Source: an uncultured Alphaproteobacteria bacterium (lineage in GTDB: Bacteria > Pseudomonadota > Alphaproteobacteria > Rs-D84). From it: a stretch of DNA of 64,000 nucleotides. The notes under the pieces are model-generated. The model did not search any database, had not been told where the DNA came from, and was given only the letters and a program-made list of their open reading frames with translations. Each line of letters begins with the position of its first letter. Position 1 is the stretch's first letter. Position numbers and translations under genes: made by a program. Below, piece by piece: positions 1-64,000 of the stretch. The DNA is taken from the NCBI GenBank assembly GCA_944392565.1, contig CALXWX010000001.1, positions 251,444 through 315,443 of the forward strand, in the 5' to 3' direction.

Positions 1-1222
1 TTATATCAAAACCCGGTGAAAATTCAATTTCACCATCATCCACCATATGAACAATTGTCCGCATTAAATCATATCCAGAATTTTCATACAGCATATCAAA
101 CTGTTGTTCATTATTACGCGCCAACCAATCATCAAACACATTTAATATCGCCCGCCCCACTGGTGTCATTGTTCCCGGCACGGCACCCGAAAAATCCGCC
201 ACCAACCCGCGCGCCATAAACGCCGCCGCAATACGCTGATTCCCCGCCGCATCGGGTGTAATTACCAACACAGATTTATTATCATTAACCGCACGCGATG
301 CAATTTCTGCAACAACATTTGCTTCTTCGCTTTCGCGTTCACATTCAATTAAATGACAATGCCCAACCGCACCACCATCTATATTTTTTATTGCCGTATT
401 TCCAAATGCATTATTCATAAAATCAATTGCACTGCGCCCAACATCAATTGGAATTAAATCAGACGACGTCACCCCAATACGCGATAAAAATTTATATTCT
501 GAATTATATGGATTTGTATTTAATTCAAAATCAGATTCTGCACCATCAATATGACCCGATAATATAATTCGTCCATTTGGCGCCAACGCAATTGCCGCCA
601 TTAAATCCGCTGTTGCCGGGACACTGGCGGTTGATCCACAAACAATCACACACCCATATTGATTAATTTTTTTAATCCATGCGCGAATATCACGATTACG
701 AACCTGGGCTTGTGTCAGCTTATCACCCGCAAATTCACGCTGGGCATGAGACAAGATATTCAGAATTTTTGCCTTGCGCTGAAAATGCATTGCATATTTT
801 TCATCAACCAATTCTGCCCAATTTATAGATGCCGAATCAATCCCTTCATTTTCTAAATAGTCTTGCATTCGCAATAAATCATGCGCAACAGGCAATGCAG
901 TTGGAATATTACCAATACTGGCATCTGCTGATAACAATTTCGCCAGCACCACAACACGCGCCGTATTTGAAATCATATCTGCATCGCCATCTGAATATTC
1001 GTCTTCATCATCACCTTCGCCCAATGCAACCAGCCTGGGTAAAATTATCCCATGCCCTGCGCGCGCAACCAGATATTTTTCCACAGTTCGCACCGCACGC
1101 CGACTGGGCAAAAAAATCAACATATCATCCAGTGCAACATTCGCATCATCAATAACGCACCCCAGCGCATCCAACATCCGCGCCGGATTTGTTGCATAAA
1201 AGATATTTTTATTTAATCCCAA
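1..1222 (-). CDS. addB: AddB N-terminal part (double-strand break repair), cut by window edge
   Basis: About 407 residues of an alphaproteobacterial AddB, the nuclease-helicase partner of AddA that processes DNA double-strand ends for RecA loading. The N-terminal part reads like the AddB family: a short strand, then DMLIFLPSRRAVR (inactivated helicase-like motif region) and ILPRLVALGEGDD. The rest, including the nuclease domain and its Fe-S cysteines, lies beyond the left edge. I place the start at a TTG (1222) inside the 3' end of engB because AAGGA sits six bases upstream; the next in-frame ATG (1173) would remove conserved residues. It is the last visible gene of an rsmI-engB-addB operon with overlapping ends, so translation is probably coupled. 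Family assignment is good; the exact start is inferred. Confidence 0.82.
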   Translation of the reverse strand, partial: MGLNKNIFYATNPARMLDALGCVIDDANVALDDMLIFLPSRRAVRTVEKYLVARAGHGIILPRLVALGEGDDEDEYSDGDADMISNTARVVVLAKLLSADASIGNIPTALPVAHDLLRMQDYLENEGIDSASINWAELVDEKYAMHFQRKAKILNILSHAQREFAGDKLTQAQVRNRDIRAWIKKINQYGCVIVCGSTASVPATADLMAAIALAPNGRIILSGHIDGAESDFELNTNPYNSEYKFLSRIGVTSSDLIPIDVGRSAIDFMNNAFGNTAIKNIDGGAVGHCHLIECERESEEANVVAEIASRAVNDNKSVLVITPDAAGNQRIAAAFMARGLVADFSGAVPGTMTPVGRAILNVFDDWLARNNEQQFDMLYENSGYDLMRTIVHMVDDGEIEFSPGFDI

Positions 1223-1766
1223 TTGTCGTCCTTAACGCGTCCAGTCCTGTTTTCTTTTCCGCCGATGTTTCCAAAATTTCTGGCACCATTGCGGGATGCA
1301 CCATATGATTTATTTCATGTTGCACCTGTTCGCGTACGCGTTTATCTTTTTTGGTGTACACAACCTGGTATGATATCCCGTTTTTATCACAAAAATCCAT
1401 CAAGTCTAAATCAGCCGGTCGCGCACCAATCCGCGAATCAATCAATATAAACAGCCGTCGCAATTGCCGCCGCGTCATTAAATATTCTTCCAACCTGTGC
1501 AACCAACGCAACGCATCCGCGCGCGCCACACGCGCATAACCATACCCCGGCAAATCAATAATCATTATTCTGTCATCTATATTAAATAAATTCAGTGTTT
1601 GCGTGCGTCCCGGCGTATTTGATGTACGGGCAACATTCGCCCCAACAACCGCATTTATCAATGATGATTTTCCGACATTACTGCGCCCAACAAATGCATA
1701 TTCTGGAAATTGTGTATGCGGCAAATCAGCAACCCTGTCAAACGCACCGACAAATTTAATCATCAT
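1209..1766 (-). CDS. engB: Ribosome biogenesis GTPase EngB (YsxC/YihA)
   Basis: Small GTPase of 185 residues needed for late assembly of the 50S ribosomal subunit. G1 is GRSNVGKSS near residue 28, G3 is DLPGYG, and G4 is TKKDK; the conserved TSNTPGRTQ switch I segment is present. The open frame extends 35 codons upstream, but that part lies inside rsmI; I chose ATG 1766 (or the adjacent ATG 1763) because it overlaps the rsmI stop and follows a GGGGG ribosome-binding tract. It overlaps addB downstream by 14 bases. Nothing unusual. Confidence 0.93.
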   Translation of the reverse strand: MMIKFVGAFDRVADLPHTQFPEYAFVGRSNVGKSSLINAVVGANVARTSNTPGRTQTLNLFNIDDRIMIIDLPGYGYARVARADALRWLHRLEEYLMTRRQLRRLFILIDSRIGARPADLDLMDFCDKNGISYQVVYTKKDKRVREQVQHEINHMVHPAMVPEILETSAEKKTGLDALRTTIGIK

Positions 1767-2556
1767 CGCCCCCTTTGTCCAGCATGCGCCGATATGCCTC
1801 TTTCTTGGATATTCCCGCACGCCGCGCCAAATCTGCCGCCGCAGATTTTGTAGAATTTGCCGCAATATCATTTACAATATCTGCAATTTCATCATCCGTC
1901 ATTTTTTTATCCGGCGCCGGTGCAACCACAATTACAATTTCGCCGCGTGGAGCATCTATGTGCATTAAATCTGCGGGATATCCGATAATTGCCTGCTCAT
2001 GAATTTTTGTAATTTCACGAACGATTGCGATTTGTCGTTCTGGCATAACACGCGCCAATGCAGCAATCGTATTCATAACGCGATTTGGACTTTCATAATA
2101 AATAATCGTATGGCGTATTTTATTATCGTCATGCAGTTTTTTTTCATCAAAAAATCCACAGAATGTAAACCTGTCTGTTGGAAACCCCGATAATACCAGC
2201 GCAGAAATTGCCGCCACCGGACCCGGCACAACATACACTGGAATATTTTCCGCACGCGCCGCACGCACCAATCGAAATCCTGGATCACTGATTCCCGGCA
2301 TACCGGCATCAGACACCGCCGCCACAGACAACCCCGATTTTAATTTTTCAATTAATTGTGGCACAACATCGCGTTCATTATGTTCATGACATGACACACG
2401 CGGTGTTTTTATATTAAAATGCGATGCTAATTTGCCAAAAACACGCGTATCTTCGGCGGCGATTAAATCAACATTTTGCAAAACATCAACCGCCCGTGGC
2501 GACATATCGGACAAATTTCCAATTGGCGTTCCAACAATATAAAGCCCAGATTGCAT
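1756..2556 (-). CDS. rsmI: 16S rRNA (cytidine-1402-2'-O)-methyltransferase RsmI
   Basis: Methylates the 2'-OH of C1402 in the decoding centre of 16S rRNA using SAM. The 266-residue length is near normal; the N-terminal YIVGTPIGNLSD, the AEDTR segment and the VSDAGMPGISDPG block are diagnostic of the tetrapyrrole-methylase fold of RsmI. The first gene of the rsmI-engB-addB operon. It is divergent from a LppC-type lipoprotein gene, a neighbourhood usual in Proteobacteria, though the commonly adjacent yraN is absent. Confidence 0.95.
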   Translation of the reverse strand: MQSGLYIVGTPIGNLSDMSPRAVDVLQNVDLIAAEDTRVFGKLASHFNIKTPRVSCHEHNERDVVPQLIEKLKSGLSVAAVSDAGMPGISDPGFRLVRAARAENIPVYVVPGPVAAISALVLSGFPTDRFTFCGFFDEKKLHDDNKIRHTIIYYESPNRVMNTIAALARVMPERQIAIVREITKIHEQAIIGYPADLMHIDAPRGEIVIVVAPAPDKKMTDDEIADIVNDIAANSTKSAAADLARRAGISKKEAYRRMLDKGGDDD

Positions 2557-2592
2557 TCGTATTCCTTTTATAGTAAAATGATACAGAATAAA

Positions 2593-4218
2593 ATGGATTT
2601 TTCAATGCATATGAACAAAATTTTTGGATTTTTGGCAATGTTATTCATCGCTGGATGTGCTGGCGATACATCGCACCAGGCGGATTGGTTCAGTGAATAT
2701 GGCACACTGGAAACCGGCACCCCAATACAAATGCAATACGGTTCACCCGATATGCAACCCGGCACACCATCTGATAACTTGGTGGGTGCGCCTGTACACA
2801 GAATGGCGGTTTTATTACCACTGACCGGCGACAATGCAACAACCGGCAATGCAATTCGAACATCCATTGAAACGGCTGTTTTACAAAACGCACCGCAAAA
2901 CCTGTCGGTTGCATTTTATGATACCGCCGCCGATGACGCATCTGCGATGAACGATGCATTAATGGGAAACCCTGAAATTATTGTTGGTCCAATATTTTCA
3001 ACAGACGCGCACACCCTGCGAAATATAAAACCCGAAACATTGCCAGTACTGTCATTTACATCTGATGCAACGGCGGTTGGCGATGGTGTAATGTCCATGG
3101 CACTGATGCCCACCAACAGTACAGAGGCGATTGTCCGCGAAATGCAAACAGACGGCATAACAAACTTTATAATTCTGGCGCCCGATACATCATCCGGTCA
3201 TTTAATGGCGGGTACGGCGGTTGGTGCAGCTGAAACATACGGTATGCAAATAAATGGAATTTTCTATTACACTGAAAACGATACAGAATCAATCAAGAAT
3301 ACGGCAATATCCGCATCAATGAACGCCGCACGCACCGCAGCAAACACGCGTGCAAAAACGGTATTATCCGATATATTGACATCTGAACGATTAACCGCAA
3401 TTGAAAAATCATCATTAACAATTCAATTAGATAAAATATCAAAATCAGACACACTTGGTAAACTGCCGTATAACGCGATATTATTCCTGGGCAACGGTAA
3501 TGACACAGAAACATTGGCATCATTCCTGCGCTATTATGGTGTTAATGCACGCGATGCCCGTTTTTATGGCACACCCCTGTGGGATGGGTCTGATATTACA
3601 ACAGACATAACAATGTCGGGGGCAAAATATGCCGCATTACCCGAAATGCCAACATCTTTTTCCGCATTATATGAACGCATGGCGGGAACCATTCCGAACC
3701 GTATGGCTGGATTTGGATATGATGCCGCAAACATGGCAATTGGCATGATATATTCACCAAAATCTGATGCGGCATATCTGCTGGACCCCAGTGGTTATAT
3801 CGGTGTAAATGGACTGGTTCGATTAAAGCCAACCGGCGAAAACGAACGCGGATTACGCATAGTGCAATTGATGGGTGATGGCACCATACAAACTGTACGC
3901 AATGCCCCAACAAACTTTATGACGCCAATTTACAATCTGGAACAGCATAAAATAAAACCAGCTGCATCAATGGAACTGGAAACCACCGGGATTGATCCGG
4001 ATGATTATATAAACATCCCCCAGCGTCTGCGTGATAAATATGCATCTGAAACATACGGCGCACATATAACAATGCCAACCCCAACACCAATCCCAGAAAA
4101 CACGATAACAATCCTGCCCGAAGATGACAGTGATATAATCATATCGCCTGATTTTGAACCCGTTGCACTGGAATCAGTTAACCGCACATATATCGACAGT
4201 GTGGAAATAGAAGAATAA
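2593..4218 (+). CDS. LppC/LpoA-type lipoprotein, penicillin-binding protein activator
   Basis: Outer-membrane lipoprotein expected to face the periplasm and stimulate peptidoglycan synthases. A short signal peptide ends in the lipobox FIAGC (Cys 22 from this start). The following HRMAVLLPLTGDNATTGNAI is a periplasmic-binding-protein (Peripla_BP_6) opening, and the whole 540-residue body fits that fold. A promoter TTGCAT-17-TAAAAT (2551-2579) places the transcript start near 2586, so ATG 2593 is the first AUG; ATG 2605 and 2611 are in frame and would also give a good lipoprotein signal. No Shine-Dalgarno is seen before any of the three. The proline/threonine-rich tail near residue 490 is probably disordered. 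Confidence 0.8.
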   Translation: MDFSMHMNKIFGFLAMLFIAGCAGDTSHQADWFSEYGTLETGTPIQMQYGSPDMQPGTPSDNLVGAPVHRMAVLLPLTGDNATTGNAIRTSIETAVLQNAPQNLSVAFYDTAADDASAMNDALMGNPEIIVGPIFSTDAHTLRNIKPETLPVLSFTSDATAVGDGVMSMALMPTNSTEAIVREMQTDGITNFIILAPDTSSGHLMAGTAVGAAETYGMQINGIFYYTENDTESIKNTAISASMNAARTAANTRAKTVLSDILTSERLTAIEKSSLTIQLDKISKSDTLGKLPYNAILFLGNGNDTETLASFLRYYGVNARDARFYGTPLWDGSDITTDITMSGAKYAALPEMPTSFSALYERMAGTIPNRMAGFGYDAANMAIGMIYSPKSDAAYLLDPSGYIGVNGLVRLKPTGENERGLRIVQLMGDGTIQTVRNAPTNFMTPIYNLEQHKIKPAASMELETTGIDPDDYINIPQRLRDKYASETYGAHITMPTPTPIPENTITILPEDDSDIIISPDFEPVALESVNRTYIDSVEIEE

Positions 4219-4219
4219 A

Positions 4220-4252
4220 CCCACCCACCGTTCGGTGGGCATTTTTATTTTT
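4220..4252. terminator. Bidirectional terminator between convergent genes
   Basis: CCCACC-GTTC-GGTGGG hairpin flanked by T-rich sequence on the plus side and by AAACCC on the other; it lies between the convergent LppC-type gene and the methyltransferase gene. Confidence 0.75.
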
Positions 4253-4835
4253 TAAATTCATACACATATAATCGATGCGGATATTGTTTACCTGCATATC
4301 TTGTGTATCCATTGCCCGCATCAATAACACGCACCGGGGACATGTCCGGTATTTCAAAATCCACAGAAATCAGAACATCAAATTTATTCGAATATGTTGC
4401 CAGACGCGGTGTTACATTTGGCCCCATATACGCGACCGCGATGTCCACCCGCCCGTCCATATTTTCCAGGTATTGATATATATTCCCCCACACAGTCCGC
4501 GAATTTACGCGATATAATTTATCCAGCGCCCAACTGATTAATGCCGCCCCCGGCATTCTTTCCACCCCAACCACATGCGCAGATGTATTCCGCGCGATAT
4601 ATCGTGCCAACCCGCCATATCCCGACCCCAATTCCAATACTGCTTTCGCATGCGGATAAAACATGTTTATTTGTTGCACAACCGCCGCGCGTTCGGTACT
4701 GTTCGCCGGCACAAAGGGTGGCGTTTTTGATACAATTACATTCCAACTGTATTCAATAAAGTTAACCCCACAGTACACAGTTATGCACGCAACCACCACC
4801 AGCAAAACATAAGTAAACCCAATTACAAGATTCAT
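4245..4835 (-). CDS. Membrane-anchored class I SAM-dependent methyltransferase, substrate unknown
   Basis: A 196-residue protein with one N-terminal membrane helix (about residues 4-27) followed by a small Rossmann methyltransferase domain. The SAM motif I is VLELGSGYGG near residue 70, and VGVERMP is the acidic post-motif. No substrate-recognition region is recognisable. It sits alone between a convergent lipoprotein gene and a downstream-facing GNAT gene 24 bases away that is transcribed in the same direction, so the two may form an operon. Fold assignment is reasonable; function is unknown. Confidence 0.6.
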   Translation of the reverse strand: MNLVIGFTYVLLVVVACITVYCGVNFIEYSWNVIVSKTPPFVPANSTERAAVVQQINMFYPHAKAVLELGSGYGGLARYIARNTSAHVVGVERMPGAALISWALDKLYRVNSRTVWGNIYQYLENMDGRVDIAVAYMGPNVTPRLATYSNKFDVLISVDFEIPDMSPVRVIDAGNGYTRYAGKQYPHRLYVYEFKK

Positions 4836-4859
4836 CCGTTTACCCTTTCACAGGAACAA

Positions 4860-5444
4860 CTATTTATTCACATATTCCGAACGCAATTTGGACCACATCA
4901 TATTATCGTATAATTTTCCATCTGAATACACACCACTTTGACGTGCGATACCGTCCAAATGAAATCCAGAAGACTTTATTGAATTGGCTGAACGCACATT
5001 ATCCTGGCTGCATTGCCGAACTATACGATTAGCGCCCAAATTTTCAAACGCAATACGTTCTATCTCGTCCGATGTTTCACGCGCAAACCCATGTCCCCAT
5101 GCCGAACGAACCAACCATACGGTCGCCATTTGCAATGTCCGCGTTGCATCATCATAAAAAAACAACCGCCGATATCCAATAAATTTATCATTTTGAAACA
5201 AGTATAATGCGACACCATTATCCGCCGTCCAATCTGATTCACGTTGCATAAATTTCAATACTTCATCAGCCGATTTTGGAACAACATTATCAACGCCAAT
5301 TGAATTAAAATAAAAATCAGATGGATTTTCATCTTTTATTGCATTAAAAATTATTTCCGCGTTTTCATGCGTCACATCCAGTTGCCGCATTTCTAAACGC
5401 GCTGTTTTTATAACCCGTGGCAATTGTTTTATTGGATTTACCAT
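4860..5444 (-). CDS. GNAT-family N-acetyltransferase (RimJ/RimL-like)
   Basis: The 194-residue protein follows the RimJ/RimL pattern: TARLEMRQL at the start, IGYRRLFFYDDATRTLQMATVWLVRSAWGHGFA as strands 3-4 plus a variant acetyl-CoA loop (normally Q/RxxGxG/A), and LGANRIVRQCSQDNVRSANSIKSSGF as the conserved C-terminal part. The likely reaction is acetylation of an amine from acetyl-CoA, acceptor unknown. ATG 5444 is preceded by GGGGACAGGTA. The downstream methyltransferase gene is 24 bases away in the same direction. Confidence 0.72.
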   Translation of the reverse strand: MVNPIKQLPRVIKTARLEMRQLDVTHENAEIIFNAIKDENPSDFYFNSIGVDNVVPKSADEVLKFMQRESDWTADNGVALYLFQNDKFIGYRRLFFYDDATRTLQMATVWLVRSAWGHGFARETSDEIERIAFENLGANRIVRQCSQDNVRSANSIKSSGFHLDGIARQSGVYSDGKLYDNMMWSKLRSEYVNK

Positions 5445-5523
5445 TACCTGTCCCCTATTTTACCAACAATCCATATTTTACTAAAAAAACGCCGGTTTTA
5501 CAATAACCCAGTTTGGCAAAAAA

Positions 5524-5573
5524 CGAACCGGTGGTTCTCATCTCACCACTCCATCACAAAATAAAAATGCCCC
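5524..5573 (+). repeat. 50-bp repeat, copy A (degenerate mirrored tRNA-Tyr 3' half)
   Basis: Matches 6608-6657 at 49 of 50 positions by eye. The sequence is a degenerate version of the tRNA-Tyr T-arm, acceptor end and leader of its terminator (GGTGGTTC, then CACCACTC, then ATAAAAATGCCCC). Here it abuts the cupin terminator rather than a tRNA, as if it had been copied or recombined through the shared GCCCC of the two terminators. Confidence 0.8.
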
Positions 5574-5587
5574 GATGGGGCACTTTT
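5565..5587 (-). terminator. Terminator of the cupin gene
   Basis: TGCCCC-GAT-GGGGCA hairpin directly after the cupin stop, followed on the minus strand by TTTTTATTTT. Confidence 0.85.
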
Positions 5588-5964
5588 TAACACGCATCAG
5601 CATCGGCAAATCCAAACTGGGTCAGTGAATTTTCTTTTGCTTGGATACAAATAAAATGCATCTGTTCCGCCCCAGTATTTTCAATTGTACGCGCCGCACC
5701 GGTTGCAATGCGTACCGCACTGCCCGCCTTAACTGGAATCTGTTCACCATCAACTGTAATTATACCTACCCCAGATAAAATGATATAAACTTCTTCATTC
5801 TGATGATGCACATGATTAAATGGAACCTTGAATCCAGTTGGGACTGCATTTATTGAAACCTCGCAACTGGTTAAATTTAACGCATCATGTAAAAACGCCT
5901 TGCCATTTTCGTGCTTTGCTATTTCATTCATTGTACCTAAATCTATTTTCGAATATTTCGCCAT
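5587..5964 (-). CDS. Small single-domain cupin protein
   Basis: A 125-residue beta-barrel. The cupin motif 1 is visible as HVHHQNEEVYIILSGVG (metal-binding His, His, Glu) and motif 2 as VKAGSAVRIATGAART; the final His is missing from motif 2 (position occupied near GAART), which may weaken metal binding. Substrate unknown; such proteins bind sugars, phenols or small acids. Start ATG 5964 has AAGGAG seven bases upstream. It is divergent from a HxlR regulator, which probably controls it through the 178-bp shared region. No paralogue seen nearby. Confidence 0.8.
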   Translation of the reverse strand: MAKYSKIDLGTMNEIAKHENGKAFLHDALNLTSCEVSINAVPTGFKVPFNHVHHQNEEVYIILSGVGIITVDGEQIPVKAGSAVRIATGAARTIENTGAEQMHFICIQAKENSLTQFGFADADAC

Positions 5965-6107
5965 TTATGTTCTCCTTTTGTTGTTATCCGCATGAAATAT
6001 ATATACAAACAATTAATCTGTAAAGTACGCACAAAAATGTAAGCAAACATATAAAAAAGTAAGTTTTATTAAAATCCTGTGCCATCCATATCACAAAAAA
6101 ATATTAA

Positions 6108-6135
6108 TTGTTAAAAAATAAAGTTGCTGTATAAT
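6108..6135 (+). promoter_or_regulatory. Promoter for a leaderless HxlR transcript
   Basis: TTGTTA (6108-6113), 16-bp spacer, TATAAT (6130-6135). The ATG at 6143 is seven bases past the -10 box, so transcription should begin at or within a base of the start codon. No Shine-Dalgarno is present. Confidence 0.75.
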
Positions 6136-6142
6136 TTAAACC

Positions 6143-6472
6143 ATGAACAAAAAACATAGAAAAATAATTGAACAATGTCCGGTTGCCTTAACAGTATCAC
6201 TGATCGGCAACAAATGGAAATTATTAATTATGCGCAATTTGATGATGCGCCCGTGGCGATTTAATGAATTACAAAAAAGCATTGGCATCATCAGTCAAAA
6301 GGTATTGGTTGATAACCTGCGCGCCATGGAATCGGACGGATTGGTAATCCGAACGATATTTCCGGCCGTTCCACCACATGTTGAATATTCACTGTCTGAA
6401 TTGGGTCAATCAATGCGCCCAATATTAACCGCCATGGAAAAATGGGGCACCGAATACCAGAAAAAACACTAA
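6143..6472 (+). CDS. HxlR-family winged-helix transcription regulator
   Basis: The 109-residue protein has the HxlR signature: CPVALTVSLIGNKWKLLIMRNLM at the start, RFNELQKSIGIISQKVLVDNLRAMESDGL as the recognition helix and wing lead, and VEYSLSELGQSMRPIL at the end. HxlR proteins bind DNA as dimers and often respond to aldehydes, thiols or quinones; the single N-terminal Cys 11 matches the redox-sensing cysteine of several members. It is divergent from the cupin gene and likely controls both. The transcript is predicted leaderless. Confidence 0.88.
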   Translation: MNKKHRKIIEQCPVALTVSLIGNKWKLLIMRNLMMRPWRFNELQKSIGIISQKVLVDNLRAMESDGLVIRTIFPAVPPHVEYSLSELGQSMRPILTAMEKWGTEYQKKH

Positions 6473-6481
6473 TAATAATAA

Positions 6482-6508
6482 ACCGACCAATCGGTCGGTT
6501 TGTGTTTT
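6482..6508. terminator. Bidirectional terminator after HxlR gene
   Basis: AACCGACC-AAT-CGGTCGGTT near-perfect hairpin followed by TGTGTTTT on the plus strand and by TATTATTATT on the minus strand; it can stop both the HxlR transcript and leftward reading from the tRNA pair. Confidence 0.8.
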
Positions 6509-6527
6509 GGTGGGAGTGGGTGGATTC
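6505..6527 (-). repeat. Direct copy of the tRNA-Tyr 3' end
   Basis: Twenty-three bases identical to 6674-6696, the CCA end, acceptor 3' strand and part of the T-arm of tRNA-Tyr. The 169-bp unit between the two copies has the geometry of a very small insertion at a tRNA 3' end, but it encodes nothing recognisable. Confidence 0.8.
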
Positions 6528-6607
6528 CCTCGCACGGCGTTATCACGCCGGCTGTGGGGCATTCCTGACGATTTGACCGCGCGTTGCTTGTCAAATCTAC
6601 TCATTGT

Positions 6608-6657
6608 CGAACCGGTGGTTCTCATCTCACCACTCTATCACAAAATAAAAATGCCCC
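6608..6657 (+). repeat. 50-bp repeat, copy B (mirrored tRNA-Tyr 3' half)
   Basis: Same sequence as 5524-5573 with one difference. It is an inverted, degenerate copy of the tRNA-Tyr T-arm to terminator segment: GGTGGTTC at 6614-6621 mirrors GAACCACC at 6697-6704, and the midpoint (6659) falls in the loop of the terminator hairpin. Confidence 0.8.
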
Positions 6658-6669
6658 ATTCGGGACATT
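6650..6669 (-). terminator. Terminator of tRNA-Tyr
   Basis: TGTCCC-GAAT-GGGGCA hairpin read on the minus strand, followed by TTTTTATTTT. One C-T pair mismatch in the stem. Confidence 0.75.
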
Positions 6670-6676
6670 TTGATTT

Positions 6677-6763
6677 TGGTGGGAGTGGGTGGATTCGAAC
6701 CACCTCAGGCTTAAGCCAACAGATTTACAGTCTGCCCCGGCTCTCCAACTCCGGCGCACGCCC
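6677..6763 (-). tRNA. tRNA-Tyr (GTA), CCA encoded
   Basis: Folds as a class II tRNA with anticodon GTA in loop CTGTAAA, a long variable arm (GGCTTAAGCC) and T-loop TTCGAAT. Two oddities: acceptor pair 4-69 is C-U (GGGCGTG against CACTCCC), and position 8 is C rather than T. The CCA is encoded. It follows tRNA-Gly on the same strand and is probably co-transcribed with it. Confidence 0.88.
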
Positions 6764-6959
6764 AATCTCGTGTTCCGCCCGCCTGCGCCAACGGCTTCGG
6801 TGGGCAATGGATTTTCAGCCCTTGCTGCGCTGCGGTGAAAATCCTTGGTGCGGGCAGCGGGAAACCGCGCGTATAAAAACACAACGAGTTGCGTTATTAG
6901 CAACGAGTTGATGTTTGCATCGCAAGGTTACCCAACTCAACGGCACCCTATCTCGTTTC
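6764..6959. other. Spacer between tRNA-Gly and tRNA-Tyr with inverted repeats
   Basis: Contains a direct copy of the tRNA-Gly 3' end (6846-6863), a GGATTTTCA/TGAAAATCC dyad (6808-6843) and two copies of CAACGAGTTG near 6882 and 6901. No open frame with gene-like features. Confidence 0.5.
6846..6863 (-). repeat. Direct copy of the tRNA-Gly 3' end
   Basis: Eighteen bases identical to 6960-6977, the CCA end, acceptor strand and first T-arm bases of tRNA-Gly, separated from it by about 96 bp. Same arrangement as at tRNA-Tyr. Confidence 0.8.
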
Positions 6960-7034
6960 TGGTGCGGGCAGCGGGAATCGAACCCGCATTTCAAGCTTGG
7001 AAGGCTTGCATACTAGCCTTTGTACTATGCCCGC
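6960..7034 (-). tRNA. tRNA-Gly (TCC), CCA encoded
   Basis: Perfect 7-bp acceptor stem GCGGGCA/TGCCCGC, anticodon loop CTTCCAA giving TCC, T-loop TTCGATT, CCA encoded. Reads GGA and GGG glycine codons. Confidence 0.95.
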
Positions 7035-7052
7035 AACAAATAAAGCCCTGTG

Positions 7053-7080
7053 ATTATATACTAAATTTAACTAAACGCAA
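7053..7080 (-). promoter_or_regulatory. Promoter of the tRNA-Gly/tRNA-Tyr unit
   Basis: On the minus strand TTGCGT, 16-bp spacer, TATAAT, ending about 18 bases before the tRNA-Gly 5' end. Confidence 0.7.
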
Positions 7081-7109
7081 GTATTTAATTCACCAGGGCT
7101 GTTTTTTAA

Positions 7110-7931
7110 CTAGCGAATACCATGTATGATATCTTCCATTTCCAACAAGAAATCCATATCATACCCGCGGGCTTTCAAACGCTGCAACATCAAATGTGCT
7201 GCCTCTGCAACGCCCAAGCTTTTGCATATTTCAACAACCGTTACAATTTCATCACGGTTCATTTTATCGGTTGGCATTAATGCAACCGCGACCCCCAATT
7301 CACGCAATGCCGCACGCATATATGCCGCCTTGTTTGCTTTACATCCATATTCAAACAGAACCGCATAAGTATTTGCATTTTGCAAGAATTCATCATATCT
7401 GTATGCATTCGTATTAATATTTTTCATAACACGATTTTCAATCGTTTCACAAATTTTTTCATCTGAATACAGATATTCAATCGATGTCATTTCACTGTTA
7501 TCGTCCACATATACTGCATGCAATCCATCTGCAATTGCCTGCTTGCGCGCGGCCAAATCTTTAAACAATTGTGCATTTTCTGGGCAACCGCGTTGTGACA
7601 AAACGGTATATATTTCCGCACTTTGTTCTTGATCAGTCCAGTCTGTATTTTTATCACTTACAATACTCTCCAATAAAATATCTTCAACAACCGCACATGC
7701 CGGACGAATTTCAGCACTATCTGATTTTACCGCATCTGATTCTGGCACAACATTTTCGTTAATCTGTTCTGACACAGATTCAACTGCAACTGGGGCATTT
7801 TTACCGCCAATAATTCCGCCATCATACAGCACCCATGCCACTGCCCCACACAGAACCAATATAACCAACACAAACCACAACCGTACACGCCGCGTATGTT
7901 TTACTTTATCCATATGTACTTTTTCTTTCAT
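7110..7931 (-). CDS. Single-pass membrane protein, paralogue of the 8628-9362 product
   Basis: A 273-residue protein of unknown function. A basic N-terminus (KHTRRVR) is followed by one membrane helix (about residues 13-34), so the bulk should be periplasmic, with a low-complexity linker and a helical C-terminal domain containing six cysteines in pairs. It is a paralogue of the 244-residue gene two positions upstream: NANTYAVLFEYGC and AALRELGVAVALMP align with NADTYSSLADKGC and ALRELEIATALQP, a Sel1/TPR-like helical repeat. Last gene of the operon. The start is preceded by a run of ten G; the ATG at 7949 that ends the run's 5' side is also in frame. Confidence 0.65.
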   Translation of the reverse strand: MKEKVHMDKVKHTRRVRLWFVLVILVLCGAVAWVLYDGGIIGGKNAPVAVESVSEQINENVVPESDAVKSDSAEIRPACAVVEDILLESIVSDKNTDWTDQEQSAEIYTVLSQRGCPENAQLFKDLAARKQAIADGLHAVYVDDNSEMTSIEYLYSDEKICETIENRVMKNINTNAYRYDEFLQNANTYAVLFEYGCKANKAAYMRAALRELGVAVALMPTDKMNRDEIVTVVEICKSLGVAEAAHLMLQRLKARGYDMDFLLEMEDIIHGIR

Positions 7932-7937
7932 TGTTTT

Positions 7938-7947
7938 CCCCCCCCCC
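7938..7947 (-). repeat. Ten-G homopolymer at the start of the membrane-protein gene
   Basis: Ten consecutive G on the coding strand, between an in-frame ATG (7949) and the likely start ATG (7931), occupying the ribosome-binding position. A tract of this length is prone to slippage. Confidence 0.8.
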
Positions 7948-7954
7948 ATTTTTA

Positions 7955-8635
7955 TTATTTATATAACAATGCATTGCCATCTGTTATTGGATCATGACAT
8001 TCGCCATCACCATCATCTGGACAACATTGAAAAACCAAATTCCCCATATCCTTAAATGTTTCACCATCACAGCACCCGAATTTATTCGGTTTACTGCCAT
8101 CTGGACACAAACCTGCCGCCATATTTTCTGCTGCTGTTTGTTCATCAATAACAACCGCAGATTTATCAATATCCGTGCAATCGGCATCATATTGATTTTG
8201 CAATGACTTTAATTCATCATCCGATGCGCCACTGTTTTTTAATGTTGTAATATCCGCAGATAAATCATCACACAAACTGCGCCGTGCGGTTAAATAATCT
8301 GTCAGCGCACTGTACGCCGTTATCACGGTCACAGTTGGCGTTGCAATTGGCGTCACATCTGGCGTACTGGCAACAACAGACATTGTTGATACCCGTCCCG
8401 CCGCCGGGCGTCCCGCCGCCGACCGCGAACAATTACTGCGATATTGTGCCTGTAATTGCGCCAGTTCTGATGCAGTGGCATCATCTGGATTTTCAATTGC
8501 CGCCAATTCACCGATGCGCGTACTTAACGCACTGCAATCCGTTCTGGCGGCAACAGATGCATCTGCACCAACGGCTGGTGCAATAAACATTGCACAAATT
8601 GTACCAACAAAAATATTTTTTATTTTTTTATTCAT
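7955..8635 (-). CDS. Secreted cysteine-containing protein of unknown function
   Basis: A 226-residue protein with a clear signal peptide (basic MNKKIKN, hydrophobic stretch, cleavage after AVGA). The mature part repeats a pattern twice: DCSALSTRIGELAAIENPDDATASEL and LCDDLSADITTLKNSGASDDEL, each followed by LQxQYxxxC, i.e. two helical hairpins probably closed by disulfides. The C-terminus is cysteine-rich (CPDGSK, CCDGE, CCPDDGDGEC). No family recognised. It lies between two paralogous membrane proteins; its ATG overlaps the upstream stop by eight bases, suggesting translational coupling and joint function in the periplasm. Confidence 0.65.
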   Translation of the reverse strand: MNKKIKNIFVGTICAMFIAPAVGADASVAARTDCSALSTRIGELAAIENPDDATASELAQLQAQYRSNCSRSAAGRPAAGRVSTMSVVASTPDVTPIATPTVTVITAYSALTDYLTARRSLCDDLSADITTLKNSGASDDELKSLQNQYDADCTDIDKSAVVIDEQTAAENMAAGLCPDGSKPNKFGCCDGETFKDMGNLVFQCCPDDGDGECHDPITDGNALLYK

Positions 8636-9362
8636 TTATTATCTGTTCCATTTGTAAAATAAAATCAGTTGCCGGATCAACCAACCGTTCGATTTTATCC
8701 AAGAATTCTTTTGCTTCCTGTTGCATATCCAGTTTTTTAAATGTATCGATTACAATTTCTGCATCATTTTCACCCATATTTTCTTCGGGTTGTAATGCAG
8801 TTGCAATTTCCAATTCACGCAGTGCCAATGCCTTGTACATATCTGCATTTTCGGCACATCCCTTGTCCGCCAGTGAACTGTATGTATCAGCGTTTTGCAA
8901 ATGCCGCCAATATTCTGGGCTGTCTTCGGGATACAAACGGGCAATCAACAATTTTTCAATCCGCGCACATGTCGCCATAATTTCTGGATGTTTTTGACTG
9001 GGCGCGGCGGCAACCGGTCGTTCAATTATAACCAACCGTCCCGCACATCCATTTGAATACGCGGCATTCAATTCATTCAAAGAATTAATATTTTCAACAT
9101 TTGCCCCATCTGTGGTTATTTTTACAATTTCATTTGCGATTGCATCACACTGTTCTGCACTGATTGCCGCCGGCTGTTCATTACCAGACCGATATGATAA
9201 CCCCAATATCAAACCGCACGCAAACAGTCCCGCCAATGCAATGGCACTCCATATCTTATGTGATGTGCTGCAACAATTAATCGGACAATTTACCGCCGCC
9301 GAATTTTTACCAGATGTCTTTTTAGTATTTACTTTACTTGTTTTTGCCATTGTTTTTTTCAT
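8628..9362 (-). CDS. Single-pass membrane protein with Sel1/TPR-like periplasmic domain
   Basis: A 244-residue protein: a lysine-rich cytoplasmic start, one membrane helix (about residues 37-56, ending GLILGLSY), and a periplasmic helical domain. It shares the NADTYSSLADKGC and ALRELEIATALQP segments with the 7110-7931 product, so the two genes are paralogues. Two cysteines sit before the membrane helix (CPINCCS). Function unknown. It follows lolD by 22 bases in the long leftward operon. A run of eight G lies four bases upstream of the ATG and could serve as ribosome-binding tract. Confidence 0.65.
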   Translation of the reverse strand: MKKTMAKTSKVNTKKTSGKNSAAVNCPINCCSTSHKIWSAIALAGLFACGLILGLSYRSGNEQPAAISAEQCDAIANEIVKITTDGANVENINSLNELNAAYSNGCAGRLVIIERPVAAAPSQKHPEIMATCARIEKLLIARLYPEDSPEYWRHLQNADTYSSLADKGCAENADMYKALALRELEIATALQPEENMGENDAEIVIDTFKKLDMQQEAKEFLDKIERLVDPATDFILQMEQIINE

Positions 9363-9365
9363 GAT

Positions 9366-9373
9366 CCCCCCCC
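9366..9373 (-). repeat. Eight-G homopolymer upstream of the paralogue start
   Basis: Eight consecutive G on the coding strand directly upstream of ATG 9362, in the same AAAATGGGG context as the ten-G tract at 7938-7947. Confidence 0.8.
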
Positions 9374-9384
9374 ATTTTTATATA

Positions 9385-10095
9385 TTATTCCACAATTCCA
9401 TCACAAATTGAAATCTTTTTATCTGCCCGTGATGCTAAATTCATATCATGCGTCACAAACAGCATCGCCATCTTGTTTTTCCGCACCAAATCTAATAATA
9501 AATCAAAAACCGATGCTGCATGTGCAGGATCCAAACTGCCGGTTGGTTCATCTGCCAACAAAATTTCTGGATTATTTGCCAACGCGCGTGCGACCGCGGT
9601 GCGCTGTTGTTCACCGCCCGACATTTCCCCCGGCAAATGCGACGCGCGATGCGCGACATTTGCCGCACGCAATAATTTCATTGCCCGCGCCATTGCGCTG
9701 CGTTCATCCACACCATTTGCCATCATTGGCAACATAACATTTTCCAACGCGGTAAAATCAGACAATAAATTATGCCGCTGGTATACAAATCCAATTTTAC
9801 GCCGGCGCATCATTGTGCGCATTTCATCATCCATCTTTTGCACCGGCACACCTGTCAACAAAATACTGCCCCCTGTGGGCTTGTCCAGCAAACCAACACA
9901 TTGCAACAATGTGGATTTACCACTGCCCGATGGTCCGACCAGCGCAATAATTTCCCCACGATGCAAATCAAAACCACCACCGCGCAGAATATGCAGTGGC
10001 TGACCACCTTCCATAAAAGTTTTTTTGATATCGCGCACCGACAAGACGACATCGCCCTTTTGCACCTTGGATAACGAATTTAAAATATTTGCCAT
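9385..10095 (-). CDS. lolD: LolD, ATPase of the lipoprotein-releasing ABC transporter
   Basis: ATP-binding subunit that powers release of outer-membrane lipoproteins from the inner membrane to LolA. A 236-residue protein with Walker A GPSGSGKST (about residue 53), Q-loop in FVYQRHNLLSDF, signature MSGGEQQR, Walker B ILLADEP and the switch VTHD. FVYQ-RHNLL and the following DFTALENVMLP are characteristic of LolD. Directly downstream of the LolC/E gene (12-bp gap). The window's many lipoproteins are expected substrates. Confidence 0.92.
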   Translation of the reverse strand: MANILNSLSKVQKGDVVLSVRDIKKTFMEGGQPLHILRGGGFDLHRGEIIALVGPSGSGKSTLLQCVGLLDKPTGGSILLTGVPVQKMDDEMRTMMRRRKIGFVYQRHNLLSDFTALENVMLPMMANGVDERSAMARAMKLLRAANVAHRASHLPGEMSGGEQQRTAVARALANNPEILLADEPTGSLDPAHAASVFDLLLDLVRKNKMAMLFVTHDMNLASRADKKISICDGIVE

Positions 10096-10107
10096 TGCGC
10101 GATTCCT

Positions 10108-11364
10108 TTATTCATTTCTTAAAACATCAACCGGATCTGTACTGGCGGCTTTCCATGCCGGATACAGCGTTGCCAAGAACGCCAACACAATCGCAATCAA
10201 TGCAATTCCGATAACATCACTTAATACCAATTTAGATGGTAATTCTGACAAATAGTATAATTCAGCGGGAAATAAATCGCGCCCTGTTGCCCACTGAAAG
10301 AATTGTCGTATCGGTTCAATATATATCGCGATTAAAACACCAAATATGGTTCCGAAAAACGCCCCCAAAACACCAATACTGGTCCCAGACAAAATAAATA
10401 TCTTCATCATGGAACGACGCGATACACCAAATGTACGCAACACGGCAATATCTTTGGATTTATCTTTGACCAACATGACCAAACTGGACACGATATTAAA
10501 GGCTGCCACAATTACTATCAGCATTAATATTAAAAACATCACATTTGATTCAACCTGTAACGCACCAACAAACCCACGATTTAAATCGCGCCAATCACGA
10601 ACGACAAATCCATCTGGCAACAGATTTGCCAACGCATCACGTACTGCAATTGTATCTTCGGGATTACGCAAGAATAAATCAATATGTGTAACGGCGCCCG
10701 GAATATTTAAATACTTTTGTGCGGTTTCCAATGGCATAAATATATACCCAGAATCATATTCATACATCCCCATAAAAAACGACGACATAACCGGATACGC
10801 CATAATCCGCGGCATTGAACCAAACGGCGTTGGCGTTGCGGCATTTGCCGATGCCAGTGAAATATTATCGCCCATTCCAACACGCAATGCACGCGTCAGC
10901 GATGCCCCGGCAACCAATTCCCCATCATGAATTTTATCCAATGGTTTACCATAAATTTTCGTACCTGTTTCGACCTTGGCTGCTAAATCAGACATACGAA
11001 TTCCGCGTATCATCGCACCTGTATTATTGCCATTTGCCATTGCCATGACCTGCCCTTCGGCGATTGGTACGATTCCTGTGGCATTCGCAGCAACAATTTT
11101 GTTTTGTTTCATTTTATCAATCAAGAAATCATAGTCCGCGATTGCGCCATCTTGGTGATAAACAACAACATGCCCATTCATGCCAACAATACGGGACAAC
11201 AGCGTGTCATGAAATCCGCCCATCACCGACATAACAACAATCAGTGTTGCCACACCCAATGTAATGCCAATCAGTGACACCCATGATATCACAGACCCAA
11301 AACCACGCTTTTTTGCGCCCAAATATCTGAATGCGATTTTGCGTTCCAATCTTGAAAACAACAT
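10108..11364 (-). CDS. LolC/LolE-family lipoprotein-releasing permease
   Basis: A 418-residue inner-membrane permease. N-terminal RKIAFRYLGAKKRGFGSVISWVSLIGITLGVATLIVVMSVMGGF is the LolC/E opening with the first helix, then a large periplasmic domain, and three C-terminal helices ending in LATLYPAWKAASTDPVDVLRNE. Alphaproteobacteria often have a single LolC/E protein that acts as a homodimer with LolD; no second copy is seen. Located between the secretin gene and lolD in the same operon. Confidence 0.9.
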   Translation of the reverse strand: MLFSRLERKIAFRYLGAKKRGFGSVISWVSLIGITLGVATLIVVMSVMGGFHDTLLSRIVGMNGHVVVYHQDGAIADYDFLIDKMKQNKIVAANATGIVPIAEGQVMAMANGNNTGAMIRGIRMSDLAAKVETGTKIYGKPLDKIHDGELVAGASLTRALRVGMGDNISLASANAATPTPFGSMPRIMAYPVMSSFFMGMYEYDSGYIFMPLETAQKYLNIPGAVTHIDLFLRNPEDTIAVRDALANLLPDGFVVRDWRDLNRGFVGALQVESNVMFLILMLIVIVAAFNIVSSLVMLVKDKSKDIAVLRTFGVSRRSMMKIFILSGTSIGVLGAFFGTIFGVLIAIYIEPIRQFFQWATGRDLFPAELYYLSELPSKLVLSDVIGIALIAIVLAFLATLYPAWKAASTDPVDVLRNE

Positions 11365-11376
11365 TTTATTTTACCT

Positions 11377-12717
11377 TTACTCTTCTTCGCTTAAAAACGC
11401 ACGCAGTGCATCACCAACCAATTGATCTGGTGCAACATTTTTTGCATCAGGCGCATCTATAATCGATATTAAACGCGGCGACATAAACACAACCAGTTCT
11501 GCAAATGGACTGATTAATGTTTCTGGCGTTGTAACAAATGAATGCGTTGGAATACCAATAATTACATAGTTATCACCAACACTGGATGGAATATTAAATG
11601 ACGATAATTCACCATTACTGGTTCGCAATACAATTTTTGCATCAATCTTGTTCATTCCACCATAATCCCCATATGTCCCCAACGCACCAATGGTCAAGTC
11701 TGTCTCTAACCTGTCTTCTTTGCTGCATTGCCCGATATCAAATCGCGATTGCCACCCATTTGGAATAACAAATCGTCCCTGGGAAATCAGAACAACATTT
11801 GCCTGTTGTGATAAAAATTCTTGCAATGTTTTTGTATTTATTTCCGGACTGACCACCAGCGCACGCCCAACAACGCCCGGCACCGACATTTTTATATTTT
11901 TATCACCGAACGCCGGCAACAAATTCATCCATATAATTGGATTATCTGTACGCGGATACACACGATATACATCAATATCCCACGCCAATAAATATTTTTT
12001 TGACGCAAATTCAGAAATAATTTTTGCAACTTCGCGTTCTGTTTGATAATTACCTTCGAAAACAATTGTTTTATCTTGCCAATCAACAATTAAATTACGC
12101 ATATCTGCGCCATGCAATGCATCTAACAATGCCATTATAATATTTTCATCATATGGCATTTTTATCATCCACTTTGCACGATTTTTCAAATGAATTTCTG
12201 CATTTATCGCATCATATGAATAATACGCGCGCCCAATTTTCGAAATTAATTCCACCGTATCAGACAACGTACCCGATGTTATTGTTCCCGAAATAGTTTC
12301 TGTTAAATCTTCATCTTCGACAACAGATATATCCGTACCATCCAACAGTTTATCTAACGCTTCTTTAACACTTAATTCCTTGAATTCATAATCAGAAACT
12401 TTTAAATCACTGGGCAATTCATCGCCCACCCCCAACCGCACCATTTCAATTTTTTCATGCGGCACAACAGATACAACATTCTGATTATCCCAATCAACCG
12501 TACACCTTTTTGGCAAATCGATTGAAAATCGCTGGGCTGTATCTGTTGTCAACGCCGCCTTTTTCGGAAAAATTGGCACAGAATTTTCATCAATCACAAA
12601 ATTTTCAACAACATTAATTGTATCATATTGGGGAACTTGTTCTTCTTGTTGACGCGCGGCGCACCCAACACACAAAATCGCCAACATAAATACATAAAAG
12701 ATTTTCAAATTTTTCAT
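11377..12717 (-). CDS. Lipoprotein secretin, type IVB pilus PilN-like
   Basis: A 446-residue lipoprotein (lipobox AILCVGC, Cys 19). The middle resembles secretin N-domains: VKEALDKLLDGTDISVVEDEDL, then a KNRAKWMIKMPYDENIIMALLDAL stretch. The C-terminal ETLISPFAELVVFMSPRLI is the end of a secretin barrel. Length and lipidation resemble the PilN/BfpB outer-membrane secretins of R64-type pili, consistent with pilO, pilP, pilQ and pilR homologues at 33-38 kb. It heads the lol operon rather than the pilus cluster, which is unusual. The secretin call is moderate; the PilN subtype is inferred from context. Confidence 0.6.
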   Translation of the reverse strand: MKNLKIFYVFMLAILCVGCAARQQEEQVPQYDTINVVENFVIDENSVPIFPKKAALTTDTAQRFSIDLPKRCTVDWDNQNVVSVVPHEKIEMVRLGVGDELPSDLKVSDYEFKELSVKEALDKLLDGTDISVVEDEDLTETISGTITSGTLSDTVELISKIGRAYYSYDAINAEIHLKNRAKWMIKMPYDENIIMALLDALHGADMRNLIVDWQDKTIVFEGNYQTEREVAKIISEFASKKYLLAWDIDVYRVYPRTDNPIIWMNLLPAFGDKNIKMSVPGVVGRALVVSPEINTKTLQEFLSQQANVVLISQGRFVIPNGWQSRFDIGQCSKEDRLETDLTIGALGTYGDYGGMNKIDAKIVLRTSNGELSSFNIPSSVGDNYVIIGIPTHSFVTTPETLISPFAELVVFMSPRLISIIDAPDAKNVAPDQLVGDALRAFLSEEE

Positions 12718-12740
12718 ACCATCCCCTTAGACTGATTTTA

Positions 12741-13067
12741 TCAAATATTCATGACGCGTTCAAATTCTTCCAGTGTCATTTCGTATATTGGTTTTTGTGT
12801 CGGCGTTGTTAAATCCTTGACCTGTTCATATTGTTCGCGAAACTTTTCAATTACCGCGGCAACATCAGATGGCACCGCCGTTTTGTTTTTTTCCAACAAT
12901 CTGCGACCATATTCATAAACAAATTCCAATGTATCTGCGGCAAAGAATCGACCCGCGTAATTTTCTGTTGCAATTCCACCCTTTTGCACACAAATTGCCG
13001 ACATCATCATAACCATCTGGTTATAAAAGTTTGCCAACTTTATAAAGTTTTGAACTGTTAATGCCAT
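12741..13067 (-). CDS. Small helical protein of unknown function, first gene of the lol operon
   Basis: About 108 residues from ATG 13067; a longer frame from TTG 13124 exists but begins inside the promoter. It is predicted helical and slightly acidic, with no signal peptide or membrane helix. MALTVQNFIKLANFYNQMVMMMSAICVQ is the most hydrophobic part. A TATAAT box on the minus strand (about 13093-13098) and AAAGGGG precede the start. It stands 23 bp upstream of the secretin gene. I recognise no family. Confidence 0.5.
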   Translation of the reverse strand: MALTVQNFIKLANFYNQMVMMMSAICVQKGGIATENYAGRFFAADTLEFVYEYGRRLLEKNKTAVPSDVAAVIEKFREQYEQVKDLTTPTQKPIYEMTLEEFERVMNI

Positions 13068-13107
13068 GTCTCTGTCCCATGCCCCTTTTTCCCTATTATA
13101 AAAACTA

Positions 13108-13136
13108 TTGCCCCCATAAGGCAATTAAATTATAAT
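13108..13136 (+). promoter_or_regulatory. Promoter for a leaderless lipoprotein transcript
   Basis: TTGCCC (13108-13113), 17-bp spacer, TATAAT (13131-13136), then seven bases to the ATG at 13144. An ATTGCC/GGCAAT dyad (13107-13125) overlaps the -35 region. Confidence 0.7.
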
Positions 13137-13143
13137 ATAAAAC

Positions 13144-13524
13144 ATGAGATTTAAATACCTGGTTATACTACTGACATTATCGGCATGCGCATCCGTAAAT
13201 CGGGGCAGTATTGATGACGCCACAATTTTAAACTGGGAAAATGAATCCGTAACAATGGAACAATTTGTCCGTGATCACAAGGCATGCCTGGGCATTGACA
13301 AACCATCATACATGCCGCGTTCACGCATTTCTAAACTGTTATCCCCGAACCAAAGCAGTATTATGCCAGACTGGGATGGATTATGGGTAACATTCCAATC
13401 AAATGAATACCGCGATGTTGGGCAACGGGCATTATTATCTGTACCACGCAATACAACATCAAAATCGGTTGGCGCATACCGTAAATGCATGTTCCGGCGG
13501 GGCTATTTACTGCGCGCCAGTTAA
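13144..13524 (+). CDS. Small lipoprotein of unknown function
   Basis: A 126-residue protein with lipobox TLSAC (Cys 15). The mature part contains VRDHKACL and a closing VGAYRKCMFRRGY, a pair of cysteines spaced as in several short alphaproteobacterial lipoproteins whose final segment reads YxxCM. No enzymatic motif. Transcribed from its own predicted leaderless promoter, 50 bp ahead of ftsQ, which has its own promoter as well. Confidence 0.65.
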   Translation: MRFKYLVILLTLSACASVNRGSIDDATILNWENESVTMEQFVRDHKACLGIDKPSYMPRSRISKLLSPNQSSIMPDWDGLWVTFQSNEYRDVGQRALLSVPRNTTSKSVGAYRKCMFRRGYLLRAS

Positions 13525-13537
13525 AAATTTTGTCTGC

Positions 13538-13566
13538 TTTCCAATTAAAATATTTTATGATATAAT
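13538..13566 (+). promoter_or_regulatory. Promoter for a leaderless ftsQ transcript
   Basis: TTTCCA (13538-13543), 17-bp spacer, TATAAT (13561-13566); ATG 13574 lies seven bases past the -10 box. Confidence 0.6.
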
Positions 13567-13573
13567 TGCACAC

Positions 13574-14254
13574 ATGAAACGCAGCATTTGGTTTTGGCTA
13601 TATTTTGTTATTGCCATTATATTGGCGGTATATTTTGCAACACGCATTGTCATGACATATATGAACCGTGGGGAAATTGCACATGTACGCCGCATATCAA
13701 TATCTGCGGACGGTCCCAAAAAAGATTTAACATCTGTTGCCACTGCGGCGGCGGTTGCCCCGGGTACAAATGCATTCCGCATCAGTCTGGACACCATAAA
13801 CGCCCGCGTTTCCGCGGTACCCGGTGTACGCAATTGCGCCATACGCCGCACACCAAACGGAAATTTATCTGTACGCGTTGAATTATACCAGGCAATTGCC
13901 CAATGGACCGATGGCATAAATTTTTTTCCATTATCTGCGGATGGAACAATTATAAATCGCCCAACAGATGCACGCCCCAGCGGCACTGTTGTATTTCGCG
14001 GTGAATTACCCCCAGATATATCGGAAATAACAAATACTGCACAAAGTATGATTAACAATCTGGATTATATCGAATGGATCGAAGGGCGCCGCTGGAACAT
14101 TCACACAAACACCGGAATAACTGTCATGTTGCCAGAAAATAATCCAACAGACGCAATTGCCAGTTTATTGGTATTGGATAAAAATCATGGAATATTATCA
14201 AAACAAATCAAAGTAATTGACATGCGCGACAGTGCAAGAATATTGGTAAAATAA
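13574..14254 (+). CDS. ftsQ: Cell division protein FtsQ
   Basis: Bitopic inner-membrane protein that bridges early and late divisome components. 226 residues: short cytoplasmic tail MKRS, one membrane helix (about 5-25), a POTRA-like domain (SISADGPKKDLTSVATAAAV through VPGVRNCAIRRTPNGNLSVRVELYQAIAQW), and a beta domain with the typical PLSADGTIIN. The frame is open further upstream but I start at ATG 13574 because of the membrane helix and the -10 box. Followed eight bases later by ftsA. The usual murB/ddl neighbours and ftsZ are absent here, so the division cluster is broken up. Confidence 0.85.
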   Translation: MKRSIWFWLYFVIAIILAVYFATRIVMTYMNRGEIAHVRRISISADGPKKDLTSVATAAAVAPGTNAFRISLDTINARVSAVPGVRNCAIRRTPNGNLSVRVELYQAIAQWTDGINFFPLSADGTIINRPTDARPSGTVVFRGELPPDISEITNTAQSMINNLDYIEWIEGRRWNIHTNTGITVMLPENNPTDAIASLLVLDKNHGILSKQIKVIDMRDSARILVK

Positions 14255-14262
14255 AAACAATA

Positions 14263-16041
14263 ATGAACCTGGGGGATTCAACTTTTTTATGTCTGGATGT
14301 CGGCGCACATTATGTACGCGGCATTGCACATCATGTACTGGGCGGACGAATTGTGCAATCTGCGATGCATACTGTTGACAGTTTTGACACCGTATTTGCA
14401 TTAAAATCGGTAATTGACGAACTGGAACAGCAAATTGGTTCGCACTTTGATTCTGCGTATATTACCGGCGATTTTGGTCAATCAGAATTTGAAATGGTTG
14501 CAAAAAACACGATATGGCACGGTGAACATAAAATAACTGCGTCCGACATCCGCGCCCAGATTTCACAAATTACACCACCCGATGGGTATTTTCCAATGCA
14601 CATATTTCCATTGCGATATGACACGCCCACCGCACGAAATATGTTTTCACCAATTGGTCATACTGACCGACAACTAATATCTGCATTTGGTGCAATATTT
14701 TATTCATACAAACAAATTGATGAATTAAATTCAAACCTGCGCCATGCACACATTCAACCAGACGCATTTTACGACCCACAATTCTTGCAAAACGCCGTTT
14801 TCCGCCAACAGAAAGAAACAACAATGTTTATTGATTTTGGTGCCCGTTTTACCAGTGCATCTATCTGGATGGATCGCGGACCTGTGTGGCACGCAAAAAT
14901 TCCTATTGGCGGCACAGATATAACAAATGACATATCCGAAAAATTAAACATTGATTTTGATGATGCAGATCGAATCAAACGCAATATTGCTGGATTAATG
15001 CCACGCGAAATGGACAGATTTACACCAGCTGATACCGCATACGATTTTTCACGCGCGGATGTAAATGATATTATATTACCACACATTGTCGATATATGCG
15101 CCCGCATCAAAGATGCATCAAATGCGGCATTTTCAAAATACAAACCATCGATAATAATGATATCTGGTGGCGGTGCCGAAATTGATGGCATTGATGAATT
15201 TATAGAAAATGCATTTTCAATACCTGTAAAGAATAATCATTCTGATGCATCTGTTCGTGCATTATCAACATACATATGGAATTGTGAATCAAAGCATCGC
15301 AATAAATACGCAAATCGACGCGAACGCATTGAACAATTCAGTAATCGCATAATGTCTTTATTTCACCGGCGTCCACGCCATCGCCAGCAATTTATCCCAA
15401 TAATGCCCAGCACATTGTGTTTCAACATGAAAAGTCCGACAACATATTCCATGTTTCGTGCCGGCGGAATATCAATGATACATGTTGACATAATGGACGG
15501 ATTTTATGTCGACAGAATCGCGGGCAGTATCGCGGAATTAAAATACATCCGCGCCCATACAAATGCGCATCTGCATGTACATTTAATGACGGAAAGTCCA
15601 ACCGTCTGGGCAAATGACGCAATTGCCGCCGGCGCCGATACAGTTATAATGTCAACAAACACATCTGGTCTGCGTGCGGCAATTCGCGCGGTACGCGCCG
15701 CATCAAAACGTGCGGGGGTTGCATTGAATCCTGAATCATCGGTCGCAATATTGAAACCAATATTGCGCGAAATCGATGAAGTAATGATAATGACGGTTAC
15801 CCCCGGCGCAGCGGGTCAAGAATTTAACGATGCATGCCTGCACAAAATATCCGTGCTGGCGGCAACACGCAAAAAATATGGATTAAAATATTTAATTTCT
15901 GTTGATGGCGGCATAAATGCTGATACGGCACAAAAATGCTGGGCGGCGGGTGCAGACATGCTGGTCAGTGGTTCATACCTGGCGCGCAGTAATGATTTCC
16001 CATTGGCGGTGCAAAGTCTGTTGCGAAAATCAGAAAATTAA
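14263..16041 (+). CDS. FtsA fused to ribulose-phosphate 3-epimerase
   Basis: One uninterrupted 592-codon frame with two domains. Residues 1-370 are FtsA, the actin-like tether of FtsZ: LCLDVGAHYVRG (phosphate 1), TTMFIDFGARFTSASIW (phosphate 2), IIMISGGGAEIDGIDEF (adenosine loop), and a basic amphipathic stretch near 350-372 that resembles the membrane-targeting helix normally at the very C-terminus. Residues 378-592 are Rpe of the pentose phosphate pathway: IMPSTLCFN, IHVDIMDGF, HVHLM and SVDGGI keep the usual metal ligands (His, Asp, His, Asp), while the loop after MDG and the VTPGAAGQEF segment deviate from the usual VNPGFGGQ. No stop, Shine-Dalgarno or clear second start lies between. ftsZ does not follow; tsaE converges three bases away. 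Confidence 0.82.
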   Translation: MNLGDSTFLCLDVGAHYVRGIAHHVLGGRIVQSAMHTVDSFDTVFALKSVIDELEQQIGSHFDSAYITGDFGQSEFEMVAKNTIWHGEHKITASDIRAQISQITPPDGYFPMHIFPLRYDTPTARNMFSPIGHTDRQLISAFGAIFYSYKQIDELNSNLRHAHIQPDAFYDPQFLQNAVFRQQKETTMFIDFGARFTSASIWMDRGPVWHAKIPIGGTDITNDISEKLNIDFDDADRIKRNIAGLMPREMDRFTPADTAYDFSRADVNDIILPHIVDICARIKDASNAAFSKYKPSIIMISGGGAEIDGIDEFIENAFSIPVKNNHSDASVRALSTYIWNCESKHRNKYANRRERIEQFSNRIMSLFHRRPRHRQQFIPIMPSTLCFNMKSPTTYSMFRAGGISMIHVDIMDGFYVDRIAGSIAELKYIRAHTNAHLHVHLMTESPTVWANDAIAAGADTVIMSTNTSGLRAAIRAVRAASKRAGVALNPESSVAILKPILREIDEVMIMTVTPGAAGQEFNDACLHKISVLAATRKKYGLKYLISVDGGINADTAQKCWAAGADMLVSGSYLARSNDFPLAVQSLLRKSEN

Positions 16042-16044
16042 TAC

Positions 16045-16446
16045 CTATTTTATAACAATATGCCGCGCATCCCCACTGCCTGTGATATACAGATGAATTG
16101 CATTTTCCGGCAACATACCTGTGGCAATTTCTGGCCATTCAATCAGTGTTATGTCATTCTGTATGGCATATTCCAATCCAATTTCAACCAGTTCAGATTT
16201 ATCCATAACCCGATACAAATCAAAATGTGATATCCCATCATAATTCTGCACAATTGTAAATGTCGGACTGGGGACAACAGTATCTGCCCCGCGCAATTCT
16301 TGGATTATTGTGCGTGCAATTTCTGATTTACCCATACCCAAATCGCCATGCAACGCAACCACACACGGCGCATGCAGCCTGTGTGCAAATTCACGCGCAA
16401 ACGCACGCGTTTCATCAATATTTTTTAAATCGTATTCTGATTTCAT
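16045..16446 (-). CDS. tsaE: tRNA t6A synthesis ATPase TsaE
   Basis: ATPase partner of TsaB/TsaD in threonylcarbamoyl-adenosine formation at A37 of ANN-decoding tRNAs. 133 residues from ATG 16446, just after the uvrB stop and preceded by GGAGTAGGGGT. Walker A is GDLGMGKS (canonical GDLGAGKT), followed by VVPSPTFTIVQNY, FDLYR and IEWPE, all diagnostic. Convergent with the ftsA-rpe gene, separated by three bases. Confidence 0.92.
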   Translation of the reverse strand: MKSEYDLKNIDETRAFAREFAHRLHAPCVVALHGDLGMGKSEIARTIIQELRGADTVVPSPTFTIVQNYDGISHFDLYRVMDKSELVEIGLEYAIQNDITLIEWPEIATGMLPENAIHLYITGSGDARHIVIK

Positions 16447-16450
16447 ACCC

Positions 16451-18439
16451 CTACTCCAACAACAACAAATCATCTTCCATCTTATGGATTGCATCGCGCA
16501 ATTCTGCCGCCCGTTCAAATTCCAGATTTTCAGCAGCATCACGCATTTGTTTATTTAATTTCTTAATTTCTTTGCGCAATGAATCTGCATCCATCACACC
16601 ATCACGCGTATAAACAAAACGACGCTTTTTATCCGTTTTTTCTTGTTTATCGCCAACCTCTGCAAATACCGCTTTGGACACAGTTTTAGGTATTATATTA
16701 TGCTGGCGATTATACGCCATTTGTTTTTCGCGCCGCCGTGCCGTTTCGTCCAGTGCCGCCCGCATAGAATCTGTAATTGTATCGGCATACAATATCACAC
16801 GCCCATTTGCATTACGCGCCGCACGCCCAATTGTCTGAATCAGACTGCGTGTTGAACGCAAGAATCCTTCCTTGTCTGCATCCATAATCGCGACCAGTTC
16901 ACATTCTGGCACATCCAACCCTTCGCGTAACAAGTTAATTCCAACCAGTACATCAAACTTGCCCAGCCGCAAATCGCGCAATAATTCAATTCGTTCCAGC
17001 GTTTCAATATCACTGTGCAGATATTTTGCCCGCACACCATTTTCAACAAAATAATCGGTTAATTGTTCTGCCATTTTTTTTGTCAGTGTGGTAACCAATA
17101 CGCGCCCCTGGACCTGTTTAACCGTATCCAATAAATCATCAACCTGGTGCGCAGTTGGTCGCACTTCACATTCGGGGTCTAACAAACCTGTGGGTCTGAT
17201 AACCTGCTCTGATACAACACCGCCCGATTGTTCCAGTTCCCATTGTGCCGGCGTTGCTGATACAAAAATACTTTGTGGACGCAACGCATCCCATTCTTCG
17301 AATGTCAGCGGTCTGTTATCAATACACGCCGGCAAACGAAATCCATATTGCGACAGTGTTTCTTTACGCGCCCTGTCCCCACGCGACATTGCGGCAATTT
17401 GCGGTATTGTTACATGACTTTCATCAACAAACAAAATTGCATCACGCGGCAAATATTCAAACAATGTTGGTGGCGGTTGCCCCGGGGCGCGCCCCGACAG
17501 ATATCTGGAATAATTTTCAATTCCGCGACATGTGCCTGTTGATTCCATCATTTCAATATCAAAGTTCACGCGTTCACGCAAACGCTGTTCTTCGATATAT
17601 TTCATATTTTCATGAAAATATTCCAGCCTGTCTTTTAAATCATCACGAATTTGCCCAATTGCCTGTAATATCGATGGCATTGGCGTGGCATAGTGCGTAT
17701 TTGGATACACCGCCACCCTGTCCAACTTTTGTAATTTTGCCCCGGTTAATGTATCAAATTCCCAAATTTCTTCGATTTCGTCCCCCCAGAACGACAATTT
17801 CCACGCCCTGTCCTGGCTGTGAGATGGGAATATATCCAGCGCGTCCCCACGCACGCGAAAATCACCGCGTTCAAATGCCATATCATTGCGTTTATATTGA
17901 ATATCAACCAACGAATGCATCACATCCGCCATACTAATTTTATCGCCCGCGTGCAAGACCACCTTCATCCCAGAATATTGTTCTGGCGACCCCATACCAT
18001 ATATCGATGACACAGATGAAACGACAACAACATCGCGTTCTTCCAGCATGGCGCGTGTTGCACTGTGGCGCATACGATCCAATTGTTCATTTATCGATGC
18101 GTCTTTATCGATGTATGTATCGGTTGTTGGCAGATATGCCTCCGGCTGGTAATAATCATAGTATGATACAAAATATTCGACATGATTGTTTGGAAAGAAC
18201 GATTTCATTTCCGTATATAACTGTGCTGCCAATATTTTATTTGGCGCCATAATTAACGCCGGGCGCCCCAGTTCAGCAATGACATTTGCCATGGTAAATG
18301 TCTTGCCAGACCCCGTCACCCCCAGCAATACTTGACTGCGTCTGCCATCACGAATACCGGCAACCAATTCAGATATTGCCTGGGGCTGGTCCCCCATGGG
18401 TTTATAATTACTTTGAAGATCAAATATTTTTTTATTCAC
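16451..18439 (-). CDS. uvrB: Excinuclease ABC subunit B
   Basis: Damage-verification helicase of nucleotide excision repair, acting with UvrA and UvrC. 662 residues, normal length. Walker A GVTGSGKT (about residue 39), the beta-hairpin region [15 protein letters not shown], motif II FVDESH, the [10 protein letters not shown] and QTIGRAARN motifs V-VI, and a C-terminal UVR coiled-coil (about residues 622-660) for UvrC. tsaE follows four bases downstream. No SOS-box-like site was recognised. Confidence 0.97.
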
Positions 18440-18486
18440 AAGCCTTAATATAATTCATTATAATCAAAATACAAGGGAATAGAGGA

Positions 18487-20961
18487 ATGGCATTAAAACC
18501 CAGATACAAGCGCCGAATATTTTGGTCGATAATTACAATTATCGCCCTGTTTATATTGGCAATCGTAATTGTGCCACCAATGATAACCCTGAATAATTTA
18601 AAACCTAAAATTACCCAGGCTATCGCCGAACAAACGGGTGTTGCGGCAAAAATAAATGGTGATATCCATTTCAGTCTGCTGGGGCGCGCAACAATTGTTG
18701 TAAATGATATTGATATCGCACATGGATACATTGGTTCTGCAATGTTCACGGTGCCATTAACCAGCATATTTAATTTGGAATCTGCACCATTGACTGGCGA
18801 CATAACAATATATGATGCAAATATCAGTATTTCCAGTCTAATACCAACTGACTTTCATCATGTAATTGATATATATAATTCGAAAATAAATTTCCGAAAT
18901 CGCGAAATTGAAATAATAGACGCCACCATGGATGGCAGCCATTTGGTTGGCGTTGTACGAACAAAAAATCATAAATATGATATCGATTTTGATAATGACA
19001 CATTCTATGTACATAATCAAAATGACAAGTTGGAAATATCTGGTCAATTATTTGCCGATGGTGCAATGACAGGTCATATATCAATGGAAACAGATAATAT
19101 AAATCGCTGGTTTGGATTTTCACAACCGCGTATCAATAAAACTGTAAACATCAGTATGAATTTTGAATGGGACGGCGGTCGTGGCTGGAAATTTACAGAT
19201 ATTCAAATGGAAAGAATTTCTGGAAATATTGAAATAAAACCAAATGGTGAAAAAATTGTTCAACTGCGCGGTCATGATATTGTATATGACCTGTCATTTT
19301 TAATGGAACCATCGCGAATATTTTATCAAACATCTTTTGATTTAGATTTCACCGGCAAATTAAAATTTGGCGAACATGAATTTAATCATTTAATCGTACG
19401 CGCCACCGGTACGCGTGATGCATTAAAAATAAATACAGTTATTGCTGATGATATTTCAATGACAGGCGGTGAAATTGATGAATTTGGCGCCCATGACATA
19501 ACAATAAAAATGCCATATAATGGGAAACCGGCAATGTGCATATTTTCTGGCACACCCACCGATTGGAAATGCAGTCAATATATATACGATGATTATGTTG
19601 GTGCAATATCTGTATCCCCAGATGAATTTGACCTGCTGGTATATTCACAAAAACCGTCCCCAAACCGTAATGACGCAATTCGTGATTTATTGAAATTCGC
19701 GCCACGCGGACAAATTGATTTTGAATTTTCTGATATCAGTGGCACATACAAAATAGATGGTCAACACATAATCCCAACATACAGATTTGCAAACGATAAA
19801 ACATTACAATGGTTGGACCCAAATATTGAACAAATACCACAATTTATGCGTTCATCAATTGGTGATTTTCATTGGCAAGATAATATGATGCACTTTGTTC
19901 CGAAATCTAACAGATGGCAATTATATTTAACTGATAAATATTTTATGATAAATGGTAAAAATGCCAAAGATTGGTTTCCAAACATTGACACCCGTGCATT
20001 TAAAAATCTGGAATATACAATATCCGGAACATATAACGGAAAAAATATTGCAAACCTGGAAATAATAATTGCAGACCATAAATTCTATGGCAGTCTGAAT
20101 GACGACACCATAACATTGCATACCGATATATTAAATCTGGATTCTTTTATCAGTCAAACTTACCTGGATAATTATGAAGAATTATCATTCTTGACAATGC
20201 CACCAATAACAATACCGTTTGAATTACCAATCAATATATCATTATCCGCAGATGCATTGATATATAACGGCATAACATTCAAAAATTTTGTCTATTCATC
20301 GAAAAAATCATCGCAAACATTTTCAATAACAGACCAAAACCGCGGCAATTTATTGGCAACAATAACGCGCAACGACAACAAATATGATATATTTATACAG
20401 TTAAATCGTTTCAAGACAGATGGTACATTGCTGTCCGCACAAATGCCATTAAATGTACGCGATACAACAATTACCGCGGAAATAAACATGCGAACATTTG
20501 GAAATATCGCCCATGATTTGGAATATAATATGATTGGTGATATGGATTTATCATTTGATGATGGATATTTGGTTGGAATTGGAATTGATGATTTATTTGC
20601 CGCGGCAAATCAAATAAATTCTTTCAATGCTGAATACGCCCTGTCATATGCACTGGATGGTGGTGAATCCAGAATTAAAAAGATGCGTATTATTGGCAAA
20701 TATAAAAATGGTAATTTTAAAACAACTGCGCCAATTGCATTGCAATTGCGACACACCGACGCAACAGGTACCATGGAAATATCAGATGGCGCAATGTACG
20801 CCCAATTAAGTATGATATTACGCGGCACATCGCCCGCACCACAACCAATCGAATTGCAAATAATGCCAAATGGCGCGCGTCAATATTCTTTATCAGAAAT
20901 CATGACAAACTTTGATGCGACATATATGCGTGATTTTATACAAACCCACAAACAATTTTAA
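18487..20961 (+). CDS. AsmA-family inner-membrane-anchored protein
   Basis: Long bridge-like protein thought to move lipids between membranes or assist outer-membrane assembly. 824 residues: basic start KPRYKRR, one membrane helix (about 10-32), then NNLKPKITQAIAEQTGVAAKINGDIHFSLLGRATIVVNDIDI, the AsmA N-terminal domain. The middle is a long beta-rich segment; the C-terminal part from about residue 690 resembles the AsmA-like GDMDLSFDDGYLVGIGIDDL module. TATAAT and GGGAATAGAGG precede the ATG. Divergent from uvrB, convergent with the next small gene. Confidence 0.8.
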   Translation: MALKPRYKRRIFWSIITIIALFILAIVIVPPMITLNNLKPKITQAIAEQTGVAAKINGDIHFSLLGRATIVVNDIDIAHGYIGSAMFTVPLTSIFNLESAPLTGDITIYDANISISSLIPTDFHHVIDIYNSKINFRNREIEIIDATMDGSHLVGVVRTKNHKYDIDFDNDTFYVHNQNDKLEISGQLFADGAMTGHISMETDNINRWFGFSQPRINKTVNISMNFEWDGGRGWKFTDIQMERISGNIEIKPNGEKIVQLRGHDIVYDLSFLMEPSRIFYQTSFDLDFTGKLKFGEHEFNHLIVRATGTRDALKINTVIADDISMTGGEIDEFGAHDITIKMPYNGKPAMCIFSGTPTDWKCSQYIYDDYVGAISVSPDEFDLLVYSQKPSPNRNDAIRDLLKFAPRGQIDFEFSDISGTYKIDGQHIIPTYRFANDKTLQWLDPNIEQIPQFMRSSIGDFHWQDNMMHFVPKSNRWQLYLTDKYFMINGKNAKDWFPNIDTRAFKNLEYTISGTYNGKNIANLEIIIADHKFYGSLNDDTITLHTDILNLDSFISQTYLDNYEELSFLTMPPITIPFELPINISLSADALIYNGITFKNFVYSSKKSSQTFSITDQNRGNLLATITRNDNKYDIFIQLNRFKTDGTLLSAQMPLNVRDTTITAEINMRTFGNIAHDLEYNMIGDMDLSFDDGYLVGIGIDDLFAAANQINSFNAEYALSYALDGGESRIKKMRIIGKYKNGNFKTTAPIALQLRHTDATGTMEISDGAMYAQLSMILRGTSPAPQPIELQIMPNGARQYSLSEIMTNFDATYMRDFIQTHKQF

Positions 20962-20967
20962 ATTAAT

Positions 20968-21324
20968 TTAATCTTTATGTATTTTTTGTAAAACATTTTT
21001 GCGTGCAACAATATCGCCATTTTCATCAGCATAATATTTAAATGGCCCAATTGGCACACTGTAAAATCCATGTGAAAAGAATTGAATTCCACACTGATTA
21101 CGAACCAACATTTTATTTTTTCCGATTAAATCCACGGGGCGTCCAAATAAAATCCTGCGTACAAAATTAGATATTGAATGCGTTGCACGCGGTGCATATA
21201 AAACACATCCATGTTTTATTAATTGATTTAATTTGTACGCATCTTTATTAGATTTTAATACATTTTTTTGATACGAACTTAATCCCATTGATGTTGCTAA
21301 TTTATCTATATCCGCCATTACCAT
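20968..21324 (-). CDS. Small basic protein of unknown function
   Basis: About 118 residues from ATG 21324 with AGGTGA five bases upstream. Rich in Lys/Arg/His, no signal peptide or membrane helix, with a proline-glycine turn-rich C-terminal half (FYSVPIGPFKYYADENGDIV). No family recognised. Alone between asmA (convergent) and aspS (same strand, upstream). Confidence 0.5.
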   Translation of the reverse strand: MVMADIDKLATSMGLSSYQKNVLKSNKDAYKLNQLIKHGCVLYAPRATHSISNFVRRILFGRPVDLIGKNKMLVRNQCGIQFFSHGFYSVPIGPFKYYADENGDIVARKNVLQKIHKD

Positions 21325-21389
21325 AACAATCACCTATGAAACAAAATTATATTCATACATAAATTATTTTTAACAGGTATGAATTCACA

Positions 21390-21421
21390 ACAAAAAACGG
21401 GTCCGCACATGCGAACCCGCA
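21390..21421 (-). terminator. Terminator of aspS
   Basis: Minus-strand hairpin CGGGTTCGCA/TGCGGACCCG followed by TTTTTTG, about 20 bases past the aspS stop. Confidence 0.8.
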
Positions 21422-21440
21422 ATTAACCAGATTACAAAAA

Positions 21441-23210
21441 TTACCCCTTCTTGCGCACCTGAATATGTGTTTCACGCAATTGTGTTTCTGTAACCGGTCC
21501 AGGTGACCCCATCATCAAATCTTGACCGCGTTGATTTGTTGGGAACGCAACAACTGAACGCAAATTTGGTTCATTCAACATAATTTGCACCAAACGGTCC
21601 AGACCAAACGCACACCCACCGTGCGGTGGTGCGCCATATTGGAATGCCGTATACATACCACCAAATTTTTGTTTTACAACTTCTTCGTCATACCCGGTGA
21701 TTTCGAAACAGCGCAACATAACATCTGGGTTATAATTACGCAACCCACCACTGCAAATTTCTGCGCCGTTTAATACCATATCGAATTGCGCCGCCTTGAT
21801 TGACAACGGATCTTTTGTTTTCAATTCATCCAATGTTGCCATCGGATACGAAAACGGATTATGGGTAAACGCAATACCTGTGGGTGATTCTGGATCTGCT
21901 TCAAAGAATGGGAATTCTTCGATCCAGCACAGACGAAATTCTTTTTCATCAATCAACCCCAAATCTTCGCCCAGTTTATTGCGCAACTTGCCTGCGGCCT
22001 TGGCGGCAACATCTGGCGCATCACAGATAAAGAACAATGACGAATTATCCCCGGCAATTTCATGCAGTTTCGCAATGCGTCCCGCATCCAGTTTTTTTGC
22101 AACGGGTCCCTTGGCTTCGTCTGCAAAGACAATATATCCCAATCCGCCCAGTCCCAATTCTTTAACGGCATAATCACCCAACTTGTCAAACCATGAACGC
22201 GGTTTATCTGAACTGTTTGGCGCGGGAACGGCGCGAACAATGCTGCCATTTTCAATCGCATTTGCAAAGATACCAAAATCGGACCCACGGAATATATCCG
22301 TTACATCTGATATTATGATCGGATTTCGCAAATCAGGTTTGTCCGAACCATATTTTAACATTGCCTCGTCAAATGGGATGTGCGGGATATCATCGCATAT
22401 TTTTGCATCTGGCACAAATTCGCGAATAATTTGCGGCATCAGTGTATCACCAACCGCCTGGATATCTGGCAAATCAACGAACGACATTTCCAAATCCAAT
22501 TGATAGAATTCCAATAATCTATCGGCACGCAAGTCTTCATCACGGAAACATGGCGCAATTTGAAAATATCTGTCGAACCCAGAAATTTGCAACAATTGCT
22601 TAAATTGTTGTGGTGCCTGGGGCAACGCATAAAACATACCATGGTGATTGCGCGATGGCACGATAAAGTCGCGCGCACCTTCGGGACTGGACGCTGTTAA
22701 AATAGGCGTTTGAAATTCAGAAAATCCCATTTCCCACATTCTATCGCGAATGAATTTAATCATGCGATTGCGCATTAAAATATTATTATGCAGTGAATCA
22801 CGCCGCAAATCTAAATAACGATATTTCAACCGCAAATCTTCGGAAACACTGTCATCATCGCCAAAGACCTGGAACGGCAAAACATCTGCATTTGTTAAAA
22901 CTTGCCATTTTTCTGCCTGAACCTCTATTGCGCCTGTTGGTATTTTATCATTAACCGCCGCCGCATCACGCGCGACAACAGTCCCAGTAATTTGAATAAC
23001 AGATTCTGGACGCACTTTTTCCAGCGCCTCGTCCCCGCCATCAAACACGCATTGCGTAATACCATAATTATCACGCAGGTCAATGAACAACAATGCCCCA
23101 TGATCACGCTTGCGGTGCACCCACCCGGACAAAATAACCGTTTCACCAACATTTGATTTATTCAGTTCGCCACATGTATGCGTTCTGTATTTTGATTTCA
23201 AAGATAACAT
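21441..23210 (-). CDS. aspS: Aspartyl-tRNA synthetase
   Basis: Class II synthetase charging tRNA-Asp. 589 residues of bacterial type: N-terminal OB-fold anticodon domain (SGWVHRKRDHGALLFIDLRD), motif 2 CFRDEDLRADR, a GAD insertion domain in the middle, and motif 3 FGLDRLVQIM. I start at ATG 23210 with AAAAAAGGGACC upstream; the 21 codons before it belong to the leader. Expression is probably controlled by the T-box leader at 23244-23382, whose UGGC pairs with a GCCA tRNA end as in tRNA-Asp. A terminator follows. Confidence 0.96.
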   Translation of the reverse strand: MLSLKSKYRTHTCGELNKSNVGETVILSGWVHRKRDHGALLFIDLRDNYGITQCVFDGGDEALEKVRPESVIQITGTVVARDAAAVNDKIPTGAIEVQAEKWQVLTNADVLPFQVFGDDDSVSEDLRLKYRYLDLRRDSLHNNILMRNRMIKFIRDRMWEMGFSEFQTPILTASSPEGARDFIVPSRNHHGMFYALPQAPQQFKQLLQISGFDRYFQIAPCFRDEDLRADRLLEFYQLDLEMSFVDLPDIQAVGDTLMPQIIREFVPDAKICDDIPHIPFDEAMLKYGSDKPDLRNPIIISDVTDIFRGSDFGIFANAIENGSIVRAVPAPNSSDKPRSWFDKLGDYAVKELGLGGLGYIVFADEAKGPVAKKLDAGRIAKLHEIAGDNSSLFFICDAPDVAAKAAGKLRNKLGEDLGLIDEKEFRLCWIEEFPFFEADPESPTGIAFTHNPFSYPMATLDELKTKDPLSIKAAQFDMVLNGAEICSGGLRNYNPDVMLRCFEITGYDEEVVKQKFGGMYTAFQYGAPPHGGCAFGLDRLVQIMLNEPNLRSVVAFPTNQRGQDLMMGSPGPVTETQLRETHIQVRKKG

Positions 23211-23243
23211 TTTGGTCCCTTTTTTCTTTGGGCGCCAATTTAC

Positions 23244-23382
23244 AAAAAATTGAAAACGGCACCCGCTTTTCAAAATTCAGGGGCGCAATTTAATCAGATT
23301 GCGCGGTGCCACCCTGGTTTATTACTTTTTATCGGGTTTTGCGCATTCCATGGTTGTCAGTCATATCATCACACGCATGCCC
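23244..23382 (-). promoter_or_regulatory. T-box riboswitch candidate in the aspS leader
   Basis: The minus strand carries an exact T-box core AGGGTGGCACCGCG (23315-23302). It folds as the standard antiterminator: AGGG pairs with CCCT (23282-23279), UGGCACC is the bulge, and GCGCAAT pairs with ATTGCGC. The variable base C (UGGC) fits the GCCA end of tRNA-Asp (discriminator G73), matching the downstream aspS. Downstream, TTGAAAA(G)CGG/CCGTTTTCAA plus TTTTTT (23273-23244) is an intrinsic terminator, and GGTGCC within it can also pair with the T-box GGCACC. Upstream, a short hairpin (23382-23334) contains two GAC triplets as possible specifiers. A full-length Stem I with its conserved loops was not found. 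Confidence 0.78.
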
Positions 23383-23393
23383 AAAAAATTTCC

Positions 23394-23467
23394 TGGTGCC
23401 CTAAGCAAGAATCGGACTTGCGACTCGTCCTTACCAAGGACGTGTTTTACCACTAGACTATTAGGGC
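23394..23467 (-). tRNA. tRNA-Thr (GGT), CCA encoded, with unusual bases
   Basis: Perfect acceptor stem GCCCTAA/TTAGGGC with CCA, anticodon loop TTGGTAA giving GGT. Two irregularities: the T-loop reads TCCGATT (C at position 55 in place of T) and D-stem pair 12-23 is C-A. It lies between its own promoter and the aspS T-box leader with no terminator between, so it should be on the same transcript as aspS. It may be functional or slightly decayed. Confidence 0.8.
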
Positions 23468-23482
23468 GATCATTGCCTGGTA

Positions 23483-23510
23483 ATTATAAATGCCACACGC
23501 CAAAAATCAA
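23483..23510 (-). promoter_or_regulatory. Promoter of the tRNA-Thr/aspS unit
   Basis: Minus strand TTGATT (23510-23505), 16-bp spacer, TATAAT (23488-23483), about 15 bases upstream of the tRNA 5' end. No separate promoter is evident between the tRNA and aspS. Confidence 0.7.
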
Positions 23511-23514
23511 GGAT

Positions 23515-23542
23515 AAAAAACACCCCGCCTGTTGCGGGGCGA
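23515..23542 (-). terminator. Terminator of the 23561-24139 gene
   Basis: Minus-strand hairpin CGCCCCGC-AACAG-GCGGGGTG followed by TTTTTT. Confidence 0.9.
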
Positions 23543-23560
23543 TTCAACAGACGCACACAC

Positions 23561-24139
23561 TTATTCTATACAGCAATTAACCGCATTTTTGACCCAGTTT
23601 TTTAACTTTGACATGCGACCCGCCGGCGCTGCATCTGGGGTTATATCTGCCGCCTGGGATGCGCGTGGCGCGTGCGATGTCACAGATTTAGATGTATGTT
23701 TTGTCTTGACCCATTTTACATCCGTCCCGCCATTCAGCATTCCCATATTTAACCCCCAGAATATGCAATACAGTCCATACGACCGATCAAACAAATCATA
23801 CGCCCCGTCTTTATCCCCCGCCGCCAATGCTTTGGTACCAACCTCAAACAAACGCATAGACGCCGCCAACAAGTGTTTCGAAATACACCATACTTCACCC
23901 TCATACGATGGAATGATTTTCTGCATCATCTGCTTGCGCTGTTCGCGCACTTCGTCAATCAAGTCATAGAATTCATGCTTGCCCGTTTTGGCACCCGAAA
24001 ACATCAGATGTTCTTCGATTGAAATCAGATTCATAATACCAATTGTTAAATCTTGGTCCGAAGATAAATCCTTTGGATTAACTTTTTTTGCTGCGTCCAA
24101 CTTTTCAACAAATTCGCGTACATTTTTTATTTTTTCCAT
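23561..24139 (-). CDS. Conserved-looking soluble protein of unknown function
   Basis: 192 residues, predicted mostly helical with no signal peptide. The central stretch IGIMNLISIEEHLMFSGAKTG and the acid-base-rich FYDLIDEVREQRKQMMQKIIPSYEGEVWCISKHLLAASMRLFEVGTKAL suggest a helical bundle with possible metal-binding Glu/His, followed by a disordered Thr/Ala/Pro tail and a basic end with two Cys. Second gene after the CPIC membrane protein; a strong terminator follows. No family recognised. Confidence 0.55.
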   Translation of the reverse strand: MEKIKNVREFVEKLDAAKKVNPKDLSSDQDLTIGIMNLISIEEHLMFSGAKTGKHEFYDLIDEVREQRKQMMQKIIPSYEGEVWCISKHLLAASMRLFEVGTKALAAGDKDGAYDLFDRSYGLYCIFWGLNMGMLNGGTDVKWVKTKHTSKSVTSHAPRASQAADITPDAAPAGRMSKLKNWVKNAVNCCIE

Positions 24140-24160
24140 TTTATCCCCCTGTTACAGAAA

Positions 24161-24667
24161 TTACATGCATATGCAAAACAGCCAACTGGCCAACGCCAGT
24201 GCCACCACCGGCAACACAACGCGTTCAAACGGAAAATGTGCATGCCCGCCATTTTTCGCCTTCATCCATTCATACAGTTTTTCAACCAGTATAAACACAA
24301 TCATCCCAACGATTGCACCAAACAATATTGGATCCACATAAAAAACATTCCAAATCCAAACAGGACTGTAATCAATATCACCCACATAGGCAAACCCAAT
24401 CATTGCGACCGACAGACCAATCAGCAATGCATTGCGTCCCCAGAAATTCCACCCCTTTTTATCACAGAATTTAATCATCCAATATCCCAACAATGTCAAC
24501 AGCGCACCCGCCCACAGACCAACAATTCCAACCGGCACCCCCAACGATTCTGCAACACCAACACCCGCCCCAATTGCAATTGTGCATATCGGACACGCCG
24601 GATTTGCCGCCGCCACCGCCGGAAACACACATGCCAACCCCGCAAGTATTTTTGATAAACTTTTCAT
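24161..24667 (-). CDS. Polytopic membrane protein with a CPIC motif
   Basis: 168 residues with a signal-like first helix, then NPACPICTIAIGAGVGVAESLGV, and about four further membrane helices. The CxxC at the lumenal end of the second helix suggests a thiol-disulfide or metal-handling role, but there is no thioredoxin fold. The C-terminus has a His-containing loop (GGHAHF) and ends CICM, giving a second CxC. It is divergent from the tandem-ArsR regulator with a strong dyad between them, so it may be part of a metal- or redox-responsive unit with the next gene. Confidence 0.55.
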   Translation of the reverse strand: MKSLSKILAGLACVFPAVAAANPACPICTIAIGAGVGVAESLGVPVGIVGLWAGALLTLLGYWMIKFCDKKGWNFWGRNALLIGLSVAMIGFAYVGDIDYSPVWIWNVFYVDPILFGAIVGMIVFILVEKLYEWMKAKNGGHAHFPFERVVLPVVALALASWLFCICM

Positions 24668-24711
24668 ATATTTCCCCTTTCAAAATATTGTATTTTTAAT
24701 ACATATCAAAT

Positions 24712-24741
24712 TTTATATATATAATAATTAATATATATAAA
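24712..24741. promoter_or_regulatory. Perfect 11-bp dyad, putative ArsR operator
   Basis: TTTATATATAT (24712-24722), 8-bp spacer, ATATATATAAA (24731-24741), a perfect inverted repeat between the CPIC membrane-protein gene and the regulator gene. A smaller GTATT/AATAC dyad lies at 24689-24701. Its AT-richness makes chance occurrence more likely, so this is tentative. Confidence 0.4.
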
Positions 24742-24792
24742 AAAGTCAAATAATTTATTTACGATTAAAAAAAATAATGTTATATTAATAAT

Positions 24793-25461
24793 ATGTCGAA
24801 CCAAATTCTGCCAGATGTAAAAATAAAAAACCTGTTGCCACCAGATGTCATGGAACGCGCGGTCCGCGGGTTGACATATATTGCGCACCCACTGCGTTTG
24901 CGTATATTGGAATTTCTGGATGTAAATGGTATGTCATCTGTATCGACAATCGCGCATGGTGTTGGTGCCGAACAAATGATTGTATCACAATCATTAAAAA
25001 AAATGCGTGATGCAAATTTGGTACAAACACACCGTCGCGGGATATTTATTTATTATGAAATATGTAAAGAATACCCCGCCAGTATATTTGTTTGCCTGCG
25101 CAAACTGTTTGGTCATATGACGGACCAATTAAAATTTCTGCGCACGGGACACAAAGAAATCTTGCCAACAGATTATACAACAATGGCGGCAAACCGGATA
25201 AAACTGTTTGCAAATTATGACAAGATGCGCATACTGGAATACTTGATATATAATGGTGAATCATGCGTATCAGAAATCGTATCTGGTACCGGCATACCAC
25301 AAATAAAAGTATCCCAGTATTTAAAAAAATTATTGGATGATGATTTTGTGAAATCGCGCCGCGATGGACGATTTATATACTATGACATAACCGCCGGTGT
25401 ACATAAAACTACAATTGGTTGTATCCATAAACGATATGACAAGGTTGGGGACAAATTTTAA
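24793..25461 (+). CDS. Regulator with two tandem ArsR-type winged-helix domains
   Basis: 222 residues containing the same domain twice. Copy 1: LTYIAHPLRLRILEFLDVNGMSSVSTIA, then QSLKKMRDANLVQTHRRGIFIYYEI. Copy 2: IKLFANYDKMRILEYLIYNGESCVSEIV, then QYLKKLLDDDFVKSRRDGRFIYYDI. ArsR proteins are normally about 100 residues and dimerise, so this looks like an internal duplication giving a covalent pseudo-dimer. Cysteines sit near the end of each copy (Cys 86 and 94 region, 162, 211) but there is no clear CxC metal site. ATG is six bases past a TATATT -10 box, so the transcript is probably leaderless. Divergent from the CPIC gene, likely target. Confidence 0.78.
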   Translation: MSNQILPDVKIKNLLPPDVMERAVRGLTYIAHPLRLRILEFLDVNGMSSVSTIAHGVGAEQMIVSQSLKKMRDANLVQTHRRGIFIYYEICKEYPASIFVCLRKLFGHMTDQLKFLRTGHKEILPTDYTTMAANRIKLFANYDKMRILEYLIYNGESCVSEIVSGTGIPQIKVSQYLKKLLDDDFVKSRRDGRFIYYDITAGVHKTTIGCIHKRYDKVGDKF

Positions 25462-25631
25462 CATTATTATTTATTACTATATTGAAATTACAAATAATTA
25501 TATTATACTACTAGTGTAGTAATATATTACCTTTTATATTTAATGAGAAAAAAATGTTACATATTTATTTTACAAAGCCGTATTTTTCGAAAAAAAACAG
25601 TTCTATTATATACAATAAAATTAAATATAAT

Positions 25632-25994
25632 ATGAGCTGGTTTAATAATAACGATAATAATGATAATAATGATAATAAAAGCAATTCTAGTAATTCCAGT
25701 AATAACATTGATTGGGATGCATACGATCAATTAAACAACAACAAACAACAAGATCCTGAGGATCGTGGCGTTATAGAAGCGCCAGCAAATGCAGAAACAA
25801 TTATATATGAATCACCAGATGGTCAACAATACGAAATTTCCATTTCTGATTTAATAGAAGCCGATGATGATGACGAAATAAAATACACAGCCCCAAAAAA
25901 TCAAGATTATTATAAATTAAAGTCATCATACAAAAAAACAAAAAAATATATCACTACCATAAAATCACACCGTTATTTCACATTCTCTCATTAA
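25632..25994 (+). CDS. Asn/Asp-rich low-complexity small protein
   Basis: About 120 residues from ATG 25632 (an in-frame ATG 25554 preceded by GAGA would add 26 residues of intergenic-like composition). The N-terminus encodes a repetitive Asn/Asp stretch from a GATAATAAT 9-bp tandem repeat (about 25648-25680). Then comes an acidic segment ETIIYESPDGQQYEISISDLIEADDDDE and a lysine-rich tail. No signal peptide. No family recognised; coding status rests mainly on the clean frame and acidic middle segment. Upstream 25506-25521 is a TACTAC/GTAGTA dyad. Confidence 0.45.
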   Translation: MSWFNNNDNNDNNDNKSNSSNSSNNIDWDAYDQLNNNKQQDPEDRGVIEAPANAETIIYESPDGQQYEISISDLIEADDDDEIKYTAPKNQDYYKLKSSYKKTKKYITTIKSHRYFTFSH

Positions 25995-26010
25995 ACAAAA
26001 AGGAGAAAAC

Positions 26011-26202
26011 ATGCAAAAAAATGAAGTCCTGACCCCTGAAATTATTGAATCAATTGATAACACAATTCGATTATTAAAAGAATTGAATCCAGAAAACGAG
26101 CAAGATAAAAAACATATCGCCGGCCGCATTGCCGCACTGGAATGGATAAAAACCGGCAGTGGCGGAAAAATCATCGTAAATATTCCACAAAAACAAGACT
26201 AA
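26011..26202 (+). CDS. Small soluble protein, 63 residues, unknown function
   Basis: ATG 26011 follows a strong AAAGGAGAAAAC ribosome-binding site, the best in this region, which supports it as a real gene. It is predicted as two helices (PEIIESIDNTIRLLKELN and QDKKHIAGRIAALEWIKTG) and a short strand. It lies 16 bases after the Asn-rich gene and is followed by a hairpin terminator, so the two are likely one transcript. Confidence 0.6.
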   Translation: MQKNEVLTPEIIESIDNTIRLLKELNPENEQDKKHIAGRIAALEWIKTGSGGKIIVNIPQKQD

Positions 26203-26228
26203 AAAACCAGCGCAATGCTGGTTTAATT
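26203..26228 (+). terminator. Terminator after the 63-residue gene
   Basis: AACCAGC-GCAAT-GCTGGTT hairpin followed by TAATTCT; short T-run. Confidence 0.6.
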
Positions 26229-26304
26229 CTAGTATTGGGAAAGAATTCATCCACTGGCGTGGACGCATCTGCACAAATTTGCTGTCCGCAACCGGCGCGT
26301 TCTC

Positions 26305-26400
26305 ACGCGCCTATTTGTTTGATTGAACCCCCTTTCCCGGGGGTTCAAGTCCACATACACAAATACCAAAATAAAATCGGGCATTCGCCCGGTTTGATTT
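26305..26400 (-). repeat. Mirrored tRNA-Met 3' half, terminator and hairpin
   Basis: CGGGGGTTCAAGTCC (26338-26352) is an exact 15-bp inverted copy of the tRNA-Met T-arm segment at 26415-26429. The midpoint (26383) lies in the loop of the tRNA terminator CGGGC-ATTC-GCCCG (26378-26391). Immediately beyond, TTGAACCCCC pairs with GGGGGTTCAA (26324-26349) in a strong hairpin whose arms again match the T-arm. A GGCGCGT/ACGCGCC hairpin is at 26294-26311. Confidence 0.75.
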
Positions 26401-26477
26401 TGGTAGCGGGAGAGGGACTTGAACCCCCGACACGTGGATTATGATTCCACTGCTCTAACCAGCTGAGCTATCCCGCC
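26401..26477 (-). tRNA. tRNA-Met (CAT), elongator, CCA encoded
   Basis: GGCGGGATAGCTCAG start, anticodon loop ATCATAA giving CAT, T-loop TTCAAGT, acceptor end CGCTACCA with a G1-U72 wobble. The body and GCTACCA end match alphaproteobacterial elongator methionine tRNA rather than initiator (no C1-A72 mismatch, no three G-C pairs of the initiator anticodon stem). Confidence 0.92.
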
Positions 26478-26487
26478 AATGCCCCGA

Positions 26488-26515
26488 ATTATAACAAAGA
26501 AAATTCTAATTGCAA
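26488..26515 (-). promoter_or_regulatory. Promoter of tRNA-Met
   Basis: Minus strand TTGCAA, 16-bp spacer, TATAAT, ending 10 bases before the tRNA 5' end. Confidence 0.7.
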
Positions 26516-26527
26516 GCAACAAATAAT

Positions 26528-26556
26528 TTGCTTTTTATTTTCGACAATTTTATCAT
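26528..26556 (+). promoter_or_regulatory. Promoter of the structured RNA leader
   Basis: TTGCTT (26528-26533), 17-bp spacer, TATCAT (26551-26556). The expected transcript start, about 26563, coincides with the first base of the first hairpin. Confidence 0.5.
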
Positions 26557-26562
26557 GTTAAT

Positions 26563-26738
26563 TGTATCGGGGGTTCCGATACTGGGATTCAACACCCATT
26601 GTATGCACGTCTGTGCAGACGTTAAATGCCTCCTGCTATACATCGGCAGGAGTGTGATGTCATATATCGAAAGCATCACGCTATTACGCATACAATAGTG
26701 TTGAAACTCCTGCCGTCTGATAAAAATGACGGCTTTTT
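26563..26738 (+). ncRNA. Candidate riboswitch/attenuator upstream of the GT8 gene
   Basis: Helices in order: GTATCGG/CCGATAC (26564-26582); a closing helix CAACAC..ATTGTATGC with GCATACAAT.GTGTTG (26590-26606 with 26688-26703, 15 pairs with a small bulge); inside it three hairpins, ACGTCT/AGACGT (26607-26622), CTCCTGC/GCAGGAG (26630-26652) and GTGATG/CATCAC (26654-26679), forming a four-way junction. Then a terminator GCCGTC/GACGGC plus TTTTT (26712-26738). GGCAGGAG (26645-26652) can instead pair with CTCCTGCC (26707-26714), which overlaps the terminator stem: the mutually exclusive arrangement of a transcription-attenuating riboswitch. I do not recognise a known class. Confidence 0.65.
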
Positions 26739-26766
26739 AGTTTTATTCAACCCAGGGGTTTAAAGT

Positions 26767-27675
26767 ATGCGAAATAATTGGAAAACACGCGAATTTATTG
26801 CAAAAATCTTGTCAATCATTGGTCGAACACGCACTGCGCGTCGACAAATCCGTGATAAAATCAGATTTAAACATATTATTGGCGCACCACGACAACATAT
26901 ACCATTACATAAATATAATAAAAGGATTCCCATTGCATTTTGCTTTAATGACAATGGATATAAACTGGCATGCGTATCAATAAAATCACTGATTCTGGCA
27001 TCAAAAAACAGATGCGATTATGATATATATTGCGTTATTGACAGTGGCGTTTCCCCAGAACATCGCAAAATTGTATCAAGTATGACCCACGGTACAAAAT
27101 CACGCATAATATTTTTATCTGCAAATAATGACTTTGACAATGCATATCGCAGTGGTTGGCCCGCCGCCGTATTTTGGCGCCTGCAATTGCCAAAATTATT
27201 ACCAAATATTGACCAAATAATATATGCAGATATCGACATAATATTCCGCGATGATTTAATTGAATTATCGCGCCTGGATATGGGTGATAAAGTTTTAGCC
27301 GGCATCCCAGATTATACAAATGGATATATAAATTCTGGATTTCTGGTTATGAATTTAAAACAAATTCGTGCTGAAAAAATATATGAAAAATGGATATCTG
27401 TTGCAAACAGAAAAAAATACGATAATCCCGACCAAGATTTAATAAATTATACACTGCGCGGTCGAATACTGTTTTTACCATTAAAGTATAATTTTCAAAC
27501 TATGCTGGGTGCATGGATATTTAAAACGCATTCACAATATGAAATCAATGATTTATATCATAACCTGGTTGTAATACATTATTCTAATTGGATGAAACCA
27601 TGGGGACCAGAAAACACACGCCCAATATTTTCAGATATATGGTGGACCGTTGCACATGAAACAGGGCTGTATTAA
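26767..27675 (+). CDS. GT8-family glycosyltransferase, probably LPS core
   Basis: 302 residues. IPIAFCFNDNGYKLACVSIKSLILASK is the GT8 donor-binding start, YADIDIIF holds the DxD metal motif (about residue 157), and INSGFLVMNLK plus DQDLINYTL and VVIHYSN-W-MKPW are GT8 landmarks found in WaaI/WaaJ-type LPS glucosyl- or galactosyltransferases. A basic, amphipathic N-terminal stretch of about 50 residues precedes the domain. ATG 26767 follows CCAGGGGTTT. The gene lies directly behind the candidate riboswitch. The acceptor sugar cannot be told. Confidence 0.85.
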   Translation: MRNNWKTREFIAKILSIIGRTRTARRQIRDKIRFKHIIGAPRQHIPLHKYNKRIPIAFCFNDNGYKLACVSIKSLILASKNRCDYDIYCVIDSGVSPEHRKIVSSMTHGTKSRIIFLSANNDFDNAYRSGWPAAVFWRLQLPKLLPNIDQIIYADIDIIFRDDLIELSRLDMGDKVLAGIPDYTNGYINSGFLVMNLKQIRAEKIYEKWISVANRKKYDNPDQDLINYTLRGRILFLPLKYNFQTMLGAWIFKTHSQYEINDLYHNLVVIHYSNWMKPWGPENTRPIFSDIWWTVAHETGLY

Positions 27676-27729
27676 ATATAAATGATTTTATTCACACATA
27701 AAATCATTATAAAATTTAATAAATTATTG

Positions 27730-27758
27730 TTGCAAAGATTTTTTATATATTATATATT
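27730..27758 (+). promoter_or_regulatory. Promoter for a leaderless PagL-like transcript
   Basis: TTGCAA (27730-27735), 17-bp spacer, TATATT (27753-27758); ATG 27765 six bases later. No Shine-Dalgarno. Confidence 0.7.
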
Positions 27759-27764
27759 GCGCGT

Positions 27765-28325
27765 ATGAAAAAATTCGCGATATCTTTATTTACCATACTT
27801 TTTGCAACATCTGCGGCATTTGCAGATACAAATCCATTTATGGGCAATAATAAAAACCAAATTGCCCTGAACATTGGCCAGGGTGTAAACAGTGGCTTTT
27901 TAATTCCACCACCAACCCAACTGGTGCCATTTTACTTTTTACATGTACAATATTCACAACCAACAACATTCTTTAAATTACCGGCACGTCAATCAATAAA
28001 CATTGGTCAAACCCTGGGGTTTGGCAGCAAATATGGTTGGGATTGGGATAAATACACAATACCCATGATATTTTTAAGCGAAGATATTGCACTGGCACAT
28101 GGTGATAATTGGTACTTTGCGACCAGCATTGGCATGGGATTACAGGCACAACAAAACGAACGCCTGGGGGCAAAATTATTATTCCAGTTTAAACTGATTG
28201 GCGGATACAGAATAAACGACAAATGGGGACTGGAAATATTTATGCAACATTTTTCCAACGCCAACACCGCCACTGAAAATTATTCATACGCATTTTATGG
28301 CGCCGGATTCACATACAGCTTTTAA
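27765..28325 (+). CDS. PagL-like outer-membrane lipid A 3-O-deacylase
   Basis: 186 residues with a signal peptide cleaved after AFA. The mature protein alternates as an eight-stranded barrel ending in phenylalanine (YSF). The PagL catalytic segment is visible near the end as MQHFSNANTATENYSYAFYGAGF: His and Ser of the HxSN motif and a Glu a few residues later. Such enzymes remove the 3-O acyl chain of lipid A at the cell surface. It follows the GT8 gene by 90 bp but has its own predicted leaderless promoter. Both act on lipopolysaccharide. Confidence 0.72.
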   Translation: MKKFAISLFTILFATSAAFADTNPFMGNNKNQIALNIGQGVNSGFLIPPPTQLVPFYFLHVQYSQPTTFFKLPARQSINIGQTLGFGSKYGWDWDKYTIPMIFLSEDIALAHGDNWYFATSIGMGLQAQQNERLGAKLLFQFKLIGGYRINDKWGLEIFMQHFSNANTATENYSYAFYGAGFTYSF

Positions 28326-28350
28326 AAAACTGGCAATGCCAGTTTTTTTA
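28324..28350. terminator. Bidirectional terminator between pagL-like gene and ung
   Basis: AAAAAACTGGC-AAT-GCCAGTTTTTTT, a symmetric hairpin with an A-run before and T-run after. Confidence 0.88.
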
Positions 28351-28352
28351 TT

Positions 28353-29015
28353 TCACCAATCGATTGGTGTTTTTCCATGTGCAACCAGATATTCATTTGC
28401 GCGTGAAAAATGATGATTGCCAAAGAATCCACGACTGGCAGATAATGGCGATGGATGCACACTTTTTAAAATCAAATTATTTTCTGGGTTAACAAATTCT
28501 GCCTTGCGTTGGGCATAACTGCCCCACAGCATATATACAATATTATCACGCGCCGACACCGTGCGTATAACGGCATCGGTAAATTGTTCCCACCCGCGTC
28601 CCACATGCGATGCCGCCCGATGCGCAGCAACAGTCAATGTCGCATTCAGCAATAAAACACCCTGGCGCGCCCAATCTGTTAAATCACCATGTGTTTTTGA
28701 TGGGCGTCCCAAATCATTTTGAATTTCCTTGTAAATATTTACCAGTGACGGCGGAATTGGTGTCGGTGGCAATACAGAAAAACACAGTCCATGTGCCTGA
28801 CCTGGTTCATGATATGGGTCTTGACCAATAATTACAACCTTTACATTTTCCAACGGACACAGGTTAAACGCATTAAAAATATTTGCCGGCGCCGGATACA
28901 CTGCATGCCCCGCCAGATATTCACCCCGCACAAAATCGGTCAGTTTGATAAAATAATCTTTATCAAATTCTGCACCCAGCGCATCTTTCCATGATTGTTC
29001 AATTTTTACATTCAT
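28353..29015 (-). CDS. ung: Uracil-DNA glycosylase (family 1)
   Basis: Removes uracil from DNA to start base-excision repair. 220 residues. VIIGQDPYHEPGQAHGLCFSV is the catalytic water-activating motif (Asp in QDPYH), VLLLNATLTV the uracil-recognition strand, and SVHPSPLSA the minor-groove loop with catalytic His. The ATG overlaps the stop of the upstream HhH gene by 17 bases. Operon gyrB - 29677 gene - HhH gene - ung. Confidence 0.96.
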   Translation of the reverse strand: MNVKIEQSWKDALGAEFDKDYFIKLTDFVRGEYLAGHAVYPAPANIFNAFNLCPLENVKVVIIGQDPYHEPGQAHGLCFSVLPPTPIPPSLVNIYKEIQNDLGRPSKTHGDLTDWARQGVLLLNATLTVAAHRAASHVGRGWEQFTDAVIRTVSARDNIVYMLWGSYAQRKAEFVNPENNLILKSVHPSPLSASRGFFGNHHFSRANEYLVAHGKTPIDW

Positions 29016-29670
29016 GTTTTAGTTCCTTTATCAAACCTGTTTGTGAACTTTTCCACAAAACAACATCGATATAGCCCCGCGGTAAACCCGTCTGGCGACA
29101 TAAATCTGTGAACATATCATCACATGCACATTTTATTTCATTGCATAAATTTCCGTTGTCTATTTTTTCCGCCAATGCCGGATTATGCGCATAAATAACA
29201 CCCAATCGCTGAATCCAAATATCATATTTAACAACATCTTCGCCCAGATTACGCGCCAGATGATTTGCGGTAATTTTTCCAATATGCGGCAGTTTTGATA
29301 AATATTTTATTCGCGCATCTGTATTATCTAAATCATAATATTTGCGACAAAATTCTGCACGATTATTCCAGATTTTGCACACGGCATTGATTTTATTTTT
29401 GTTATGAAACATTGCAAACAGCCCATCAAAATCTGCGCCACGCGTACGCAAGAAATCCATAATTTGCGCATGAATTTTTTTTGCTGTTTTCTGGGAAAAT
29501 CCACCCGCCAAAATAACATAGACACAATTTTCTGCAAATGCGTCTGCGTCCAAGACATGCCGGTGTGATAAATTTTCGCGTATTTCATCAAACGATTGCG
29601 CATCGGAATCCATTCCCATTTCACGCAAACGCGCATCTAAATCAAAAAACCAATCTGCCGTAAACATCAT
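28999..29670 (-). CDS. HhH-GPD-like DNA glycosylase without Fe-S cluster
   Basis: 223 residues. LSKLPHIGKITANHLARNLG is a helix-hairpin-helix, followed by VKYDIWIQRLG, whose Asp occupies the catalytic position of the HhH-GPD superfamily. The usual four C-terminal cysteines of Nth/MutY are absent (only scattered Cys). It resembles OGG-type or MagIII-like glycosylases; the damaged base is unknown. It is co-directional with and overlaps ung, giving a base-repair pair downstream of gyrB. Confidence 0.65.
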   Translation of the reverse strand: MMFTADWFFDLDARLREMGMDSDAQSFDEIRENLSHRHVLDADAFAENCVYVILAGGFSQKTAKKIHAQIMDFLRTRGADFDGLFAMFHNKNKINAVCKIWNNRAEFCRKYYDLDNTDARIKYLSKLPHIGKITANHLARNLGEDVVKYDIWIQRLGVIYAHNPALAEKIDNGNLCNEIKCACDDMFTDLCRQTGLPRGYIDVVLWKSSQTGLIKELKHECKN

Positions 29671-29676
29671 AACAAA

Positions 29677-29979
29677 TTAATCGTTTTGATTTTCTTTTGA
29701 CAAAATTTGCGTTATTGACATTGTTTGCTGGGCATTTTGACGCAATTTATTTTTTGCATTTAAAAATGCATTCTTTTTCTTTTCATTTATCCCCAGTTGC
29801 TTTTCCAACGCCTGGAATCGTGCCAGTTTTTCTGGGCTTTTATCATTATGGGAAAAAATTTCATATTCCAGCTGATGATATTCCTGCCACAGCGCATCAT
29901 TTTCCACACGCTGTGGCGCATCTTTTCTATGAATTTCGCCATATTCATCAACATAAAAATCGTTTTCATTTTCCGCCAT
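29677..29979 (-). CDS. Small acidic helical protein of unknown function
   Basis: About 100 residues from ATG 29979 (GGGGG six bases upstream; an in-frame GTG lies 12 bases earlier). Contains two tyrosine-acid motifs (YVDEYGEIH) and long lysine-rich helices (KKKNAFLNAKNKLRQN) that could form a coiled coil. Between gyrB and the HhH gene with short gaps. No family recognised. Confidence 0.55.
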   Translation of the reverse strand: MAENENDFYVDEYGEIHRKDAPQRVENDALWQEYHQLEYEIFSHNDKSPEKLARFQALEKQLGINEKKKNAFLNAKNKLRQNAQQTMSITQILSKENQND

Positions 29980-29994
29980 ATTGTCCCCCACTGA

Positions 29995-33038
<3,044 letters not shown>

Positions 33039-33095
33039 AATGCCATTGGCGTTTTATACCAGATTACAAAGTTCAAAGTGCAAATGCGCCCTGTT

Positions 33096-34169
33096 TTATG
33101 TCAGGGCGCTGGTAATTTGGTCTTGCATCTGGAAAGTACCCAGCACGACCCATGCAATAATCGCCGATACCAATAAAATGCCAATACTATTTAATGCATT
33201 TGATACAGATTCCATTTTACGCACAGATTCTTCCAGATAATCATTTGCCACCCGCCCCAGGTTTTCATCAAACCCATTCATATCGGCATATATTGCCAAA
33301 TCGCCAATTATTTCTGAATTCGGAAAATCGCGTCCCGTACTGTTTAACGCCGCCCCCAGATTTGCGCCATTTGCGATATAGTGCAATGTTTCTTCCAGTA
33401 TATCACGCAGGTATTTATTTGAATTATCCGCCAGCATACGCATTGCATCTGGTATTGTAATACCGGCGGCAACCATTGACGACAAACTCATCAACCAGCC
33501 CACAGACATTTGAATTTTATAAACATTCCATGGTGGCAACTTATCAAATTTTGCACGCAACCGCCCCGACCAATTTGGTAAACTGATACCGATAATAGCA
33601 CACAGTGCAACAAACACCCCCAAAATAATATACCAATACTGTATTGAAAATTCAGACAGCCATATCAGCGAACGCGCCATACCACGCCACACCATACTAT
33701 CACCGGCAATTTCTGCCAATGGCGGGACCAGATAAATCCCCACCAACATAATTATACCAAATGTCAACAACAGCAAGAATAACGGATATGCAATCGCACT
33801 TACCATTGCGCGGCGTATACGCTGGGTACCGGTAACAACCCGGCTGACATTTTCCAGCGCAACAACCAAGTCAGACAAATTTCCCGATGTCACCAACAAT
33901 GTTTCATCTGGTGGCACCCAACCGCGTGTGGCATCAGAAAAACTCATCCCACGTTCCAGGTTTTTTTGCCATTCACGCATAACGATTGCAAATGGTTCGT
34001 TTGGCTTTTTTCCACCATGCGATTCAATCATTTCCAAACGATTTAACGCATCCATCAACGAAAAGTCATTTCGCAACAGCGATGCCAATTTTCGTGCTGT
34101 TGCCATACGCTTTTCCGTATCCATACGAAAAACCAACCGGGCATACCATAAATCCATTTTTGATGTCAT
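33096..34169 (-). CDS. Type IVB pilus inner-membrane platform protein (PilR/GspF-like)
   Basis: 357 residues with two copies of the GspF/T2SF domain: LASLLRNDFSLMDALNRLE and VGWLMSLSSMVAAGITIPDAMRMLADNS, each followed by membrane helices (about 120-165 and near the C-terminus). It is the platform on which the assembly ATPase acts to extract pilins. I start at ATG 34169, two bases after the ATPase stop. Order ATPase-PilR matches R64 pilQ-pilR. A GCGCCCTG/CAGGGCGC hairpin (33086-33109) spans the stop. Confidence 0.82.
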   Translation of the reverse strand: MTSKMDLWYARLVFRMDTEKRMATARKLASLLRNDFSLMDALNRLEMIESHGGKKPNEPFAIVMREWQKNLERGMSFSDATRGWVPPDETLLVTSGNLSDLVVALENVSRVVTGTQRIRRAMVSAIAYPLFLLLLTFGIIMLVGIYLVPPLAEIAGDSMVWRGMARSLIWLSEFSIQYWYIILGVFVALCAIIGISLPNWSGRLRAKFDKLPPWNVYKIQMSVGWLMSLSSMVAAGITIPDAMRMLADNSNKYLRDILEETLHYIANGANLGAALNSTGRDFPNSEIIGDLAIYADMNGFDENLGRVANDYLEESVRKMESVSNALNSIGILLVSAIIAWVVLGTFQMQDQITSALT

Positions 34170-34170
34170 A

Positions 34171-35808
34171 TCAATACACCCCCGGTCTGTCCAGCAATCC
34201 AACCCAACGTTCCAGTTCGTCTACACCAATAATACCCTGTAACATTAATGATGTGGCGGCCTCTTTCAATGTGCGTCCATCCATTTCTTCCAACCAATAC
34301 TTAACCGCCCCATCGGTATTACCAGACAATGCCAAACGCAAAAATTCACTGTTTGTAATAATAATTTCACCGGCTTTTATCCGCCCCAGTGTTCCAGTCC
34401 CCTTGCATTCTTCGCATCCCGCGCCACGAATATACACCTGGTGCAAACCCAATTCACCAAACGCATCCATGACACGACGATACGCCGGATTTTCTGGGTG
34501 GTCAATTAATCTTTCACGACAATATGGACACAACTTTTTAAACAGACGCATAGATATCAGTCCACGCATCAGTGTTTCTTCTTTCAGTTTAAATGCCTCT
34601 ATCCCCAAATCTAATAATCTGGTCAATGCCGCCATTGCCGAATTTGCGTGCAGTGTGGTCCACACATTATGCCCCGACAACGCACCACGCACCGTTAATT
34701 GCGCCGCCGCCAGTGTACGAATTTCCCCCACCATCAATGTATCTGGGTCACTACGCAATGCCGCTGCTAATGCTTCGGTATATTTTTCTTCGCGTTGCTC
34801 TTCATTCATTGTGTTAACAACAGGCATCTGGTGCGCGCCGAATATTTTTTGTTCGACCGGATCTTCGACCGTAATCATATTTATTTCATAGTGATGTTCT
34901 TTTAACATCAACGACATATTACGCACTAATGTGGTCGACTTACCCGAACTGGTTGGACCAGCAACAATAACCAACCCCGTTGGAAACGAACGCAAACGCA
35001 TCAACAGTTTCTGTTCATATTCGCCAAACTCTTGTTCTGTTTTAATCCCCTCAGACGGATTATCATACAGCAATCGCATAACAACATACCGACTGCCGAA
35101 TGCGATTGGATTAAATTGCATACGAATACTTAAAATTCCACGCGGCAGATATAAATCCTTGGTCCCGCGCAGTGGGGTTCGCCCATCTTTCTGCGCCGAT
35201 TGATATTCATTCTGGGCATAGTTTGCATTTGAAATATCCGATGATGCAAACGCCGCGCGAACAAAAGATTCCCCCCACCCCGCATTATATTCCAATACTG
35301 GTTGCATACTGCCATCAATACGAAAATATATTGTTGTTTGATCAGCAACCTCTATATGAATATCTGATACCTTTTGTGCAGCAGCCTTGGCGATAATATC
35401 GACAAAATCCTTCTGCATTTGGTTATCATAATCTTGGCGTGAACGGGTTGCGCCACCCAATCTGCTTTCATACGCTTTATAAATACTGGAAACCAGACCC
35501 AAATCCGAATAAAACGGTATACGCATTGGTCGTGCGCGTTTTTTTAATAAATCCAAGAATGCCAACACCCGCCCGTCATAACGATGTGTACGCGATATTA
35601 TAATTTCACCACCTGAAAAATATGCAACCAGACCTTGTGTATCCTTGGGCAGTTCTTGTTCCGCCCCTGTCGCGGTCAGCAATCTATTACCATTTGAAAA
35701 CAAATAATCAACAATATCTTTGTTATCTGCATTTTCCAAGCCCGCCGGGATTGACGGTTTTAATGCAACTGGCACATTATTCAAAATATTGTTTTCTGTT
35801 TCATTCAT
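34171..35808 (-). CDS. Type IVB pilus assembly ATPase (PilQ/GspE-like)
   Basis: 545 residues, hexameric ATPase energising pilus assembly. Walker A VAGPTSSGKSTTLVRN (about residue 286), Asp box and Walker B in ITVEDPVEQ and TLMVGEIRT, and His box in LSGHNVWTTLHANS. The zinc site appears as CPYCRE (about 424) and CEECKGTG, the four cysteines found in GspE/PilB. QKDGRTPLRGTKDLYLPRGILSIRM is an N2-domain feature. Located between pilR-like and pilP-like genes with small gaps. Confidence 0.9.
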   Translation of the reverse strand: MNETENNILNNVPVALKPSIPAGLENADNKDIVDYLFSNGNRLLTATGAEQELPKDTQGLVAYFSGGEIIISRTHRYDGRVLAFLDLLKKRARPMRIPFYSDLGLVSSIYKAYESRLGGATRSRQDYDNQMQKDFVDIIAKAAAQKVSDIHIEVADQTTIYFRIDGSMQPVLEYNAGWGESFVRAAFASSDISNANYAQNEYQSAQKDGRTPLRGTKDLYLPRGILSIRMQFNPIAFGSRYVVMRLLYDNPSEGIKTEQEFGEYEQKLLMRLRSFPTGLVIVAGPTSSGKSTTLVRNMSLMLKEHHYEINMITVEDPVEQKIFGAHQMPVVNTMNEEQREEKYTEALAAALRSDPDTLMVGEIRTLAAAQLTVRGALSGHNVWTTLHANSAMAALTRLLDLGIEAFKLKEETLMRGLISMRLFKKLCPYCRERLIDHPENPAYRRVMDAFGELGLHQVYIRGAGCEECKGTGTLGRIKAGEIIITNSEFLRLALSGNTDGAVKYWLEEMDGRTLKEAATSLMLQGIIGVDELERWVGLLDRPGVY

Positions 35809-35825
35809 ATATAAATGCCCGCAAT

Positions 35826-36542
35826 TTATTTAGATTTTGTAATATTTAATGTCTGGGTATCTGTACCATCTGTAAACACAATACCTTCGTCCAGCGATAT
35901 AGATTTCACAGTATATCCATCAACAACTTTGCCAACACTGATTGTCTTGTTCTGTCCTGTATCTAAATCTTCAATTGTTGCCTGTAATTGTGTACCCGCC
36001 CCAACAACATTAATCAGACGATATTTTTCACCAAAATTAATTTTTGATCCCGCATCATCTGTATCTGATGATGTTGTTTGCACTTTATTTACCGCCCCAG
36101 ATTTTAATTCTTCTGTTTGCGCGGCTAATTGTTCTTTTTCGCGTTCCAAACGCGCGGCTTCAGCTTCCAGTTCAGCCTGGGCATTTTCCAATTCTTGCTG
36201 CTGCTGTTCTGCGCGTCCAGATAAAGTGTCAATTTCCATATGCAGTTTTATTTTTTCCGCCGCTAATCTGTCCAGTTCCAAATCCAATTGTGCGCGTTCT
36301 TTTTCCAATTCCATTAAAACTTTTTCTTGTTCCAATGTGGTTATTTGCTGAAACAACGACCCATCCATATCATATGCTGCAACAGCATCAGCATTTGCCG
36401 TCTCTAATTCCATAGCAATATCTTCTTGGGCAATTTCACTGTCAACATCATTTGCGGTTGCATCTGCTGCATACAATGGAACCGGCACAGAAATCATCCC
36501 CGCCATAAAAAATACAACAAACAATTTTAATTTATTTTGCAT
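35826..36542 (-). CDS. Type IVB pilus biogenesis protein PilP-like
   Basis: 238 residues: signal peptide cleaved near LYAAD, a long coiled coil (about 60-155, Glu/Leu/Gln-rich), and a C-terminal beta domain YRLINVVGAGTQLQATIEDLDTGQNKTISVGKVVDGYTVKSISLDEGIVFTDG that follows the PilP pattern. Its ATG overlaps the pilO stop by 11 bases. In R64 pili PilP connects inner-membrane PilO to the secretin PilN. The coiled coil is longer than usual for the family. Confidence 0.72.
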   Translation of the reverse strand: MQNKLKLFVVFFMAGMISVPVPLYAADATANDVDSEIAQEDIAMELETANADAVAAYDMDGSLFQQITTLEQEKVLMELEKERAQLDLELDRLAAEKIKLHMEIDTLSGRAEQQQQELENAQAELEAEAARLEREKEQLAAQTEELKSGAVNKVQTTSSDTDDAGSKINFGEKYRLINVVGAGTQLQATIEDLDTGQNKTISVGKVVDGYTVKSISLDEGIVFTDGTDTQTLNITKSK

Positions 36543-37794
36543 AGATAATCACCTCATAGTTCCATGTGCGTGATGACGCATTCCATGCACAACGCGTCAT
36601 ATACACACCGCCAAAATCGTCAAAAATGCGCATAAATTGCGTTGGAACTAATTTTGATTCCGCCGCAACTTCTACCACATTCAGATATACCGTATCAACG
36701 CCATTTGTTAATGTATCCACAACCATCTGGGCATCTGCCGGTGTATCAATTCCCTGAAACGCTGTCATAACCGCACGCAGTACTGTTTCAACATCGCGTT
36801 CATCAATTGATGCAATTGTCGGTACATTTGGCAATTTTGCCCGAACAGTCAACGAATTTTCAGATTCTTGTTGCACAAAAGACGCCGGCATTAATTCTGT
36901 TGCCATTAAATAAAAATCATCCAGTGTTCCATAATCGCGCACAAATTGAACATTTGCATATTCTTCACCACATTCCACCGATGTTTGTACCCACCCGGTT
37001 ATCGGCTGCATTAAAAATCCCATTGCCTGATAACAAACCTGGGCGCGAATAATTGGATCTGGCAAATATTCATACGGCAAAACAATTGGCTGGGGTGGCG
37101 TTGGTTTATCAATATCAAACGCTGCATCTAATTCTTTGTTTTTTTCCTGTACCTGCTTTTCCAGTTCTGCGGCTAATTCAGGATTATTAATTTCTGAAAT
37201 TTCAGATGTTGTTGCAATTTGTTCCAATGGTTCACGAAAGAACCACATTGCCCCCAACACAAACATTAACACCAATACCACCGAAATTATGCCGGCACCA
37301 ATACGACTGATTGGGCGCAATGGCGCGCGTACGGCGCGCATAATTAAATCTGATATATTGCGTTCCACAGCGCGTGGCATACCCCACGGCGACGGTGCAA
37401 ATAACGCACCCCAATCTGGTATTTCAGATAACTTAAAATATTCTGCGCGGGCATCTTCTTCTTTATCAAAAATTTTATCTTCCAGTATTACGCCATTACG
37501 AACCGCAACCAAATAAAATAATTTATCTATTTGAAACACCGCCAAAAAAGACGAATATTCCCCCAGCGCATCTGTAACCGCCGCCGCGGCGCTGTCCATA
37601 CCACTGCGATGCCCGGCGCGTTTAGAACCCAAACCAACCATTGCGCGGTATTCTGTGTATAAATTCAGCTTTTTATCGACACTGCGCGCCAAAGTGCGTG
37701 CATATGTTCGCGCAACATACCCCGCCCCCGTTGGTTGCCAAAACAATCCAACGGCATATTTTTTTCTGTTAATGGTTATAACCTGACCCGACAA
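36532..37794 (-). CDS. Type IVB pilus accessory protein PilO2-like
   Basis: 420 residues. The cytoplasmic N-terminus carries the PilO2 pattern FWQPTGAGYVARTYARTLA and FLAVFQIDKLFYLVAVRNGVILEDKIF; a single membrane helix lies at about 163-183 (GAGIISVVLVLMFVLGAMWFF); a coiled coil and a periplasmic domain with paired cysteines (RAQVCYQAM, SVECGEEY, TRCAWN) follow. First gene of the pilO-pilP-pilQ-pilR operon. Pilin genes (pilS, pilV) are not in the window. Confidence 0.8.
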   Translation of the reverse strand: MSGQVITINRKKYAVGLFWQPTGAGYVARTYARTLARSVDKKLNLYTEYRAMVGLGSKRAGHRSGMDSAAAAVTDALGEYSSFLAVFQIDKLFYLVAVRNGVILEDKIFDKEEDARAEYFKLSEIPDWGALFAPSPWGMPRAVERNISDLIMRAVRAPLRPISRIGAGIISVVLVLMFVLGAMWFFREPLEQIATTSEISEINNPELAAELEKQVQEKNKELDAAFDIDKPTPPQPIVLPYEYLPDPIIRAQVCYQAMGFLMQPITGWVQTSVECGEEYANVQFVRDYGTLDDFYLMATELMPASFVQQESENSLTVRAKLPNVPTIASIDERDVETVLRAVMTAFQGIDTPADAQMVVDTLTNGVDTVYLNVVEVAAESKLVPTQFMRIFDDFGGVYMTRCAWNASSRTWNYEVIIYAK

Positions 37795-37865
37795 TTTCTC
37801 TCTCTATAATATTTTAAATAATTATAACATAAAAACATCTGTTTTGGCAAACACAGAATACAGTA

Positions 37866-37898
37866 AAAACCGCCGTATTTCATCACGGCGGTTAATTT
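37866..37898 (-). terminator. Terminator of the 37915 lipoprotein gene
   Basis: Minus-strand AACCGCCG-TGATGAAATA-CGGCGGTT followed by TTTAC; strong stem, short T-run. Confidence 0.7.
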
Positions 37899-37914
37899 TT
37901 AATAATTTTACAGA

Positions 37915-38358
37915 TTAACATCCACCCATTTGCCCACCATACATTGCACCACTGCAATTTATTTGATGTTCAACCAAAATCGGTGTTGCTGTTATACTGC
38001 TGCCACCATCAGCGGCGGTACGAACAGAATTTGGATGTGGACAATCATAAACATTTGCGACCAGTATAAACGCGCGTTCTGGTCCAAAAATCACCCATTC
38101 ATTTGGACGCGTCCGCTGGCTGGTAATCCAATACGCGTTCCCGGGGCGCGCCTGGTCAACAATTCTGTTTTCCAAATATGTACGCGCATCATCTGCATCA
38201 TAGACTGAAACCTCTGACTCAATTTTATACAAGAATGTACAACCAATCGGTTCCGCATCCAATTGTGTCAGATATTGACTGCCATTTTCTGGTTTTATCA
38301 TTCCACCACATGCCGCCAATGCCAACACCAGTGAACAAAATGCCAATGCTTTTTTCAT
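37915..38358 (-). CDS. Small lipoprotein, DUF4156-like
   Basis: 147 residues with lipobox ALAAC (Cys 17). SQYLTQLDAEPIGCTFLYKIESEVSVYDADDARTYLENRIVDQARPGNAYWI resembles the DUF4156 pattern (V..GC.fL.k, then L.nra...GaN.Y), followed by FILVANVYDCP. The end has three closely spaced cysteines (INCSGAMYGGQMGGC). Outer-membrane, function unknown. Between lpxC and the pilus genes, same strand. Confidence 0.65.
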   Translation of the reverse strand: MKKALAFCSLVLALAACGGMIKPENGSQYLTQLDAEPIGCTFLYKIESEVSVYDADDARTYLENRIVDQARPGNAYWITSQRTRPNEWVIFGPERAFILVANVYDCPHPNSVRTAADGGSSITATPILVEHQINCSGAMYGGQMGGC

Positions 38359-38376
38359 AATTAAAACCCTATATTT

Positions 38377-39321
38377 TTACTTTGATTCAATTATATCATA
38401 ATTTGCTGGATTGCTGAACAATTTTTTTAACACCAGATTATTTAACGCATGACTGCCCTTGTATGATTCCAGTTTTCCAATAACAAATCCACCTGATGTA
38501 TACATATCACCAATCGCATCGATTATTTTGTGTCGCACAAATTCATCCGACCATATTGTTTTATTCAGCGTTCCGTCCCCCGCATCATTCAATGCAATAA
38601 CATTTGTTTCATCCGCCCCGCGTCCCATACCATGTGCCTTTAAATATTCCCATTCAGAATATTTTCCAAATGTACGCGCACGCGCAATATTTTTAACAAA
38701 ATCAGACACAGATTTTTTATCATCATGAAACACATATGAATATGTCTGGCGTCCAATAATTTTTTCTGGATAAACCAATGTTGCAGATATTTCCAACGAA
38801 TTGTCATCTGATGGCGCCAATTTTACAAACCCATCATTTTTACGCCCAGACATTTTTTCAAAGAACCATAATTTTATCCGAACCCATATACTTAAAGTCC
38901 GCCGAATTTCACGCGCATATGCAATAATCGGCTGCTTAACAATAACTTTGCGGCGTCCGTTTCCCGTTATTCCGGCATCAATAAACGCATTATAAAATTG
39001 TTCCGCACTGCCATCTAAAATTGGTGTTTCTGGACCATCAATATCAATGATTACACTGTCAACCCCCGCCATAAACAGCGCCGCCATCAAATGTTCAATT
39101 GTCTGAACATGCGCACCATTTGGATTACCAATTGTGGTATTACGCATTGATGTATCACCAACATTATCATATGTTGCCGGTATTAAACCAGATTCTGGGA
39201 TATCACTGCGATGAAAAAAAATCCCATACTGTTCAGACGGACGAACAACCATATTTACCGGCAATCCCGAATGAATACCTTTACCTGTAATTTTCACTTG
39301 TTTTTTTAATGTTGCAACCAT
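38377..39321 (-). CDS. lpxC: UDP-3-O-acyl-N-acetylglucosamine deacetylase
   Basis: Zinc hydrolase that commits UDP-GlcNAc to lipid A. 314 residues from ATG 39321, which shares bases with the lpxK stop (TGATG). GIHSG opens the fold; TIEHLMAAL gives one zinc His; IDGPETPILDGSA is the next conserved block; FVRHKIIDAIGDMY gives the second His and Asp; KGSHALNN carries the general acid His. A longer in-frame ATG (39342) exists but lies inside lpxK. The operon order DUF374-lpxK-lpxC is all lipid A or LPS related. Confidence 0.95.
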   Translation of the reverse strand: MVATLKKQVKITGKGIHSGLPVNMVVRPSEQYGIFFHRSDIPESGLIPATYDNVGDTSMRNTTIGNPNGAHVQTIEHLMAALFMAGVDSVIIDIDGPETPILDGSAEQFYNAFIDAGITGNGRRKVIVKQPIIAYAREIRRTLSIWVRIKLWFFEKMSGRKNDGFVKLAPSDDNSLEISATLVYPEKIIGRQTYSYVFHDDKKSVSDFVKNIARARTFGKYSEWEYLKAHGMGRGADETNVIALNDAGDGTLNKTIWSDEFVRHKIIDAIGDMYTSGGFVIGKLESYKGSHALNNLVLKKLFSNPANYDIIESK

Positions 39322-40223
39322 CAGATTTTCTCTTTTATCCATTCATAAAACGCATTATCAATCACCATATCCAAACGCGCATATTTTATTTCATCACGCG
39401 CCCAATTTGGCAAACGCACCCAATCTTTTTCTGTTGTTATTAATTTTGCACCGCGTCGCGATGCCGCGGCAATTAACTGTTTTAAATCTTCATCAGTATA
39501 TTGATAATGATCAGAAAAAGATTTTTTTCCAACCACATTTTTTAACGCGCCAAAGAACTTTTTCGGATACCCAATACCCGCAAATGCATATAATTTTTCA
39601 TTTTCATCATATGGTGATACCGTTTTTGTTTCTGCATAAAATATTGGTTTATCTGTTGGTAAAACAAATTTCCGCCGTGGTTTTGAATTACGCACAACAA
39701 TTATTGCATCCGCCCGCCGCACAGCACGCCGTGGTTCACGCAATGGCCCCGCCGGCAACATGAAACCATTTCCATATCCAATAGACTGATCAAAAACCAA
39801 TACAGAAATATTTTTATGTATCTTTGGATTTTGAAAACCATCATCCATAATTATTGGGCAATGATTATCTGTTTGCTTATCTAATAATATTATATTGCTT
39901 TTTCTGTCGCCAACATGCACCTGGATACCATCGCGCGCCAACATGGTTGCTTCATCACCAACATTACCTGTTTTTGCACTTTTTTTATATCCACGCATAA
40001 CAACCGGTGCATCAAAATATTTTGCCGCCGCACGCACAATTGGTGTTTTACCAACCCCGCCCGCCAATATATTTCCAATACATATAATGGGACGCGTTGA
40101 TTTATATGCGCCAATTTTACGAAACAAATAAACCACACGCCCAATTAAATAATATATCCACGACACTGGCACCAATAAAAATGCCAACGGCGTTTTATGT
40201 AAAAACCACCATGGTGTTTTCAT
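39321..40223 (-). CDS. lpxK: Tetraacyldisaccharide 4'-kinase
   Basis: Phosphorylates the 4' position of the tetraacyl disaccharide to form lipid IVA, at the inner-membrane cytoplasmic face. 300 residues with an N-terminal membrane-associated helix, P-loop GNILAGGVGKTP (about residue 47), VGDEATMLA, IIMDDGFQN (Walker B-like) and SDHYQYTDEDL. Its ATG (40223) directly meets the end of the acyltransferase gene and its stop overlaps lpxC. Confidence 0.94.
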   Translation of the reverse strand: MKTPWWFLHKTPLAFLLVPVSWIYYLIGRVVYLFRKIGAYKSTRPIICIGNILAGGVGKTPIVRAAAKYFDAPVVMRGYKKSAKTGNVGDEATMLARDGIQVHVGDRKSNIILLDKQTDNHCPIIMDDGFQNPKIHKNISVLVFDQSIGYGNGFMLPAGPLREPRRAVRRADAIIVVRNSKPRRKFVLPTDKPIFYAETKTVSPYDENEKLYAFAGIGYPKKFFGALKNVVGKKSFSDHYQYTDEDLKQLIAAASRRGAKLITTEKDWVRLPNWARDEIKYARLDMVIDNAFYEWIKEKI

Positions 40224-41014
40224 TATTTTTTCTTTTTTTCTGCTTTTTTACGGGCGCGTTCTTCACGCAGTTTTTGTTTAAATTCCGCCGATGTCAAATC
40301 CTGTTCGACCTGGAATAAATTAAATTCACCATCCATTTCACGAACCTGGCGTACCATAATATTTTCCACTTTTTTACGCAGCACCTCAAATTCCGTTGAA
40401 TTGATTTTAGAATCAACAAATATCGGTTTTCCAACCTTACATGTAATCAACGAAAAAGGCAATGCGACCAAATACCTGTCCCATCGTTTTTGAAACCATG
40501 CATGCGATGCCGAATAACATACCGGAATAATTGGCGCACCCGTCATTTTTGCAAAATATAACGCGCCATCTTGCACACGCAGCGACGGTCCACCCGGACC
40601 ATCTGGCGACATACACATTGAATAATCCCCACGACGCAACACCCGCACACCCTGGCGTAATACAGAAATACCACCATCAGATGTACTGCCATAAATAGAT
40701 TTCAGACCAAATAATCGCTGTAATTTTGCCATCATACGACCGTCTTTATGACGCGATGCAACAGCATACGCCCGCATTCCCCCCAAACAAACAATTGGCG
40801 ACAACATCATACTGCGCCCATGCCAAAATATAAATATTGCCGGTTTTTTGCGGTATTTTTTAAATGTTTCCCAATTAGTGACACGTTTGCGACATGTAAA
40901 ATAAACAAACCAAATTGCGATTGCCATTAACCCAGCCACAACCCATTGCACCCATTCCATTCGTAAAATTGGTTCCCAGAACCCTTTCCATAATTTTCTA
41001 AAAGTTTGATACAT
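40223..41014 (-). CDS. DUF374 lysophospholipid acyltransferase-family protein
   Basis: 263 residues with one N-terminal membrane helix (about 22-42). FIFWHGRSMMLSP is the H(x4)D-like motif variant of this family, followed by KSIYGSTSDGGISVLRQGVRVLRRGDYSMCMSPDGPGGP, diagnostic of DUF374. The C-terminus is strongly lysine-rich. In many Alphaproteobacteria this gene, waaA and lpxK are consecutive; waaA is missing here. It probably acylates an LPS precursor, but the substrate is not established. Confidence 0.85.
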   Translation of the reverse strand: MYQTFRKLWKGFWEPILRMEWVQWVVAGLMAIAIWFVYFTCRKRVTNWETFKKYRKKPAIFIFWHGRSMMLSPIVCLGGMRAYAVASRHKDGRMMAKLQRLFGLKSIYGSTSDGGISVLRQGVRVLRRGDYSMCMSPDGPGGPSLRVQDGALYFAKMTGAPIIPVCYSASHAWFQKRWDRYLVALPFSLITCKVGKPIFVDSKINSTEFEVLRKKVENIMVRQVREMDGEFNLFQVEQDLTSAEFKQKLREERARKKAEKKKK

Positions 41015-41118
41015 GATCTATGCTCTTTATATAAATGCGACTTGGATTTTAGCAGTAAAAAAATCATATTTCAAGATATGAAGGAAAAAGCATGTAAAAT
41101 CATAGGATTGATTTTTAT

Positions 41119-41147
41119 TTGACAATAAAATAAAAATATACTATAAT
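41119..41147 (+). promoter_or_regulatory. Consensus promoter of tRNA-fMet
   Basis: TTGACA (41119-41124), 17-bp spacer, TATAAT (41142-41147): a perfect consensus pair, 13 bases before the tRNA. Confidence 0.9.
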
Positions 41148-41160
41148 TCAACCCGTTTAT

Positions 41161-41323
<163 letters not shown>

Positions 41324-41688
41324 CCGCAGAAATTAGGCAAACAGCAGTACACCAGTTTACCCCAGGCAAAAATTTCCAGGTGGCGAAACAGATATTAAAA
41401 ATTGCCAAATAACTATGAAAAACACACAATCGCGCCAATGTAAATAGATAAATACCAATCATATAACCAGTCTTATTATTTTTATTACCAAGAAAAACAA
41501 TACATATTTCTCGTTATGATTGATTTTTTATAAAAAATCTATTTAATTATTACGATAATATTCAAACATAACATCACCGTACAGTACAATAAAACCACCA
41601 CTAAATTCCCGTTATAGTTGAATAATTTATAAAAATCTACTAATACAAAAATAAGAATAATTACAATAATTCAACTTATACTTGAATT
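41324..41688. other. Gene-poor AT-rich stretch
   Basis: No convincing gene in about 365 bp. It contains a perfect 18-bp palindrome GATTTTTTATAAAAAATC (41522-41539) and two degenerate direct repeats of about 60 bp (41513-41570 and 41607-41670) both beginning near CGTTAT, then ATAAAAATCT. Purpose unknown; a minus-strand open frame here (41277-41462) looks spurious. Confidence 0.5.
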
Positions 41689-43305
41689 TTATTTATCATT
41701 TTCAGTATTAACCGAATAATAATATTCTAATTTTTCATGGTCATAGTCTTCTATGCGACCCGCCGGCAATACCAACATACGCGTAATACCGATTTGTTCA
41801 ACAAATTCCGGATTATGGCTGACCACTATAATTGTGCCGGCAAAGTCATGAAAATTATCACCAATTATCATTTGCGTATCTGGATCCAAATGATTTGTTG
41901 GTTCGTCTAAGATCAGCATATTTGCCCGCCGTAATAATAACTTGCACAGTGCCACGCGCGCGCGTTCCCCGGGTGATAAAACAGAAACTTTTTTAAATAC
42001 ATCTGTACCAAAAAACAAAAAATTTGCCAATGCCGCGCGTAATTGTAAATCTGTATATTCATCCATCGCAACATTTTCCAACACTGATTTATTTAAATCC
42101 AATTGTTCTTGTTCCTGGGCATAATATGCAATATCTGTTTTTGGATTAATATCAATCGTGCCGCGTTCCGGCGTCAATATTCCCATAATTAATTTTAATA
42201 ATGTGGATTTTCCCGCACCATTTTCACCAACAATTAAAAATCTTTCACCACCAGTTATATGAAAAGATAATTTTCTGTATAACAATTTATTGCCCGGATA
42301 CCGAAACCATAAATCATCAACCATTATTGGGAATCGCGCACCATCATGCAATGGCGCCAGATTCATTTTTACTTTTTTATATTCCGCATCACGCACGGTC
42401 CTGTGTTCCATTAATTTTTTCAATTGCGCGGCGCGTGTATGTCCAGCTTTTTTAATACTGTGATTTGTTGGGCTGGCGGCATTTGCGCGTGCAACAAATT
42501 CAGACAAATGCTTTATTTGCCTGTTTTCTGATTCTATTTTTGCGTTTTGGCGTGCGCGCATTTGTACTAATTTATTTTTATACGCGTCATAATTTCCATC
42601 AATTAAAATTGTTTTATGTGTTGTTTTATCAACAAATAAAATTTTTGAAACAATTTCATTCAGAAAATCTGTATCATGACTGATAATCAGAACACTGCCC
42701 CTGTAATGTTTTAGATAATCACAAACAAACGCGCGACTGTCCGTATCCAAATGATTTGTTGGTTCATCCAACAATAAAATATCCGCCATAGAATACAGCA
42801 ATCGTGCAAATGCAACCTTGGACTTTTGCCCACCAGACAATTCAGATATACGCATATCGACTAAATTACCCAATTGCATATTTTCAATTATATCCAGCAT
42901 CGCCGCATCGGCATTATATACATCATAGTAATCCAGTCGTTCTTGAATATACGCAATTTTATTTTGAATATTTTCATCATCTGGCGCATTTGCCAGCGCA
43001 ATATATAAATCATTTAATTCAGATTCCATCTGTGCAATCGGGCGCGCGGTGCAAATAAAATCCCAAACTGTTTCATCTGGATTTTTTATTTCAATCTGCT
43101 GTGGTAAATATCCAATATTTGCACCACCCGTATCGATAAATCCGGCATCTGGGACAATTTGCCCCAACATAATTTTAAACAGTGTTGTTTTTCCCGCACC
43201 ATTAACGCCAACAATACCAACCTTTGCCCGCACAGGTATATTAAATTCGGCACCATCATATACAATATTTGTTCCAAAAGATAAAGTCAGATTTTCTGCA
43301 CGCAT
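41689..43305 (-). CDS. ABC-F family ATPase (ribosome-associated type)
   Basis: 538 residues with two fused ABC domains and no membrane segment. Domain 1: GVNGAGKTT, LSGGQKSKVAFA, ILLLDEPTNHLD. Domain 2: GENGAGKST, LSPGERARVALC, MLILDEPTNHLD. The linker (about 235-310) is charged and helical as in ABC-F proteins acting at the ribosomal E site (EttA/Uup-like or antibiotic-protection factors). FIVSHDTDFLNEI and VVSHNPEFVEQI are the switch regions. Subfamily cannot be decided; no short Uup coiled-coil tail is present. Confidence 0.85.
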   Translation of the reverse strand: MRAENLTLSFGTNIVYDGAEFNIPVRAKVGIVGVNGAGKTTLFKIMLGQIVPDAGFIDTGGANIGYLPQQIEIKNPDETVWDFICTARPIAQMESELNDLYIALANAPDDENIQNKIAYIQERLDYYDVYNADAAMLDIIENMQLGNLVDMRISELSGGQKSKVAFARLLYSMADILLLDEPTNHLDTDSRAFVCDYLKHYRGSVLIISHDTDFLNEIVSKILFVDKTTHKTILIDGNYDAYKNKLVQMRARQNAKIESENRQIKHLSEFVARANAASPTNHSIKKAGHTRAAQLKKLMEHRTVRDAEYKKVKMNLAPLHDGARFPIMVDDLWFRYPGNKLLYRKLSFHITGGERFLIVGENGAGKSTLLKLIMGILTPERGTIDINPKTDIAYYAQEQEQLDLNKSVLENVAMDEYTDLQLRAALANFLFFGTDVFKKVSVLSPGERARVALCKLLLRRANMLILDEPTNHLDPDTQMIIGDNFHDFAGTIIVVSHNPEFVEQIGITRMLVLPAGRIEDYDHEKLEYYYSVNTENDK

Positions 43306-43382
43306 GCCCAGATTTTATGAAAATTTGTTTTTATAGCAAGCATTTATTGATATAGTATATAAAAACAAAAAAGGGGAAAAAT

Positions 43383-43715
43383 ATGAAAAAATTACTATCT
43401 GTTTTATTTGCTTTATTTTTAATTGCATGCGCCAACCCAGACATATCCGGCACATGGGTTCAACCCATCCCAAATATGCCAACCATGACCCAAGGATTTA
43501 TATTAAATCCAGACGGCACGGCAGAATCAGTCAACATGGCAACATTACAATACGACACATGGACATTAAATGGCAATGAATTAACAATGACTGGTCGCAG
43601 TATTGGCAATGGTCAAACAATTGAATTCAGTGAAACATATATACTAGAAAAATTATCACCAGATACCCTGGTCTTGCGAAACGGCGACATGGAATTAACA
43701 TATACCCGCCAATAA
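43383..43715 (+). CDS. Small lipocalin-like lipoprotein
   Basis: 110 residues, lipobox FLIAC (Cys 16). DISGTWVQPIP, GFILNPDGTAESVNMATLQYDTWTLNGNELTMTGR and LVLRNGDMELTYTR follow the lipocalin-like pattern of small bacterial lipoproteins (W-T-L-x-G-N-x-L). AAAAGGGGAAAA precedes the ATG. Its function is unknown; a beta-barrel pocket is implied. Convergent with the HExxH gene; a terminator separates them. Confidence 0.7.
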   Translation: MKKLLSVLFALFLIACANPDISGTWVQPIPNMPTMTQGFILNPDGTAESVNMATLQYDTWTLNGNELTMTGRSIGNGQTIEFSETYILEKLSPDTLVLRNGDMELTYTRQ

Positions 43716-43716
43716 A

Positions 43717-43740
43717 AACCGCCCAAATGGGCGTTTTTTA
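43717..43740 (+). terminator. Terminator after the lipocalin-like gene
   Basis: ACCGCCC-AAAT-GGGCGTT followed by TTTTTA. Confidence 0.75.
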
Positions 43741-44358
43741 TTCAAAACATTTACGCAATGTTTGCCCTGTATCATGCTGGTCCACGCGTTTATTACGAAT
43801 TTCTTCGGCAGCTTTGATTTTTTGCTTTGCCAATATCAGGTCTGGATGTGCCTGTAATTCTGCATTTAATTCATTAATTGCGGCATCAATATCTGACGCA
43901 TTTCGCACAAATATTGGTGTAATTGAATTTGCCGCACGATATATAGAATCCTGTAAATCTTTTCTGTTATCATCCATTACTGATAAATATGCACGAATAT
44001 GTTCGTCTTCGTGTGATAAGATCGCATTATATGAACAGGTATTTGGCTGATGCCGGATATCAATTTGAACCAAAAAATCAGAATACCCAACGGTTGCATA
44101 CACCGATTTTAACGCGACACAATAACCATCTTCGATATTTGTGATATCTGCGACAATATCATAATTATCAACCATGGTTGCCACAACATTACCATGCAAC
44201 AAATCCATATGTCGCAATGGTTGCACAACTTCCTTGGACCATGTTGGGAATTCCAGATCAACACGCGGGGTTAATTTATACGGCAAACAATCATCATCTG
44301 CGAATGCAGACCCAGATATAAAAATCAATGCAAGATTAAATAACCACCCCGCATGCAT
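43738..44358 (-). CDS. Secreted putative HExxH metallopeptidase
   Basis: 206 residues, signal peptide cleaved after GSAFA, paired cysteines in the mature part. The motif HEDEH (in ILSHEDEHIRAYL, about residue 112-116) matches HExxH zinc peptidases, as in DUF922-type secreted proteins, but no third ligand is certain. A helical C-terminal part ends in a Cys. It follows virB4 by three bases on the same strand, so it belongs to the virB3-virB4 transcript and could act on the cell envelope during secretion or pilus assembly. Confidence 0.6.
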   Translation of the reverse strand: MHAGWLFNLALIFISGSAFADDDCLPYKLTPRVDLEFPTWSKEVVQPLRHMDLLHGNVVATMVDNYDIVADITNIEDGYCVALKSVYATVGYSDFLVQIDIRHQPNTCSYNAILSHEDEHIRAYLSVMDDNRKDLQDSIYRAANSITPIFVRNASDIDAAINELNAELQAHPDLILAKQKIKAAEEIRNKRVDQHDTGQTLRKCFE

Positions 44359-44361
44359 TTT

Positions 44362-46770
44362 TTATAAATTACCCGCCCCCTGCTTTTTTAAATATTCTGC
44401 AACAAAATTATTACCATATTGCTTGTATAATTCTTCGGCCAGTAATACAGATGAACGCCCTGATTCAAACAGCCGCAACATATTCCCCAATCCACCCAAT
44501 TCCGTATTTAAAATAACAGATTCCCCATTAACTGGGCGGGATAATAATACTGCGCGTTTCAGGTTTGGATATGCCTTGCCCTGGATAAATGCCATTTCCA
44601 GCGGATTTAAATTCCAATGCGCATAATCATTCACATCTGCGGCAGGATTGCGGAAAAACAAAACTGTTTGTGCCTGACCACGAACGACATCACCAATCCC
44701 CAGTTTATCCAAAACATTTGCGCGCTGGAATGCGACCATATATGCCTGGCGATTTTTACGCCCTTCTTGTAAACCTGTTATAAAATTATCACGGAACATT
44801 TTGTTTTCCAGCATTGGTGCCGTTTCATCAATCATAATCAATGACGGATTTCCCCCAGATACCGTAATATTATTAATTCTGTGTAATATATATGATATAA
44901 CCGCCGGCGCCAAGACTTCGTCTTGCAATATTTCTGTAAAATCAAATGTTGTTAATCTGGAATTTAAATCCAGTGTATCAGAATCCTCATTAAATATATC
45001 GCCATATTGTAATGGGTCAATCCACTTTTTTAATTCCGGACGCATTTTTCCTGCGGATGAAAAACAACTCTGCCACAGATTTTTTAACAATCTGTCTTTT
45101 TCTTGTAAATAATCAAAATTAACCGACACCGCGCGCGCAATTTCATCGGCAGAATTTGCATCAGATTGCCCGGTAATCATTGCAAACCACCGGCGCAAGA
45201 ACGCACGATTTTCCGCCGTATCCGGCATTTTTAACGGGTTCAAGTGCGTTTGAAATGCATCCTGATCTTTTTCTTTGCCATGCATGGTTATATATTTACC
45301 GCCAACCGCCAATGTAAATATTTCTGCCCCTTTATTTCTGTCAAAGAAAAATGCTTTTAACCGCGGATGCCGCAATGATTGCGATATCAAGAAACTGAAT
45401 AATGTTGTTTTACCACCACCGGTTGGTCCAATTGTTAATGTATGTGCCACGGCGGCTGGCTTGTCCGATACATGAAACTGGAATTGATATGGTGTACCCT
45501 GGGCGGTTGGGAATATAACCAATGGACCCGGACCCCAATCACTGTTTGCAACCCCGCGTGGCGTACTGGACATCGGAATACTGATTGCCGCTGTCCGCGA
45601 TAACATTTTAAAACTGCGTGGAAAAGTATCAAAACCTGGGATTTGTGCAAACCATGAAACCTTGGCTGCAAAAGTTTCAACAATTGGTGAAACCCCAAAC
45701 GATGCCGCAATTTTATTAAATTCATCGACATATTTTTGTAAATCTTCAACCGTTGCACCAAATATAACAAACAGCGGATAATAGTTAACCAGACTTTGAT
45801 TACCAGAAATATTTTCATCCATTGCACTTTGTGCGGCTGAAATTTGCTCCACAGCCGACGTTTCATCTTTTTCTGTTGTTGCGCGTCGTTGCATAATAGC
45901 TTTTTCAACATCCGCACTGCCCATAATATTAAATCCATTCATACAAATCATTTCTGTTTGTATTGTTGACACAGAATTAAAGAAATCTTCATCTAAATAA
46001 TCTGGCGACATTTTAAACGAAATCATTGCCGCAAAAGATTGCCGCCCCGCCCCAATATAACGAACAATACCATTTTTCAAAAAATCAACATCGTCAACCG
46101 TACTTACCTCGCCTATACGCTGGTCGCAAACGATTGGCGATGGTTTGGTAATTGGTGATAATATACGACCAAAAAACTTTGCCATATTATCCGGCGCATC
46201 ATTACGCAATACCGTTGGTCTGTACGCCGACAATATTGTTTCAATATAATTACCATATTGATTTAATTTTTCACGCGCATTTGCCCCACCAACCGATAAA
46301 ACAATATAATAATTATTTGTAAATATGCGCAATCCCTGCGATTTCCATTTATTATAAATTTGTTGTAAAACCGGTTGATCAAATTCATAGTTTGTATTTT
46401 CATCAACCGCATCGCGTATCATATAAAATCGCAATACAACATTTGGATCACGGATTTGATTAAATAATTGTGTACGCAAATCCAAGAACTTTTCGCGCGT
46501 GGCATCATCTTGCATACTGGTTTGCACCCCATCAACATGATAAACGCGAATAATACTGCCATCGGTCAGTGTCATTGAATTATCATTATACACCGTCTGA
46601 AAAGGCAAATATTGCGAATATCTGGTATATCCAAATTTTGGAAAAATTCGCCGCGTCAGTACTGGGATATACATCAACAGTACAATAAACATAAAAACAA
46701 CCGCCATAACCAGAATTATCGCTGTTAATGGAAATCCGCCACCTGCAAAATATTCAAAAAATCCATTCAT
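44362..46770 (-). CDS. virB4: VirB4-family type IV secretion ATPase
   Basis: 802 residues with an N-terminal membrane helix (about 16-37), unlike soluble VirB4. Walker A GPTGGGKTTLFSF (about residue 450), Walker B SLIMIDETAP, followed by a glutamine-rich motif region GLQEGRKNRQAYMVAFQRA, as in VirB4/TraB ATPases. LRFYMIRDAVDENTNYEFDQ and the FCSSYP-like N-terminal domain are typical. It is directly downstream of virB3, with the HExxH gene following. Confidence 0.88.
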   Translation of the reverse strand: MNGFFEYFAGGGFPLTAIILVMAVVFMFIVLLMYIPVLTRRIFPKFGYTRYSQYLPFQTVYNDNSMTLTDGSIIRVYHVDGVQTSMQDDATREKFLDLRTQLFNQIRDPNVVLRFYMIRDAVDENTNYEFDQPVLQQIYNKWKSQGLRIFTNNYYIVLSVGGANAREKLNQYGNYIETILSAYRPTVLRNDAPDNMAKFFGRILSPITKPSPIVCDQRIGEVSTVDDVDFLKNGIVRYIGAGRQSFAAMISFKMSPDYLDEDFFNSVSTIQTEMICMNGFNIMGSADVEKAIMQRRATTEKDETSAVEQISAAQSAMDENISGNQSLVNYYPLFVIFGATVEDLQKYVDEFNKIAASFGVSPIVETFAAKVSWFAQIPGFDTFPRSFKMLSRTAAISIPMSSTPRGVANSDWGPGPLVIFPTAQGTPYQFQFHVSDKPAAVAHTLTIGPTGGGKTTLFSFLISQSLRHPRLKAFFFDRNKGAEIFTLAVGGKYITMHGKEKDQDAFQTHLNPLKMPDTAENRAFLRRWFAMITGQSDANSADEIARAVSVNFDYLQEKDRLLKNLWQSCFSSAGKMRPELKKWIDPLQYGDIFNEDSDTLDLNSRLTTFDFTEILQDEVLAPAVISYILHRINNITVSGGNPSLIMIDETAPMLENKMFRDNFITGLQEGRKNRQAYMVAFQRANVLDKLGIGDVVRGQAQTVLFFRNPAADVNDYAHWNLNPLEMAFIQGKAYPNLKRAVLLSRPVNGESVILNTELGGLGNMLRLFESGRSSVLLAEELYKQYGNNFVAEYLKKQGAGNL

Positions 46771-46771
46771 T

Positions 46772-47068
46772 TTACGCCGCCAACCTTCCTGGTACTTTCT
46801 GTTTTAATAATTGTATTTTTGCCGCCACAATTTGCCCCAACTGTGGTTCGCGCTTTGCAAAGAACGCCAAAATCATATGAACCAAAATAACAGACAATAA
46901 AAAATACAGCGGGTTTATTGCAATATCACCACCACTAATGATTAATCCAGCAACAAATATTATAATAAAAACAATGAATTGCACTGCAAAATTAATGACC
47001 GCCAACGAATACGGCACATAAAAAATGCGCGGTGGGTTTGCCAATGCTTTCAGTATTTGTTGCCTCAT
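46772..47068 (-). CDS. virB3: VirB3-like type IV secretion membrane protein
   Basis: 98 residues from ATG 47068, with GGGGGG about 12 bases upstream. KALANPPRIFYVPYSLAVINFAVQFIVFI is the VirB3/TrbD N-terminus and first helix; a second helix follows (AGLIISGGDIAINPLYFLLSVILVHMILAF). The stop is one base before virB4. A tandem arrangement virB3-virB4 is typical of vir and rvh systems. Confidence 0.8.
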   Translation of the reverse strand: MRQQILKALANPPRIFYVPYSLAVINFAVQFIVFIIIFVAGLIISGGDIAINPLYFLLSVILVHMILAFFAKREPQLGQIVAAKIQLLKQKVPGRLAA

Positions 47069-47105
47069 TTTGAATAAAATCCCCCCTGATGCTTGAATTA
47101 TAACA

Positions 47106-47360
47106 ATTTCAACAGTTTTCAACAAGTATAAAAAGCATTCAAGAAATTTTGTTAAAATTGTTGAAAACCCTTACCTTTTTCAACAGTTAATTATTTATCA
47201 TACTTTTTCAACAGCATTTACAAACACCGCAGAAAACCGGCAAAAAATTGTTGAAAACTTGTTAATAAAAAACTAAAAAACATTTTCAACAAAACTAACC
47301 GCACCAACAAAAACAACAAATATTTAATAATTATTTGATTTTTTTTAAAAACTGTTTATA
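47106..47360. other. Candidate replication origin: 9-mer cluster and AT-rich tract
   Basis: Six exact TTTTCAACA copies in 186 bp: plus strand at 47116, 47177, 47205 and 47283, minus strand at 47159-47167 and 47249-47257; a seventh (ATTTCAACA) at 47106. The 9-mer differs at one base from the DnaA-box form TTTTCCACA. A 50-bp AT-rich tract follows (47305-47357). Strand composition changes sign around here: spot lines in plus-strand genes at 3.0, 15.0, 19.5 and 43.4 kb have C above G, at 48.5, 48.8 and 59.8 kb G above C. Inferred, not proved; no dnaA or hemE is adjacent. Confidence 0.45.
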
Positions 47361-47385
47361 ATCACGTCCGTAAAAAGGATTTGAT

Positions 47386-47520
47386 ATGAAGTTTTTAAGT
47401 TCATTAAAGGCGTGGAAAAAGCGCGGTAATGTAAAACAAATTCGCCGTGGTAAACAGATTATTCTGATTGATCCAAATAATCCAAAATTAAAGGCGAAAC
47501 AAGGGTTCAAGAAAAAATAA
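47386..47520 (+). CDS. rpmJ: Ribosomal protein L36
   Basis: 44 residues. MKFLSSLKAWKKRGNVKQIRRGKQ followed by LKAKQGFKKK matches the zinc-free alphaproteobacterial L36 form (SSLKxxKKRxxxxxxIRRxG ... NPxxKARQG). TATAAT (47357-47362) and AAAAAGGATTTGAT precede the ATG. Followed by a hairpin terminator. It is a monocistronic gene beside the candidate origin region. Confidence 0.92.
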   Translation: MKFLSSLKAWKKRGNVKQIRRGKQIILIDPNNPKLKAKQGFKKK

Positions 47521-47544
47521 TCTTGAATAATTATTCTATTTTTA

Positions 47545-47573
47545 TGTCCGCATGTTTTGCGGGCATTTTTTAT
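47545..47573 (+). terminator. Terminator of rpmJ
   Basis: GTCCGCA-TGTT-TTGCGGGC followed by ATTTTTT. Confidence 0.8.
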
Positions 47574-47583
47574 TATTTCGAAT

Positions 47584-48264
47584 TTAAAATAAATTAAAAT
47601 CGTTCATAAATGCTTCACGCATTGCGTCATCAACCTCTGCCCCGGATAAACCAGCACTGCGTAAATATTCTATTTGAATATTTTGTGGTGCAAAAATAGA
47701 TGCACTGTGATCCGCAGATTTCGGAACAGATGAAATTCGCTGTGCGGGCATAAATTCAATACGCGCTGTTTTATCTGTCATTGCGGAAAAACCAATATCA
47801 GATATCGTATTTTCACAATATTTTTCAATAATTGCGGCGCCCGATAATTTTGATATGCTGCCTTTACCGGCGATTAATTTATTTTTTAATAAAATTGTTG
47901 TGTCTGGTTGTGTATGTTGTGCCGTGCATTCATATTTTAATTCAGAATAATTTTCCATCATTATTTGACCACGGCATTCAGAATTTTTCCCGGCATTTTT
48001 GATAAAAATGTTTAAAAAAGCCGGCTTTTTATTTTTTATTCGAATACTGATATAAACAGTTTGATTTGGCACATTTATATTAATATTTAACCGGCAATCA
48101 CCGGCAATTTCGCCAATATATATAATATGTACTGGCTTTTCATAATTTTCATTAATATCTGTTCCATCCAGTGTTGATAAATCTGGACAAAATACACCAT
48201 CGCGAAAAACAACTGTTTCCGCTGGCATGGTTTTTATATTGAATTCGTTCCACATGTATGACAT
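47584..48264 (-). CDS. Short SufB/SufD-family protein
   Basis: 226 residues, against roughly 400-480 for SufB/SufD. The C-terminal third matches the SufBD core end: IEFMPAQRISSVPKSADHSASIFAPQNIQIEYLRSAGLSGAEVDDAMREAFMNDF aligns with P.l.I..ddV..sHgA.vG.l...~lfYL.SRGi...eA..ll..aF. The N-terminal part is a short beta-rich stretch rather than the usual domain. The other suf genes (sufB, sufC, sufS) are not adjacent, so its role in Fe-S assembly is uncertain. The TATAAT box on the minus strand leaves a nine-base leader. Confidence 0.6.
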   Translation of the reverse strand: MSYMWNEFNIKTMPAETVVFRDGVFCPDLSTLDGTDINENYEKPVHIIYIGEIAGDCRLNININVPNQTVYISIRIKNKKPAFLNIFIKNAGKNSECRGQIMMENYSELKYECTAQHTQPDTTILLKNKLIAGKGSISKLSGAAIIEKYCENTISDIGFSAMTDKTARIEFMPAQRISSVPKSADHSASIFAPQNIQIEYLRSAGLSGAEVDDAMREAFMNDFNLF

Positions 48265-48291
48265 ATTATTTGCATTATAAAGGAAATAAAT

Positions 48292-49371
48292 ATGGGATTC
48301 AATTGTGGAATTGTTGGATTACCAAATGTTGGTAAATCAACATTATTTAATGCATTAACACAAAGCGCCGCGGCAGATGCACAAAATTATCCGTTTTGTA
48401 CAATCGAACCAAATACAGGACGCGTTGTTGTACCAGACGCAACACTGCACAAACTGGCGGATGTTGCAAAATCACAAAAGATTATACCGACCCAGTTGGA
48501 AATTGTTGATATTGCGGGTCTGGTACGCGGTGCATCTGCGGGCGAAGGATTGGGCAATAAATTCTTGGGCAATATATTAAATGTTGATGCCATAATTCAT
48601 GTTGTTCGATGTTTTGAAAATGATGATATTGTTCATGTAAATGGCAAAATAGACCCACTGTCCGATATTGATACAATTGAAACAGAATTAATGTTGGCAG
48701 ATATTGAAAGCCTGGACAAACAGATAAAAAATCTGGAAAAAAAGGCACATGGTCTGGATAAAAATGCAATAAAATTATTGGCGGATGCCAACGCAATTCG
48801 TGATGGCCTGGCGCGGGGCGTACCGGCGCGTACATCTGGGATTGATGCGCATCCATTTAATTTATTAACGGCAAAATCAGTTATTTATGTATGTAATGTT
48901 GATGAATCATCCGCTGCAACCGGAAATAAGTTTTCTGATGCAGTGCGTGAAAAGTACGCTTCGATTGCCCCTGTACTGGTTATATCATCAAAAATAGAAA
49001 TGGAAATTGCGCAAATTATTGACCCTGATGAACGAAAAATGTTTTTGGATGATTTGGGGTTATCAGAATCTGGATTGGATAAAATAATTCGTACCGGATA
49101 CAATACACTTGGATTACAAACATTTTATACCGTTGGACCCAAGGAAGCACACGCATGGACCATTACGCGTGGCATGACCGCGCCCCAGGCAGCTGGCAAA
49201 ATTCACACTGATTTTGAAAAGGGTTTCATCCGCGCCGAAATAATATCACCAGCAGATTTCATAGAATACGGCGGCGAAGTCGCTGTTCGCGACGCCGGCA
49301 AAATGCGCCTGGTTGGCAAAGAATATGTTATGCAAGACGGTGATATATGTCATTTCTTGTTTAACAATTAA
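48292..49371 (+). CDS. ychF: Ribosome-binding ATPase YchF
   Basis: 359 residues, universal Obg-family ATPase. G1 GLPNVGKSTLFNALT, switch GRVVVPDATL, DIAGLVRGASAGEGLGNKFL, and the C-terminal TGS segment ending DICHFLFNN. The non-canonical G4 NVDE explains ATP over GTP preference in the family. AAAGGAAAT precedes the ATG. Divergent from the SufD-like gene. Confidence 0.97.
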   Translation: MGFNCGIVGLPNVGKSTLFNALTQSAAADAQNYPFCTIEPNTGRVVVPDATLHKLADVAKSQKIIPTQLEIVDIAGLVRGASAGEGLGNKFLGNILNVDAIIHVVRCFENDDIVHVNGKIDPLSDIDTIETELMLADIESLDKQIKNLEKKAHGLDKNAIKLLADANAIRDGLARGVPARTSGIDAHPFNLLTAKSVIYVCNVDESSAATGNKFSDAVREKYASIAPVLVISSKIEMEIAQIIDPDERKMFLDDLGLSESGLDKIIRTGYNTLGLQTFYTVGPKEAHAWTITRGMTAPQAAGKIHTDFEKGFIRAEIISPADFIEYGGEVAVRDAGKMRLVGKEYVMQDGDICHFLFNN

Positions 49372-49376
49372 TTAAA

Positions 49377-49407
49377 AAAAAGCCGGCATTTACCGGCTTT
49401 TTTTTAT
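49377..49407. terminator. Bidirectional terminator between ychF and dnaG
   Basis: AAAAAAAGCCGGC-ATTTA-CCGGCTTTTTTTT, symmetric. Confidence 0.88.
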
Positions 49408-49414
49408 GTTTTTT

Positions 49415-51031
49415 TTACATGGAAATTAACTTTTCCAATCGTTCATTTGCATCATTTATATCTGCGTCTATTTTTTCTATTTCTTCGCGTACATCATCAC
49501 CTGCCAATAATTTTGCGGTTAAATCTTTCTTTTGTATATGCAGCTTTTCCAGGTATTTTTGTAGTTTTAAAGAAACGATATATTTTTCTGCGGCTGTTTT
49601 ATTCAAATTCATATCTGCCGCATCACCATCCAAATCGATATTTAATGTTGCCAAAAATTCGGCATATTGTTCGGCAATTTCTGGATATTGATTTGTTATA
49701 TAAATCAATGTATTTTGTGTAATTGCATCAATTTCTGGCAATTCAATTTTTGGCGCTGATTTTTTATCTTTTTTCCATTTATGCCAATTATTAAACATGC
49801 GTGAATTGTATTCATGTTCATATTCACCACGCAAAGTTATATCAGAAATTTTATCAGTCTTTTGTTTTAAAAATTTTTCTGCCTGCGTGCGTCCATTTGG
49901 TGTGGATACAGTAAATCCGGCGTTTGCCAGATTCCATAAAAAATCGACCAGTGGTGTTGCACTGTCAATAATTTTATGCATTGCGGCTGTGCCACCAGTT
50001 TTTAATACTTCATCTGGGTCTTTGCCACCACTGACAAATGCAAATCGGACATCTGATGCATCACGCAAGAATGGCATAACAATATCACATGCGCGCGCGG
50101 CGGCTTTTTGTCCAGCATTATCACCATCAAAACAAAAAACGATATTGCGATTTGCCTTGCATAATATTGATATATGATCTTCGGTCAGTGCGGTTCCCAA
50201 TGGTGCGACCGTTTCTGGAAAACCATTACATTGCATTTGAATTGCATCAATTTGCCCTTCGACAACAATGCTGCGATTTGCGCGATATATTGCATCGCGT
50301 GCAAAGTTAAAACCAAATATAGTGCGTCGTTTATGAAATTGTTCTGTATCTGTGGTGTTTATATATTTTGGTTCACTGCCGTCCAAGCTGCGCCCAGAAA
50401 ACGCAACGATTTTTCCATGTGCATTGAATATTGGAAACATTAATTTATCGCGAAAGAAATCATACATACCAAAATCCCCGCGCCGACACAGTCCGGTTGC
50501 AATTAAAGAATCCTGTTTTACATTTATAAATTTATTGGCAATTATATTATTTTTTGGCGCATAACCAATGCCATATTTTTTTATCATATCATCGGTAAAT
50601 CCGCGCCGGCGTATATATTCTAATGCATGTGCGCCATCAGTATCATATAATCTTTTTTGATATATTTGTGCGGCATCATTTACCAATTGAAAATAAGATT
50701 CTTCGCGTGCAATTTGTTCGGCTGATTTTGGTTTATAATCTGGTAATTTTAATCCAGCCGCCGCCGCCAGTTCTGTTATTGCAGTACGGAAATCAACATT
50801 ATTTGATTTCATTGTGAATGATATAATATCACCATGTTCGCCACATCCGAAACAATGATAAAATCCTTTTTCTTCATTAACAGAAAAACTGGGTGTTTTT
50901 TCATTATGAAATGGACAGCATCCCCAATAGTTTTGACCCTTTTTTACCAATGGCACGCGCCGCGATACAACATCAACAATCGACAAACGCGTTCGTAATT
51001 CATCAGTAAAATTTTTATCAAACCCCGCCAT
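49415..51031 (-). CDS. dnaG: DNA primase
   Basis: Makes RNA primers for replication. 538 residues, somewhat short. N-terminal zinc domain CCPFHNEKTPSFSV and CFGCGEHGD supply the CHC2 ligands; TOPRIM core VVEGQIDAI, FCFDGDNAG; the C-terminal helicase-binding part is reduced and ends in coiled helices (about 455-530). Its ATG overlaps the topA stop (TAATG). Second gene of topA-dnaG; order in replication is sensible. Confidence 0.95.
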   Translation of the reverse strand: MAGFDKNFTDELRTRLSIVDVVSRRVPLVKKGQNYWGCCPFHNEKTPSFSVNEEKGFYHCFGCGEHGDIISFTMKSNNVDFRTAITELAAAAGLKLPDYKPKSAEQIAREESYFQLVNDAAQIYQKRLYDTDGAHALEYIRRRGFTDDMIKKYGIGYAPKNNIIANKFINVKQDSLIATGLCRRGDFGMYDFFRDKLMFPIFNAHGKIVAFSGRSLDGSEPKYINTTDTEQFHKRRTIFGFNFARDAIYRANRSIVVEGQIDAIQMQCNGFPETVAPLGTALTEDHISILCKANRNIVFCFDGDNAGQKAAARACDIVMPFLRDASDVRFAFVSGGKDPDEVLKTGGTAAMHKIIDSATPLVDFLWNLANAGFTVSTPNGRTQAEKFLKQKTDKISDITLRGEYEHEYNSRMFNNWHKWKKDKKSAPKIELPEIDAITQNTLIYITNQYPEIAEQYAEFLATLNIDLDGDAADMNLNKTAAEKYIVSLKLQKYLEKLHIQKKDLTAKLLAGDDVREEIEKIDADINDANERLEKLISM

Positions 51032-53289
51032 TATTTCTTTGTTGTCCTTTTAAATCTTTTTGTTGGCTTTTTGTTATTTATTAAACTTATGGCTGTCTCT
51101 AAATCAGGCTGTGAATCAACAGACACATTAACACGATTTGATGATATATATGCACCATATCGCCCAGTTGGATAATAATATATTGTTTTTCCTGTTTCTG
51201 GGTTTTCACCAATTACAATTGGATCTGCTTTTTTGCCGCCACCCGCCAATAATTCACGTGCCGCATCCAGTGTAATTGTGTCTGCGTTATATTGTTTTGC
51301 CGCCACATTTTTTTTGCCATCGGTTACATATGGACCAAACCGTCCAACACGAAATGATATACCATCACCCAAATCCACAGGCGTATTTGTTGTTTTTGTA
51401 TTTTCATCTGTCGGCTGTGGATTGCCAAAATCCGCCAGTTTTTGTGTATAATCACACTTTGGATAATTTTCACATCCAATAAACGCGCCGAATTTAGATA
51501 ATTTTATTCCCAATTTTCCGCCACATTTTGGACATTTATCATTACCACCTGGGAACAAATGGTCGTGCATTAAATTGTTTATTGCATCAATAATTTCGGT
51601 TGTTTTAACCCCGCGCGCATCATCAATCATTGTCGCCGTTGGTGTCCAGAAATTCTGCAATGCATTTAATTTATCTTGTTTTCCATTGGAAATATCGTCC
51701 AATGTATCTTCGGTTTTTGCGGTAAAGTTAACATCGACCAATTCATCAAAATATTTTGATAAATACGCAGAAATCACCCATCCACCGGCGGTTGGATGAA
51801 AACGATGTTGTTTATCCATTTCAACATATTTTCTGTCAACAATGGTTGACATAATTGTTGCATATGTTGATGGACGCCCAATACCCAATTCTTCCAGTTT
51901 TTTTACCAGTGATGCTTCTGTATAGCGCGCGGGCGGTTGGGTAAAATGTTGTTCCGGGACCAGTTCTGTAATATCAATTTTATCGCCAACATTTAACGGC
52001 GGCAGTTTAGATTCATTTTCATCGGACGCGTCATCTTTATCTTCGGTATAAACGCGCATAAATCCATCAAATGTCCGCGTTGTACCAACAGCATGGAATA
52101 TTGCCACATGATTTGCGGTTTCAATATCTGCGGAAACACTGTCAAATTCTGCATTTGTCATTTGACATGCAATGGTGCGTTTCCATATTAAATCATACAG
52201 TTTTTCTTCATCGCCCGATAAATTTGGTTTTTCACCATCAAAGTGTGTTGGGCGAATTGCTTCGTGCGCTTCTTGTGCATTTTTAGATTTTGTAACATAT
52301 ACATTTGGTGATTTTGGAACAAACGCATCACCGTATGTATGTGCAATAAATCCGCGGATTTCGTTTACCGCATCTGCGGATAAATTTGTTGCGTCTGTAC
52401 GCATATATGTGATTAATCCAGCTTCATATAATTTTTGTGCGGTTGACATTGTGCGCCGCGATGAAAAATATAATTTGCGTGCGGCTTCTTGTTGTAATGT
52501 ACTGGTGGTAAATGGTGCCGCCGCGCGGCGTGATGTTTTCTTTTTATCAATTGATATAACGCGCGCATCAATAATTGGCTCACCAATTTTTCCCAAGATT
52601 TCATCTATCCGCGCACGATTTTCAATTGTCATTTTTTCAATTTTTTCACCATCGAATTTTGCCAACATTGCATCAAAATCGCCCGCCCCAGAATTGCATT
52701 TTGCCCCCAACGACCAGTATTCGACGGGTTTAAATGCCTCTATTTCGCGTTCACGATCAACAACCAACTTAACCGCAACTGATTGTACGCGCCCCGCGCT
52801 GCGCCCCAGGTTGCGCCGCCACAACAACGGCGATATACCAAAGCCGATTAAATAATCCAATGCGCGCCGCACCAGATATGCATCAACCAAATTCTGGTCA
52901 ATTTCGCGCGGATGCGCAATTGCATCCATAACAGCTTTCTTTGTAATTTCATGAAATGCGACCCGATAAACTTTTTTACCATTTAATGCTTTTTTTGCAT
53001 TTAATATATCCAAAATATGCCATGCGATGGCTTCGCCCTCGCGATCCGGGTCGGACGCCAAATATACTGCATCTGCTTTTTTTAATTCATCTGTGATTAA
53101 TTTAATTTGCTTTTCTTTACCCGGCATAATTTGCCAGCGCATTTTAAAATCATGTTCTGTATCAACACTGCCGTTTTCTGGAACCAGGTCGCGCACATGA
53201 CCAACGGACGCAATAACGCGCCACCCCGCCCCCAGGTATTTTTCAATTGTTTTTGCCTTTGATGGTGATTCTACGATAAGCAGGTTCAT
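51031..53289 (-). CDS. topA: DNA topoisomerase I
   Basis: 752 residues, type IA topoisomerase that relaxes negative supercoils. TOPRIM VESPSKAKTIEKYLG, LASDPDREGEAIAWHI, and the active-site Tyr in GLITYMRTDATNLS. One C4 zinc segment CPKCGGKLGIKLSKFGAFIGCENYPKC near residue 585, then two C-terminal repeats starting LGDGISFRVGRFGPYV. I start at ATG 53289 with AAGGAAG upstream, the longer frame lies inside rodA. rodA ends five bases upstream. Confidence 0.95.
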   Translation of the reverse strand: MNLLIVESPSKAKTIEKYLGAGWRVIASVGHVRDLVPENGSVDTEHDFKMRWQIMPGKEKQIKLITDELKKADAVYLASDPDREGEAIAWHILDILNAKKALNGKKVYRVAFHEITKKAVMDAIAHPREIDQNLVDAYLVRRALDYLIGFGISPLLWRRNLGRSAGRVQSVAVKLVVDREREIEAFKPVEYWSLGAKCNSGAGDFDAMLAKFDGEKIEKMTIENRARIDEILGKIGEPIIDARVISIDKKKTSRRAAAPFTTSTLQQEAARKLYFSSRRTMSTAQKLYEAGLITYMRTDATNLSADAVNEIRGFIAHTYGDAFVPKSPNVYVTKSKNAQEAHEAIRPTHFDGEKPNLSGDEEKLYDLIWKRTIACQMTNAEFDSVSADIETANHVAIFHAVGTTRTFDGFMRVYTEDKDDASDENESKLPPLNVGDKIDITELVPEQHFTQPPARYTEASLVKKLEELGIGRPSTYATIMSTIVDRKYVEMDKQHRFHPTAGGWVISAYLSKYFDELVDVNFTAKTEDTLDDISNGKQDKLNALQNFWTPTATMIDDARGVKTTEIIDAINNLMHDHLFPGGNDKCPKCGGKLGIKLSKFGAFIGCENYPKCDYTQKLADFGNPQPTDENTKTTNTPVDLGDGISFRVGRFGPYVTDGKKNVAAKQYNADTITLDAARELLAGGGKKADPIVIGENPETGKTIYYYPTGRYGAYISSNRVNVSVDSQPDLETAISLINNKKPTKRFKRTTKK

Positions 53290-53293
53290 AATC

Positions 53294-54439
53294 TTAACTT
53301 CCTTTGGCTGACAATTGCTGATCTTTATGAATATGTGCGTTCTGGCACAGACCGAACCCAAACATCAGTGATAACAGACTGCTGCCGCCAAACGACATCA
53401 GTGGCAATGGTACCCCCACGGTCGGCATCAGTCCCAGAACCATAGAAATATTTATAAAATAATAAATGAAAAAGTTCAACATAAAACCAAAACACACCAG
53501 TTGTCCAAATCGATTACGGCATGTTTTCGCACATCTGAATAATACAACAACAATGAATGTATATAATATAACCAGTGCAAATGCACCAATAAAACCAAAT
53601 TCTTCACCCAACATAGTGAATATAAAATCAGTTTGTTTTTCCGGCAGAAACGATTGTTGTGATTGTGTTCCCGCCATATAACCTTTGCCCAGCATACCAC
53701 CCGAACCAAATGCAATTTTTGCCTGGTTTATTTGATATCCAGCGCCCTGGGCATCATGGTCTGGGTTAATAAAAGTAATAATTCTGTCGCGTTGATAATC
53801 ATGTAAACCACCAAACCATACCAGTGGCGCCGCCATCAATCCCAATATCGCCGCAATAATAAACCATTTTTTTTGTGCGCCAACGATATAGAACATACCA
53901 ACTGTAATCATCCCCAGTGATAATGCAGTACCCAAATCAGGTTGTGCGACTATTAATAAAAAAGGAACCAATAACATTGCCACAGGTACGGCATAATTTT
54001 TAATTTGTGATAATTCCACAGAATTCATCCATGCGAAATATCGTGCCAACGCTAATACCAATGCAATTTTTATTAATTCTGATGGTTGTACATGGAAAAA
54101 TCCCAGATTCAGCCATCTTTGTGCGCCCATACCGGTATGACCAACAAATGTAACCAGAATAATCATAACCAGTGCGATTGCATATATAACATACGCAGAT
54201 TTCACCCATGTTTTGATATTGGTAAATGCCGCGAAAAAGAATACCGCAAATCCCAAACCAATTTTTACCAATTGCGATAATGCAAATGGACGCCATGCAC
54301 CACCACCCGCAGAATATAACACAACAATAGATATTGCCAAAATCAAACACATTGGAATAAACATTGCCCATGAAAAACGGCTAAGTTTTTCTGGAAAACT
54401 CATCATACTTGCATTTGAAACGCGTGTTTGTCGTGCCAT
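53294..54439 (-). CDS. rodA: RodA (SEDS peptidoglycan glycosyltransferase)
   Basis: 381 residues, about ten membrane helices. VQPSELIKIALVLALARYF, AQPDLGTALSLGMI, IFTMLGEEFGFIGAFALVI and PTVGVPLPLMSFGGSSLLS are SEDS landmarks. It polymerises glycan strands with its partner PBP2 (mrdA, upstream and overlapping ATGA). Part of mreC-mreD-mrdA-rodA. Confidence 0.94.
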   Translation of the reverse strand: MARQTRVSNASMMSFPEKLSRFSWAMFIPMCLILAISIVVLYSAGGGAWRPFALSQLVKIGLGFAVFFFAAFTNIKTWVKSAYVIYAIALVMIILVTFVGHTGMGAQRWLNLGFFHVQPSELIKIALVLALARYFAWMNSVELSQIKNYAVPVAMLLVPFLLIVAQPDLGTALSLGMITVGMFYIVGAQKKWFIIAAILGLMAAPLVWFGGLHDYQRDRIITFINPDHDAQGAGYQINQAKIAFGSGGMLGKGYMAGTQSQQSFLPEKQTDFIFTMLGEEFGFIGAFALVILYTFIVVVLFRCAKTCRNRFGQLVCFGFMLNFFIYYFINISMVLGLMPTVGVPLPLMSFGGSSLLSLMFGFGLCQNAHIHKDQQLSAKGS

Positions 54440-56220
54440 TATTTCTTTTTATCCCCCAACAGCGTTTTTATTGTTGCTGCCACTGTGCGCGCCGCCAGAC
54501 CACTGCCCCCGGAATGTTCTGTTATTGCACATACCGCATATTTGGGTTTATTTGTTGGCGCATATCCAACAAATAATCCGTGATTACGCATATTCCATTT
54601 TAATTGTTCGTTGGTCAGTACCCCACTTTCGCGTTCTGCGCGTGAAATACTGCGCACCTGGGCAGTACCGGTTTTTCCACCCATACGCGCGCCATTAACA
54701 TTTATTGCACTGTATGCAGCGGTTCCCCCGGTGCGTGTTACTTGTTCCAGACCCTTTAATACCGCCCGAATATTTTTTTGCTGTAAATTCAGGTTTGCAA
54801 ATTTTGGCGCATCATCTGTCAGAATTAATCGTGGCATAACAACCTTGTTTGATGCACAGCGCGCCATCATTATTGCCAATTGCAGACAATTTGTTAATAT
54901 AAATCCCTGACCAATGCCAGAAATAATTGTATCGCCATGAACCCAATGATATCCGATTTCGCGTTCTTTCCAATATCTGTCGGGGATAACACCCGCCATT
55001 TCGCGCGATAATACACCATCCATATATTTTTGCGTAAATCCCAGCTTGATTGCCATTTCTTTGATAGAATCAATACCAATTTTTAATGCCAATTGATAAA
55101 AATATATATCGCATGAACATTTCAGTGCATCTGCCAGATTAACATGACCATGCCCTTCGGGTTTCCAACAGTGATATCGTCTGTCGCCATAATCCCAATG
55201 CCCTGGACAATAAACTTTTTCATTTGGTGTTATTGCGCCTGATTCCAATGCCGCCAATGCAACAACAATTTTAAATGTCGAACCGGGTGGATACAGACCT
55301 TCGATTGTTTTGTTCATAAACGGTTTCATAAAATCATTACGCAAAGAATTAATATATTCATCACCATCGTCTGTACTAAACATCCCTGGGTCAAAACTGG
55401 GGGTGGAAACCATTGCAAGTATATTACCTGTTTCAATTTCCAGCGCGACGCCACACCCAGCGCGATGTTGCATTAATGCGTCGTACATTGTGCGCTGGGC
55501 ATCTGGATTAATTGTTGTACGCAGGTTATTCCCAATAATTGCCGGGCGAAATTGCGATTTGTCTTCACCAGTTATGCGCCCAACCGCATTCGCAATCATA
55601 ACTGTTTGACCGGGCGTGCCCGCCAATTCATCATTAAACCTTTTTTCCAAGCCCGTAACCCCGGTTGTAAAGAACGGCGCATTTGGTACTGGTTCACTTG
55701 GTGCGCCGACATACCCAAATATTTGTGCGCCTGCCGGTCCCATTTCATAAACGCGTGCAAATCCATCACGCACATGTAATCCAGGAATATTTTTCGCCTG
55801 TAATGCTGCCAATTGCGACCAATCAGAATTTTCGCTGATTAATACTGGCTGAAATGCGCGTTGTTTTTTTATATTGGCATAAATTTTATCAACGCGTTTT
55901 TTTTTCAGCTTTAATTCTGCTGCAACCGTTGATATAACAGAATCAATATCTGTAATTTCTTCTGGGATAATGTAAATTCTGTATGTTGGCGCATCGCGTG
56001 AAATTGTTGCGCCATTTGCCGCCAATATTTTACCGCGTTCTGGCATATTTATTTGGATACGAAATGAATTATTTTCACTTTTTTTCGTGTATTCGCGATA
56101 GTTAAACAATTGCATTTGCAACATGCGCAACACCAGCGCCGATGTTAATATTGCACCCGCGGTTAAAAATAATGCGCTGCGCCGGTCAAAAGTGCGTGCA
56201 ACTTCTTTATCTATCATCAC
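54439..56220 (-). CDS. mrdA: Penicillin-binding protein 2
   Basis: 593 residues, class B PBP, the transpeptidase of lateral wall synthesis. N-terminal membrane helix (about 17-34), pedestal domain with RGKILAANGATISRD, SxxK in PPGSTFKIVVAL, SxN-like CSCDIYFY, and KTGTAQ near residue 508. The SxN is SCD here as in other PBP2s. Overlaps mreD at the start by 14 bases and rodA at the stop. Confidence 0.94.
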   Translation of the reverse strand: MMIDKEVARTFDRRSALFLTAGAILTSALVLRMLQMQLFNYREYTKKSENNSFRIQINMPERGKILAANGATISRDAPTYRIYIIPEEITDIDSVISTVAAELKLKKKRVDKIYANIKKQRAFQPVLISENSDWSQLAALQAKNIPGLHVRDGFARVYEMGPAGAQIFGYVGAPSEPVPNAPFFTTGVTGLEKRFNDELAGTPGQTVMIANAVGRITGEDKSQFRPAIIGNNLRTTINPDAQRTMYDALMQHRAGCGVALEIETGNILAMVSTPSFDPGMFSTDDGDEYINSLRNDFMKPFMNKTIEGLYPPGSTFKIVVALAALESGAITPNEKVYCPGHWDYGDRRYHCWKPEGHGHVNLADALKCSCDIYFYQLALKIGIDSIKEMAIKLGFTQKYMDGVLSREMAGVIPDRYWKEREIGYHWVHGDTIISGIGQGFILTNCLQLAIMMARCASNKVVMPRLILTDDAPKFANLNLQQKNIRAVLKGLEQVTRTGGTAAYSAINVNGARMGGKTGTAQVRSISRAERESGVLTNEQLKWNMRNHGLFVGYAPTNKPKYAVCAITEHSGGSGLAARTVAATIKTLLGDKKK

Positions 56221-56665
56221 ACACCCTTTTGATTAATGCAGTAATTGGAATATATAATGTTGATACCCATGCAAACAGCCATATTGCCCGCATCATATTT
56301 AAAACACTGAACCCAGCCAGTGTTAATATTAATGTTGCAACGCCAAAAAATACCATAAATATGTTTAATGCATTTTTATCTGTACGGGTTAAATCGATGA
56401 AACTTTGAAATCCATTTATTGCATAAAATAAACAATATGCCGCCGTCCAGTATGCCAGTGTATCAAATCTGTAATCTATCAAAAAACAAAACAATGCCGC
56501 AAATGGCGCAAACCATGGCACTGGACGCACAAAAGAACAATAAAAAATCGGAATAATTGCCAGTATACCCGCCGGATTCCAAAACGGCACAGACATCCGC
56601 CACAGTATTATTACTGTTATAAATGGAAATGCGGCGCGTAAAAAATCAATAATACTTTTTTTCAT
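56207..56665 (-). CDS. mreD: Rod shape-determining protein MreD
   Basis: 152 residues, about five membrane helices. PFWNPAGILAIIPIFYCSFVRPVPWFAPFAALFCFLIDYRFDTLAYWTAAYCLFYAI is the MreD core. Overlaps both neighbours by a few bases (mreC stop, mrdA start). Links MreC to the wall-synthesis enzymes. Confidence 0.85.
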   Translation of the reverse strand: MKKSIIDFLRAAFPFITVIILWRMSVPFWNPAGILAIIPIFYCSFVRPVPWFAPFAALFCFLIDYRFDTLAYWTAAYCLFYAINGFQSFIDLTRTDKNALNIFMVFFGVATLILTLAGFSVLNMMRAIWLFAWVSTLYIPITALIKRVCDDR

Positions 56666-57489
56666 TATTCATATTTATTATCTGCATTGTCGAATTGCAA
56701 AATTACGACGCGCGATAATGTTTTTGGTTGGCGTATACGAATATCTGTTTCATTAACTGTTTCGCCAACATATATACCATTTGGCATAACACCGCTGATA
56801 TTACTGGTTATCAATTTTACGCCATCAGATGGTTGAAATTCAGGGTCGCTAAAAAATCCCAGTGTTGGTGTATCAGAACCATTACCGTGCAGAAAACCAT
56901 ACACTTCGGATCCAGCAATTCGCACAGGTATGTTTGTATCAGAATCTGTCAATGCGCGTACGCGTGAAAATTCAGGTGCGGTATCAATTATAACCCCGAC
57001 CAGCATTCCATCTGGGGAAACAACAGCCATACCATTTTCCAGTCCATGCCGGATACCTTTATTTATTAAAAAATTACTGTGATGAAATGCGGTATTATCG
57101 TACATTACATCTGCAATAATTGCATCATGTGGCATATTTTGAACGATATCTAATTCGCGTGATAATTTTTGATTTTCCGCCATTGCGATATCGCACGTGT
57201 TTTTATTTTTTAATGCATCGTCCAGCGCACTGCGCAAACGCGCATTTTCATCGCGCAAATCAGACAATTCACGAATATTTTCGACTGTATTTCCAATTGC
57301 GCGAATTGGCCATGTAATAACATCCCCGACCCAGTTTGCCACCGGCAACACAACATGCGCCAAACCATTCATCAGTGTATAATCTGGTTTGGCAATCATT
57401 ATATATATAAATAATAATGGCAACACCGCCGCCGCAACAGCGGATTTAATAATTGAACGCAATTTGGAAGATAACTTGTTCTGGACCAT
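56665..57489 (-). CDS. mreC: Rod shape-determining protein MreC
   Basis: 274 residues: N-terminal membrane helix (about 17-32), coiled coil (ENIRELSDLRDENARLRSALDDALKNK), and the beta core DVMYDNTAFHHSNFLINKGIRHGLENGMAVVSPDGMLVGVI. First gene of the elongasome operon; mreB is not next to it. Promoter on the minus strand TTGAAT (57526-57521), 17-bp spacer, TAAACT (57503-57498); ATG is eight bases later and there is no Shine-Dalgarno, so the transcript is leaderless. Confidence 0.92.
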   Translation of the reverse strand: MVQNKLSSKLRSIIKSAVAAAVLPLLFIYIMIAKPDYTLMNGLAHVVLPVANWVGDVITWPIRAIGNTVENIRELSDLRDENARLRSALDDALKNKNTCDIAMAENQKLSRELDIVQNMPHDAIIADVMYDNTAFHHSNFLINKGIRHGLENGMAVVSPDGMLVGVIIDTAPEFSRVRALTDSDTNIPVRIAGSEVYGFLHGNGSDTPTLGFFSDPEFQPSDGVKLITSNISGVMPNGIYVGETVNETDIRIRQPKTLSRVVILQFDNADNKYE

Positions 57490-57629
57490 CGGGCATAAGT
57501 TTAAACACTAAAATTCATATATTCAATAAAAACTTGATTTTTCATTTAAATATGCCAAAATAGCACGCGTATAATAAAACCAAAATGGCTTTGGCTTTGC
57601 CATCAGGTATTAAACAAAAAGGACAAAAA

Positions 57630-57833
57630 ATGCCAAAATTAAAAACAAAATCGTACCTGAAAAAGCGTGCGTCTATGACGGCGACGGGTAAAATCCGTGT
57701 TGCCAGAAATGCCCACAAAAAATTGTTGCGTAATAAATCAAAGCGTGCAAACAATGCGGGTTCAAAACCACAGTATTTGAACGACAACATGACGGGACAG
57801 GCGAAAATCTTGGCCCCATATGGTTTAAAATAA
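57630..57833 (+). CDS. rpmI: Ribosomal protein L35
   Basis: 67 residues. [23 protein letters not shown] and [16 protein letters not shown] are diagnostic. ATG 57630 follows AAAAAGGACAAAAA; an upstream TATAAT (about 57570) and an ATGGC/GCCAT hairpin (57583-57601) lie in the 5' leader. Followed 13 bases later by rplT. In other bacteria L20 controls this pair from the leader RNA. Confidence 0.95.
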
Positions 57834-57846
57834 AAGGGGGCAAATT

Positions 57847-58215
57847 ATGGCAAGGGTAAAACGCGGAACAACCGTAAAACAAAAACATAACAAGATTTTG
57901 GCGCGTGCCAAGGGGTACCTGGGGCGTCATCATTCTACATATCGCGCTGCGCGTGAAAAAACGGAAAAAGCGGGTCAGTATGCATACCGTGATCGTCGTG
58001 TGAAAAAACGCGAATTTCGTGGTTTGTGGATTGTTCGTATTAATGCGGCGGCACGCAATAATGGTATGACATACAGCCAGTTTATGAATGGTCTGAAACG
58101 GGCGGGTATTGCACTGGACCGTAAAGTATTGGCACAGATGGCATACGCCGGGGATGCGAACTTTGTAAAATTGGTTGAAACAGCAAAACGATTTACATCT
58201 GCCGATGCTAAATAA
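57847..58215 (+). CDS. rplT: Ribosomal protein L20
   Basis: 122 residues. [61 protein letters not shown] is typical, and [23 protein letters not shown] closes it. AAAAGGGGGC precedes the ATG. rpmI-rplT is a universal pair, with pheST downstream as in Proteobacteria. Confidence 0.97.
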
Positions 58216-58248
58216 AGCCTTGGCGGTGGGTATTTTATTTTGTATTAT

Positions 58249-58277
58249 AAAAGCCGTCTTTGACGGCTTTTTTGTTT
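58249..58277 (+). terminator. Terminator or attenuator between rplT and pheS
   Basis: AAAGCCGTC-TTTG-ACGGCTTTTTTG, 10-bp stem and T-run, about 20 bases before the pheS ATG. Position could let it attenuate pheST. Confidence 0.82.
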
Positions 58278-58295
58278 TAATACGGGGATATTGTT

Positions 58296-59243
58296 ATGCA
58301 AGAACAAATAAAAAGCATAAATACGCTTGAAGAATTACAGGCATTGTACACGGCAACATTTGGTAAAAACGGTACAATGACCGCGAAATTAAAAAATATG
58401 AAAAATCTGGACAATGATGCGCGTGCAAAGTTAAATCGTGAAAATGTGGCACTGCGTGAATTATTCAAATCGCGCCAGACGGAACTGGAAAACGCGGCAA
58501 TGCATGCGGCATTGGCGGCCCAGCGGTTGGACCCATCGCTGGATATATTGCCCGAAAATCGCGGCACATTACATCCATTGACGCAAACTTTGTCTGATGT
58601 TTCATCTATTTTGGAATCATTTGGATATGAAATGTGGACCGGGCCAGAGGTTGAAGATGACTGGCATAACTTTACAGCATTAAATACGCCGGAATATCAC
58701 CCTGCCCGCGATATGCAGGATACATTTTTCCTGGAAAACGGCAATGTCATGCGTACCCAGACATCCGCAATCCAAATACGCAGCATGGAAAAAATTGGCG
58801 CGCCGATAAAAATGTTTGGCATTGGTGCCACATATCGCAAGGAAATGGATGCCACACACAGTCCCATGTTTCATCAAATCGAAGGATTGTATATCGATAC
58901 CGATATAACAATGTCTGATTTAATTGCGGATGTGCGCGAATTTTTAAAGCGATTCTTTGAAATGGACGATGTTGAATTGCGCGTGCGTCCATCGTACTTT
59001 CCATTTACTGAACCCAGTATTGAAATCGATATGAAATGGCATGGTGACCGGTGGCTGGAAATCATGGGTGCTGGGATGGTTCATCCGAATGTTCTGCGCA
59101 ATTGTAATATTGATACTGATAAATACCAGGGCTTTGCATTTGGATTTGGCTGGGACAGATTGGCAATGTTAAAATACGGATTAAGTGATATTCGTAAATT
59201 TTATGATGGTGATGTGCGCTGGTTGCAAAAAACGGGATTTTAA
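58296..59243 (+). CDS. pheS: Phenylalanyl-tRNA synthetase alpha subunit
   Basis: 315 residues, short of the typical 327-340, with a reduced N-terminal coiled coil. Class II motifs: TSAIQIRSMEK (motif 2 region), ATYRKEMDATHSPMFHQIEGL, PSYFPFTEPSIE and motif 3 GFAFGFGWDRLAMLKYG. ACGGGGATATTGTT precedes the ATG. Co-transcribed with pheT (17-bp gap). Confidence 0.95.
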   Translation: MQEQIKSINTLEELQALYTATFGKNGTMTAKLKNMKNLDNDARAKLNRENVALRELFKSRQTELENAAMHAALAAQRLDPSLDILPENRGTLHPLTQTLSDVSSILESFGYEMWTGPEVEDDWHNFTALNTPEYHPARDMQDTFFLENGNVMRTQTSAIQIRSMEKIGAPIKMFGIGATYRKEMDATHSPMFHQIEGLYIDTDITMSDLIADVREFLKRFFEMDDVELRVRPSYFPFTEPSIEIDMKWHGDRWLEIMGAGMVHPNVLRNCNIDTDKYQGFAFGFGWDRLAMLKYGLSDIRKFYDGDVRWLQKTGF

Positions 59244-59260
59244 TAAAACGGGGGATAAAA

Positions 59261-61564
59261 ATGAAATGGACATATGATTGGTTAACAGATTATTTAAAAA
59301 CAGACTTATCGCCCAATGAAATCGCAGATAAATTAACACGCACTGGGCTGGAAGTAGATGATGTTTTTGCACCGATTTCACCAATTGCATCGCGTATTGT
59401 TGAATGTGCCCCAATGGACGGCAGTGATCATTTACATATTTTAATGGTGGATGATGGTACCAAAACCCTGCGCCAGGTTGTATGTGGCGCACCAAACGCG
59501 CGCGTGGGGTTGGTGTCTGCACTGGCATTGCCGGGGTGTGTAATTGATGGACATGAAATAAAATCCGGTAAATTGCGCGGCGTTATGTCAAATGGAATGA
59601 TGTGCAGTGCGCGTGAACTGGGTATCGGCGATGACCACAGTGGTATTATCGAATTACCCGCGGATACAAAAATTGGCACCCCGGTAATAAAATCTGAAAT
59701 TGTTTTTGATGCCGGTATCACACCAAACCGTCCAGATTATTTGTCTGTGCGTGGAATTGCGCGTGACCTGGCGGCATGTGGGGCGGGGGAATATATCGCG
59801 CCGCACGATGAAACATTGGCACCCGTCAAATCATCGCGTGCGGTGAACATAAAAACAGATAAATGTCCGGTATACCAGTTTTGCGAAATTCACGGCATAA
59901 AAATCGCACAAAGCGCTGATACTGTAAAATCGCGCCTGGGGGCAATTGGCATTAATCCAAAGAATGCCCCGGTGGATACGACAAACTATATCTGTTACGA
60001 CATGGGTCAGCCAATGCATTGCTTTGATGCAGACGAAATACACGGCGATATTACCGTACGCATGGCGCAAAATGGCGAAAAATTCACCGACCTGTTTGGA
60101 AACGAACATACTTTGTGTGATACAGATATGATAATCGCCGATGATGCGGGTGCGCTGGCGTTGGCGGGTGTTATCGGTGGTGCGCGTGGCATGACAACCG
60201 ATAAAACAGAAAACATTATACTGGAAAGTGCGTATTTTAACCCCGTATCTGTCCGCAAAACGGCAAAAAGATTGGGTATATCGACTGATTCATCATACAG
60301 ATATGAACGCGGCATTGACCCGACCATAACCGGTATCGCACTGGCACGCGCGGCGCATATGATAATGGATGCGTGTGGCGGCGAAATTGTGGGTACTGGT
60401 ATTGGTGGAAAAATTCCAAATGAAAATCGTAAAATTAAATATTCACCAGATTTGTTCATGCGTAAAACTGGCATCGATATGCCGGCGGACAAACAGCGCG
60501 AAATATTAAAAAATCTGGGATTTGAAGTATCAGAAACAGGTGCAACATGGACAATCACGCCACGCGCGGCGCGTGTTGATATTGAAATTCCGGAAAATAT
60601 TGTTTCTGAATTAATTCGAATTTATGGATACGATAATGTTATAAATGCCGCGCATCATCGCCCCAGCGATGCCGCAAAGCACCGTGATTATTATATCGGC
60701 ATAAAACGCGAACTGGCATCCCGTGGCTTGAACGAGGCAAAATCATTCGGCTTTGGTAATTCCGCAGTCGAAGAATTATTGTCTGATGCGCCAATTGTAA
60801 AAATTGCAAACCCAATTACCAAAGATATGGATACGGCGCGCAACAGTTTGCTGGGCAATATTTTGGGATTTGTTGCTGAAAATGAACATCGCGGATATCC
60901 GGATTTAAATATGTTTGAATTGGGTACCGTGTTTGATGGTGATATGCCGAACCAACAACATACGCAAATATGTATCGTGCGTACAGGAAATACTGCACCA
61001 CGCCACTGGACGCATCGTAATCGCGCGCGCGATATATATGATGTCAAGGCGGACATAATCGCATTAATGCACGGTCAAAAATTCACGGTATGTACAGAAA
61101 ATCCGCCACATTGGGCGCATCCATTCAGATATGGTGCGGTGATGCAGGGCAAAAAAAAGATTGCAGAATTTGGTGAATTATCACCAATCGTGGCGCGTGC
61201 GCTGAAAATCAAGACGCGTACAAACATCGCAATAATTGAAAATGCAGACGCACTGCCAACCGCACGCCGACCGCATGAACCGAAATTGTCTGAATTTCAA
61301 CCGATAACGCGTGATTTTGCGTTTGTGGTGGATTGTAACACGCCGGCGGAAAAATTAACTGGCACGGCAATGGCATCGGACGGGCGCATTACAGATGTGG
61401 TTATATTTGATGCATTTGAATTGCCAGATGGCAAAAAATCAATCGCATTCACAATCACAATTACCCCGACAGAAAATATGTCGGACGATGATTTACAGAA
61501 AATCCAAGATGCGGTTATCACGAATGTTGAACGCAAATGTAACGCCCAAATTCGTGACAAATGA
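59261..61564 (+). CDS. pheT: Phenylalanyl-tRNA synthetase beta subunit
   Basis: 767 residues. N-terminal EMAP/tRNA-binding OB region (VVCGAPNARVG near residue 73), B3/B4 editing domain (IDPTITGIAL, SYRYERGID), B5 domain, the catalytic-like core with QPITRDFAFVVD, and the C-terminal ferredoxin-anticodon fold (FDAFELPDGKKSIAFTITITPTENMSDDDL). GGGGGATAAA precedes the ATG. Terminator follows. Confidence 0.94.
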   Translation: MKWTYDWLTDYLKTDLSPNEIADKLTRTGLEVDDVFAPISPIASRIVECAPMDGSDHLHILMVDDGTKTLRQVVCGAPNARVGLVSALALPGCVIDGHEIKSGKLRGVMSNGMMCSARELGIGDDHSGIIELPADTKIGTPVIKSEIVFDAGITPNRPDYLSVRGIARDLAACGAGEYIAPHDETLAPVKSSRAVNIKTDKCPVYQFCEIHGIKIAQSADTVKSRLGAIGINPKNAPVDTTNYICYDMGQPMHCFDADEIHGDITVRMAQNGEKFTDLFGNEHTLCDTDMIIADDAGALALAGVIGGARGMTTDKTENIILESAYFNPVSVRKTAKRLGISTDSSYRYERGIDPTITGIALARAAHMIMDACGGEIVGTGIGGKIPNENRKIKYSPDLFMRKTGIDMPADKQREILKNLGFEVSETGATWTITPRAARVDIEIPENIVSELIRIYGYDNVINAAHHRPSDAAKHRDYYIGIKRELASRGLNEAKSFGFGNSAVEELLSDAPIVKIANPITKDMDTARNSLLGNILGFVAENEHRGYPDLNMFELGTVFDGDMPNQQHTQICIVRTGNTAPRHWTHRNRARDIYDVKADIIALMHGQKFTVCTENPPHWAHPFRYGAVMQGKKKIAEFGELSPIVARALKIKTRTNIAIIENADALPTARRPHEPKLSEFQPITRDFAFVVDCNTPAEKLTGTAMASDGRITDVVIFDAFELPDGKKSIAFTITITPTENMSDDDLQKIQDAVITNVERKCNAQIRDK

Positions 61565-61572
61565 TGTAAAAA

Positions 61573-61600
61573 TAACCCCGTGAAAACGGGGTTTTATTTT
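61573..61600 (+). terminator. Terminator of pheT
   Basis: AACCCCGT-GAAA-ACGGGGTT followed by TTATTTTC. Confidence 0.82.
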
Positions 61601-61655
61601 CTTGCTAAATACGGTGCAATATGGTATAATTCGGGAGAAAACAAGATAAAAATAT

Positions 61656-62099
61656 ATGCCGAAAATAAACCACCAATTAAACTGGCGGTTTTTATTTTTG
61701 AAAAAATTCCAGAAAACTGCATATTTTTATCCTTTTATTTTGCCGAATCTAAACGGTGGTTTAATTGCGGCATTGTTTATCGTAAATTTTGCCAATGCGG
61801 CATCAATCGCCGGCAGTAATACAGCGGGTTTATGCGCATTAATCGCGCAATTACAGGGCGTTTTTAAAACACTGCGAATATTGGCATTTATTGGTGCTGG
61901 ATTTATATTGGCAAAATATGGATGGGAAGCAATATCATCTGGGAAACTGGCAGGTTCAGATAATGTTGTTGATGGTTTAAAGAAAATAGGTATACCAATG
62001 ATAATTGGTTTTACATTACTGTTTTCAATCGGAATATTACTGGGGTATTTAAGTAATGGTGATAATTTTGGCTGTCCAACATTAACAACGGGTTGGTAA
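61656..62099 (+). CDS. VirB2/TrbC-like pilin subunit
   Basis: Up to 147 residues. GGLIAALFIVNFANA is a signal peptide with cleavage before ASIAG; the mature part has two membrane helices (TLRILAFIGAGFILAKYGWEAI and KKIGIPMIIGFTLLFSIGILLGYL), as in VirB2/TrbC pilins, and a Cys pair (LCALI, FGCPT). The start is unclear: TATAAT (61624-61629) gives a transcript start near 61637, but a terminator-like hairpin AAACC.CCA/TGG.GGTTT with T-run (about 61664-61699) lies just after ATG 61656. TTG 61698 or 61740 are alternatives. Confidence 0.65.
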   Translation: MPKINHQLNWRFLFLKKFQKTAYFYPFILPNLNGGLIAALFIVNFANAASIAGSNTAGLCALIAQLQGVFKTLRILAFIGAGFILAKYGWEAISSGKLAGSDNVVDGLKKIGIPMIIGFTLLFSIGILLGYLSNGDNFGCPTLTTGW

Positions 62100-62116
62100 A
62101 AAAACGGGGGGATAAA

Positions 62117-62200
62117 ATGACATTTAAAACAAAACAAAGATTTGTGTTTGTAATAATGGTTATTGCAATACTGACATGTGGATACATGATTTCATTATAA
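62117..62200 (+). CDS. Small single-pass membrane protein, 27 residues
   Basis: MTFKTKQRF followed by a hydrophobic helix (FVIMVIAILTCGYMI). GGGGGGATAAA precedes ATG 62117, which makes a real gene plausible. It lies 17 bases after the VirB2-like gene on the same strand and before a terminator. Could be a VirB7-like small lipoprotein, but ILTC is a poor lipobox. Confidence 0.45.
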   Translation: MTFKTKQRFVFVIMVIAILTCGYMISL

Positions 62201-62203
62201 ATA

Positions 62204-62236
62204 AAAAAAAAGCCGGCATTTGCCGGTTTTTTTTTA
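62204..62236. terminator. Bidirectional terminator after the small gene
   Basis: AAAAAAAAAGCCGGC-ATTT-GCCGGTTTTTTTTT, symmetric; serves the convergent nth too. Confidence 0.85.
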
Positions 62237-62244
62237 TTATTTTT

Positions 62245-62907
62245 TTATATTATTTTATCCGGTGCCCTGCACCACCGTGCAACTGGACATTCGCCGCATT
62301 TTGGGCGAACAGCACGACATATATAACGCCCATGCAAAACCATAACATGATTGACAATCGGATGATATTTTTTTGGAATTAGTTTTACCAGTTTTTCTTC
62401 GACCTTTTCCGGGGTATTTTCATCCGCCCCAACCCAACCATATCGATGTGCATTGCGAAAAACATGCGTATCCACGCCGATATTTGGTGCACCCCACAAA
62501 ACATTCATAATAACATTTGCGGTCTTTTGCCCGATGCCAGGTAATTTCATTAATGCATCACGATTATGATATTTTTTTGGAAATTTATAATTATCATCCG
62601 CCCCGCCCGCATCATGCACCAATTCCGCCGCCAGCCCCATGATGCTTTTCGCCTTGTTATTAAAGAAAGACAACACGCGAATATGTTCCTTTAACCCGTC
62701 CGACCCCAACGCTAACATTTTTGCCGGCGACGGTGCAATGCGGAATAATTCGGGTGTAACCTCGTTCACTTTTTTATCAGTTGCCTGGGCGGATAAAATA
62801 ACAGCAACCGCAAAAGTAAATTCATTTGTTGAATACAGTTCCGACCGAATATTCATATCTATTACGGTCGGAACATGCGTGAAATATATTTCTGGTGTCA
62901 GCGTCAT
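62245..62907 (-). CDS. nth: Endonuclease III
   Basis: Base-excision glycosylase/AP lyase for oxidised pyrimidines. 220 residues. HhH LPGIGQKTANVIMN with the catalytic Lys, GVDTHVFR with the Asp, and the Fe-S cluster CRAVRPKCGECPVARWC, C-x6-C-x2-C-x5-C. The start ATG 62907 is within the normal length. Next gene on the same strand is an unknown membrane protein six bases upstream. Confidence 0.96.
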   Translation of the reverse strand: MTLTPEIYFTHVPTVIDMNIRSELYSTNEFTFAVAVILSAQATDKKVNEVTPELFRIAPSPAKMLALGSDGLKEHIRVLSFFNNKAKSIMGLAAELVHDAGGADDNYKFPKKYHNRDALMKLPGIGQKTANVIMNVLWGAPNIGVDTHVFRNAHRYGWVGADENTPEKVEEKLVKLIPKKYHPIVNHVMVLHGRYICRAVRPKCGECPVARWCRAPDKII

Positions 62908-62913
62908 GTTAAA

Positions 62914-63297
62914 TTATTCGGCGAATGTAAAGTTTGCCAATCTGCCTTCGCATAATTTTTGACAATCACTGTTGCACAGATTTTGTACAGATTCAGATGA
63001 TTCGCCAGAAAATTCAACCGTATCAACCCATATGTTTTTGTGTGTTGCGTCCGATGCAAAGCACATACAGCGCGCCGTATATGATTCTGACCGTTTTGTT
63101 TCATCGCGAACAACGGTACCGTTTATGCTTTCATAATTTGATGCAAAACTTTTTGCGACACCAATCCCCGCGCACTGCGATGTGATTTTGATTTCGTGCG
63201 CATCTGCATCCAGTGTGCCGATATAAAACCCCACCCCGAATATCAACAGCGCGCCAACTATTCCCAAAATCCAATGCAGTGATTTATGTATGTGCAT
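62914..63297 (-). CDS. Single-pass membrane protein with a Cys-rich periplasmic domain
   Basis: 127 residues: HIHKSLHWILGIVGALLIFGVGFYIGTL (membrane helix about 9-26), then a periplasmic domain with five cysteines (QCAGIG, RCMCF, LCNSDCQKLCEGR). The last three in CNSDCQKLC could bind a metal or form disulfides. No family recognised. Same strand as nth (next gene) and ileS (upstream, 17 bp away). Confidence 0.55.
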   Translation of the reverse strand: MHIHKSLHWILGIVGALLIFGVGFYIGTLDADAHEIKITSQCAGIGVAKSFASNYESINGTVVRDETKRSESYTARCMCFASDATHKNIWVDTVEFSGESSESVQNLCNSDCQKLCEGRLANFTFAE

Positions 63298-63314
63298 AAT
63301 TTCCCCCTTTTTAT

Positions 63315-64000
63315 TTATGCTTTATCAATTTTTATCGATAAATTATACCCTTCGATTTCTGTATTATACACCCCCGCATCACTTTGCGACATATTTTTTA
63401 TTAATGCATCACGCATAATTCTGGCGCGATGTTGTTCAATTGCATTGACCAGTGCTGGGTCTGCGCTATATTCCAAATTAATTCTGTCAGATACATCCAG
63501 ACCGGCGACTTTCCGTGAATCTTGGATAAAGCGCAACGCATCGTTTGCCAATCCTTCGGCGACCAGTTCTGAATTTATCTCTGTGTCCAGAACGACCACC
63601 GCCGTATTATCTGGCAATGCCGCGCCCGTCACCCCATCGCGCACAGTCAGGCGATTTTCAAATTCATCAGAATTTAATTCATACGCGTCAACATATAACT
63701 TGTCATCGCGAATTTCGTAATTACCCTGCTTTACCGCGGGAATAATCTGCTTTAATGCGCCACCCAGACGCGCACCGATTTTTGGCGTAATCAAATATAC
63801 AAATGCATCCGCAACATCATTAATATTATCTGTAAATTCAACAGATTTAACATTTAACTCATCCCGAATAATATCGCCGTATTCTGATAAATCTGCCCCA
63901 GCCACGGTCAGTTTATTTAATGGTAAACGATTACGCAGTTTATATTGTTCGCGTAATTGTTTGCCAACCGACACAACCATTTGCACACGCCGCATATCAG
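63315..64000 (-). CDS. ileS: Isoleucyl-tRNA synthetase C-terminal part, cut by window edge
   Basis: About 228 residues of the C-terminus. MRRVQMVVSVGKQLREQYKLRNRLPLNKLTV resembles the anticodon-binding end of type-2 (eukaryote-like) IleRS, followed by a DUF5915-type tail with EGLANDALRFIQDSRKVAGLDVSDRI. The frame is open past the right edge with no start inside. Type-2 IleRS is associated with mupirocin resistance in several bacteria; that is a family remark only. Confidence 0.82.
   Translation of the reverse strand, partial: DMRRVQMVVSVGKQLREQYKLRNRLPLNKLTVAGADLSEYGDIIRDELNVKSVEFTDNINDVADAFVYLITPKIGARLGGALKQIIPAVKQGNYEIRDDKLYVDAYELNSDEFENRLTVRDGVTGAALPDNTAVVVLDTEINSELVAEGLANDALRFIQDSRKVAGLDVSDRINLEYSADPALVNAIEQHRARIMRDALIKNMSQSDAGVYNTEIEGYNLSIKIDKA

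What the first reader, a model, noticed from the sequence alone, without database searches (positions are those of the whole stretch)
14263..16041. FtsA fused to ribulose-phosphate 3-epimerase
One frame without stops encodes actin-like FtsA and a complete Rpe with its four metal ligands. FtsA's membrane-targeting helix, normally terminal, is internal near residue 360. A sugar-phosphate enzyme on a divisome protein could tie pentose metabolism to division or be a neutral fusion. I know of no described FtsA-Rpe fusion.
Basis: partly seen in the sequence, partly recalled or inferred. Interest (0 to 1): 0.7.

Follow-up and report, generated by a model that had tools for sequence, protein, structure and literature searches.

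The report
FtsA–epimerase fusion in FtsZ-less bacteria
A whole family of tiny-genome gut bacteria carries its cell-division protein FtsA permanently fused to a sugar-metabolism enzyme, and the same family has lost FtsZ, the protein that normally builds the division ring, so these walled cells must divide in a way not yet described.

Summary
Window 14263-16041 is one unbroken 592-codon frame. It encodes an FtsA-fold protein (residues 1-341), a conserved amphipathic/basic helix (about 343-377) and a complete ribulose-5-phosphate epimerase with all four metal ligands (378-592), the only rpe in the genome. It is not a sequencing error. The genome is a Candidatus Enterousia (family and order Rs-D84, Alphaproteobacteria). 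The same fusion was found in 175 of 183 genomes of the family across all 13 genera: 170 unbroken, 5 cut by contig ends, none interrupted by a stop. Both domains are under strong purifying selection. In sister families ftsA and rpe are separate, overlapping or adjacent genes, so the fusion arose by loss of the ftsA stop or a small frameshift. The unexpected part: FtsZ is missing from all 183 genomes of the family, including a single-contig chromosome, but present in 17 of 18 other members of the order. FtsQ, FtsW, FtsI, an FtsL-like and an FtsN-like protein, MreB, RodA and PBP2 remain in the own genome. Reviewed FtsZ-less bacteria generally lack FtsA too. Best reading: an FtsZ-independent, FtsA-centred divisome whose FtsA also carries the cell's active epimerase. 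Functional coupling between the halves is unproven.

The parts
14263..16041 (+). ftsA-rpe fusion gene, 592 codons plus stop
   Evidence: homologous full-length fusions
14263..15285 (+). FtsA module, residues 1-341 (actin fold with the inserted 1C-type region); phosphate-1 LDVG at 11-14, phosphate-2 DFG at 191-193, adenosine GGG at 302-304
15289..15363 (+). conserved helix, residues 343-367, hydrophobic at 349, 356, 363, 366, 367 and basic at 352, 355, 362; candidate internal membrane-targeting helix
   Evidence: membrane binding is inferred
15364..15393 (+). basic linker between helix and barrel (residues 368-377; low pLDDT at 368-374)
15394..16038 (+). Rpe module, residues 378-592, full TIM barrel; metal ligands H407 (15481-15483), D409 (15487-15489), H440 (15580-15582), D548 (15904-15906)
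15403..15405 (+). internal ATG (Met381), the only candidate for separate initiation of Rpe; not conserved (TTA or GCN in 17 of 56 homologues)
13574..14254 (+). ftsQ directly upstream (FtsQ_DivIB_C); true start probably ATG 13574, inside a longer ORF from 13403
53297..54439 (-). rodA (SEDS glycosyltransferase of the elongasome)
54442..56220 (-). mrdA / PBP2
56668..57489 (-). mreC

Best explanation
The gene encodes a real, ancient bifunctional protein, FtsA-Rpe. It formed on the stem of the family Rs-D84 when the overlapping or adjacent genes ftsA and rpe were joined into one frame, and on the same stem ftsZ was lost. (i) The Rpe half is the cell's only ribulose-5-phosphate epimerase and is very likely active in the reduced, transaldolase-less pentose phosphate pathway. 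(ii) The FtsA half has diverged from FtsZ-partnered FtsA but is still constrained. It most likely binds ATP, sits on the membrane through the now internal amphipathic/basic helix, assembles as an actin-like filament with the FtsN-like protein, and arranges the retained FtsQ/FtsL/FtsW/FtsI septal synthase without an FtsZ ring, with MreB as possible co-organiser. (iii) The Rpe half, whose solved relatives are often oligomers, may add multivalency that cross-links the filaments. Shown here: fusion, conservation, selection, FtsZ absence, retained partners in the own genome, fold. Inferred: membrane binding, polymerisation, FtsZ-free division led by FtsA. Speculative: (iii) and any metabolic signal.
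For: Fusion; 175/183 family genomes have it, 170 unbroken, the other 5 cut at contig ends. Not a start-codon artefact. Both halves under purifying selection: dN/dS 0.05-0.10 (FtsA), 0.04-0.08 (Rpe) against about 0.33 in the junction. Four metal ligands kept in 128/129 and the ATP-site aspartates in 125/129 distinct proteins. Single rpe in the genome; transketolase present; non-oxidative pentose pathway minus transaldolase reported for Rs-D84 (PMC12306168). FtsZ: 0/183 in the family, 17/18 in the rest of the order, with Pfam PF00091 and a profile from the order's own FtsZ at E up to 1 (one chance-like hit, E 0.02, to a C-terminal piece). Retained: FtsQ, FtsW and FtsI, FtsL-like, FtsN-like SPOR protein, MreB, RodA/PBP2/MreC, MraY, MurG. 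Fold. FtsA divergence: 35-69 bits to TIGR01174, against 162-280 in FtsZ-bearing relatives. FtsA-FtsN double filaments align on membrane cylinders without FtsZ in vitro (PMC7613929). Ancestral ftsA-rpe overlap or adjacency.
Against: No expression, localisation or phenotype data exist; the organisms are uncultured. Fusion and FtsZ loss fall on one branch, so their association is a single co-occurrence, not repeated evidence. In genus g42 the FtsA half has lost both ATP-site aspartates, so ATP binding is not needed everywhere. The amphipathic score of the helix is modest (mean z 1.0), and in g38 the helix is largely missing. Relative domain orientation is uncertain (pTM 0.62). MreB could organise division instead, as proposed for Chlamydia.
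Confidence: 0.55

Rival explanations
1. Neutral operon fusion in a shrinking genome: two co-translated neighbours became one chain, both halves keep their old separate jobs, and there is no functional link. FtsA still serves division and the loss of FtsZ is unrelated.
For: ftsA and rpe overlap or abut in sister families (TAATG, ATGA or a short gap); small genomes of about 0.7-1.1 Mb; both halves individually conserved; the junction itself is fast evolving.
Against: Persistence through the whole family without one observed re-split, and strong divergence of the FtsA half relative to sisters, suggest the arrangement is more than tolerated; neither proves coupling.
Confidence: 0.5
2. MreB-led division: as in Chlamydia, MreB and the elongasome drive septal wall synthesis, and the FtsA half is a relic that now mainly anchors Rpe at the membrane.
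For: MreB, RodA, PBP2 and MreC present; MreB directs division in FtsZ-less Chlamydia (literature); FtsA half has diverged, and in g42 lost ATP-site aspartates.
Against: FtsA half has dN/dS 0.05-0.10 and keeps the ATP-site aspartates in 125/129 proteins; FtsW, FtsI, FtsQ and an FtsN-like protein are retained as well; no MreB hit in two high-completeness family genomes, G193 and G213.
Confidence: 0.3
3. Two proteins are made from one frame by internal initiation at ATG 15403 (Met381).
For: ATG in the window and in 31 of 56 homologues; start-like position just before the first barrel strand. Lack of a Shine-Dalgarno is weak evidence here, because only 8 of 19 sampled window genes show one.
Against: 17 of 56 homologues have TTA or GCN there and would have no start; starting at Met381 would cut into the first beta strand (380-383).
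Confidence: 0.04
4. Sequencing or assembly error hides a stop between ftsA and rpe.
For: None found (searched for it across the family).
Against: Same open junction in 170 genomes of the family, most of them separate assemblies of different species, in 13 genera.
Confidence: 0.005

Closest known systems
FtsA of E. coli, Vibrio maritimus and Thermotoga maritima (TIGR01174, PF14450; PDB 7q6d, 7q6f, 1e4g)
   Same: Actin fold with the inserted 1C-type region, nucleotide-site motifs, gene next to ftsQ, C-terminal amphipathic helix
   Different: Shorter (about 365 residues before the linker), 14-18% identity to solved FtsA, 35-69 bits to TIGR01174 (cut-off 175.9), helix internal and followed by Rpe, no FtsZ partner in the genome
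Ribulose-phosphate 3-epimerase (PF00834; PDB 2fli, 1rpx)
   Same: Whole TIM barrel, four metal ligands, phosphate-site glycines; 33-34% identity to 2fli and 1rpx
   Different: N-terminus fused to FtsA; below the strict equivalog cut-off TIGR01163 but above NF004076
FtsZ-less division of Chlamydia, Planctomycetes and Wolbachia supergroup J
   Same: No FtsZ; MreB, RodA and PBP2 kept
   Different: Those groups generally lack FtsA together with FtsZ (PMC10591338 Table 2; PMC12283558, few exceptions); Rs-D84 keeps FtsA, FtsQ, FtsW, FtsI and an FtsN-like protein
Glp, the MoeA-derived divisome protein of Actinobacteria (PMC11733289)
   Same: A metabolic enzyme fold used in the divisome
   Different: Glp is a duplicated, probably inactive paralogue and not a fusion; here it is the only rpe, with intact ligands

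Membership tests
Ribulose-phosphate 3-epimerase | Pfam PF00834 above gathering score | tested here: met
   147 bits against 21.1
Ribulose-phosphate 3-epimerase | Four metal ligands H, D, H, D on the barrel | tested here: met
   H407, D409, H440, D548; kept in 128/129
Ribulose-phosphate 3-epimerase | NCBIfam equivalog TIGR01163 cut-off | tested here: not met
   147.8 against 212.6; subfamily NF004076 met, 173 against 165. Filed as Rpe-type by domain and residues, not as a TIGR01163 equivalog
Ribulose-phosphate 3-epimerase | Epimerase activity | not testable with these tools
   needs enzyme assay or complementation
FtsA | Pfam PF14450 FtsA above gathering score | tested here: met
   51.8 against 31.8 for the window protein; not reached in the divergent L051, 24.6
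FtsA | NCBIfam equivalog TIGR01174 cut-off | tested here: not met
   68.6 against 175.85. It is therefore called FtsA-derived rather than a canonical FtsA
FtsA | FtsA fold with inserted 1C (SHS2) region | tested here: met
   Z 29-32 to FtsA structures, 327-339 residues aligned, above PilM (21-25) and MreB (20-21); PF02491 not detected by sequence
FtsA | Gene next to ftsQ | tested here: met
   FtsQ immediately upstream in the window
FtsA | Amphipathic membrane-targeting helix at the end of the FtsA module | tested here: inconclusive
   conserved amphipathic/basic helix 343-367, modest moment score
FtsA | Binds FtsZ | tested here: not met
   no FtsZ gene in the genome or family
FtsZ-less bacteria | No ftsZ in high-completeness genomes | tested here: met
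   0/183 family genomes, including G100, a single 1,001,484-base contig, and the own genome, 99.3% complete

The most novel reading that the evidence does not exclude
An entire family of peptidoglycan-walled Alphaproteobacteria divides without FtsZ, using an actin-like FtsA filament as the organiser of the septal synthase, with a housekeeping epimerase built into the filament protein as oligomeriser or metabolic sensor.
Probability: 0.35. Interest if true: 0.92.

Novelty: new variant of a known kind. Interest (0 to 1): 0.8.

Why it matters
FtsA is regarded as the partner and membrane anchor of FtsZ, and the reviewed FtsZ-less bacteria generally lack FtsA as well. A large, common gut lineage that lost FtsZ but kept FtsA (fused to an enzyme), FtsQ, FtsW, FtsI and an FtsN-like protein is a natural experiment that separates FtsA's own role from FtsZ's. 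It makes the question 'can FtsA filaments organise septation without FtsZ?' directly testable, and it gives a case of a metabolic enzyme covalently and ancestrally tied to a divisome protein.

Tried and rejected
Sequencing-error origin: rejected, same junction in 170 genomes. ftsZ deleted from between ftsA and rpe (my first idea): rejected, in relatives ftsZ lies elsewhere and rpe abuts ftsA or follows one ABC-type gene. A truncated FtsZ-binding subdomain 2B as a mark of FtsZ loss: rejected, the FtsZ-bearing family f6 has an equally short 2B. Loss of a conserved Arg in the helix after 2B: not used, because f4, which has FtsZ, also lacks it. Missing Shine-Dalgarno as evidence against internal initiation: weak, only 8 of 19 window genes have one. 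Helix amphipathicity by hydrophobic moment: only modest. One- or two-step loss of FtsZ in families f1 and f5: not settled, since f5 is a single long branch. Pfam found no FtsL domain in the FtsL-like protein; only NCBIfam did, below its cut-off. VIA-align is a second look at Foldseek matches, so families absent from it are not excluded.

Full report
OBSERVATION. The frame 14263-16041 (+) is open from ATG to stop for 592 codons. Pfam finds Ribul_P_3_epim (E 5.9e-43, residues 396-573) and FtsA (E 1.3e-13, 189-326), both above curated cut-offs. By sequence the best solved relatives are Rpe structures and Thermotoga FtsA. An AlphaFold model from 47 natural homologues has mean pLDDT 90 and pTM 0.62, so the two folds are secure but their mutual orientation is not. 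Foldseek and VIA-align place residues 4-344 on FtsA structures (Z 29-32, 14-19% identity) and 374-592 on Rpe structures (Z up to 32.5, 1.5 A, 34% identity to 2fli). The four Rpe metal ligands, named by alignment with 1rpx, are H407, D409, H440 and D548.

NOT AN ARTEFACT. The own genome is 939 kb, 99.3% complete, 7 contigs. Homologues with organism names belong to Candidatus Enterousia and unnamed Alphaproteobacteria, mostly from animal guts; Enterousia is in the GTDB order and family Rs-D84 (PMC8035907, PMC12306168). In the first set, 56 of 56 loci are single open frames. In the whole order (201 genomes) a profile of fused proteins matches 175 of 183 genomes of the family, in all 13 genera; 170 are unbroken and 5 are cut by contig ends. 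The 8 without a match are mostly incomplete assemblies. The residue that could serve as a start for a separate Rpe (Met381) is ATG in 31 of 56, TTG or CTG in 8, and TTA or GCN in 17, so it is not a conserved start. No SD-like motif was seen there, but that is weak evidence, since only 8 of 19 sampled window genes show one.

SELECTION AND CONSERVATION. Among 129 distinct fused proteins all four Rpe ligands are kept in 128 (one D to E), and the two ATP-site aspartates of FtsA in 125; the four exceptions are all from genus g42. dN/dS against four close relatives is 0.05-0.10 for the FtsA half and 0.04-0.08 for the Rpe half, against about 0.33 in the junction. The junction holds a conserved helix with hydrophobic positions 349, 356, 363, 366, 367 and basic positions 352, 355, 362, followed by a basic linker (median net charge of the tail +10), running directly into the first barrel strand; its hydrophobic moment is only modestly above shuffles. 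I infer a membrane-targeting helix, as in FtsA, now internal.

ORIGIN. In other families of the order the two genes are separate. In f2, f3 and f6 rpe abuts or overlaps ftsA (for example TAATG or ATGA overlaps, or a short gap with its own GGAGG); in f4 one ABC-type gene lies between. Sister FtsA proteins end in an amphipathic helix such as KVKNWIKEHL. A small frameshift or loss of the stop would give the fusion. A tree of FtsW, FtsI and MreB makes the family monophyletic (100% support) with g42 and g38 branching first; both carry the fusion, so it predates the family's radiation.

FTSZ IS GONE. A family search for PF00091 found nothing in the own genome, although the same search rings in 13 of 14 control genomes. 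Across the order FtsZ was found in 17 genomes, all outside the family; none of the 183 family genomes has it, including G100, a single 1,001,484-base contig matching the length of record OX097180.1, titled chromosome 1. A profile built from the order's own FtsZ proteins at E up to 1 gave one chance-like hit (E 0.02) in the family and E of about 1e-99 or better in the 17. One genome of family f5 (G062) also lacks FtsZ, and FtsA and Rpe matches as well; its position is a long branch, so one or two losses cannot be told apart.

WHAT REMAINS. Window: FtsQ just upstream; RodA, PBP2 and MreC at 53297-57489. Own genome elsewhere: FtsI (L236:8531-10141) with an FtsL-like gene beside it, FtsW between MraY and MurG (L237), a bitopic SPOR protein resembling Caulobacter-type FtsN (below cut-off), three further PBPs, MreB. 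So the wall-synthesis arm of the divisome is kept. FtsA itself has diverged: 35-69 bits to TIGR01174, against 162-280 in FtsZ-bearing relatives.

MECHANISM. Shown: one coding frame, family-wide, both halves constrained, only rpe, no FtsZ, septal synthase kept. Following from established knowledge: E. coli FtsA with the FtsN tail forms double filaments that align across membrane cylinders without FtsZ, FtsA helps activate FtsW, and FtsZ is thought to be the long-range organiser (PMC7613929, PMC10591338). Inferred: FtsA-Rpe filaments, perhaps with MreB, organise the septal synthase here. The Rpe half is probably an active enzyme, since transketolase is present and the pathway minus transaldolase has been reported (PMC12306168). 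That Rpe oligomerisation gives the filaments extra valency, or that sugar phosphate levels tune them, is speculation that the data do not exclude.

COMPARISON. Reviews list FtsZ and FtsA as absent together in Chlamydia, Wolbachia supergroup J and, with few exceptions, Planctomycetes. A metabolic enzyme recruited to the divisome is known in Actinobacteria (Glp, from MoeA), but as a duplicated paralogue. No paper held mentions an FtsA-Rpe fusion, and the one paper on Rs-D84 metabolism does not mention FtsZ. Subscription papers and preprints were largely out of reach.

VERDICT. The fusion is real beyond reasonable doubt. Its larger meaning is the FtsZ-less, FtsA-retaining family. Whether FtsA and Rpe are functionally coupled remains open.

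Noticed in passing
G062 (loci L256, L263): The single genome of family f5 in the same order (93% complete) has no FtsZ, FtsA or Rpe match but keeps FtsW, FtsI, PBP2, RodA and MreB: possibly a second FtsZ-less lineage, without FtsA.
   Followed up: partly
G193 and G213 (family Rs-D84): No MreB match although 99% and 96% complete; if real, FtsZ and MreB are both missing.
   Followed up: no
L216-L219 (genus g42): FtsA half has lost both ATP-site aspartates and part of the C-terminal helix, while the Rpe ligands are kept.
   Followed up: partly
L203 (G215, genus g43): Only fused protein with a changed metal ligand, D409 to E.
   Followed up: no
window 13144-13574: A small lipoprotein-like ORF (13144-13524) overlaps the 5' end of the longest ftsQ ORF; the real ftsQ start is probably ATG 13574.
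   Followed up: partly
window 33099-37794 and 44365-46770: Type II/IV pilus-type genes (T2SSE, T2SSF, PilO-like) and a VirB4-like ATPase in a genome of 0.94 Mb.
   Followed up: no
L213 end (G185:C57): The contig end switches from the fusion to unrelated sequence inside one frame, probably a chimeric assembly.
   Followed up: no

Follow-up and report, generated by a model that had tools for sequence, protein, structure and literature searches.

The 5' leader of aspS in the window (here, the whole stretch of 64,000 nucleotides that was analysed) is probably a minimal translational T-box riboswitch, as judged from comparison of related leaders and from modelled folds. The element occupies positions 23382-23279 of the minus strand (length ~104 nt) and appears, from its sequence, to be reduced beyond any described form found in our literature search. 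The source genome (939 kb, 99% complete) is Candidatus Enterousia-like (Alphaproteobacteria), and the nearest named aspS loci belong to Candidatus Enterousia and its kin, most of them recovered from metagenomes of animal guts. Ca. Enterousia is a member of Rs-D84, a reduced, amino-acid-dependent order of Alphaproteobacteria (PMC12306168). The surroundings of the leader are as follows.

21441..23210, minus strand: aspS, bacterial-type aspartate--tRNA ligase, 589 aa (NF001750, 744 bits, cut-off 443)
23394..23467, minus strand: tRNA-Thr(GGT) gene directly upstream of the leader (ARAGORN and Rfam)

The start codon of aspS is the ATG at 23210 (minus strand). A promoter-like TTGATT-16-TATAAT lies upstream of the tRNA-Thr gene (23510-23483, minus strand), and the tRNA-Thr(GGT) and the aspS leader are probably co-transcribed in the source genome. 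The same tRNA gene stands directly before the leader in 26 of 79 relatives; several relatives that do not have it there show a TATAAT-like box in its place.

The exact 14-base T-box core AGGGTGGCACCGCG was found where the original prediction had placed it, at 23302-23315 of the minus strand and 91 nt 5' of the aspS ATG. Under a relaxed core pattern (at most one mismatch) 0.15 occurrences per window are expected by chance; one was found, with no mismatches. It opens an antiterminator or antisequestrator, both helices of which pair perfectly, as had been claimed.

23279..23315, minus strand: antiterminator/antisequestrator, helices A1 and A2 flanking a 7-nt bulge (sequence and relatives)
23312-23315 / 23279-23282, minus strand: helix A1, AGGG/CCCT
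23298-23304 / 23283-23289, minus strand: helix A2, GCGCAAT/ATTGCGC
23305-23311, minus strand: 7-nt bulge UGGCACC between A1 and A2, invariant in alignment A2

The bulge thus has the UGGNACC form of T-box riboswitches. Helix A1 retains 4/4 pairs in 49/49 leaders, as does the core of A2 (4/4 in 49/49); the first A1 pair varies among AU, GC, CG and GU in the relatives and is still paired in all 49. Covariation in the antiterminator was far above that of shuffled and slid controls. The Rfam T-box model, the check proposed with the original prediction, gave a weak score (RF00230, 20.8 bits against a gathering threshold of 93; antiterminator matched only), and the best score in the family was 45.7 bits, yet the leader is conserved before aspS in 80/80 relatives. 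With RF00230 as the sole guide the element would have been dismissed, and a family-built model (R1) was needed.

The search for the same leader in related genomes, also called for at the outset, recovered GGGTGGCACCGCG 60-167 nt 5' of the aspS ATG in all 80 loci from named genomes. Weak RF00230 matches occur in 124 of the 142 family genomes. When the covariance model R1, for which 49 leaders were used, was run on 114 genomes of the order, 93 were positive, nearly every one of them from the family to which the window belongs; many of the positive genomes had contributed no leader to the model, although close relatives match easily. A second RF00230 match in the source genome (L002) was disregarded, as it falls within a coding frame. 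Taken with the covariation, these relatives support the claims of a T-box, an aspS target, an alphaproteobacterial host and tRNA-Asp specificity, as far as sequence can. That a firmicute contig was binned with an alphaproteobacterium is scarcely credible: T-boxes are indeed mainly firmicute elements (PMC2494555), but the leader was seen at 80 separate loci, contigs reached 697 kb, and the AspRS shares ~60% identity with the enzyme of many other Alphaproteobacteria.

Upstream of the antiterminator the leader can fold into one short hairpin, an ultrashort Stem I. The Stem I alignment comprises 84 sequences and 49 columns and is gap-free.

23334..23382, minus strand: ultrashort Stem I with K-turn, 3-bp helix and apical specifier loop (covariation)
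23380-23382 / 23334-23336, minus strand: Stem I outer helix, GGG/CCC
23373-23376 / 23341-23344, minus strand: Stem I C-stem, GCGT/GCGC
23346..23368, minus strand: K-turn and apical loop core TGA-TAT-GACTGACAACC-ATG-GAA, invariant or nearly invariant positions in 82 unique leaders
23356..23358, minus strand: specifier GAC (Asp), the second of two GAC triplets and the conserved one

In the C-stem and the short inner helix together, 92% of cells are paired, compared with 62% in shuffles (84 sequences); the covariation score of Stem I was 0.851 versus 0.265 when shuffled, and slid controls did not exceed 0.226. Between these helices lies an asymmetric loop with TGA opposite GA[AG] in nearly all leaders, the GA motif of a Stem I K-turn; we read it as a K-turn signature, with the geometry itself predicted. 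The position after the GA motif covaries as T.G, C.C and A.A, the pattern expected of a 3b.3n pair. The apical loop follows the consensus G-N-Y-Y-[GA]AC-R-A-M-C in nearly all leaders, and the one triplet reading that suits all of them is [GA]AC with a purine after it. In all 82 unique leaders the triplet is thus GAC (67) or AAC (Asn, 15), before a gene that is aspS. Both GAC triplets that had been pointed out in the hairpin are present, but the conserved specifier is the second alone; in relatives the first may read GCC, GAT or GTC. Of the two earlier descriptions, 'ultrashort' holds for Stem I and 'degenerate' does not, the hairpin being constrained, conserved and covarying. The element as a whole is minimal yet under constraint, with the A2 U, Stem II, IIA/B and the Stem III helix lost as well.

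Synthetase genes may also be controlled by the enzyme itself, as E. coli ThrRS represses its own translation through a tRNA-like operator. An analogous AspRS operator, in which the hairpin would mimic tRNA-Asp and AspRS would bind it and repress its own translation, would agree with an element that precedes a synthetase gene and acts at the Shine-Dalgarno sequence in the model. It is nevertheless very improbable: the loop UGACA complements the anticodon loop of tRNA-Asp, UGUCA, instead of copying it, the second invariant block UGGCACC fits a tRNA 3' end, and aspS is preceded by canonical T-box parts in sister genomes.

Complementarity between UGGN in the bulge and NCCA of the tRNA was read from the tRNA genes of the source genome. 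Its tRNA-Asn ends in GCCA, and the sole tRNA-Asp gene found runs off its contig after GCC, which leaves G73 visible and puts the last A beyond the contig; the predicted fit of UGGC to a tRNA-Asp ending in GCCA therefore holds for G73, with the final A past the contig end. Among the other tRNAs of the source genome that were read, G73 occurs in Arg and Ser types only. Because G73 is common to tRNA-Asp and tRNA-Asn and lacking in most other tRNAs, the UGGC match would support an Asp/Asn reading. None of the 142 family genomes yielded an AsnRS, while the source genome has GatB; in genomes without a second AspRS the AspRS must therefore charge both tRNA-Asp and tRNA-Asn. With such a non-discriminating enzyme either tRNA is a sensible signal, which would explain why the specifiers are limited to GAC and AAC. 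AAC-specifier leaders include L008, L017, L020, L021, L025, L030 and L032; three of the seven matched genomes (G102, G126 and G141) also carry a second AspRS, which speaks against a simple division of labour. The AAC specifier as a mark of genomes without a second AspRS was accordingly not borne out, in what is too small a sample.

Between the T-box and aspS, the following segments were recognized.

23258..23264, minus strand: segment B, GGGTGCC, able to pair with T-box GGCACC (OFF) or with segment C (ON), in 75/85 leaders
23230..23236, minus strand: segment C, GGCGCCC, pairing with B (ON) or masking the Shine-Dalgarno sequence (OFF), from duplex energies
23214..23225, minus strand: Shine-Dalgarno region AAAAAAGGGACC (segment D), just 5' of the ATG

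The GGTGCC that had been proposed as a competitor for GGCACC thus proved to be conserved. Cognate B:C duplexes were computed at -12.8 kcal/mol, compared with -11.4 for swapped species and -7.0 for shuffled sequences; the corresponding values for C with the Shine-Dalgarno (SD) sequence were -8.2, -7.2 and -5.4 kcal/mol. None of 2000 species permutations reached the observed B:C and C:SD means, a test that is inflated by species relatedness. Two states were folded for each leader, an ON state with the antiterminator forced and UGGC occupied by tRNA, and an OFF state with T-box:B pairing forced. The mean computed SD openness of 75 leaders was 0.43 in the ON and 0.145 in the OFF state; when the C region was shuffled the values were 0.23-0.28 (ON) and 0.30-0.37 (OFF), i.e. 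the difference was lost and slightly reversed in 12/12 repeats. Both the mutually exclusive conformers (T-box:B against A1) and the masking of the SD sequence, a feature of class II T-boxes, are results of these computations. Counted against the reading is that the antiterminator was computed to be as stable as, or stabler than, the tRNA-free OFF state in many leaders. Ten short-form leaders do not have segments B and C; in one of them (L073) the SD sequence is GGGTGCC, itself complementary to the T-box. Downstream of segment C and ahead of the SD sequence, eight leaders (L014, L030, L097, L103, L105, L110, L111 and L139) carry a hairpin insert of ~30-60 nt (CCCAC..TCGC...GTGGGACAAG or similar), which resembles a small mobile repeat.

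The terminator hairpin of the original prediction does exist, as a terminator-like hairpin followed by a TTTTTT run at 23269-23253 of the minus strand, and it raises the alternative of a transcriptional T-box in which uncharged tRNA-Asp would block this hairpin before aspS. Comparable hairpins occur in 9 of 85 related leaders, this one included, whereas 0.8 would be expected in shuffles. Yet 76 of the 85 have none, so the element does not generally include a terminator, and the terminator stem is lost even in L033, the closest among the relatives listed (AspRS 96% identical). Segment C and the SD sequence, moreover, co-vary and switch openness against the shuffle control, and riboswitches of Pseudomonadota seldom use terminators (PMC12452182). 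A transcriptional mode is thus improbable as the general one, and the terminator is possibly an addition in a minority of leaders. Because terminators are rare, C pairs with its cognate SD sequence and SD openness switches relative to shuffles, translational control is favoured, and the output is most likely SD masking, as far as the folding model goes.

The proposed translational switch would work as follows. Visible in the leaders themselves are the conserved K-turn hairpin, which presents GAC (or AAC) in its apical loop, and, beyond a short linker, the UGGCACC bulge flanked by A1 and A2. The anticodon of uncharged tRNA-Asp would pair with the specifier, UGACA being able to form five pairs with U33-A37, and the tRNA 3' GCCA would pair with UGGC and stabilise helix A1. 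With A1 formed, B (GGGTGCC) would be free to pair with C, the SD sequence would be open and AspRS would be made. When no such tRNA is bound, GGCACC would pair with B, and the released C would cover the SD sequence, so that translation would fall.

Counted against a minimal T-box are the missing Stem II, IIA/B, Stem III helix and A2 U, together with the RF00230 score far below threshold. Between Stem I and the T-box, neither Stem II nor the IIA/B pseudoknot nor a Stem III helix was found; this interval is an A-rich linker only.

23319..23327, minus strand: single-stranded linker AAGTNATAA; in alignment A2 two A are invariant, and AAGT and A are kept in at least 90%

Stem III has been called indispensable and is flanked by RRRxG and AA (PMC7583486). 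In the leader AAG..AA is kept in the linker without a Stem III helix, and AAGTNATAA is possibly a remnant of the RRRxG-StemIII-AA flanks. At the base of A2, the U of the canonical discriminator G.U has been described as the primary sieve against 3'-aminoacyl tRNA (PMC7583486); here, the pair is G-C in 71/71 ultrashort and 5/5 long aspS leaders, in place of the G.U, whereas T-boxes that precede the second AspRS, TyrRS or a DAHP-synthase-like gene within this class still have the U. The change of U to C, in long and ultrashort aspS leaders alike, and the loss of the Stem III helix would suit a T-box descendant that senses the amount of tRNA-Asp and not its charging, the sieve having been lost. 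We regard this as rather unlikely, given that the AAG...AA flanks of Stem III are still conserved, that C may still fill the pocket, and that a charging-blind switch would be poor feedback. For the T-box in its fullest form the case is about evenly balanced: the ~104-nt element would read its tRNA by K-turn hairpin and antiterminator alone (no Stem II, pseudoknot or Stem III helix, no contact with the elbow and no U sieve of the usual kind), would sense charging by some new means if it senses it at all, would drive a four-segment translational relay, and would have been switched between tRNA-Asp and tRNA-Asn as one AspRS charges both.

Longer relatives of the element connect it with canonical T-boxes. 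A second, archaeal-type AspRS (aspartate--tRNA(Asn) ligase) is encoded in 19 of the 142 family genomes; in the examples read, its gene is immediately preceded by a longer T-box that includes an F-box (CCCGTTA or near), a Stem III hairpin and an AAC loop. At one locus (L024) aspS and the second AspRS gene are divergent, with one ultrashort and one long T-box, and the long form also stands before the normal aspS of one genus in the family (L003, L007). As sister leaders in the same family thus carry F-box and Stem III hairpin, the element is tied to canonical T-boxes; it is placed in the T-box class because of this link and because the core features are present, several canonical discriminator features being absent. 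RF00230 matches 20 of 43 genomes in the order of G358, most of the loci read there being aspS leaders, and elsewhere in the class 8 of 289 genomes, three of them from the window's own genus. At E 1e-4, a threshold that misses the ultrashort form, the window's own included, 0 of 398 phylum-level genomes matched. A canonical T-box with terminator (L143, G376:C1:135170-135410; 110 bits, over the Rfam cut-off) precedes a DAHP-synthase-like gene in another alphaproteobacterial genome of 1.5 Mb, and a T-box with UGGU and terminator (L146, G146:C14:20989-21126) precedes a TyrRS-like gene in another family of the same order.

In the AspRS tree the Enterousia family joins the order of G358, apart from most T-box-less aspS (96/93), under midpoint rooting only. 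The sequences suggest that the aspS T-box ancestry is common to both groups and that Stem II, IIA/B and Stem III were lost in Enterousia. Import of aspS with its T-box from Firmicutes is unsupported, the window-type AspRS being ~60% identical to that of many other Alphaproteobacteria and grouping with a T-box-bearing alphaproteobacterial order, in a tree without firmicute sequences.

T-boxes have been described as restricted to Bacillota or rare elsewhere (PMC12452182, PMC2494555); a 2008 survey reported them in 2 of 125 proteobacterial genomes, Geobacter and Pelobacter, neither of them alphaproteobacterial (PMC2494555). No earlier report of an alphaproteobacterial T-box was found in our search of the openly accessible literature, TBDB apart. 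An element described as essentially Gram-positive is here nearly universal in one alphaproteobacterial family. It bears on which T-box parts are truly needed, as a conserved family without the Stem III helix called indispensable and without the G.U described as the main charging sieve (PMC7583486). Through the flips between GAC and AAC, the choice of specifier is tied to a non-discriminating AspRS, and it becomes testable whether riboswitch specificity tracks enzyme specificity.

The long T-boxes of the same family and class (those of the second AspRS and of aspS in L003, L007, L144 and L194-L204) share with the leader the apical AAC/GAC loop, UGGCACC and AspRS targets, but retain F-box (CCCGTTA) and Stem III hairpin, and those of the second AspRS also keep the A2-base U. 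In C. acetobutylicum a T-box on AspRS is linked to indirect synthesis of Asn-tRNA. One T-box-regulated aspS copy is present there (PMC2494555), and the likeness, by description and not by sequence, lies in a T-box on AspRS and in Asn-tRNA made indirectly, although that organism is a Firmicute. The glycine glyQ/glyQS T-boxes are likewise naturally without Stem II and IIA/B (PMC7583486), but have a long elbow-binding Stem I, Stem III and a terminator, none of which is conserved in the aspS leader. The actinobacterial ultrashort translational ileS T-boxes (TBDB class II) also combine a short K-turn Stem I without the elbow-binding distal part, a UGGNACC bulge and SD masking (PMC7583486, PMC10651847). 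Stem II with its S-turn, the IIA/B pseudoknot and Stem III, all retained in those RNAs, are gone from the aspS leader, which has only the short A-rich linker where Stem II with S-turn and the pseudoknot would stand; in the ileS T-box, both pseudoknot and S-turn have an important role in binding the tRNA (PMC10651847). Compared with class II, the regulated gene here is aspS, the host is alphaproteobacterial, and an extra B-C relay is predicted between the T-box and the SD sequence.

Follow-up and report, generated by a model that had tools for sequence, protein, structure and literature searches.

A candidate cis-acting attenuator resembling sRNA-Xcc1 and phage C4 antisense RNA upstream of a glycosyltransferase gene in an uncultured alphaproteobacterium

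The bacterial RNA sRNA-Xcc1 (Rfam RF02221) is reported as an 88-nt RNA, detected by Northern blotting and RACE, and many targets were predicted for it with sRNATarget, according to the available part of that work (PMC2996969). The accessible text of other papers places it upstream of symE in integron cassettes, where a divergent mechanism of symE regulation was proposed (PMC12444791), and counts seven copies in Xylella (PMC12189769) and 15 in a strain of Aeromonas salmonicida (PMC8780938). The c4 antisense and c4-a1b1 motifs are listed in a further source, available in part (PMC2864571). Our literature search, outside which most subscription papers fall, returned no statement, in the portions of the sources available, that sRNA-Xcc1 resembles C4 or acts as a leader in cis; PMC12444791 comes nearest. 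The Rfam entry is typed as an sRNA gene and, compared with the element described here, models the 3' half alone.

We analyzed a leader in a 64-kb stretch of DNA from an uncultured alphaproteobacterium (hereafter the window, meaning the whole stretch of 64,000 nucleotides). A preliminary description had proposed an undescribed, riboswitch-like RNA there, with a four-way junction closed by 15 pairs, a terminator, and two mutually exclusive pairings ahead of genes for a GT8 glycosyltransferase and a lipid A deacylase. We distinguish the following parts:

26528..26556, + strand: sigma70-like promoter (-35 TTGCTT at 26528-26533, 17-nt spacer, -10 TATCAT at 26551-26556)
26564..26582, + strand: 5' hairpin P0, GTATCGG/CCGATAC, which covaries
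26584..26606, + strand: a1-b1, complementary to a' and b'
26588-26595, + strand: a1, TTCAACAC, the loop segment of hairpin Pa (GGG, loop, CCC)
26598-26606, + strand: b1, ATTGTATGC, 3' of Pa
26607..26622, + strand: hairpin P2, ACGTCT/AGACGT, from the predicted fold, counterpart of the family P2
26630..26652, + strand: hairpin P3, CTCCTGC/GCAGGAG (arms 26630-26636 and 26646-26652), competitor of PK2
26644..26715, + strand: PK2 (26644-26653 with 26706-26715), outer helix of the sRNA-Xcc1-like core and candidate antiterminator
26654..26679, + strand: P4 with conserved internal loop UCAUAUAUCGAAAG (arms 26654-26659 and 26674-26679), which covaries
26681..26698, + strand: P6, CTATT/AATAG, whose loop and 3' arm contain b'
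26688..26705, + strand: antisense segments b' (GCATACAAT, 26688-26696) and a' (GTGTTGAA, 26698-26705), partners of a1-b1 or, alternatively, of a2-b2
26712..26738, + strand: intrinsic terminator GCCGTC/GACGGC plus TTTTT (stem 26712-26717 with 26728-26733), in 6/6 window-type homologs
26746..26770, + strand: a2 TTCAAC (26746-26751), Shine-Dalgarno-like AGGGG (26754-26758) and b2 GTATGC (26765-26770) with the start codon, in 6/6 window-type homologs
26767..27675, + strand: GT8 glycosyltransferase gene, 302 aa (Pfam PF01501, E 9e-33)
27765..28325, + strand: PagL-like lipid A deacylase gene, 186 aa (Pfam PF09411, E 6.7e-07)

Much of the preliminary description holds. CTCCTGC (26630-26636), GGCAGGAG (26645-26652) and CTCCTGCC (26707-26714) are where it placed them, the leader is structured, carries a terminator and has pairings that exclude each other, and Pfam agrees with GT8 and then PagL behind it. 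The GGCAGGAG/CTCCTGCC pairing can be extended to the 10 pairs of PK2 (-18.7 kcal/mol), and its overlap with the terminator is confirmed, positions 26712-26715 being common to PK2 and to the base of the terminator stem. The closing helix, on the other hand, counts 8 + 9 pairs instead of 15 (26588-26595/26698-26705 and 26598-26606/26688-26696), and these 17 pairs of a1b1 with a'b' form a duplex of -21.7 kcal/mol. Because both of its strands have other partners, the four-way junction survives as one state of the RNA and not as its sole fold, several states being possible. Two features come in addition: P0 with the sigma70-like promoter, and second copies of both closing strands around the GT8 ribosome-binding site (TTCAAC, and GTATGC, which includes the ATG). 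The structure of the leader is real: the minimum free energy of the 251-nt stretch is -77.2 kcal/mol, versus -54.8 +/- 4.5 in 200 dinucleotide shuffles, 0/200 of which were as low. The minus strand folds similarly strongly, as expected because the region is palindromic; it is therefore the promoter, the terminator and the gene, not the strength of the fold, that indicate the plus orientation.

A DNA search of 59 relatives gave real homologs in three besides the own genome (G029, G020 and G010; E 2e-57 to 4e-47), the remaining matches being short and chance-like, and G092 and G062 were added by screening the GT8 orthologs of 96 genomes of the genus. Each of the resulting six window-type leaders lies upstream of the same GT8 gene. 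All six have the GCCGT terminator and a promoter (TTG[AC]TT-N17-TAT[CT]AT) whose distance from the GGGATTCAACACCC segment is identical (-27). P0 shows double-sided change at 4/7 pairs (four homologs), whereas the long closing strands are almost invariant, so that a1b1/a'b' lacks covariation within the window type. Triple use of the same letters would explain this invariance.

Covariation was evident once a broader family was assembled. The region upstream of a second GT8 gene (L067) follows the same plan with different letters, and its leader, used as a DNA query, matched in 74/96 genomes of the genus. From 18 L067-type leaders we built alignment A3 and covariance model R1, after excluding L085, missed by a filter, and L070 and L084, in which the 5' half fails to pair with the 3' half and the two look like different copies (inter-copy recombination or assembly chimeras). 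In the A3 structure, which includes a pseudoknot of the hairpin loop a1 with a', 96.4% of cells are paired and both sides have changed in 96, compared with 26.5 +/- 4.2 in shuffles (0/500 reached 96); sliding the partners by 1-3 columns reduced pairing to 33-43%. The covariation check suggested in the preliminary description thus gives a strong signal. It extends to the pairing of a1/b1 with a'/b', nearly all pair types occurring in the b1-b' helix. The family P2 is 100% paired in A3 with 3 double-changed pairs, and the family PK2 is 95.6% paired with 4. P6 has counterparts in the family P6 (93.7% paired) and in the second hairpin of RF02221. P3 was rejected as a strongly supported helix: its 97.2% pairing in A3 is counted for 6 of its pairs, and per copy it exceeds shuffles only modestly, a median of 15/100 shuffles being equally good.

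R1 detects the family in 140/156 genomes of the genus and relatives in 174/201 genomes of the order, from 17/23 genera (a set that includes the genus). Nine genomes of about 1 Mb searched in depth hold 8 to 21 copies each; copy numbers from the many-genome searches are "at least" figures, at most 8-17 candidates having been scored per search, and R1 and R2 (see below) have E-values from a shortened calibration. Of 7 R1 matches in the own genome, one is weak (E 0.03) and one is truncated; L207 1501-1616 is a truncated family copy there that lacks a1/a' and the 3' strand of PK2. The same genome also holds a second short-type copy (L291 1507-1575; C6:26907-26981) with Pa, P3, PK2, P6 and a terminator-like hairpin, without a close same-strand gene behind it, which may be an orphan leader or a standalone RNA. 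A pattern scan of named genomes yielded 68 loci, all titled as uncultured Alphaproteobacteria, Pseudomonadota or proteobacteria or as MAGs thereof, many from ruminant or horse gut samples. The host order is, we presume, GTDB order RF32. A viral origin of the order family was considered and rejected: among 16 exact pattern matches in viral contigs, L094 alone is a leader and the others are unrelated, and the window leader has no DNA match in phage. L094 (IMGVR_UViG_3300024272_005796) is near-identical to the L085 copy and lies near the end of a contig filed as viral.

The position of these copies suggests a role in cis. We examined 65 copies from five genomes (G000, G103, G073, G010 and G003). 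A lenient scan found an intrinsic terminator in 63/65, versus 303/2381 control positions, and in 54/65 the terminator starts at the identical base, 4 nt inside the 3' strand of PK2 (controls, 23/2381). A same-strand ORF of 60 aa or more starts within 70 nt of 59/65 copies. The contrast with random positions (667/1300) is weak, and the argument for action in cis therefore rests on the opposite-strand control, taken at the other end of the element (13/65). In 55 copies a gene start lies no more than 70 nt away, and for these the next gene begins, on the same strand, at a median of 44 nt. The window leader, which adjoins its gene and whose terminator overlaps PK2, conforms to this arrangement. 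The genes downstream are largely outer-membrane, secreted or glycosyltransferase genes: Pfam assigns the 58 downstream proteins, including the window GT8, to outer-membrane barrels, Chlamydia PMP repeats, YadA anchors, autotransporters, several glycosyltransferase families and LicD, and also to N6 methylase, superinfection immunity and HTH families. By a rough rule, 34/65 copies precede a product with a signal-peptide-like start.

Could the leader then be a true riboswitch, or a leader that senses a protein? The largely unpaired core (P4 internal loop UUAUAnAACA/GAAA) would be the aptamer, and its ligand would decide between P3 plus terminator and PK2. Mutually exclusive helices coupled to an in-register terminator fit this idea, as do the multiplicity of the element in a genome (as many as 21 copies ahead of surface genes, as if under a global signal) and loop bases that are invariant or nearly so without pairing to explain them. 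Yet the downstream genes also encode a DNA methylase, HTH regulators and a superinfection-immunity protein and, elsewhere, antirepressors and SymE, a mixture that suggests no shared metabolite. Moreover, the a and b segments are specific to each copy, as the flank comparison below makes plain. The designation as a riboswitch is thus unproven, given these functionally mixed genes and phage relatives that resemble C4-type antisense control, and we regard a ligand-sensing leader as unlikely.

What, then, is the leader related to? The preliminary description recognized no known class, and the Rfam searches agree. At gathering level only tRNAs matched in the whole window, and nothing convincing appeared in 26400-26800 at E 10, RF02221 (cut-off 53 bits) included, so that a direct Rfam family was rejected as the explanation. 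Two other candidates were discarded: 6S RNA (RF00013) has no match in the whole own genome, window included, at E up to 10, and the alpha tmRNA is present elsewhere. RF02221 does, on the other hand, match the 3' half of some copies of the family (L045, 55.5 bits, above the cut-off; L204, 46.3; L206, 35.3), its outer helix corresponding to PK2 and its inner stem to P4. We built a core model, R2, from 32 copies (alignment A7) chosen among 48 available non-redundant cores, with no window-type sequence among them (L272 had been omitted from alignment A6). The R2 core has 83 double-changed cells, versus 24.6 +/- 4.8 in shuffles. Run with filters off on the 64-kb window, R2 gave a single convincing match, at 26644-26717 (35.6 bits, E roughly 1.9e-05; the next best 10.6), and it scored 25.4 to 32.1 bits on the five other window-type leaders. 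R1, by comparison, reached 14.3 bits over the full length of the window leader with filters off and missed it with default filters. The alignment spans R2 1-85, its full length, with the outer helix, the P4 internal loop and the second hairpin present and the P5 hairpin absent. The window loop TCATATATCGAAAGC has direct counterparts in P5-less members such as L217 (GTTATATATCGAAGGC), whose P4 loop type it shares; copies without P2b also exist. Since R2 and RF02221 match the same wide-set loci, the cores are connected through the intermediate model. The leader is therefore hardly "undescribed": by this comparison it is a divergent, remote relative of sRNA-Xcc1.

Outside the order, R2 recovers genuine RF02221 members from phages as well as proteobacteria, with matches in 12/398 Pseudomonadota genomes (two from the own genus). 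The RF02221 consensus used as a DNA query matched 15/50,697 phage records, 4/72,556 plasmid records and 82/5,426 E. coli genomes, and the RF02221 model exceeds its cut-off at nine places in the wide-set loci (and in one order copy, L045). The genes behind the inspected outside copies encode antirepressors (Aaphi23, Pmp3), KilA-N, BRO, SymE, P22_AR_N and HTH proteins and some proteins of unassigned function. In L298, two RF02221 copies about 1.3 kb apart (222-301 and 1495-1582) are each followed by a SymE-like reading frame, the Pfam match to SymE having been run for one of the two. A sub-threshold c4-2 match (2885-2953; 34.8 bits, cut-off 41) lies in L295, the locus that also has an sRNA-Xcc1 copy ahead of a P22_AR_N gene. 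PK2 is immediately followed by a U run in at least one copy of the phage type (L301), where PK2 itself could act as the terminator.

The copies also carry antisense segments. We compared a' and b' of each copy with its own flanks and with the flanks of other copies, after removing duplicates with identical cores (as also done for the P3 shuffles). A b1 of at least 7 nt lies upstream in 56/65 order copies (6.9% with others' flanks) and 13/16 wide-set copies (7.1%), and an a1 of at least 6 nt in 58/65 (controls 26.7%) and 14/16 (17.1%), respectively. Downstream, a b2 of at least 7 nt is found in 5/16 phage, plasmid and other wide-set copies (mismatched controls 2.5%), reaching 11 nt before a BRO gene. 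Its frequency in the order family, 4/65 (controls 8.3%), is not beyond chance, the ribosome-site arm being absent there. An a2 of at least 6 nt is weak in both sets (5/16, controls 16.2%; 29/65, controls 34.4%). These complementarities suggest a tendency, in the copies from phages and plasmids and in those before SymE, to base-pair at the ribosome-binding site of the gene behind them, in the manner of phage C4 antisense RNA.

Such pairing bears on the idea that the element is the gene of a trans-acting small RNA, the role published for sRNA-Xcc1, with its 3' end at the terminator and no link to GT8 beyond lying ahead of it. The discrete 88-nt transcript and its many predicted targets (PMC2996969, available part) speak for it. 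The same-strand genes at a median of 44 nt, the a1b1 segments that complement a'b' copy by copy, and the wide-set antisense segments that match the start region of the adjacent gene itself all argue against it, and we consider an independent trans-acting RNA here quite improbable.

Within the order the window type stands apart: 6/6 of its leaders have TTCAAC and GTATGC on either side of the Shine-Dalgarno site. GTATGC is, by our reading, out of frame with the gene in L008, so coding does not explain it. Of 18 GT8 orthologs without the leader, none has TTCAAC/GTATGC near the start; the start was judged right, and the case counted, in 10 (L041, L042, L046, L051, L054, L056, L057, L059, L060 and L061). 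The a'b':a2b2 duplex of the window has -13.9 kcal/mol, with 21/1000 shuffles as low, and ranks 5th among 76 start regions; the other window-type leaders have -14.0 to -19.0 kcal/mol, with 0 to 6 of 500 shuffles as low. The predicted complementarity is thus present in the window, with moderate statistical support when the window is taken by itself. The window type has both devices, the terminator overlap and the ribosome-site arm.

We propose that the leader is a cis-acting attenuator, a divergent representative of a large family of leaders with homology to sRNA-Xcc1 in the 3' half, and that its mode of action is that of phage C4 antisense RNA; to this reading we give a probability of about 0.57. 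Transcription would start near 26563. With a1b1 paired to a'b', P3 would hold the 5' strand of PK2, the terminator would form and the GT8 message would stop early (OFF). A trigger that opens the closing helix or P3 would let PK2 form, taking the terminator-stem bases next to the U run, and transcription could then read through. The closed form with P3 and the terminator is more stable than the PK2 fold (nested energies of -63.0 versus -44.4 kcal/mol), which suggests termination by default and read-through when PK2 forms. A second lock may exist in the window type, where a free a'b' could bind a2b2 and so cover the start codon and the ribosome-binding site. Since a'b' would be left exposed in the PK2 fold, the two locks may work against each other; the sign of the switch and the order of events are the least certain parts of the proposal.

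A simple terminator or insulator, or else a repeat that is mobile but has no regulatory role, would account for the large number of scattered copies, for the degenerate or orphan ones among them (L207, L291) and for the one in a viral contig (L094). Such an element is not expected to show covariation in several helices, the alternative one included, a conserved promoter and gene-proximal placement, and we hold this explanation to be highly improbable. Taking up the attenuator again, we would put at even odds a broader proposition. Instead of being primarily trans-acting, sRNA-Xcc1 may be the 3' half of a widespread proteobacterial C4-type leader switch, which phages and integrons carry for the control of antirepressors and SymE. 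In a single order of reduced gut Alphaproteobacteria this switch may have been domesticated as a genome-wide, copy-addressable attenuator of the surface proteome, the terminator replacing the ribosome-site arm. This would link an Rfam sRNA of unclear function to the antisense logic of phage immunity, with a testable mechanism in cis. If true, a single family of RNA switches would sit ahead of as many as 21 genes, most of them surface-related, within a genome of 1 Mb, which would be unusual; the bacteria concerned are known chiefly through metagenomes. Since the pairings are specific to each copy, compensatory mutation offers a direct test of the cis model.

Three known systems frame the comparison. 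Terminator-antiterminator riboswitches share with the window leader two exclusive helices, one of which overlaps the terminator base, but the leader has no known aptamer class and has long copy-specific pairings. With RF02221 it shares the PK2 outer helix, P4 with its AUACAAUA...GAA internal loop and the second hairpin (P6); it differs in lacking P5, in having a complete 5' domain and in its terminator, which is separate and lies downstream. Like the C4 antisense RNA of phages P1/P7 (RF01695; c4-a1b1; c4-2, RF02944), the leader bears a' and b' within a structured RNA, and complementary segments lie on the 5' side (a1, b1) and around the start of the gene behind (a2, b2). Unlike C4, it matches neither the C4 nor the c4-2 model at E up to 10, and we do not file it as a C4 member; its downstream gene is GT8 instead of an antirepressor, and it adds the terminator overlap.
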